From: a virus
Length of the DNA: 24,935 bases
Virus record (IMG/VR): IMGVR_UViG_3300013101_000087
Coordinates: 1-24,935 of that record
Strand: one strand, 5' to 3'
The position numbers and the translations under genes were made by a program. This document shows positions 1 to 24,935 of this stretch, in pieces (positions within the stretch are counted from its first letter, which is position 1; each line of letters begins with the position of its first letter). Below the pieces are notes generated by a model. The model was not told the DNA's origin, did no database searches, and saw nothing but the letters and a program-made list of their open reading frames with translations.

Positions 1-4
1 GCTG

Positions 5-20
5 TTTATTTATTTATTTA
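5..20. repeat. TTTA x4 short tandem repeat
   Basis: Four perfect tandem copies of TTTA at the left edge of the window, just upstream of the first gene. It may be part of an AT-rich promoter or terminator tail belonging to the region to the left, which is cut off. No function can be assigned from sequence alone. Confidence 0.4.
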
Positions 21-51
21 TAGATATTAACTTTATATGAGGATAAGAATT

Positions 52-633
52 ATGACAAAAAGCATTACACCAGAAGAAAAAGTAGCTACTTTTAGATCAG
101 AACTTGACTTAATATTTGACGACAAAATTAGAGAATTTACAGAAATATGTTTAATGATGGCACCTACTTATTTCTTTGTTGATTGTCCAGCATCATCTAG
201 TGGAAAGTACCACCCTATTGATGAATTATGCGCAGTAGGAACTATACTACATACAAAGAAAGTGGTTACAGTGGCGTACGACTTATCCCGTGGTTTAGGT
301 TGTGAAGTAAACAGAGACGCAATAATCTCTGCTTGCATTATTCATGACTTACGTAAGCAAGGTGTTAATCGTACCGGCCACACCGTTAAGTATCATCCAG
401 ACCTAGGAGCTAAGCTAATAGAGGAAGTTCATAGAGACACGAAGATACTGTCGGAGAAAGATTATAATATTATTCGTAATGGTGTAGGTTATCATTACGG
501 CCCTTGGAGTATTAAGCCTTGGAATAAACCTTTAGATAAGTATGCTCCTGAAGAGTTGTGTGTTTATTTAAGTGATTATATAGCTAGTAAGAAAACCTTA
601 ATAGTAAAACAAGAGGATAGATTCGATGGTTAA
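52..633 (+). CDS. HD-domain phosphohydrolase-like protein
   Basis: Probable metal-dependent HD-superfamily hydrolase of 193 aa; the substrate is unknown, nucleotides or a phosphodiester being typical of the family. The HD signature is seen in order: H67 (TILHTKK), the doublet H98-D99 (CIIHDLRK), H148 (GYHYGPW) and D175 (YLSDYIAS), with the expected helical spacing. I start at ATG 52 rather than the in-frame ATG 37, because GAGGAT at 39-44 sits 7 nt before ATG 52 and overlaps the earlier ATG. The last 8 bases overlap the next gene, so the two are probably translationally coupled. HD proteins beside terminase genes are known in large phages, where they may act on nucleotides or on signalling molecules; which one applies here is not visible. 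The fold call is firm, the role is not. Confidence 0.8.
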   Translation: MTKSITPEEKVATFRSELDLIFDDKIREFTEICLMMAPTYFFVDCPASSSGKYHPIDELCAVGTILHTKKVVTVAYDLSRGLGCEVNRDAIISACIIHDLRKQGVNRTGHTVKYHPDLGAKLIEEVHRDTKILSEKDYNIIRNGVGYHYGPWSIKPWNKPLDKYAPEELCVYLSDYIASKKTLIVKQEDRFDG

Positions 634-961
634 TAGTGTATTACAAAATGATATAAAAAAACACATGGATAAGACCTCTATTAGTACAGAACTAGCGCCT
701 GGAAGTCCTAGACGATTTGAACCTAATGAGGGCGCCAGTAATCTAAATAAGAGAATACATAAAGAGTCTGCTTTTGTAGACAAATACAAAGATATGCCTT
801 TCTCTTTCGACAAGCCTAGTTTTGGCTCTGTTAAAAAGCAGGTTGTAAAACTTTGTGGTAATTGTGAATCGCCGGTAACTGTAGCCACAAACTGTGTGGG
901 TGTAATATGTAGAAAATGCAATACATACGCCAGCGTTATAGAGGTAGATATAGATGAATAA
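626..961 (+). CDS. Small zinc-ribbon protein
   Basis: A 111-aa protein of unknown role. The C-terminal third holds a zinc-ribbon-like pattern: CGNC, then 15 residues, then CRKC, with one more cysteine between them (TNCVG). This is the usual arrangement for a structural zinc site that binds nucleic acid or protein. The N-terminal 70 residues are charged and polar (PGSPRRFEPNEGASNLNK) and look partly disordered. The gene overlaps the HD-domain gene upstream and the next gene downstream by 8 bases each, so it is one cistron in a packed packaging operon. It could be a packaging accessory or a transcription-related factor; neither can be shown from the sequence. Confidence 0.75.
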   Translation: MVNSVLQNDIKKHMDKTSISTELAPGSPRRFEPNEGASNLNKRIHKESAFVDKYKDMPFSFDKPSFGSVKKQVVKLCGNCESPVTVATNCVGVICRKCNTYASVIEVDIDE

Positions 962-1415
962 AGGTAGAGGACGCCCACTAGGATTTAAATTAAGTGAAGA
1001 GAGCAAAAGAGCTATAAGTGAGTCAAAAAAAGGACAGCGCCATTCTGAAGCTACTAAAGAAAAGATTTCGAGAACGTTGATTTCCTATTTCAGAAACATG
1101 TTTCCACTATCGACTGAGTTGTATGATCAATACTACGAGGAGATAGAGGCTTCTCCAGATAACAGAGAATGGTTTGCTAAAATAAGTGCGATGTTTGATG
1201 AAACAACTGACATATATACAGAACGTTCCCTCAATTCTAAACGTTTTAGAGAGATATCCATAGAATACAATATAAGCATGGAAGACAATCCTTACTTGAA
1301 TAAGGTCATGTCTAATCCAGAAGACATTTGTGAGTTACGTGAACAGTGTGAAAAGCTGGGTTTAAACTTCGATGAAGTATGCCACGTACTCAAGATAGGT
1401 GTGGAGCATGGCTAG
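954..1415 (+). CDS. NUMOD3-like DNA-binding protein, packaging region
   Basis: A 153-aa protein of unknown role. The first ~45 residues (GRGRPLGFKLSEESKR, then a second unit GQRHSEATKEKISRTL) fit the NUMOD3 pattern, a short helical DNA-binding repeat usually found in GIY-YIG and HNH homing endonucleases. The GRGRP stretch also resembles an AT-hook. No catalytic endonuclease motif follows; the rest is acidic and helical (residues ~55-150). The position two genes before TerL makes a role in packaging-site recognition possible, either as a small terminase or as a partner of the next gene. A remnant of a homing gene is the alternative. It starts at ATG 954, with AGGT shortly upstream, inside the end of the zinc-ribbon gene. 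Confidence 0.7.
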   Translation: MNKGRGRPLGFKLSEESKRAISESKKGQRHSEATKEKISRTLISYFRNMFPLSTELYDQYYEEIEASPDNREWFAKISAMFDETTDIYTERSLNSKRFREISIEYNISMEDNPYLNKVMSNPEDICELREQCEKLGLNFDEVCHVLKIGVEHG

Positions 1416-1908
1416 AAAACCAGGAAGGCCTAAAGCACCACCAAAAGCTAGGGAACTACTTACTAAAGTAATTCCCATTAAAGATATGTTTCAAGAGGAA
1501 GAGTTGGTTATATATCACAGCCTCATTGATATATACTTAAAAGACTTCGACGAAGATGATTTAACATCATCTGATATAGATGATATAATGACCTTAGCTA
1601 CAAATAAGATAATAGAGATTAGATTATTGAAGTCTAGTAGAAACGACGCTGACAGTCACCTAAACTACTCCAACTCAATGGAGAGGCTAAGAAAACAGAG
1701 TGATAAGATTAAAGACAACCTGGCTTCAAGAAGAAAAGATCGTATAGACCCTAATGAGTTTAAAGGGTTCTCCATAGTTGATTTAGCCGTATCTTTTGAT
1801 GACTCTAAAAAACAAAAACTAGAACAAAAAGCGAGAGATATGAAAGCAAGTCAAGAACATCTATTGGAAGTCTTGGAAGAACATAGTTGTAAAGATGACA
1901 TAGAGTAA
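1408..1908 (+). CDS. terS: Putative terminase small subunit
   Basis: Candidate TerS, the DNA-recognition partner of the large terminase. The 166-aa product begins with an AT-hook-like basic patch (MARKPGRPKAPPK). A helical middle follows, ending in a likely coiled coil around residues 85-115 (NSMERLRKQSDKIKDNL), then SRRKDR and an acidic tail rich in E and K. This layout, DNA-binding start, oligomerising helices and a C-terminal tail for TerL, fits small terminases, as does the position directly before terL with a TAATG junction. I prefer ATG 1408 with AGGTG at 1397-1401; an in-frame GTG at 1399 would add MWS. No diagnostic motif exists for TerS, so the call rests on layout and context; the 954 gene is the competing candidate. 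Confidence 0.6.
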   Translation: MARKPGRPKAPPKARELLTKVIPIKDMFQEEELVIYHSLIDIYLKDFDEDDLTSSDIDDIMTLATNKIIEIRLLKSSRNDADSHLNYSNSMERLRKQSDKIKDNLASRRKDRIDPNEFKGFSIVDLAVSFDDSKKQKLEQKARDMKASQEHLLEVLEEHSCKDDIE

Positions 1909-3614
1909 TGTCAAAACTTACTAAGAACATGGACATAGTCCTTCAACAAGGGACGGACTTAATACAGTTTTACAGGGGTAACCCTTGTATAGCTGCGTAC
2001 GAGTTACTAGGTGTTGACTTAGCCCCCATACAGAGAATAATCTTTGAAGCCATGTGGTTTAAAGCTTATACTGTAGCTGTAGCTGGACGTGGCTTTGGGA
2101 AAACGTTTTTATCAGGCTTATTGGCTGCCCTACTGTGCTTGTTATATCCTGGTTACAGGGTTGGCCTAATTGCCCCGTCTTTCCGGCAGGCTAAAATGAT
2201 ATTTGCAGAGGTAGAAAAACTCTACACAAAATCCGCCATACTTAAAGAAGCTACAGAGAAGCGCCCTATACGTGGCTCAGACACTTGCTACGTTAAGTTT
2301 AAAGCAGTAGCGGGGCATAACAACGCTTTCATAGAAGCCTTACCTATAGGCGCTGACGGTGCTAAAATCAGGGGTTCTCGTTTCTACTGTATTCTAGTAG
2401 ATGAGTTTGCCCAAGTGCCCCAGAAGATTATTGAAACCGTTCTTGCTCCTATGAGTATCACTAAGCTTGACCCAATGGTACAAGTACGTGAGTTAGAACG
2501 CAGAAAGAGACTATTAGCAGCGGGCTTGGCGACAGGCTCGGATTTTGAAGAAGACTCTGTAAACAAGATGATTGGTACATCTTCTGGTTATTATAAATTT
2601 AATCATATGTACAAACGTATGCGTGAGTACTGGAGTCAGATTGAAGAGGGGTCTAAAGACCACGCAGTATTTCAAATACCTTATACTTTACTCCCAGATG
2701 GTTTCCTAGACCCCAAGAACGTAGAAAACTCTAGAAGAGTTATGTCTAGTCATGAATTTGACATGGAGTACATGGCTGCTATGGTTAGCGACTCTGAGGG
2801 CTTCTTTAAAGCCTCTTTATTAGACTCGTGTACAGTAGGTAGTAATTTTGACATAGAGCTTACAGGGGACAAATCATCTAATTATGTGATAGGTATAGAT
2901 CCTAACCAAGGAGGTAAAGCTAAGTGTGGTGTAGTAATAGTAAAATTAGGCACACCAAACAAGATAGTACGCGTAATGGCCTTAGAGGGTAAAACAACCC
3001 AAGACGTTACCGTGGCGTTACAGGAATTATGTAACGTATATAATGTAGTACGTATCTATATGGATAGGGGTGGTGGTGGTAAAGCTGTAGCTGATTTATT
3101 AGAAGAAGGCTACAACGAGGTCGAACCCATTATTAATAGACAAGATAAAGACAAAGTAAAAATACAAGGACGTCACATTCTTGAGTTGACTACGTTTAGC
3201 ACATCATGGATTGCTGATGCTAACTTTGCTACCCTATCATTGTTTGAAGATACACACTTATTGTTTCCTTCTAAGTTAGCTGTTACAACATCAGAGTTAA
3301 AGCAAGACGCTTATGAACTGATGGAAACACTGAAGAAACAGTGTCTTAACATTGTTGTTACACAAACTGCTAGTGGTGCGTTACACTTTGACACACCTAA
3401 GAAAGGACAAAACAAAGATATTTATTCAGCACTGATTCTCGCTGGTTATGGTGTAAAAGCACTGGAACATGAGCTAGGTGAAGAGGAAGAAAATATACTT
3501 TATGGTAGTGGTGGTTTAATACGAGGTAAAGATAGTGCTAATTGGCGTTTGTCCAATGGAGCACAAGCTGCTGCAGTGACAAGTTCATTGGCTTTACTGA
3601 AGAAACGTAATTAA
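1908..3614 (+). CDS. terL: Terminase large subunit (ATPase/nuclease)
   Basis: The motor that pumps DNA through the portal and cuts concatemers. The 568-aa product has both expected domains. ATPase: Walker A GRGFGKT at residues 60-66, Walker B ILVDE at 162-166, with the catalytic glutamate last. RNase H-fold nuclease: acidic residues D331 (VIGIDPNQGG), D386 (IYMDRGGGG) and D504 (GQNKDIYSALI). A glycine-rich tail follows from about 533. The length is normal for TerL. The start ATG shares its A with the TAA of the small-terminase gene, so the two are translationally coupled. The portal gene follows after 36 bases. No frameshift, intron or missing catalytic residue is seen. Confidence 0.97.
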   Translation: MSKLTKNMDIVLQQGTDLIQFYRGNPCIAAYELLGVDLAPIQRIIFEAMWFKAYTVAVAGRGFGKTFLSGLLAALLCLLYPGYRVGLIAPSFRQAKMIFAEVEKLYTKSAILKEATEKRPIRGSDTCYVKFKAVAGHNNAFIEALPIGADGAKIRGSRFYCILVDEFAQVPQKIIETVLAPMSITKLDPMVQVRELERRKRLLAAGLATGSDFEEDSVNKMIGTSSGYYKFNHMYKRMREYWSQIEEGSKDHAVFQIPYTLLPDGFLDPKNVENSRRVMSSHEFDMEYMAAMVSDSEGFFKASLLDSCTVGSNFDIELTGDKSSNYVIGIDPNQGGKAKCGVVIVKLGTPNKIVRVMALEGKTTQDVTVALQELCNVYNVVRIYMDRGGGGKAVADLLEEGYNEVEPIINRQDKDKVKIQGRHILELTTFSTSWIADANFATLSLFEDTHLLFPSKLAVTTSELKQDAYELMETLKKQCLNIVVTQTASGALHFDTPKKGQNKDIYSALILAGYGVKALEHELGEEEENILYGSGGLIRGKDSANWRLSNGAQAAAVTSSLALLKKRN

Positions 3615-3650
3615 CTAACTATTATAAAATAAACATTAAGGTAGGTAAAT

Positions 3651-5450
3651 ATGAGCGAAATATCAAGGAAAATAACCGCAGAATTACAGGAGAGATATCC
3701 TGATGTGGGTATAAAATCGGTAGAGATAGATGAAGCCAGAGGCACATCTACCTTTCTTATTGACCCTACTGAGAAGTCTTTAGCCTTTTTAGACAACCCA
3801 ATAATCCCACATGTGTATCGAGAGAAAGCTTCAACAATAACACGTGACTCAATGAATCGTTCTTACACCGACTTAGCGACGGCTAAAGATGTGTACGAAG
3901 AAGACCCTAAAAATTTATATGAACGGGTAATGAAATATTATTACACCGAACCAATAGTAGGGTCAGTTATAAATCTACTTTCGTCTTTAGCTAGTAAAGG
4001 TTTTGAGAACGACATTGATGATCCTGACATAAAGAACTTTTACGATACGTGGGCTTTTGATGTTAATTTTGAGGAAGTACTAGATTGGATTTATCTAGAC
4101 TTGTTTAAGACTTCTAATGTTACAACGTATAAATACATTGCTAATTATGAGCCTAGGATATCTACTATATTACCCGTAGGTAAAAAACCTAAAGCTAAGA
4201 CTAAAACTACAGGTAAAATATCAGCAGCTAAAAAGAAGATTTGGTCTAAAGGCCATCTTCCTATTGGTTATACTGTACTTAATCCTGCATTAGTTAATAT
4301 AGAAGGTAATCTATTATTTAATAACGTTGCTGTTAGTTTAACCCCACCTCCAGAGCTTGGAGTGCTTTTAAAGAAGCCCTCTGGCGAACAGACTGAAGAG
4401 GAAAAGATGTTATTAAAGTCTCTACCCCCAGAGTTAAAGAAAGCTGCTGAAGGTGGTGGTGAGTTTCAACTAGACTCTAGATTAGTAAACACAATTACAT
4501 ATAAAAAGCAACCTTACGAGCGTTACGCTCGCCCAAGGACTGCTAGAGTTTTTGACAGTATAGAATATAAGCAAGCATTACGTAACGCAGATTTAAGTAC
4601 TCTTGATGGTATATCTAATTACATACTTAAGATAACTATTGGTAATGATGATTATCCAGTAGTATCGCAAGAAGAACTTGAAGCCGTAGCTCAACTTTTT
4701 AACACGCCTAGTAAAAGCTTTGACGTTGTGTGGAATCATACTCTAAAAATAGAGAAGATTATAAGCCCGGAAATCGAAGCAATTTTAGGGAAGGAGAAAT
4801 ATGCACAAGTTAATGACGATATTACCGGTGGACTATCTTTTACTAGAGCGCTTATTGATGGTATTGGTACTACTTCTGATGTTGCGTGGGCTGTAAGAGG
4901 CGTTAGAGAAGATATAGAGTATGCTAGAAAGCAGGTTACTCGTTGGGTATATAATGAGTATAGACAGATAGCAGAGGCTATGGGTTTTGAAAGATTCCCA
5001 CGTGTTCGTTGGGACGAGGGTATTCTTAAAGATGATATACTGTATAAGAATGTACTGTCTTCCATGGTTGATAGAAGAATGTTATCCTATGAGACTGCTC
5101 TAGAGAGCCTAGGTTTCGATTTTGAAAATGAGAAGGGTAATATGGAGAAAGAGTTACCTCTAATAGAGGATGGCACTTTTGGTATTATAGGCAGTCCGTT
5201 TCAACAGTCTGCTACTGGGCCTAACATACAAGGGGCACAAAAATCTCCAAAAGGTACACCTTCTAGAGGCAGACCTACAGGTACAACAAAGAAGAAGACT
5301 CCTGTAACAGACCCTAATAAATTACAAGATAATAAGATAAACAAAAAAGCGAAATCTTTTAAAGAGACTCTCATAGGTATGACACAAGAAGAACGAGATT
5401 TTCTTATCCAAGAAATAGCATCAATAGAAGGAGACTATGATGAAGCATAA
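3651..5450 (+). CDS. Portal protein
   Basis: The dodecameric ring at the capsid vertex through which DNA enters and leaves. The 599-aa product sits between TerL and the prohead protease, the canonical portal slot. Residues ~85-150 carry a pattern typical of portals (YYTEPIVGSVINLLSS, followed by the WAFDVNFEEVLDWIYLDLF region). A long insertion rich in K, P and E (~180-280) would lie in the wing or crown. The C-terminal ~70 residues are low-complexity and basic, with an AT-hook-like SRGRPTGTTKKK at about 538-549, then a helical end. It starts at ATG 3651 behind AGGTAGG. It overlaps the protease gene by 14 bases. The assignment rests on position, length and pattern; no catalytic motif exists for portals. 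Confidence 0.9.
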   Translation: MSEISRKITAELQERYPDVGIKSVEIDEARGTSTFLIDPTEKSLAFLDNPIIPHVYREKASTITRDSMNRSYTDLATAKDVYEEDPKNLYERVMKYYYTEPIVGSVINLLSSLASKGFENDIDDPDIKNFYDTWAFDVNFEEVLDWIYLDLFKTSNVTTYKYIANYEPRISTILPVGKKPKAKTKTTGKISAAKKKIWSKGHLPIGYTVLNPALVNIEGNLLFNNVAVSLTPPPELGVLLKKPSGEQTEEEKMLLKSLPPELKKAAEGGGEFQLDSRLVNTITYKKQPYERYARPRTARVFDSIEYKQALRNADLSTLDGISNYILKITIGNDDYPVVSQEELEAVAQLFNTPSKSFDVVWNHTLKIEKIISPEIEAILGKEKYAQVNDDITGGLSFTRALIDGIGTTSDVAWAVRGVREDIEYARKQVTRWVYNEYRQIAEAMGFERFPRVRWDEGILKDDILYKNVLSSMVDRRMLSYETALESLGFDFENEKGNMEKELPLIEDGTFGIIGSPFQQSATGPNIQGAQKSPKGTPSRGRPTGTTKKKTPVTDPNKLQDNKINKKAKSFKETLIGMTQEERDFLIQEIASIEGDYDEA

Positions 5451-6576
5451 GTTCTATATGACCGCCGAGTTAACGTCTGTAAAGGAGACAACAGATTTAC
5501 GCCAAGAAGTTGCTTCCGTCATAGACTTGCCCGACGCAAAAGACAGACAACCCGACTTGGCTTACTTTACAAGTAGGTTTGTCAGTACAGGTACCAATTT
5601 AAACGACGCACACTTTTTAGGTAGTGAGCTTGCTAAAGCTAGTAATACCGTATCTGGTAAAGCTGTAGATATCGAACATGAGGAAGATAAAATCATAGGA
5701 CATATATACAAGCATGAGTATACAGATAACGAAGGTAATCATCTAGACAAAGCTGAACTATCGGATAAAGAAATTTCCCTATTAGATGCCGAAGATATGC
5801 ATATAGAAATTGCTAGTGTTGTTTATAAAACTAGATTCCCAGAGATTGCAGAAGAGATTAAGAAAGGTGAGTGGAAAGTATCCATGGAAGCTTACTTTAC
5901 TTCTTTTGACCTCCTAGTAGGTAGTACTATACTAACTCTAGACGAAGCTAGGCTGATGGGCTTCGACCCTGACAATGAAGAGTTGTTCGGTAAAGCAGCT
6001 AAGATTATAAAATCTGGTGATGTAGTAGATGAAGGTAAAGTAGCACGAGTACTGAGAGGTATTTGCTTCTCCGGTGTTGGTATAGTTAAGAAGCCTGCCA
6101 ATCCACCGTCCATAGTATTCGAGGCGGCATCTAACGACGAAGATACGACAGAAATCATATTTGACACTGACACACTTGACAAAGCCCCTATTAATGTAAC
6201 CTCCAGTAAGGTAGATAAAGAAACCGAGGATGCAAATTTAAGTGATCCTACTACTGTAGGAATTTGTGTGTCATACCACAGTGAGTTAAATGACTCTGTA
6301 GTTAAGGACCAAGATTCTAAAGTAATTGAAGAGCAGTGGTGTACTAAGTATGAAAGTACCTGTCCTACTTTTGGTAATCAAGACGTTCCTGAGTGTTTAA
6401 GATTTACATCAGGAGACATGATATTTGTATCAGCTAGTGAAATTTATAGTGTGGAACAAATAAAAAGTATGGTAGCTGATAGGTTAGAAGCTTTAGAAAA
6501 AGATTCAAAGATTAATAATTTAGTAGAAACACTTGATGTACTTTTAGAACAGGCTAAAAAATGTAGGACGGAATAG
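5437..6576 (+). CDS. Prohead maturation protease with C-terminal extension
   Basis: Serine protease that degrades scaffold and trims head proteins during capsid maturation. Within the 379 aa, the herpesvirus-like prohead protease signature is visible: H81 in AVDIEHEEDKIIGHI, S149 in WKVSMEAYF, and the segment GICFSGVGIVKKPANPPS at about 208-225, which is typical of the family before the domain ends. The remaining ~150 residues are an acidic extension with a cysteine-containing part (GICVSYHSE, EQWCTKYESTC, DVPECLRF) and a helical end; its role is unknown. It starts at ATG 5437 (or the adjacent ATG 5440) behind AGAAGGAGA, and overlaps the portal gene end. The scaffold gene follows 72 bases later. 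Confidence 0.9.
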   Translation: MMKHKFYMTAELTSVKETTDLRQEVASVIDLPDAKDRQPDLAYFTSRFVSTGTNLNDAHFLGSELAKASNTVSGKAVDIEHEEDKIIGHIYKHEYTDNEGNHLDKAELSDKEISLLDAEDMHIEIASVVYKTRFPEIAEEIKKGEWKVSMEAYFTSFDLLVGSTILTLDEARLMGFDPDNEELFGKAAKIIKSGDVVDEGKVARVLRGICFSGVGIVKKPANPPSIVFEAASNDEDTTEIIFDTDTLDKAPINVTSSKVDKETEDANLSDPTTVGICVSYHSELNDSVVKDQDSKVIEEQWCTKYESTCPTFGNQDVPECLRFTSGDMIFVSASEIYSVEQIKSMVADRLEALEKDSKINNLVETLDVLLEQAKKCRTE

Positions 6577-6648
6577 GAGTTAGTAAAACTTAGGTTAGTT
6601 ATAAAAAAATAAATTAAAGTTTGCTTTTTAATTAGGAGGAATATAATA

Positions 6649-7338
6649 ATGGAAGACAAATTGAAGAAACAGGTCGAAGACGCGGTTAATGCTATTTTCG
6701 CTAGCAAAGAGGAAAATACCAATCGTCAGAAAGCCGAGGATGCTCTACAGGCATCTGCAGACACTATTCAGGACTTAACTTCTCAAGTAGAAGTAGCTAC
6801 GGAAGCTACGGTTGCTGTAGAAGCTAAAGTTGTTGAGTTGGAAACACAAGTAGAGACCGCTACAGCTGAAAAGGCTGAAATGGTTGAGCAGCATGAAGTA
6901 GCCCTCAAAGAAGCAACAGACGCTAAAGAAGCTGCTGATGCAGACCTTGAGAAAGTCGCTTTAGAGTTGTCTACAATGAATAAAGAAATTACTGCTGACA
7001 AACGTATGGCAGAGTTGGGAACCGCAGGAGTGGTAAGAGAAGCTGCTGATATACAGAGAGCTAAAGTTATGGAAATGACTGATGAAGAGTTCGCTGCTTA
7101 TTCAGAAGAGTTAGTATCTATCAAGACACAAGTTATTGAGTCTTTGAAAGGTAAGGAAGACGCTACTGCTGATGTTGACGCAGATGCCGATGATGCTATT
7201 GACACACCTCCTGTAAATATTGACCCTGAAAAAACAGCACAGGCCGCGTTGAATTTGGAATCGCAACCTTCTAAGGACATGGCGTCTAAGTACGTTGACT
7301 TGGGAAAAGCTATGGCTGAAGCTATAACAAATAAATAA
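6649..7338 (+). CDS. Capsid scaffolding protein
   Basis: Probable internal scaffold around which the procapsid assembles, later removed by the protease encoded upstream. The 229-aa product is highly acidic, rich in A, E, V and T and predicted almost wholly helical. A long coiled coil runs over residues ~25-125 (heptads such as VEAKVVELETQVETATAEKA). The following segment ADKRMAELGTAGVV to DEEFAAYSEELVSIK is the type seen in scaffolds of phages with this gene order. A D/A-rich linker and a short basic end (SKYVDLGKAMAEAITNK) follow, fitting a C-terminal capsid-binding helix. It starts at ATG 6649 behind AGGAGG at 6634-6639. The position between protease and capsid genes supports the call strongly. 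Confidence 0.85.
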   Translation: MEDKLKKQVEDAVNAIFASKEENTNRQKAEDALQASADTIQDLTSQVEVATEATVAVEAKVVELETQVETATAEKAEMVEQHEVALKEATDAKEAADADLEKVALELSTMNKEITADKRMAELGTAGVVREAADIQRAKVMEMTDEEFAAYSEELVSIKTQVIESLKGKEDATADVDADADDAIDTPPVNIDPEKTAQAALNLESQPSKDMASKYVDLGKAMAEAITNK

Positions 7339-7354
7339 TTGAGGAGGATGAAAT

Positions 7355-7975
7355 ATGTTTATTCCTAGACACCCTGTTGTAGAAAACCAGTTTTGCAAAT
7401 ATGGCAGCTCTGCTGTTACCACCGGAACCGGTGGTGTAATTGCATATGCTGGCGCTGTAGTTTACTTGGATAGTACCAAGGACGACTCCATCGTACTTAA
7501 GATGGCTCATGGCGTTTCTGCCGCACCTTTTGGTTTTAGTATGCAAAAAGTTAAGACCGGATATCACTCAGTGCATCCAGTCGGAATGATGCTTCCTGGC
7601 GACTTAGGTTCCAGCGATGCTATCGCACAACCTGTTTACAGCTCTGCTGGTGCAATTAATGGTACTGACGAAGTACCTGTAGGCGTTGCCCACTTAGGTA
7701 TTTATGACACGGTTCATTATACCACACTTCAAACCTCCACTACTTTGACTTGTGATGATGACGACCAACCTAAGCCTGGACAGAGCTTATTTGCTGCTGC
7801 TGACGAAGCTAAACTAACCAACTCTACTGAGTCATCTGACGGTACCGATACTATGGGCGAGAGATGTAGCGCTACGGTTGTTGCAAAAGTTCTTAGAGGT
7901 GTTAGTGCTGCTAAAGCTACCAGTAATATGGCTAACACCACTCTGTATCCAATCAGAGTTAAACTGTTAATATAA
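7355..7975 (+). CDS. Putative head decoration / capsid-stabilising protein
   Basis: A 206-aa, beta-rich, glycine- and threonine-rich protein (TTGTGGVIAYAGAVVYLD) without signal peptide or membrane segment. It lies between scaffold and capsid genes, where head decoration or auxiliary capsid proteins are often encoded. The composition (small residues, few lysines) and the ending in a short hydrophobic strand (LYPIRVKLLI) fit a virion surface protein. Codons are richer in C at the third position than in neighbouring accessory genes, as in the capsid gene, suggesting high expression. It starts at ATG 7355 behind GAGGAGG at 7341-7347, 7 nt away. No specific family motif is recognised, so decoration is an inference from position and composition. 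Confidence 0.7.
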   Translation: MFIPRHPVVENQFCKYGSSAVTTGTGGVIAYAGAVVYLDSTKDDSIVLKMAHGVSAAPFGFSMQKVKTGYHSVHPVGMMLPGDLGSSDAIAQPVYSSAGAINGTDEVPVGVAHLGIYDTVHYTTLQTSTTLTCDDDDQPKPGQSLFAAADEAKLTNSTESSDGTDTMGERCSATVVAKVLRGVSAAKATSNMANTTLYPIRVKLLI

Positions 7976-7992
7976 TAATATTGAATGGATTA

Positions 7993-8015
7993 AGGGGTGA
8001 GCTTGTCTCACCCTT
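7993..8015 (+). other. Intergenic stem-loop before the capsid gene
   Basis: A hairpin with a 9-bp stem (AGGGGTGAG pairing with CTCACCCTT, one G-U pair) and a 5-base loop CTTGT. It lies between the decoration-type gene and the capsid gene, 18 nt before a perfect AAGGAGGT Shine-Dalgarno site. It is not followed by a run of T, so it is unlikely to be an efficient terminator. It could mark the 5' end of a processed or stabilised capsid mRNA, or be a leaky terminator. Confidence 0.6.
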
Positions 8016-8044
8016 CCATAACTAGATAAATTAAGGAGGTTCTT

Positions 8045-9115
8045 ATGGAACTTAGTGAAATGCAAAAACTGTTCGCCGCTACAGCAGATATTACTACCGA
8101 AGAAGGTATGGCTGCTTATAAGGCTTTTGCTGCTGCAATAACCGTACCTATTCTACAGAAAATAGAATTAGAGTCCATTATGCGTCAGCTTTTTAACGTT
8201 GAACGTCTGGCATCAGGTGCTCAGGCAGTATATCCAGTCGCTGAAGACTTCGAGATCCCAGTATGGGTTCTTCCTGGGTTAGGCTATGCCGCTCAGAACT
8301 TCATCGAGGGTATCGGTGAAGAGGTATACGTACCTACTTTCACAATCAACGCATCCGCCGATTGGAAAATCACATATGCACGTGATTCCAGAATCGACAT
8401 AGCTCAAAGAACAGCAGTAAGAGTTGCTAAAGACTTAGCAAACTATGAAGAAGAATGTGGTTGGAGAGTAATTGTACCTGCAGCTACTTCCGCTTTCTCT
8501 GGCAAAGGCCTTTTAGGTTCTAGACCAGCACCAATTTACGAGATCGCTTCTGGTTCCACTGGAGCCGGTTATCTTTCTAAAGAACTGGTTAACAAGATGA
8601 TGGTAGGCTTTAAGCGTACCGGTCGTACCTTGACTGACCTTTATGTTTCTCCTGAAGATGCTGCTGATATTCGTGAATGGACTGATACAGACATCGACCC
8701 AATCACCCGTAGAGAAGTTTTCCAGGCGGCTGGCATGGGAAGTATCTGGAATGTATCTCTTCATGAGATTCAGCATTTAGGTGCCCCAGGTATGTACAAC
8801 ATCAACGGAAGTACTTCAGAGTATGGTAAATTCCTTGCTAATGATTCTGATGAATATAATGCATACACCCTGGACAATCCAAACGTCACACAGGCTGATG
8901 GTACCGTAGGTACTTTAGGTGAGACTCAGATTTATGGTTTCGATATGACTACTAACGATTCTCTAGTTATGCCTGTACGTAAAGAGTACGAAGCATACGA
9001 TGATCCGACATTGTTAAGAGTTCAGAAAATGGGCTTCTTTGGTTGGGCAGAGATAGGATTCGCATGTCTCGACAGCCGCATGATAGGCACAGGTGTTATT
9101 GATAGGTCTTTATAA
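8045..9115 (+). CDS. Major capsid protein (HK97 fold)
   Basis: Main shell protein, 356 aa, in the expected place after protease and scaffold. Features consistent with the HK97 fold are an N-terminal helical arm (ELSEMQKLFAATAD), a beta-rich E-loop-like part around residues 60-110, a long helix around 120-145 (IAQRTAVRVAKDLANYEEE), a P-domain helix with TDLYVSPEDAADIREW at ~205-220, and a closing A-domain containing GFFGWAEIGFACLDSRMI, which resembles the ends of many capsid proteins. Translation should be very efficient: AAGGAGGT at 8033-8040 is a complete match to the anti-Shine-Dalgarno. C-ending codons are frequent, suggesting high expression. A strong terminator follows the gene. Confidence 0.92.
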   Translation: MELSEMQKLFAATADITTEEGMAAYKAFAAAITVPILQKIELESIMRQLFNVERLASGAQAVYPVAEDFEIPVWVLPGLGYAAQNFIEGIGEEVYVPTFTINASADWKITYARDSRIDIAQRTAVRVAKDLANYEEECGWRVIVPAATSAFSGKGLLGSRPAPIYEIASGSTGAGYLSKELVNKMMVGFKRTGRTLTDLYVSPEDAADIREWTDTDIDPITRREVFQAAGMGSIWNVSLHEIQHLGAPGMYNINGSTSEYGKFLANDSDEYNAYTLDNPNVTQADGTVGTLGETQIYGFDMTTNDSLVMPVRKEYEAYDDPTLLRVQKMGFFGWAEIGFACLDSRMIGTGVIDRSL

Positions 9116-9149
9116 TAGATAGCACAATCTTTACTGCACTACACGTTAC

Positions 9150-9186
9150 AACCCCCTTCAACTAAGTTGTTGGGGGTTTTGTTTTG
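9150..9186 (+). terminator. Rho-independent terminator after the capsid gene
   Basis: Stem AACCCCC (9150-9156) pairs with GGGGGTT (9172-9178). After a TT/TT internal mismatch, CAAC pairs with GTTG across a TAA loop. The run TTTTGTTTTG follows. This is a textbook intrinsic terminator and would close the head transcript directly after the capsid gene, separating it from the accessory island. Confidence 0.9.
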
Positions 9187-9203
9187 TGTAACCATAAAAG
9201 TCT

Positions 9204-9231
9204 TGCTTTTATAAACTATCTATAGTATAGT
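9204..9231 (+). promoter_or_regulatory. Possible sigma70-type promoter for the homing endonuclease gene
   Basis: TTGCTT (9204-9209) and TATAGT (9226-9231) are 16 bases apart, upstream of the homing endonuclease start at 9264 and just after a terminator, where a new promoter would be needed. The -35 match is only partial. The -35 lies in the right arm of a small hairpin (ATAAAAG pairing with CTTTTAT, 9194-9212), which could instead be a second stem-loop. Confidence 0.35.
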
Positions 9232-9263
9232 GCTGGTAACATTAACATTTAATAGAGGCAGCT

Positions 9264-10664
9264 ATGAGAGTTTATAAAGAGAAACAATGTGTATTATGCA
9301 GTAAAGGGTATATACCTACAAGCCCCAAACAAAAGTTTTGTATTATATGTAAAGATGTTGCTGCAAAAACAGCACAAAAAGAACATGATAAGAAACGTAA
9401 TAGAAAAAAGTATCTTAAGATATATACAAGAACATGTCCAGTATGTGAGGAAGTGTTTACTACTCATTATGGTAGTAAAACATATTGTGGTGCTAAAGAG
9501 TGTGAAATTATAAGAAAAAGAATTAACAGAGTCAAAGTAGATAAGCGGAGATCTATACTAAGGTCTAAAAAGGCTAAGCTAGAAAAATATAGACAACAAG
9601 GCCAAAAATTAAAAGAAATAAAACGTGCAGTAGCACTGGAAAACTACAAATTAATTTCAGCCAAAAAGTACAAAAATACACATTATAGTGAATTAGTTCT
9701 TTTATGTCCAGAAGGTCATTTATACACTACAACCTTTCATAATTTTAGTGATAACAATAATAGATGTGTTACTTGTTACTCTCAAAACAATTATGTATCT
9801 AAACCAGAACAACTAGTAAGAACATTTATAGAGGAAGAGTTTACTAATTTACCTGTTATATATAATGACCGTTCTGTGGTAAGGCCTAAAGAACTAGACT
9901 TTTATTTTCCAGATAATAATTTAGCTATAGAGGTCTGTGGTCTTTATTGGCATGGTGAACTAGTAGCAGGAAAACCTAGAGATTACCACTACAATAAAAT
10001 GCAACAATGTTTTGCTAAAGGTGTGCGCCTCATAACAGTATTTGAAGACGAGTTATTAAATCAGAAAGAGGTAGTATTTTCCCGTATAAGACAAGCATTA
10101 GGCCGACCTACTAGGAGAGTTTTTGCCAGGAAATGTATAGTATGTGAAATAAGTTCCAAAGAGGCCAACTCCTTTTATAGAACTAATCATATACAGGGGG
10201 CATCTACAGCTATGATCAGGTATGGGTTGTTCTACCAAGATGAACTACTGTGTGTAGGTAGCCTAGGTAAATTTGTTAGGAAACATACAGCTACTTCTAC
10301 TACTTTAGAACTTAAACGTTTTTGTACGCTTCCTGGAGTATCTGTAGTTGGTGGGGTAGGCAAAATTTTCAAACGCATGACTTTATACGCAGCAGACCAT
10401 GGTTACACACATATTAAATCTTATTGTGATATGAGGTACGCTAATATATTTAATCCTGTATATGAGGTTATAGGTTTTACCTTGGATAGTTTTACTAAGT
10501 ATACGCCTCATTACTTTAAGTCTGGCAAAAGATATAGAAATTTCTCGTTACGTAAAACTCCAGAAGAACGTTTAACTAATAAGACTGAGTGGCAGCTACG
10601 ACAAGACCAAGGATATGATAGAATATGGGACTGCGGGCATAGAACTTATCTGTATACTTTATAA
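9264..10664 (+). CDS. Vsr/EDxHD-type homing endonuclease with extra C-terminal domain
   Basis: Free-standing selfish nuclease, 466 aa. Residues 1-80 hold cysteine pairs forming two or three zinc fingers (CVLC, CIIC, CPVC); a basic helix follows (~85-125). Another zinc knuckle comes at 148-171 (CPEGH, CVTC). The nuclease core at ~178-275 resembles the Vsr-like EDxHD homing endonucleases typified by I-Bth0305I: KELDFYFPDNNLAIEVCGLYWH, then KGVRLITVFEDEL. Residues ~295-430 form a separate domain (LELKRFCTLPGVSVVGGVGKI, IKSYCDMRY) that recurs in such phage proteins and may have a GNAT-like fold; that fold is my inference. The protein ends with RIWDCGHRTYLY. It follows the capsid terminator and may have its own promoter. 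Its codons are AT-rich, unlike the capsid gene before it. The nuclease call is sound; the target is unknown. Confidence 0.85.
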   Translation: MRVYKEKQCVLCSKGYIPTSPKQKFCIICKDVAAKTAQKEHDKKRNRKKYLKIYTRTCPVCEEVFTTHYGSKTYCGAKECEIIRKRINRVKVDKRRSILRSKKAKLEKYRQQGQKLKEIKRAVALENYKLISAKKYKNTHYSELVLLCPEGHLYTTTFHNFSDNNNRCVTCYSQNNYVSKPEQLVRTFIEEEFTNLPVIYNDRSVVRPKELDFYFPDNNLAIEVCGLYWHGELVAGKPRDYHYNKMQQCFAKGVRLITVFEDELLNQKEVVFSRIRQALGRPTRRVFARKCIVCEISSKEANSFYRTNHIQGASTAMIRYGLFYQDELLCVGSLGKFVRKHTATSTTLELKRFCTLPGVSVVGGVGKIFKRMTLYAADHGYTHIKSYCDMRYANIFNPVYEVIGFTLDSFTKYTPHYFKSGKRYRNFSLRKTPEERLTNKTEWQLRQDQGYDRIWDCGHRTYLYTL

Positions 10665-10720
10665 TAAACTAACTCCTTTATAATATGAGTATTACGACAA
10701 TGTTTATAAAATAGGTGAAT

Positions 10721-11044
10721 ATGTTAGAAACTGTACTTTTTATATTATTTGTGACTCTGTCTGTAGAAGCTACTACAGAACTTGTGAGCAAGTCTGAATT
10801 TTTTTCTCCTATTAGGGCGTGGTTTTTTAAGCGCAGGGCCCGTAGGTTATTTAAGTTTATACACAATATCCTAGATTGCCCTTATTGTTTGTCTGTGTGG
10901 GTGAGCTGTTTTTTTATTGGTTTATTTTATATAATTATATTTAAAGATATGTATTTTTATTTATACCTACCAGCAGTGTTGGCGACACATAGATTAGCAA
11001 ATATACTGCATTTTGTTGTGGATAGGGTTAGAGGACCTATATGA
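10721..11044 (+). CDS. DUF1360-like small membrane protein
   Basis: A 107-aa protein of unknown function. An N-terminal hydrophobic helix (LETVLFILFVTLSVEATTEL) and a second hydrophobic region around 60-90 predict membrane association. The segments TELVSKSEFFSPIRAWF and LDCPYCLSVWV match the DUF1360 family pattern (a CPYC motif before a membrane helix), a family found in phages and in bacteria. I prefer ATG 10721; an in-frame GTG at 10715 lies within the AGGTGA ribosome site. The stop overlaps the HNH gene start in an ATGA junction, so the two are co-translated. A membrane protein among late genes could act in lysis timing or superinfection exclusion, but nothing here shows that. Confidence 0.75.
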   Translation: MLETVLFILFVTLSVEATTELVSKSEFFSPIRAWFFKRRARRLFKFIHNILDCPYCLSVWVSCFFIGLFYIIIFKDMYFYLYLPAVLATHRLANILHFVVDRVRGPI

Positions 11045-11889
11045 AGATATGCTGGGATAATTTGGAAGGCTTTAAACTTACCAGAAATGGTATTTTTCTA
11101 AAGAATGGTAGAGCTTCCTACGTGTATAAGGATAAATGTGTTAGTTGCGGCGAGCCTTACTTAACACTTAAAAATAAACAAAGTAACTTTTGTGGTAAGT
11201 CTTGTGCACATAAAGGCAGACAGTCTTGGTTAGGTAAGAAGCACACTGCCCTTACCATAGCTAAAATGTCTAAATCAGCTTATATTAGGTCTAAAAATAA
11301 AGAGTATAGTACTAAGTTATCTACCGCACAAACTGGCCACAAAAACCATAACTGGAAAGGTGGTGTGTCTAAAAAAGGTTTGCCTTTATACGACACTTAT
11401 AATAAGTCACTTTGGCCAGAAGAGGTGACATACAGTACAGTTGGTGATCTAAAACTTTTAAATGTAAAATGTACCAAATGTGGTGAGTGGTTTATACCCA
11501 CTACTGATGAAGTACAGCGCAGATTAAAATACTTAAATGAAGCTGTAACTTCCGAGAATAGATTTTATTGCTCTAGCACTTGTAAAGATACTTGTGTTAT
11601 ATATAGGCAGATTAAGTACCCAAAATATTTTAGTACACATAAGGAATTAGCTTATACATCAAGTGAGCTTAAAGTATGGGCAAAAGAAGTGCTGTATAGA
11701 GGAACTAACACTTGTGCTTTTTGTGGGGAATATGCAAGTATAGCTCATCATATAGAGCCTAAGAAACTGGCACCTTATAAAGCACTAGATCCTGATAATG
11801 GTTTAGCTTGTTGTGAAACATGTCATTTTAAGTATGGCCATAGCAATGAGTGTTCAACAGGTAGTTTATCACATGTAGTTTGTAAGTAA
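11041..11889 (+). CDS. HNH homing endonuclease
   Basis: Probable homing endonuclease of 282 aa. It has an N-terminal zinc finger (CVSCGEPY to FCGKSC), a NUMOD3-like DNA-binding helix pair (HKGRQSWLGKKHTALTIAKM) and the phrase KNHNWKGGVSKKG, common in phage HNH proteins. A second cysteine cluster lies at 144-185. The HNH motif is at the C-terminus: CAFC at 225-228, AHHIEPKK with H236 and H237, N253 in DPDNGLACCETCH, and H262. All motif residues are present, so it looks active. It overlaps the DUF1360-like gene by four bases. With the 9264 gene it makes two homing-type nucleases flanking one small gene, directly after the capsid gene. Confidence 0.88.
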   Translation: MKICWDNLEGFKLTRNGIFLKNGRASYVYKDKCVSCGEPYLTLKNKQSNFCGKSCAHKGRQSWLGKKHTALTIAKMSKSAYIRSKNKEYSTKLSTAQTGHKNHNWKGGVSKKGLPLYDTYNKSLWPEEVTYSTVGDLKLLNVKCTKCGEWFIPTTDEVQRRLKYLNEAVTSENRFYCSSTCKDTCVIYRQIKYPKYFSTHKELAYTSSELKVWAKEVLYRGTNTCAFCGEYASIAHHIEPKKLAPYKALDPDNGLACCETCHFKYGHSNECSTGSLSHVVCK

Positions 11890-11897
11890 TAAAGTAA

Positions 11898-11933
11898 TGG
11901 ACAAGGCACGATTTATAATAATTTTGGACAAGG
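11898..11933. repeat. TGGACAAGG direct repeat
   Basis: Two exact 9-base copies (11898-11906 and 11925-11933) in the 53-base gap before the next gene. The second copy contributes the AAGGAG ribosome site. TATAAT lies between the copies at 11914-11919, but the first copy is only 10 bases from it, too close for a standard -35. It could be an operator-like pair or a local duplication. Confidence 0.5.
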
Positions 11934-11942
11934 AGATTTAAA

Positions 11943-12407
11943 ATGAAAGGTTACATACAGAGTAGAATGACGTCGTACATGCACATATTTAAAATGAGTG
12001 TTAGGCCAGGTGAGAAAATACCGCTGGATACCCTTTATAATATGTATGGTAAGAAGCATGGAATTAAAGAGAAAGATTTTACAAAATGGATTATAGATGT
12101 AAAATTAAAAGGCCAAGCAGACAAATGGAGTGTAGTTGAGACTGACGCAGATTATGTATCAGAAGAAGACACCCTAGCCCCTAAGAAAGAGTTTAATACA
12201 AACACTAAAGGGGAAGTCGTAGCTAATAAAATGAGTGTTGAAGACGTTATTGGTTTACCAGTTAGGAGAGCAAGAGAAGTTGTCCCTAGTATAATGGACG
12301 TTAAACTGCTAAAGTATGCTTTAGTAGAGGCCAGACCTAGGTCTAACAAAGAATCTCTCTGTAGGATTTTAGAGAAAAGAATAAATGAACTAGCGCTACA
12401 TATGTAG
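11943..12407 (+). CDS. Conserved-looking phage protein, unknown function
   Basis: A 154-aa soluble protein, basic in its first half. Residues ~20-60 (VRPGEKIPLDTLYNMYGKKH, then DFTKWIIDVKL) could form a small winged-helix-like unit. After an acidic linker, residues ~98-150 form a compact helical module (MSVEDVIGLPVRRAREVVPS, then LKYALVEARPR and KESLCRILEKRINEL). I have the impression that this C-terminal module recurs near capsid genes of other phages, but cannot verify it here. It starts at ATG 11943 behind AAGGAG. It lies between the nuclease island and the beta-rich virion genes. No enzyme motif is seen; a minor virion or assembly role would fit, as would a DNA-binding role. Confidence 0.65.
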   Translation: MKGYIQSRMTSYMHIFKMSVRPGEKIPLDTLYNMYGKKHGIKEKDFTKWIIDVKLKGQADKWSVVETDADYVSEEDTLAPKKEFNTNTKGEVVANKMSVEDVIGLPVRRAREVVPSIMDVKLLKYALVEARPRSNKESLCRILEKRINELALHM

Positions 12408-12461
12408 GATGTGTTACAAGCTGTACAACGGGAGCAGATTAGTTCAAATAAGGGGACATAA

Positions 12462-14066
12462 ATGGCCATACCTTCATACACAACAGACTTAACTATATGG
12501 AATGCGGTCACTGCTGAGACGGGTTTTTTAGAATTATCGGGTTACACTGCGGGCAGTAAAGAAAGTATTGATCCTGATCTAGCTATTTACGGGGCAGTTT
12601 GCCTGTCGGCAAGTAACCGTTCATCAGCTCCTTGTAGTCTAGGGTATAGTGGATCATCAATGACCTTAGGCACTGATGATGCCGTTTTTGTGTGGCAAAA
12701 ATTCTTCGCACCTAACTCATTAGACACAGAATCAAATGGAGGCATCATTGTGGGTGTGGGCAATACCAGCTCTGCTTACTATAAATGGACATTTGATGGC
12801 TCAGATACTTATGCTTATGGTGGGTGGAAAAATTATGCTGTTTCCCCAACAAAAACAACTGGTAGAACAGCAGTAGGTAGCCCAAGCGGTACATGGACTG
12901 TAGTAGGTGTCGGATGGGATATGATTAATGGTATTTCAAAAGGTAACGCACTTACATTAGACATAATAAGATATGGTAGGGGAACATCAATATTCACAGG
13001 TGGGCAGGCGGCCAATTATGCTAATTTTGCTGGATATGCCACTGTTAATGATAATTCTACTACTGGCAGATTCGGTTTAATACAAGAAATTTCTGGTGGC
13101 TACCTGTACAAGGGTTTAATCTCATTAGGGGTCACAGCAACATTAGTAGATTTCAGAGATTCGAATGTAAACGTTACTATTGATGATACTAAACATGTAT
13201 CGGCAGCATTTAATACAATTGAGATACATAATGCAAGTTCTAATATAGAATGGACCACTGTTAGTTTTATCTCTCTTGGGTCTGTTTCGAGAGGAAATCT
13301 TGAAATGGTAGACAATGCTACTTTCGATGATGTTGGTGGGTCCTTCACCAATATGGGCACATTCATCTACCAATCAAACGCCACTATTACGGGAAAGACT
13401 TTTAGGGTGTGTGACTTAATAACGCAAGACGGCGCTACATTTTCCAAATGTTTTATAGAGAAACCATTCGGCTCCGTAGGTATGTTAATAGATGACTTAT
13501 CTTTAGTAACAGAATGTACTTTTATATCTGATGGTACAGGCCATGCTGTTGATTTAGGAAATATTACCAGTACCCAATCCCTTACTTGGGATAACCTGCT
13601 TGATGATGGGGCCGGTACTGAGTGGACGGGTTCTGTCGGAACCACTGTTGGTGTAGCTGGTACTGCAAATGATGCAATATTGGTTAATGTGTCAACCAGT
13701 CAGACTTTAACAATTTCTGTATCTGATGGGGCCACTATTCCAACAGTTCAGAATACTGGGGGGGGTACAGTAACAATAGTAGCAGGAGAAAGAACATTTG
13801 CTTTTACTTTGAACCCCTCAATAACAGGGTACGAGTGGAGAATTTACACCGTAACTGCTCTAGGTTCTTTGGACGGCTCGACAGAAATTGACGGAGAAGA
13901 AATAGCATCAGTAGATAATCAATCATACATTTATATCCATACTTCTGATACACCAGCAGCAGTGCAGATTATAGATGACGATTATGTGGAGAGTATAACT
14001 TATTACACACTTGTTAACGGTGATCAATCCGTTACTATAAATTTATCACCGGAGGACAATGTATGA
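12462..14066 (+). CDS. Beta-rich fibre-like virion protein with poly-G tract
   Basis: Large 534-aa protein almost entirely of short beta segments rich in G, S, T and N, with very few lysines. Residues ~1-210 look like a jelly-roll or LamG-type sandwich (SGTWTVVGVGWDMING). Residues ~215-440 look like a right-handed beta-helix, with repeated short strands (ATFSKCFIEKPFGSVGMLID, LVTECTFISDGTGHAVDLG). The last ~90 residues resemble an immunoglobulin-like module (NPSITGYEWRIYTVTALGS). Such proteins are head or tail fibres binding host surfaces. An 8-base G tract at 13758-13765 encodes Gly-Gly-Gly near residue 433. It starts at ATG 12462 behind AAGGGG and ends in an ATGA overlap with the next gene. 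The position between capsid and neck hints at a head fibre rather than a tail fibre. Confidence 0.72.
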   Translation: MAIPSYTTDLTIWNAVTAETGFLELSGYTAGSKESIDPDLAIYGAVCLSASNRSSAPCSLGYSGSSMTLGTDDAVFVWQKFFAPNSLDTESNGGIIVGVGNTSSAYYKWTFDGSDTYAYGGWKNYAVSPTKTTGRTAVGSPSGTWTVVGVGWDMINGISKGNALTLDIIRYGRGTSIFTGGQAANYANFAGYATVNDNSTTGRFGLIQEISGGYLYKGLISLGVTATLVDFRDSNVNVTIDDTKHVSAAFNTIEIHNASSNIEWTTVSFISLGSVSRGNLEMVDNATFDDVGGSFTNMGTFIYQSNATITGKTFRVCDLITQDGATFSKCFIEKPFGSVGMLIDDLSLVTECTFISDGTGHAVDLGNITSTQSLTWDNLLDDGAGTEWTGSVGTTVGVAGTANDAILVNVSTSQTLTISVSDGATIPTVQNTGGGTVTIVAGERTFAFTLNPSITGYEWRIYTVTALGSLDGSTEIDGEEIASVDNQSYIYIHTSDTPAAVQIIDDDYVESITYYTLVNGDQSVTINLSPEDNV

Positions 14067-14401
14067 TGGAAAAACTTGTATTACAAACAGCCTATGCTAC
14101 GTGGGTTATGGACGAAAATGACAATAACTGGGTAATTCGTGACAAAGATGCTAATATTATTTTAAAGCTTGGACCAAACTGGGACGAGCGTAAATGTATG
14201 GCAGCTATTAGGTTAGGAAGGGAATTTGAAAAAAAAGCTTTTGGATTAGGTGTAGATACAGGAATGGAAAAGACCAAAAATACTATGAACACAATTGTAC
14301 AAAATCAACTTAATTATATACAAGAACTTGAGGCGATGAACACGCGTCTTAGTACACAATTAGAAAAATTCATTATAGGAGACGACAATGACCCTAATTG
14401 A
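14063..14401 (+). CDS. Small coiled-coil protein, unknown function
   Basis: A 112-aa protein. The first half (YATWVMDENDNNWVIRDKDA) looks like a small beta unit; the second half is helical and likely a coiled coil (residues ~75-105, QNQLNYIQELEAMNTRLSTQ). The start ATG overlaps the fibre-like gene stop (ATGA), and its end overlaps the next gene by 14 bases, so all three are co-translated. A role as a chaperone or connector for the flanking fibre-like proteins would fit its size and coiled coil, by analogy with fibre-assembly proteins, but there is no direct evidence. An adjacent ATG at 14066 is an alternative start. Confidence 0.7.
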   Translation: MMEKLVLQTAYATWVMDENDNNWVIRDKDANIILKLGPNWDERKCMAAIRLGREFEKKAFGLGVDTGMEKTKNTMNTIVQNQLNYIQELEAMNTRLSTQLEKFIIGDDNDPN

Positions 14402-15989
14402 TCTTAGTAACTACGACACACTGCTTAACCAATCTACCACTGGTGGTAGAGATGGAACCCCAAACGGTAATATCTTCTTTGCTACCACATCTGGTATCAT
14501 GGAAATTATAACGGTTGAAGAACAACCTACAGTAATTATTACAGACGCCACTCATCCAAGCTATACAGATGGGACTTCCCCGATTACCAATCCATTAGGT
14601 GAGGATGACGGGATTAAACTTGAAGCCATTTATGCTTTTGAGAGACAGGAAAGGCGTAAAGATGAAGAACTGAGAAAGCACGATTACTTCCTTGAAGGTA
14701 CTTTCAAATTTGGTGGCGCTTACAAATTTGTTAATGACCGCAAGCCTTATGATGCAGACGCAGGTGGGGCTGATTCGGGCACTGTTGATGACCGTTTTAA
14801 GATTCGTGGTTCTGGTTGGGAAGAATTGGATGCAGCTGGCGAACTATGTAGAATTTATTATGGTAATAAATCACTAGGTAACATCGAAGCACTATCTGTC
14901 CCTTATTATCAGTTATCTAGTTCCACTACCCCAGACACAAATACAATTGTGCCTGTAGCTTATGATAAAGATGGCCCGATTGATGAGGCTGTTCAGGTAT
15001 TCGGCAGCGTTACTTACGATGCCAATACCACAACATTCGATACAAGGGTATATGAATCTCTGAAGATACGTTCTTACGGATTCAACTACGATGAGAAGAT
15101 TCTATCGGATTCTGGTGTGGTTGAGATGGGTGGTTACAATACTGGTTTCGCCCTTACAGAATCAATACATCTTACCACAAATACAGTTGACATGCCTTTG
15201 GCCAGTGTTCTTGATTCCGCAGATCCGCCTGACGCATCTAATCAGACAGGTGTTTGGTTGAATATGGAACTGGAAGAGCTTGATACTCCTCAAACAGAGA
15301 CAGGCTTCACTACTGCTGATGCTGATTTTACATGGGTACTTCAGAACCCCAGTGGAGCAAACCTTGATGAATGTATTGCTTATCTTGACGCTGTTGCCCA
15401 AACTGATGCAGACATTAATGCCCATGACACAAATGAGACCCATGGTCAACGTGTTGGTACATGGTATGATTACAACGCAGCAGGTAAGATCTTACCAGTA
15501 GTTGGTACTGGTGCTGCTGGTGAAGGACTCTTTATTGAAGGGCTTACTGGTACTGACAAAAACAGAGTTATCTTTACTGATGATGCTGCTGCCACCAAGG
15601 AGTATCCATTCTACCTAGCTATAGCCGTGAACGTAGGATCTGGTGCTGTAGCCGACACCAATGCTTGGTTCCATGCATTTTATCTTGATGGACCAGGAGC
15701 TGGGGACGACTTCAATACTGCCGCTGCATTAACTGTTGAAGATGCCGATGCTGTTACTGAGATTAAAGGTAATGTCAATGGTTCCGGTTTGAGGACTGGT
15801 AATATCATCAACTTCGAGTACAACTTTGCTTCCGACCCAATAAGTGGCGGTGGCGAATTTGATGTAGTTTTTGAATGTGAAGGTGATGGTGGTGTAACCG
15901 CAGCTAAGACTGTGTTCACCCTTACTGACCCTGCTAATGCTGCTTCTATTACAGCATCTTGCGTACCAGGAGTAGAGAATAACGTTTAA
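14388..15989 (+). CDS. Large virion structural protein, probably abundant
   Basis: A 533-aa acidic protein, rich in D, T, G and A. Residues ~75-180 include a lysine-rich helical part (YAFERQERRKDEELRKHDYF) followed by beta strands. The centre (~150-300) has repeated YD and VP strands. The C-terminal ~200 residues form a beta-sandwich-like region (PFYLAIAVNVGSGAVADTNA) reminiscent of carbohydrate-binding or lectin-like domains. Third positions favour C and the sequence is less AT-rich than its neighbours, as in the capsid and tail-tube genes, which suggests an abundant virion protein. It is coupled upstream by a 14-base overlap and downstream by a TAATG junction. No family motif is recognised. 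Head decoration, baseplate-like or whisker roles are all possible. Confidence 0.72.
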   Translation: MTLIDLSNYDTLLNQSTTGGRDGTPNGNIFFATTSGIMEIITVEEQPTVIITDATHPSYTDGTSPITNPLGEDDGIKLEAIYAFERQERRKDEELRKHDYFLEGTFKFGGAYKFVNDRKPYDADAGGADSGTVDDRFKIRGSGWEELDAAGELCRIYYGNKSLGNIEALSVPYYQLSSSTTPDTNTIVPVAYDKDGPIDEAVQVFGSVTYDANTTTFDTRVYESLKIRSYGFNYDEKILSDSGVVEMGGYNTGFALTESIHLTTNTVDMPLASVLDSADPPDASNQTGVWLNMELEELDTPQTETGFTTADADFTWVLQNPSGANLDECIAYLDAVAQTDADINAHDTNETHGQRVGTWYDYNAAGKILPVVGTGAAGEGLFIEGLTGTDKNRVIFTDDAAATKEYPFYLAIAVNVGSGAVADTNAWFHAFYLDGPGAGDDFNTAAALTVEDADAVTEIKGNVNGSGLRTGNIINFEYNFASDPISGGGEFDVVFECEGDGGVTAAKTVFTLTDPANAASITASCVPGVENNV

Positions 15990-17467
15990 TGAGTGTATTA
16001 ACTCCAGTTATAGATTATCTGGATTTAAGTACAAAGCTTATATATCTGTTGGCGGGGACGGTTGAATACCACCCCGTCTCAGATATATATGCTGAAATAC
16101 GTACTATCCGAAGATTAGATGAGTCGATGCGGGTATTTGATATGCCGGTAGATGCGTTTGGAGCAGTCCCTAAAGGCGGTGGTAAGTACACTTCTCGTTA
16201 TGCCAGGTTTAATCATGGCTGGAAAGTTGTGCCTGATGATGTATCACATTCACTATACATAACTGGAGAGCAGATTACCGATGATGGTCAGTCTGGGCCA
16301 GCTTGTATAGACACCACAGTTTTGTCTGCTGGCACCAGCGTTATTATTCATTATGAGCCCCCAGCTTCGGAGCTCGTAAAAGCGGAAGACGAGTTGATAG
16401 CAATTCAAAGGATGGCTTTTGATGAGGTAGTAAGTGTTAACGTACTAACAGGGACTGCTGGTACAGAGTGGCCTATAGGTACACTAGGTACTCCAGTAAA
16501 TAACTTAACTGATGCTTTAGCTATAGCAGACATAAATGATATATACACTTTATCTATATTAGTGGATACTATACTTGATAACGGTTTGGACTATAGAGGA
16601 ATGACCTTTATTGGTGCGTCTAAAACAAAAACTGAAATTACAGTATTAGCTGCGGCACAAGTAAATAATTGTGAATTTTATGACGCTCATATAAAAGGAG
16701 TACTTGATGGCGACTCTACATTAAATGCTTGTGTTATTGATAATTTAAACTATGTTACGGGGTTTATAGAACAATGCGTACTAGATGCGGGAACTGTACT
16801 ACTAGGGGCCGGAGCGACAGCTCACTTCCTAGATTGTTGGTCAGGAGTTCCAGGAACCGGAACTCCAACAATAGACCTAGGAGGAGCAGGCCAATCTCTG
16901 GCAATGCGAAATTACAACGGCGGGATTTCGCTGATAAACAAAACGGGGACAGAATCGGCCTCCTTGGATATGAACTCCGGCCAAGTAAAACTAGACCTCA
17001 CTACCGTAACGAACGGGACGATAGTGATAAGGGGGATAGGTAAAGTAATAGAGATGACCACGGGCGAATATTTGTCAACTGGTTACTACGGAAATTTGTA
17101 TATCCTTAATGAAGCTATATCCAAAGAGAATATTTCTATCGCTGTATGGGATGAACCTTACTCTGACTACACGACATCCTCTGGTACAATGGGTTATTTA
17201 CAAGGTGTTGTGGGGGAAGGTACTTCCCCAGGGTCTGGCCCATCCGCAGACGAAATAGCTGAGGCAGTATGGCAGGAACCCGAAGCGGTACAACTACTTT
17301 CTGATGTAGATTTCATTAAAGACGTGGAAGGTGGTAGATGGGAGATAGTAAATAATCAGATGATATTCTACGGGGAAGATAACGCCACAGAGATAGCTAG
17401 ATTTAATTTATATAATGAGTCAGGCGTACCTGGAGAAGAAAACATTTTCAAACGGGTTAGAGTTTAA
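15989..17467 (+). CDS. Mosaic beta-helix fibre-like virion protein
   Basis: A 492-aa protein, probably a fibre or decoration protein. Residues ~1-130 (AEIRTIRRLDESMRVFDMPV, then RFNHGWKVVPDD) form a domain I recognise in general form from other phage structural proteins. A helix containing EDELIAIQRMAFDEVV follows, and then a single-stranded beta-helix (~150-370; EWPIGTLGTPVNNLTDALAI marks its entry). Residues ~262-352 carry a much GC-richer coding segment with a pattern (GTPTIDLGGAGQSLAMRNYN, INKTGTESASLDMNSGQVKL) that looks shared with other phage proteins. The end, ADEIAEAVWQEP to DFIKDVEGGRWEI and IARFNLYNESGVP, is a familiar C-terminal cap. It is coupled to the gene before. Receptor binding is a plausible role. 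Confidence 0.75.
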   Translation: MSVLTPVIDYLDLSTKLIYLLAGTVEYHPVSDIYAEIRTIRRLDESMRVFDMPVDAFGAVPKGGGKYTSRYARFNHGWKVVPDDVSHSLYITGEQITDDGQSGPACIDTTVLSAGTSVIIHYEPPASELVKAEDELIAIQRMAFDEVVSVNVLTGTAGTEWPIGTLGTPVNNLTDALAIADINDIYTLSILVDTILDNGLDYRGMTFIGASKTKTEITVLAAAQVNNCEFYDAHIKGVLDGDSTLNACVIDNLNYVTGFIEQCVLDAGTVLLGAGATAHFLDCWSGVPGTGTPTIDLGGAGQSLAMRNYNGGISLINKTGTESASLDMNSGQVKLDLTTVTNGTIVIRGIGKVIEMTTGEYLSTGYYGNLYILNEAISKENISIAVWDEPYSDYTTSSGTMGYLQGVVGEGTSPGSGPSADEIAEAVWQEPEAVQLLSDVDFIKDVEGGRWEIVNNQMIFYGEDNATEIARFNLYNESGVPGEENIFKRVRV

Positions 17468-17497
17468 CTATCTTTGATATTATAACTAGGTGATACT

Positions 17498-17749
17498 ATG
17501 TTAATAACAAGAGGCTTTGGGCCATGCTCCGGTGAGGGTGGAACGGGCGAAACAGTGTACGTACCTATTTGTGGTACAGACATGGATATCACAGGAGCTA
17601 GTAGTAGTAGAGTAGAAGGTATAGAAGTATTATCAAAGATACAAGCAGACTCTACACAAACTAGACCTATACTAACTTCACAAAAAGAAGAAGTAAAAAC
17701 CACTATAGACGTAACACAACTAAAGCCCATTATTAAACCAAAGGGATAA
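17498..17749 (+). CDS. Small unknown protein (TRGFG-type start)
   Basis: An 83-aa protein beginning MLITRGFGPCSGEGG. A glycine- and cysteine-containing start is followed by a polar, probably disordered tail (residues ~45-83). Very small proteins starting with an ITRGFG or VTRGYG motif occur between head and neck genes in other phages from what I know; the match here is only over the start. AGGTGA at about 17487 precedes ATG 17498. It lies between the mosaic fibre-like gene and the first neck-type gene. Function is unknown; a small virion or assembly peptide is possible. Confidence 0.6.
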   Translation: MLITRGFGPCSGEGGTGETVYVPICGTDMDITGASSSRVEGIEVLSKIQADSTQTRPILTSQKEEVKTTIDVTQLKPIIKPKG

Positions 17750-17751
17750 TT

Positions 17752-18705
17752 ATGATAAATATTACAATAACAGTAGATAATATAAGTGATGTACTTCTGG
17801 TTTTTAGTAGGGTACAAGTAAGACGGTATAGTGGTACTGGCGCTCCACCAGCTGTAGTAGATGTAAATGACTATACTACTATTTTAGGTATTGACCAAAT
17901 AAGTGATAGATCAGACGTCAGTGATGTTTTACTACTCTCTAGTTATACACAATACTACTACGTAGACCCAGACGGGACTACAGATAGTTGGTACATTAGT
18001 AGATACGTGAATGAGGGTGCTACTACTTCTAGTGCTTGGTCAGACCCTATACAAGGTGAGTTAGGTAGCTTTTTTTATAACCCTGTTTATCCACCAGAAG
18101 TAAATTATGGTACAAGTGACCAAAGAGTCATAGATAAGATAAGATTGTATATAGGCGATCCTGTGGAGCTTAACAGGCAATTCGGGGAAGAAGCCGAAGC
18201 TAACATACATCCAGACGGAAGAGTGTTTGAATTTGATGAGTATGGTTGGCCTTGCAGTATTAATATGTACGGAACACAGTACAACAATATAACAGACCCC
18301 TCGGTCAATGGTTATAGATATCTAAGATTTAAGAACGCTATAGATACTACTATTACTACAGTATCTGGGGTAGAATATGCAGTAGATGTTTGGTATTACA
18401 CATTTAGAAATAGTGATAGACAAATCATGGAGACTTACGATGCCTGCTTTGCTCCCACACCTTTAAATGACTCTAACTGCACACCAGAAATATATATGTT
18501 ACAGACCGCTTATGATATGTTAAGTTCTGAAACATGGGAAGCTATAACAGAGGATGGCGCTATAATTGATGACGATAAAGACTCTTATAATCCTACACCT
18601 GGGTTGAATCAAAGAGAAAAGATGTTGGCTAAAGTACGTAAGCGATTAGACGACGCCATAAAATCCGTAAGACTCCTAGGTATAGGTGGAGTTAGAATTG
18701 ACTAA
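17752..18705 (+). CDS. Putative neck / head-tail connector protein
   Basis: A 317-aa protein at the start of the neck block. The first ~95 residues form a fibronectin-III or immunoglobulin-like unit (TQYYYVDPDGTTDSWYISRY, then SSAWSDPI). From ~115 the segment TSDQRVIDKIRLYIGDPVEL begins a second domain whose tail (residues ~245-317) is helical: LQTAYDMLSSETWEAI and KMLAKVRKRLDDAIKSVRLL. A helical end of this type is common in head-tail adaptor proteins that sit under the portal. Position after the capsid and before tail completion and tube genes supports the adaptor idea. It starts at ATG 17752 behind AAGGGA. No catalytic motif is present. The assignment to a specific connector family is uncertain. 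Confidence 0.7.
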   Translation: MINITITVDNISDVLLVFSRVQVRRYSGTGAPPAVVDVNDYTTILGIDQISDRSDVSDVLLLSSYTQYYYVDPDGTTDSWYISRYVNEGATTSSAWSDPIQGELGSFFYNPVYPPEVNYGTSDQRVIDKIRLYIGDPVELNRQFGEEAEANIHPDGRVFEFDEYGWPCSINMYGTQYNNITDPSVNGYRYLRFKNAIDTTITTVSGVEYAVDVWYYTFRNSDRQIMETYDACFAPTPLNDSNCTPEIYMLQTAYDMLSSETWEAITEDGAIIDDDKDSYNPTPGLNQREKMLAKVRKRLDDAIKSVRLLGIGGVRID

Positions 18706-18720
18706 TCTGAGTATACTACT

Positions 18721-19311
18721 ATGAAAAGACGAATAAGCGAAAAGACCAAGCGTAAGTATAAAAAAAGAATTAATAGCGTAATTAGAGATCTTGGAAGGCC
18801 CATTGAAGTATTTAAACAACCGGCCAAATACGAGTGCTTTAATTGTTACTATGATAAACTTACAGCAACTAGCACTAATGAATGTAAATGGACAGCTGTT
18901 GAAACTATAGCTAAGCAGCAGGAATACGCAGCTGCTGGTGGTGTTGGGTTTAGATATAAATACTTCACCAGGGGAAGATGCCCAATTTGTAAAGGGCAAG
19001 GCTTCTTATCTACTGTAAGAAAAGTATGGATTGATTGTAAAGTTACTTGGGCCCCTTCTACTAATGGCACAGATTTAACATACACTGCTGCCGGAGTTGA
19101 AGGAAGTACTATAGTGGAAATTAAAGCAGACCCAAAGCACCACAGAACATTTAACAATTGCAGTTCTATTAGGGTGGATGGTATAGAGTGTAAAATATCT
19201 GAGATACCAATACTTAGAGGGATAGGTAATAAATCAGTTATGGTTATAACGGCATTCACCACAGACAAGCCCGGTATAGATAGAGATGAAATTATTAAAG
19301 ACTATACCTAA
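18721..19311 (+). CDS. Zinc-finger neck protein, possible head closure
   Basis: A 196-aa protein with a strongly basic N-terminus (MKRRISEKTKRKYKKR). It has a zinc-binding arrangement: YECFNCYYDK at ~39-48 pairs with GRCPICKGQGFL at ~85-96, similar to the DnaJ-type CxxCxGxG knuckle. A beta-rich domain follows (~100-190). Proteins with this two-part zinc site recur among neck genes of large siphoviruses as far as I know, and a head-closure role fits the position between the adaptor-like gene and the next neck genes. No Shine-Dalgarno site is obvious before ATG 18721, and the previous stop is only 15 bases upstream, so translation may depend on coupling. The zinc site is clear; the function is inferred. 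Confidence 0.7.
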   Translation: MKRRISEKTKRKYKKRINSVIRDLGRPIEVFKQPAKYECFNCYYDKLTATSTNECKWTAVETIAKQQEYAAAGGVGFRYKYFTRGRCPICKGQGFLSTVRKVWIDCKVTWAPSTNGTDLTYTAAGVEGSTIVEIKADPKHHRTFNNCSSIRVDGIECKISEIPILRGIGNKSVMVITAFTTDKPGIDRDEIIKDYT

Positions 19312-19326
19312 TATAGGAGAAGTGTG

Positions 19327-19416
19327 ATGATTAAAAAATTAAGTTTACTGCTTTTAGCAAGTTTATGTTTAGTGGAAACAGCTTTCGCGGGACCAGTTAT
19401 TATAAGGTTTAACTAA
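19327..19416 (+). CDS. 29-aa signal-peptide micro-ORF
   Basis: A very short ORF with strong coding signs. AGGAGA at 19315-19320 lies 6 nt before ATG 19327, better than the sites of both neighbouring neck genes. The product is nearly all signal peptide: a basic start (MIKK), a hydrophobic core (LSLLLLASLCLV) and a typical signal peptidase I site AFA before GP, leaving an eight-residue mature peptide GPVIIRFN. A lipoprotein box is unlikely, because leucine precedes the only cysteine. The stop lies 6 bases before the next gene, whose own ribosome site is poor, so it may also act as a translational leader. It could be an exported peptide, a tiny membrane protein or a remnant. Export of the peptide is inference. 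Confidence 0.65.
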   Translation: MIKKLSLLLLASLCLVETAFAGPVIIRFN

Positions 19417-19422
19417 CGTCGT

Positions 19423-20076
19423 ATGAGTAAGGTAAGTGTAAAAGTAGCCAAAAATTTAGAGAAGAATTTAGGCTCAGCTATAAGTGATGTATTTTTAGAT
19501 AAGCTGGATGATCTTATAGACTCCTATATGGACACTTACGATGAAGAGTTAGCTAGTGTTATAACGGATAAAGAGAGTTTAGCTAATCCTGATTATTTTT
19601 ATGATGACTATAAAGAAGCCCTAGAAGACTTTGATTATGTAGAAGAAGAGAATGATGGCTTAATTATTAGGATACCTTCCGAAGACACTTTCGACTTTGG
19701 GGGAAGATTAAATTTTATAGCTTTACTAGTTCACGGTACTGCAGGTAAGTACTTGGAGTTACCTGAAGCAGAGCATGACCAACTAGTAAATAGTAAAGAT
19801 TTAGATAAAAACTTAAGGAAAAGTATACGAAGACTACCTCCTTTTTTTGACTCTAATACTCCTAAAGAGCTGAGATTTTATTTATTGCAAACTACTAGGG
19901 GCGGTTTATATAAAACTGTTGAAAATATATTAGGTAGAAAGCTAGTAGTTTTCCCTTTCTCTAATACATCTTCTATAGACTTGTTTGGGCCAAGCATTAA
20001 ATTTTTTGAGGAAAACATATACAATATGTTCGAGGAAGCTATAGATAACACTAATAAACGTGTGAGAGGAGTGTAA
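19423..20076 (+). CDS. Putative neck protein
   Basis: A 217-aa acidic, mixed helical and beta protein. It begins with a helix (SVKVAKNLEKNLGSAISDVF) and a very acidic stretch (residues ~35-80). A central part, FIALLVHGTAGKYLELPEAE (~97-116), follows, then helices at the end (FFEENIYNMFEEAIDNTNKR). The pattern of an N-terminal helix, a region around HGT and a C-terminal helix, together with position after the zinc-finger neck gene, suggests a neck or HK97 gp10-like tail-completion protein, but I do not see a decisive motif. No good Shine-Dalgarno site precedes ATG 19423; the nearest AAGG is about 15 nt away, inside the micro-ORF. Coupling to the micro-ORF is the simplest explanation. Confidence 0.7.
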   Translation: MSKVSVKVAKNLEKNLGSAISDVFLDKLDDLIDSYMDTYDEELASVITDKESLANPDYFYDDYKEALEDFDYVEEENDGLIIRIPSEDTFDFGGRLNFIALLVHGTAGKYLELPEAEHDQLVNSKDLDKNLRKSIRRLPPFFDSNTPKELRFYLLQTTRGGLYKTVENILGRKLVVFPFSNTSSIDLFGPSIKFFEENIYNMFEEAIDNTNKRVRGV

Positions 20077-20081
20077 GTTAA

Positions 20082-20945
20082 ATGTATAGACTACGTAAAG
20101 AAGATGCTAGCGTTTACTTATACCTAAAAGACTTGGTGTTGGCAGACTTTATAGAATATCAAGATAAAGATGAATTAATATACTCTGACAGATTATCCAC
20201 AGACACATTGTCTGTTTATGATATAGATACTTATTTAGAGCCTACACCTTTGGACAGAGGTAGAGGCTTGACTTATTTTGATGACCTCACAGGAGAACCT
20301 TTAGTGTGTACACCAACTATTTCAGGTTCCCATGAACAAAGTAATAGGGTAACAGTTTATGATATGAGTTTAAATGTTATAGATGATAATGATTATATCA
20401 TTGATTATTTAGACGGTAGAATTAGTTGTGACTCCAGTGTGTCACCTAAGTATATAGATTATTATTGGCATTATGTTAGTTTAGTGGATGAATGGAGTGC
20501 AGTAACAGCCTCAGACCCTCCTGTTGTAGTTATAGATATGAATGCTACAGAAAAGAAGGGTTTTCAATTAGGTGGTGGTAAACTTACAGAGCGTAAAGTA
20601 TCTCTGATAATATTTGCATCATCTACAGCAGAAAGAAATGATTTAGCGGAAGTTTTACATGATGGCTTATATAACAAAAGCTGCCCTTATTATGATTTCC
20701 CAGAAGGAACAGTGTTAGATTTTGATGGCACCTTTAGAGGTAGAAGATACACTACAGACAAAGCAGATAATATTTTTCTACGTACTACTGTTAGTGGTGT
20801 AAGTAATTTAAGATTTGAAAACGTTGTAACAAAACATGTAAGTTTACCTATTATAATGTCAAAAGGTAAAGATGAAGTAGCCTTGTCGGACTTAAATGCT
20901 TATAGGTCAAAGATAACTTTTAACCTTATATCATATGAAGGATAA
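20082..20945 (+). CDS. Putative tail-completion / tail terminator protein
   Basis: A 287-aa protein, last of the neck block. Residues ~1-45 are helical and acidic. The middle (~95-150) has short beta strands (RVTVYDMSLNVIDDNDYIID, DYYWHYVSLVDEW). The segment VVVIDMNATEKKGFQLGGGK followed by ERKVSLIIFASSTAERNDLA (~167-205) resembles the strand-then-helix core of tail terminator and tail-completion proteins, which cap the tube where it meets the head. Its location immediately before the tail tube gene supports this. GGAG at 20068-20071 is 10 nt before ATG 20082, inside the end of the previous gene. The role is inferred from core pattern and order. Confidence 0.68.
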   Translation: MYRLRKEDASVYLYLKDLVLADFIEYQDKDELIYSDRLSTDTLSVYDIDTYLEPTPLDRGRGLTYFDDLTGEPLVCTPTISGSHEQSNRVTVYDMSLNVIDDNDYIIDYLDGRISCDSSVSPKYIDYYWHYVSLVDEWSAVTASDPPVVVIDMNATEKKGFQLGGGKLTERKVSLIIFASSTAERNDLAEVLHDGLYNKSCPYYDFPEGTVLDFDGTFRGRRYTTDKADNIFLRTTVSGVSNLRFENVVTKHVSLPIIMSKGKDEVALSDLNAYRSKITFNLISYEG

Positions 20946-20946
20946 A

Positions 20947-21019
20947 CCGATTAGGTAGTGGACCAATTAACTAACCTAGAGTATATTGAAAGGAAAAGGC
21001 CGATTAAAAAAACTAACCT
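20947..21019. repeat. Imperfect duplicated leader before the tail tube gene
   Basis: Two copies of a block that starts with CCGATTA and ends with AACTAACCT: 20947-20977 (31 bases) and 21000-21019 (20 bases, shorter inside). The first copy can also fold, TAGGT with AGT pairing with ACT and ACCTA around a one-base bulge. The block fills most of the 115-base gap before the tail tube gene. It may be a regulatory duplication; no known element is recognised. Confidence 0.5.
20959..20987 (+). promoter_or_regulatory. Possible promoter for the tail tube gene
   Basis: TGGACC (20959-20964; four of six -35 bases) and TATATT (20982-20987; five of six -10 bases) are separated by 17 bases, the ideal sigma70 spacing, about 75 bases before the tail tube start. 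The gap is long for this tightly packed region, which supports regulation. It overlaps the duplicated leader block. Confidence 0.4.
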
Positions 21020-21028
21020 GATTTTTTG

Positions 21029-21042
21029 AAATTTATAAATTT
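21029..21042. promoter_or_regulatory. 14-base perfect AT palindrome before the tail tube gene
   Basis: AAATTTATAAATTT is a perfect inverted repeat, ending 5 bases before the AAGGAG ribosome site of the tail tube gene. It could be a binding site for a dimeric protein or simply AT-rich spacer sequence. The high AT content makes a chance palindrome possible. Confidence 0.35.
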
Positions 21043-21060
21043 TGATTAAGGAGATCAATT

Positions 21061-22650
21061 ATGGCTAGAAATAGAATAATTTACGCATCACAAAGTGTGT
21101 GGTGCAACGGAGACTTGCTTTACAGAGTACAGTCTCTTGGTAGTACTACTACCTTTACTAGTGAAGATATTTTCGAACTGGGTCATTTGGACATCATCGA
21201 CGTTGTTGATGACGTACCTTCTGTCGCAGTTACTCTAAATACTAACGATTTTGGTGATGTAACAACAATGGCAACTCTTGCACAGGTTCTACCTGAAAGA
21301 CGCGCTATGGACATAACCGCTTCAGGAACAAATGCTAACTTGGAAGTTGTTGATTCAGCCCTTGTTGGTACAGGTACTTACTTACATGGTGTAAGTATAT
21401 CTGACTTTGCTGTTTCTTGTGGCGCACTTCCAGGTGTAACCCTTTGGGCACCAGTACAGGAAGAATGTTCATTAGGTTCTTTAGCAGACAATATCGACCA
21501 GACTCTTTTCATGGACAAGTGCTATGTTAATAGTTTAGAGTTTAGTTACTCTTCTGGTGCTAATGCTACAGAGAACTATGGTTTGGAAACTGACAACAAA
21601 ATGTGGTTGTTAAATGACGGACGTTTCGTTAACTCCGATAGCTATGTCTTAAATGGTACAGACATCTCTAACGGGTATGTAGACCTTACATTAGACGCAG
21701 CATCTGATATAGCTGTATTGTCTGCAGGTATAGGTTTCTTACGTAAAGATGCTATGGGCCAACCGGCCGCTACCTGGTTTGATGTGGTTAGCAACGAGAT
21801 GTCTAACACCGCAATCGTAGTTGGCTCATCTGCTGTTGTTGATACTTTTGTCTATCAGGACACTGGTACCGAGCACAGAGTTTGGTTCCCAACAGGTTCA
21901 GCTATTATAGCTGGCGATACTATTGAAGCTATCTATTCCGCGAATGCTTACGGAACTGGCGCTTCTAACAAGTACTTCAATCTTTTAAGCGACGTTGCTA
22001 AGCCTGATATGTTAGGTGCTCTCCGTCAAGGCCAGGTTGAAGTTCACATCTTATCTGATACCGACGCATCTTTCGATATCGCATGGAGACTAACAAGTAC
22101 CTCTATCTCTGCTGACCTTACACGTGAGCCATTACAAGAGTTAGGCCACTTGGCACCATACGATAGACCACTGACACTTCCTGTTCCTTTGACAATTTCT
22201 GTAGATTCTACAGCGGGCGACTTGGAGAACTGGGCTAAGATTGCTGACCAATTAGCAGCTTTCGAAGGCGCAACAATGGACGAAATCGGTCTTGCTGACT
22301 TAATGGCTTCTGAAGACTTGAAGCTGATTGTTAAAGTTTATGCTCAAACAGACGAAGAAGCTGGTGGTACAGGTTCTAATCGTACCGTAGCTGTAGGTTC
22401 CGACCTTATTGGTCAGAGCTACTGGGTAGATGGGGCTGTGGCAACATACAGCGCTCTCGACACAGAAGTTGCTCTTAAGACCATGATTGTTGAACACATT
22501 AAGATTACTGACGAAGGTATGACCCTTGATATGGGTGCTAATGCAACACAAACTTTCTCTTTCCGCTCTACCAATGACCTTTATGCAGTCAAAGGCGATA
22601 TCTCCATCGGAAATGTCACAGGCGGAAATAAAGTTAGAAGAATTGGTTAA
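21061..22650 (+). CDS. Major tail tube protein
   Basis: Forms the stacked rings of the tail tube. The 529-aa, beta-rich acidic product begins MARNRIIYASQSVWCNGDLL and continues with alternating strands. LYRVQSLGSTTTFTSEDIFE and VPSVAVTLNTNDFGDV fit the first strands of a tail-tube domain. The size is larger than most siphovirus tube proteins but near that of T5 pb6 (464 aa), which contains a duplicated tube fold; two or more domains may exist here too. C-ending codons and the strong AAGGAGAT site argue for high expression. It sits after neck genes and before the chaperone-like pair, and carries its own promoter-like leader and a strong terminator. No sheath gene is nearby. A minor virion role is less likely. 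Confidence 0.82.
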   Translation: MARNRIIYASQSVWCNGDLLYRVQSLGSTTTFTSEDIFELGHLDIIDVVDDVPSVAVTLNTNDFGDVTTMATLAQVLPERRAMDITASGTNANLEVVDSALVGTGTYLHGVSISDFAVSCGALPGVTLWAPVQEECSLGSLADNIDQTLFMDKCYVNSLEFSYSSGANATENYGLETDNKMWLLNDGRFVNSDSYVLNGTDISNGYVDLTLDAASDIAVLSAGIGFLRKDAMGQPAATWFDVVSNEMSNTAIVVGSSAVVDTFVYQDTGTEHRVWFPTGSAIIAGDTIEAIYSANAYGTGASNKYFNLLSDVAKPDMLGALRQGQVEVHILSDTDASFDIAWRLTSTSISADLTREPLQELGHLAPYDRPLTLPVPLTISVDSTAGDLENWAKIADQLAAFEGATMDEIGLADLMASEDLKLIVKVYAQTDEEAGGTGSNRTVAVGSDLIGQSYWVDGAVATYSALDTEVALKTMIVEHIKITDEGMTLDMGANATQTFSFRSTNDLYAVKGDISIGNVTGGNKVRRIG

Positions 22651-22682
22651 TATTTTCTAACGAAGTTCTTATAAGTAATAAT

Positions 22683-22725
22683 AATGGTACTTGTGGTGTT
22701 TTCACTACGAGTACCATTTTTTTTT
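22683..22725 (+). terminator. Rho-independent terminator after the tail tube gene
   Basis: A 16-bp stem with two G-U pairs (left arm 22683-22698, starting AATGGTACT; right arm 22703-22718, ending AGTACCATT) closes a TTTT loop. An uninterrupted T run continues to 22725. It is the strongest terminator in the window and would separate the abundant tail tube message from the chaperone-like genes. Confidence 0.95.
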
Positions 22726-22797
22726 GTTTTATTAAACTGACTATGCATTAGTAGGTTTACGATGTATTTATATTAAGGCTAGGACTAAGGAGGAACT

Positions 22798-23040
22798 ATG
22801 GATGACGTAGGAAGGAAACATTTGGAATATATAATGCGTAAAGAAGTAACAAAGCTATTTGAATCGGTGTTAGATTACACCTCAATAGCCGTTTCTGAGA
22901 AAGACCGGTTCTCGGTGCTCAGAGGGAAAATTTTACGCGTAGGAAATGACTGTATCAGGACGATAACTTCAGAACTCGTTAATTACGAGATAGAACTCAT
23001 AGAGAGAGATGAAGATATCATAGAATTTAAGCATAACTAA
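22798..23040 (+). CDS. Small protein upstream of chaperone-like genes, unknown
   Basis: An 80-aa protein with a helical, charged start (MDDVGRKHLEYIMRKEVTKL) and then a short beta part (FSVLRGKILRVGNDCIRTIT) ending in an acidic strand. There is no signal peptide and no membrane segment. AAGGAGGA lies just before ATG 22798. It is the first gene after the tail tube terminator, 10 bases before the next gene, and so is probably co-transcribed with the two chaperone-like proteins. Tail assembly or a regulatory role would fit the place; nothing in the sequence decides it. The RGKILRVG strand recalls small Sm-like or OB-type beta barrels, a weak impression only. Confidence 0.65.
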   Translation: MDDVGRKHLEYIMRKEVTKLFESVLDYTSIAVSEKDRFSVLRGKILRVGNDCIRTITSELVNYEIELIERDEDIIEFKHN

Positions 23041-23050
23041 GGAGCTGGAT

Positions 23051-23788
23051 ATGGAAAATAAAGAGTTTAGTATAGACGGATTGAGAACATTTTTTAACGC
23101 AAATACAGAAGATAATTATTACATTGTCTCACCCACCGCAGAAGATATCAGAGGCGCAGACTGGGAGTACAGCAAGTCTTACACAAAAAGCCTAGTAGCT
23201 GGTATCACAACTACCGCTGAAATGACAGATATTCTTATGAGAAGAGGCATCATAGGCCCAGAGTTTGAGCAACGTTCTAATGAACTTGCTAATGAACTAG
23301 GTGCTAAGGTTGTCGCACTAGGGGAGGTTACCAACTCAGAAGAGAAAGCAGAGTTAGCTGTTCAAGTAGCTGTTGCACGAGAAGAGCTGTTTCAGTGGAA
23401 TCAACGCTTAAATGCCCCACTTGGTAATACTTGTGAACAAATATCAGATGACGCTCGTTTGGAGTTTCTAACCTCCAAATTGATTGTCACAGATAAAGGG
23501 GAAAAGGTTTGGGAAGATTTCGATAGTTATCTAACGGAAAAAGTACAGTCTTTAGCACAGCAGTCTCGTTTTGAGATCATGTTGTATCTACAGGGCCTAG
23601 ATAGTGATTTTCTAGACAATACCCCTGAAGCATTGGCAATGAAGGAGCTTGAGACAGAAGCTTCTTTAGAAGTAATAAAAGAAATTGCGGATATGGCTGA
23701 AGAAGTGAAGGAAGAAAAAAAAGCGCCGGTAAAACCTAGACCTGTACGTAAAACACGGGCCAGAAAGACTACGAAAAAGACTGGCTAA
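23051..23788 (+). CDS. Putative tail assembly chaperone 1
   Basis: A 245-aa helical protein between the tail tube and the likely tape measure gene, the usual place of tail assembly chaperones. Residues ~44-90 (YTKSLVAGITTTAEMTDILM, then RRGI at 64-67) and ~150-164 (GEKVWEDFDSYLTEK) reappear in matching order and spacing in the next gene, suggesting a duplication. The C-terminus is a basic tail (~222-245; KKAPVKPRPVRKTRARK), possibly for binding nucleic acid or an acidic partner. An A8 run at 23715-23722 forms an A-AAA-AAA heptamer in frame; a -1 slip would replace the basic tail by five residues. It starts at ATG 23051 behind AAGGAG. Chaperone function is inferred from place and duplication. 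Confidence 0.68.
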   Translation: MENKEFSIDGLRTFFNANTEDNYYIVSPTAEDIRGADWEYSKSYTKSLVAGITTTAEMTDILMRRGIIGPEFEQRSNELANELGAKVVALGEVTNSEEKAELAVQVAVAREELFQWNQRLNAPLGNTCEQISDDARLEFLTSKLIVTDKGEKVWEDFDSYLTEKVQSLAQQSRFEIMLYLQGLDSDFLDNTPEALAMKELETEASLEVIKEIADMAEEVKEEKKAPVKPRPVRKTRARKTTKKTG

Positions 23789-23797
23789 TAATAGGTT

Positions 23798-23825
23798 AGA
23801 TGTGGGTATTAACGTACCCACATCT
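23798..23825 (+). promoter_or_regulatory. 11-bp hairpin across the start of chaperone-like gene 2
   Basis: AGATGTGGGTA (23798-23808) and TACCCACATCT (23815-23825) are a perfect inverted repeat around TTAACG. The left arm contains the ATG at 23800. AGGT (23793-23796) lies just 5' of the stem and ATG 23833 lies 7 nt past it. No T run follows, so it is not a normal terminator. It could bring the ribosome site next to ATG 23833, or hide ATG 23800. Confidence 0.75.
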
Positions 23826-23832
23826 TACTTCT

Positions 23833-24894
23833 ATGGAATTATCCTATGAAGAGATAGATCTATTAATAAGTAAGATAGCTGTAGGCAAAGCATTAATACG
23901 TACAAATAATGAGTTTATTTACCTTCATCACCCTAGCAATGAGTTAAAGATGAAAGCCAAACTCATTTATGACGACGCTTATCAGCAAGCTTTATCTGAA
24001 GGGTTATTACCTAAAAAAGATCTTGAAGATATAATACTTGCTAGAGGTATATTCAGTGACGACGACGCTGCTGCGGTTGCGAAGTTGCAATCACGTTTAG
24101 AGGGCCAAGAGGTCGTACTTGCTAAAACTTTAAAAGTTAAGGCTAATCAGGATAGAATTAAAAAAGTAATAGCGGAAATAAAAGAAGAGATGTCTGTTTT
24201 ACTTTTTAAGAAATACTCAAAGCTTTATATGTCTGCCGAGACTAAGGCAGAGGAAGAAGTCACCAGTTATAACTGCTACGAATGTACTTACACCAGTTCT
24301 GGGGAAAAGTACTGGAGTACTTACGAAGATTTTATACAAGATAGAGAAGATAAATTTAAAAACTATATCTTCTCTAATTACGTAACTCTTATACGTGGTA
24401 TAGATATATCAAAGATAAGATTTATAGCCAGAAGCACTTTATGGCGAATAAGATATAACAACAGTATGAAAACTTCGGAAACCTTATTGGGAATTCCCGC
24501 CGTTGATTATAGTATAGACCAACTTAACTTAGTATATTGGTCAAATTACTATGACCAGATATATTCGATGATGCCTACCGATAGACCCTCCGACGAAACT
24601 ATAAACGACGACGAGTTGTTAGATAAATTTATGGAAGAATATTATAACGAGATGAATAATGAAACTTCTATACAGAAAGAGAGAAAAATAAAAACTAAAG
24701 GTTTATTGTCGGCTTTTGACTCTGAAGAGGTGATAGTTACTCAGTCTAATGAGTTATACCATGACATTAAATACGATAAACCTAAAGAAGCCCAAAAGTT
24801 AAAAGATAGAACAGACATCAAAAAAAGGGTAAGTACTCAAAGTGCTAGAACTAAACAAGAAATAAATAAGCATGGAGTGGCTAAGAAAGTGTAG
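23833..24894 (+). CDS. Putative tail assembly chaperone 2 (paralogue)
   Basis: A 353-aa helical, charged protein. I start it at ATG 23833 (MELSYEEIDLL), because this lines up with the start of the previous protein (MENKEFSIDGL). The in-frame ATG 23800 would add MWVLTYPHLTS but lies inside a hairpin stem. Shared landmarks with the 23051 product: RGI at 71-73 and GEKYW at 157-161, with 84-86 residues between them in both. A CxxC (NCYECTY, 148-151) and a long C-terminal extension (~200-353) are unique; the extension ends in a basic region (KLKDRTDIKKRVSTQSARTK). The position before the tape measure fits a longer chaperone form, like lambda gpGT, made here as a separate gene. Function is inferred. 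Confidence 0.68.
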   Translation: MELSYEEIDLLISKIAVGKALIRTNNEFIYLHHPSNELKMKAKLIYDDAYQQALSEGLLPKKDLEDIILARGIFSDDDAAAVAKLQSRLEGQEVVLAKTLKVKANQDRIKKVIAEIKEEMSVLLFKKYSKLYMSAETKAEEEVTSYNCYECTYTSSGEKYWSTYEDFIQDREDKFKNYIFSNYVTLIRGIDISKIRFIARSTLWRIRYNNSMKTSETLLGIPAVDYSIDQLNLVYWSNYYDQIYSMMPTDRPSDETINDDELLDKFMEEYYNEMNNETSIQKERKIKTKGLLSAFDSEEVIVTQSNELYHDIKYDKPKEAQKLKDRTDIKKRVSTQSARTKQEINKHGVAKKV

Positions 24895-24924
24895 TTATAC
24901 TAAAGAACGTAGGGGGACAATCTA

Positions 24925-24935
24925 TTGGCTGGCGA
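24925..24935 (+). CDS. Start of next gene (partial), probably tape measure
   Basis: AGGGGG at 24911-24916 lies 8 nt before TTG 24925, which opens a frame M-A-G that runs off the window. No ATG or GTG is available there. Gene order after the chaperone-like pair suggests the tail tape measure protein, but only three codons are visible, so the product is a guess from context. Confidence 0.4.

Follow-up and report, generated by a model that had tools for sequence, protein, structure and literature searches.

Does a reading frame of 29 codons that specifies little beyond a signal peptide, lodged between two virion-module genes of a phage, encode an overlooked exported peptide, or did it come about in another way? 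The frame lies in a 24,935-base IMG/VR fragment (the window, by which we mean the whole stretch of DNA analysed). The original prediction proposed that the phage either exports an eight-residue peptide or uses the frame as a leader that, by being translated, drives the next gene. The ORF itself had been described accurately: its coordinates, the AGGAGA motif 6 bases upstream of the start codon, the MIKK start, the hydrophobic core, the AFA motif and the GPVIIRFN end were all confirmed in the sequence. The features of the locus are as follows.

18721-19311, plus strand: gene 196, upstream, encoding a Cys-rich protein of 196 residues that is conserved in all relatives and has homologues in about 60 IMG/VR records
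19294-19311, plus strand: end of gene 196, ATT AAA GAC TAT ACC TAA; relatives have ATT AAG GAx, holding AAGGA, a site weakened here
19315-19320, plus strand: Shine-Dalgarno (SD) sequence of the small ORF, AGGAGA, 6 nt before the ATG, -7.3 kcal/mol; AGGAGAA at the same position in the nearest relative
19327-19416, plus strand: small ORF, 29 codons, MIKKLSLLLLASLCLVETAFAGPVIIRFN; proposed to be what an in-frame deletion left of a secreted-protein gene
19327-19389, plus strand: signal-peptide-like part of the small ORF as read from the sequence, MIKKLSLLLLASLCLVETAFA; its counterpart in the 122-residue protein of the relative is MIKNLSLFIISLFILACASYSSA
19393-19400, plus strand: putative deletion junction, CCAGTTAT
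19396-19417, plus strand: residual 3' end of the small ORF, VIIRFN with the stop codon and the following C; 20 of 22 bases match the end of the 122-codon ORF
19417-19422, plus strand: spacer from the small-ORF stop to the ATG of gene 217, 6 bases, as in the nearest relative
19423-20076, plus strand: gene 217, downstream, encoding 217 residues, with no good SD in front of it; its translation is proposed to be coupled to that of the small ORF

The small ORF and a longer counterpart in the nearest relative

Pairing of the AGGAGA motif with the anti-SD sequence falls within the normal range for the 24.9-kb window. By hydropathy and motif, the product carries a Sec signal peptide with a signal peptidase I site (basic n-region, hydrophobic core and A-x-A); the lipobox [LVI][ASTVIG][GAS]C is absent, as LASLC places Leu before Cys.

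The nearest relative containing this region (IMGVR_UViG_3300040801_002513; G003, also L040) has at the same locus an ORF of 122 codons (L040:4972-5340), MIKNLSLFIISLFILACASYSSAAPVNV...GLPTPTVIIKFN. The two ORFs have the same SD, an MIK-LSL start and a signal-peptide layout in common, and the end of the longer one, TPTVIIKFN, matches that of the small ORF; what the longer one has in addition is a middle of 91 codons. The start regions match at 27 of 35 bases (maximum in 20,000 simulations, 22) and the stop regions at 21 of 25 (maximum, 15, in as many simulations). Both ends of the small ORF are homologous to the 122-codon ORF, co-linear and in frame with it at the same locus, as a deletion derivative should be. 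The window ORF is fitted best by removal of 273 nt (91 codons) from the longer ORF, with breakpoints at a direct repeat of four bases, GTAA, which is short enough to be due to chance.

Because of the homology at both ends, a chance origin of the small ORF is unlikely. The real window contains one SD-preceded ORF of signal-peptide type and 22-60 residues, and 2 of 300 windows simulated with a first-order Markov model (0.7%) were comparable, under criteria that were chosen after the ORF had been seen; chance was rejected on both grounds.

The missing middle may have been a domain. When the structure of the 122-residue protein was predicted without an alignment, the model, of low confidence (mean pLDDT 66.5), showed an N-terminal helix and then, in the 91-codon middle, a beta-sandwich, with the retained VIIKF as its last strand. 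Fold matches of the model were to generic sandwich domains only (best Z 7.2, rmsd 3.1 over 92 residues); as they were generic and reached Z 7.2 at most, we assign the protein to no family. Pfam and 31 other related records held no match for it, searches of phages and plasmids gave none that was significant, and PDB sequence matches to kelch-type designs covered only 27-38 residues and were taken as chance. Besides the protein itself, an IMG/VR search returned one weak partial match (L080, 41% over 37 residues), and phrog_4024, whose function is not known, also matched weakly. Since the only homologue of the small ORF is a full-length, secreted-type protein of 122 residues ending in TVIIKFN, its GPVIIRFN end is, from alignment and model, probably a scar plus the last strand of a lost domain and not an evolved peptide.

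The locus across related records

About 60 related records, some of them near duplicates, were gathered with the terminase, the 529-residue protein and the 196-residue protein. Alignments of the 529- and 196-residue proteins gave this wide set; the 217- or 287-residue protein alone as query returned none or two relatives. The gene order 196-217-287-529 is constant throughout the relatives checked, and no ORF intervenes between genes 196 and 217 in the 58 other records that have both neighbours. The spacing there is tight: the stop of gene 196 lies at -20 to +3 nt from the start of gene 217 in 50 of 60 records, with an exact overlap of the TAATG type in 39, counts that include near duplicates.

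The original prediction had made conservation of the frame and of the AGGAGA site in relatives a decisive check, and the outcome was divided: the frame is absent in 58 of 59 relatives, and the nearest relative shares with the window the SD, the start and stop codons and, at both ends, the frame, with a product four times longer. Because the 58 other records have no ORF between genes 196 and 217, the gene of the small ORF is, as judged by this comparison, an accessory insertion confined to one small lineage of two records, in one of which it has apparently been gutted.

Insertions were also seen elsewhere in the module. Between genes 217 and 287, one relative carries a putative repeat-containing homing endonuclease gene (L155:3358-4419) and another a gene coding for a 184-residue protein (L130:3697-4251), which indicates that the module takes insertions repeatedly. 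Among the head genes of the window, NUMOD3 and HNH proteins and a Cys-rich protein of 466 residues (954-1415, 9264-10664 and 11041-11889) are probable homing endonucleases, positioned upstream of the terminase gene and downstream of the capsid gene, and a small DUF1360 membrane protein is encoded at 10715-11044.

The label of neck genes given earlier to the neighbours was drawn from position only, and proteins 196, 217, 287 and 529 had no informative database or family match. The 217-residue family is a virion-module protein without a PHROG, conserved in about 60 phage records; for its very confident model (alignment A6; pLDDT 93, pTM 0.86) Foldseek gave no match among PDB structures (best E 0.93), and the best VIA match reached Z 4.7 at 9.5 A rmsd. 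In the 196-residue family the Cys pairs (C..C and CP.C) are invariant and probably form a metal site. The only hint of a host group comes from L180 (JAUVDT010000035.1), a contig that was binned in a Gammaproteobacteria MAG and has the 196-217-287-529 module; it may be a misbinned phage.

Ribosome supply to gene 217

Gene 217 of the relatives has its ribosome site within the last codons of gene 196, where those for Lys and Asp or Glu spell AAGGA. In the terminal K-D/E-Y motif, the Lys codon is AAG in 31 of 40 relatives, compared with 28% AAG in gene 196 outside this motif. In both carriers of the insertion, the window and its nearest relative, this codon is AAA and the embedded site is weakened; the start of gene 217 lies 112 bases downstream of the 196 stop in the window and 394 bases downstream in the relative. 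The SD energy of gene 217 is -3.7 kcal/mol in the window, which bears out the earlier remark that the gene at 19423 lacks a good ribosome site, and -0.4 kcal/mol in the nearest relative, against a median of -5.9 kcal/mol in the relatives. Some relatives also have a weak SD for gene 217 (L137, for example, -0.9), and drift may therefore account for its weakening in the carriers. The region around the gene 217 start showed no special RNA structure.

In each carrier the inserted ORF has a good SD and ends only 6 nt upstream of the gene 217 start, and gene 217 has no independent good SD, as would be expected if the ORF were a coupling leader. Termination-reinitiation is common in bacteria (PMC10666635; also Huber et al. 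2019, PMC6728339) and depends strongly on distance: in three E. coli pairs, a distance of +2 nt cost 5-70% of re-initiation, and coupling was nearly lost at about 20 nt (PMC10666635). Given that cost at +2 nt, the 6-nt gap of the carriers suits coupling less well than an overlap would. The coupling proposed here shares with the coupled pairs of Huber et al. 2019 and 2023 (PMC6728339, PMC10666635) co-directed ORFs, a very short distance from stop to start and a downstream start that lacks a good SD; it differs in that the upstream partner would be a 29-codon remnant and that the spacing is +6 nt and not an overlap. The TAATG overlaps at 196/217 in most other phages of the group resemble those of coupled pairs. 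The leader proposal of the original prediction is supported indirectly: genes 196 and 217 normally stand stop to start, the embedded SD is weakened in both carriers and the ORF ends 6 nt upstream, which together suggest that the remnant may now act mainly as a translational relay for gene 217.

On balance, although by little, we favour an account in which the small ORF is a deletion remnant of a secreted-protein gene that was kept as a relay to gene 217. In the lineage of the window phage and its nearest relative, an accessory gene encoding a signal peptide and a beta-sandwich of about 90 residues would have become inserted between two genes of the virion module, and this insertion would have separated gene 217 from the ribosome site within the end of gene 196. 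In the window phage, an in-frame deletion of 273 bases would then have brought the last six residues directly behind the signal peptide. Ribosomes recruited by AGGAGA would read the 29 codons, terminate 6 bases short of the gene 217 ATG and re-initiate there. Since gene 217 would have lost its embedded site and would depend on translation of the small ORF, selection may have retained the SD, the frame and the stop of the remnant. That the signal-peptide ORF became, after the loss of its cargo, a dedicated relay (or a small membrane peptide) needed by the virion gene is a part of this account that we put forward only tentatively.

Weighing the readings of the small ORF

The small ORF might instead be a plain decaying remnant, inactivated by the deletion, not yet lost and without function, with gene 217 initiating alone. 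Phages of this group can do without the gene, and its signal-peptide part has diverged faster (46% amino acid identity between the window and the nearest relative) than genes 196 (77%), 287 (80%) and 529 (84%), and somewhat more than gene 217 (56%). However, the SD, the ATG, the frame and the stop-to-start spacing are all intact, and as gene 217 lacks a good SD, its ribosomes must come from somewhere; we consider simple decay rather unlikely.

Slightly less probable still is a functional micropeptide, a product of 29 residues made late that would insert in the inner membrane or release GPVIIRFN outside the cytoplasm, with proposed roles in exclusion, membrane stress or signalling. An intact SD and frame, a plausible signal peptidase site and, in the signal-peptide part, a dN (0.54) lower than dS (0.91) when the window is compared with its nearest relative, albeit on only 16 synonymous sites, are consistent with such a peptide. 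The ribosome exit tunnel is about as long as a chain of 29 residues, and ordinary Sec targeting of the product should therefore be poor. Signal-like small proteins can be membrane active, as is the 38-residue TimP of Salmonella (PMC7667032), with which the small ORF shares a hydrophobic N-terminus resembling a signal sequence; an sRNA represses TimP, whose Leu at -3 is unfavourable for cleavage, whereas the small ORF has a good A-F-A cleavage site and is known from a single phage record.

The comparison of loci tells against an exported peptide of eight residues. Neither the roughly 60 related records nor an IMG/VR scan for PVII(K/R)FN followed by a stop yielded a second copy of the micro-ORF, two degenerate pattern scans for other carriers of the C-terminus in IMG/VR found only unrelated ORFs apart from that of the nearest relative, and no other record has a GPVIIRF micro-ORF at the locus. 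A 29-codon form with purifying selection on the mature peptide was likewise not found, as no other record has the form. The supposed mature octapeptide corresponds to the C-terminal end of the larger protein in the nearest relative, and this half of the original prediction is not supported. The small ORF resembles the arbitrium AimP propeptides of Bacillus phages in being a short phage ORF in which a signal peptide precedes a C-terminal peptide of 6 to 8 residues, but it sits inside a virion module and not beside a receptor gene. Arbitrium-like signalling is considered unlikely, as there was no AimR match (NF038310) in the window, itself a fragment, or in the two records searched, G003 and G004.

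The account of a deletion remnant requires that the long form came first. Because only one relative carries the ORF, the direction of change is argued from plausibility, a signal peptide normally having a cargo; all 58 other records lack any ORF at the site, so that they do not fix the polarity. With this basis, we regard a deletion in the window phage as quite likely compared with an insertion in the relative. The reverse order, in which a micro-ORF came first and the relative acquired a beta-sandwich domain inside it, needs the same number of events; Ig-like domains move between phage genes, and the GC content of the middle of the longer ORF (42%, against 32-39% around it) would also suit an inserted domain. 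It nevertheless requires that the ancestor encoded a bare signal peptide, and the retained VIIKF is predicted to be the last strand of the very sandwich that would have been gained; we judge it improbable. An assembly artefact is most improbable, whether 273 bases dropped out of the single metagenomic contig through assembler collapse or the contig stands for a minor deletion variant, as the gene of the relative has no long repeat to cause collapse (only GTAA) and the two records also differ at many sites around the junction.

The small ORF shows that an apparent new secreted phage peptide can be the product of a deletion, and it provides a concrete test for catalogues of phage micro-ORFs, namely to compare the locus in relatives before a function is called. 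If the relay to gene 217 is real, a coupled pair of virion genes would have survived first an insertion and then a deletion with its ribosome traffic intact, and a gene would have been turned into a leader by deletion.
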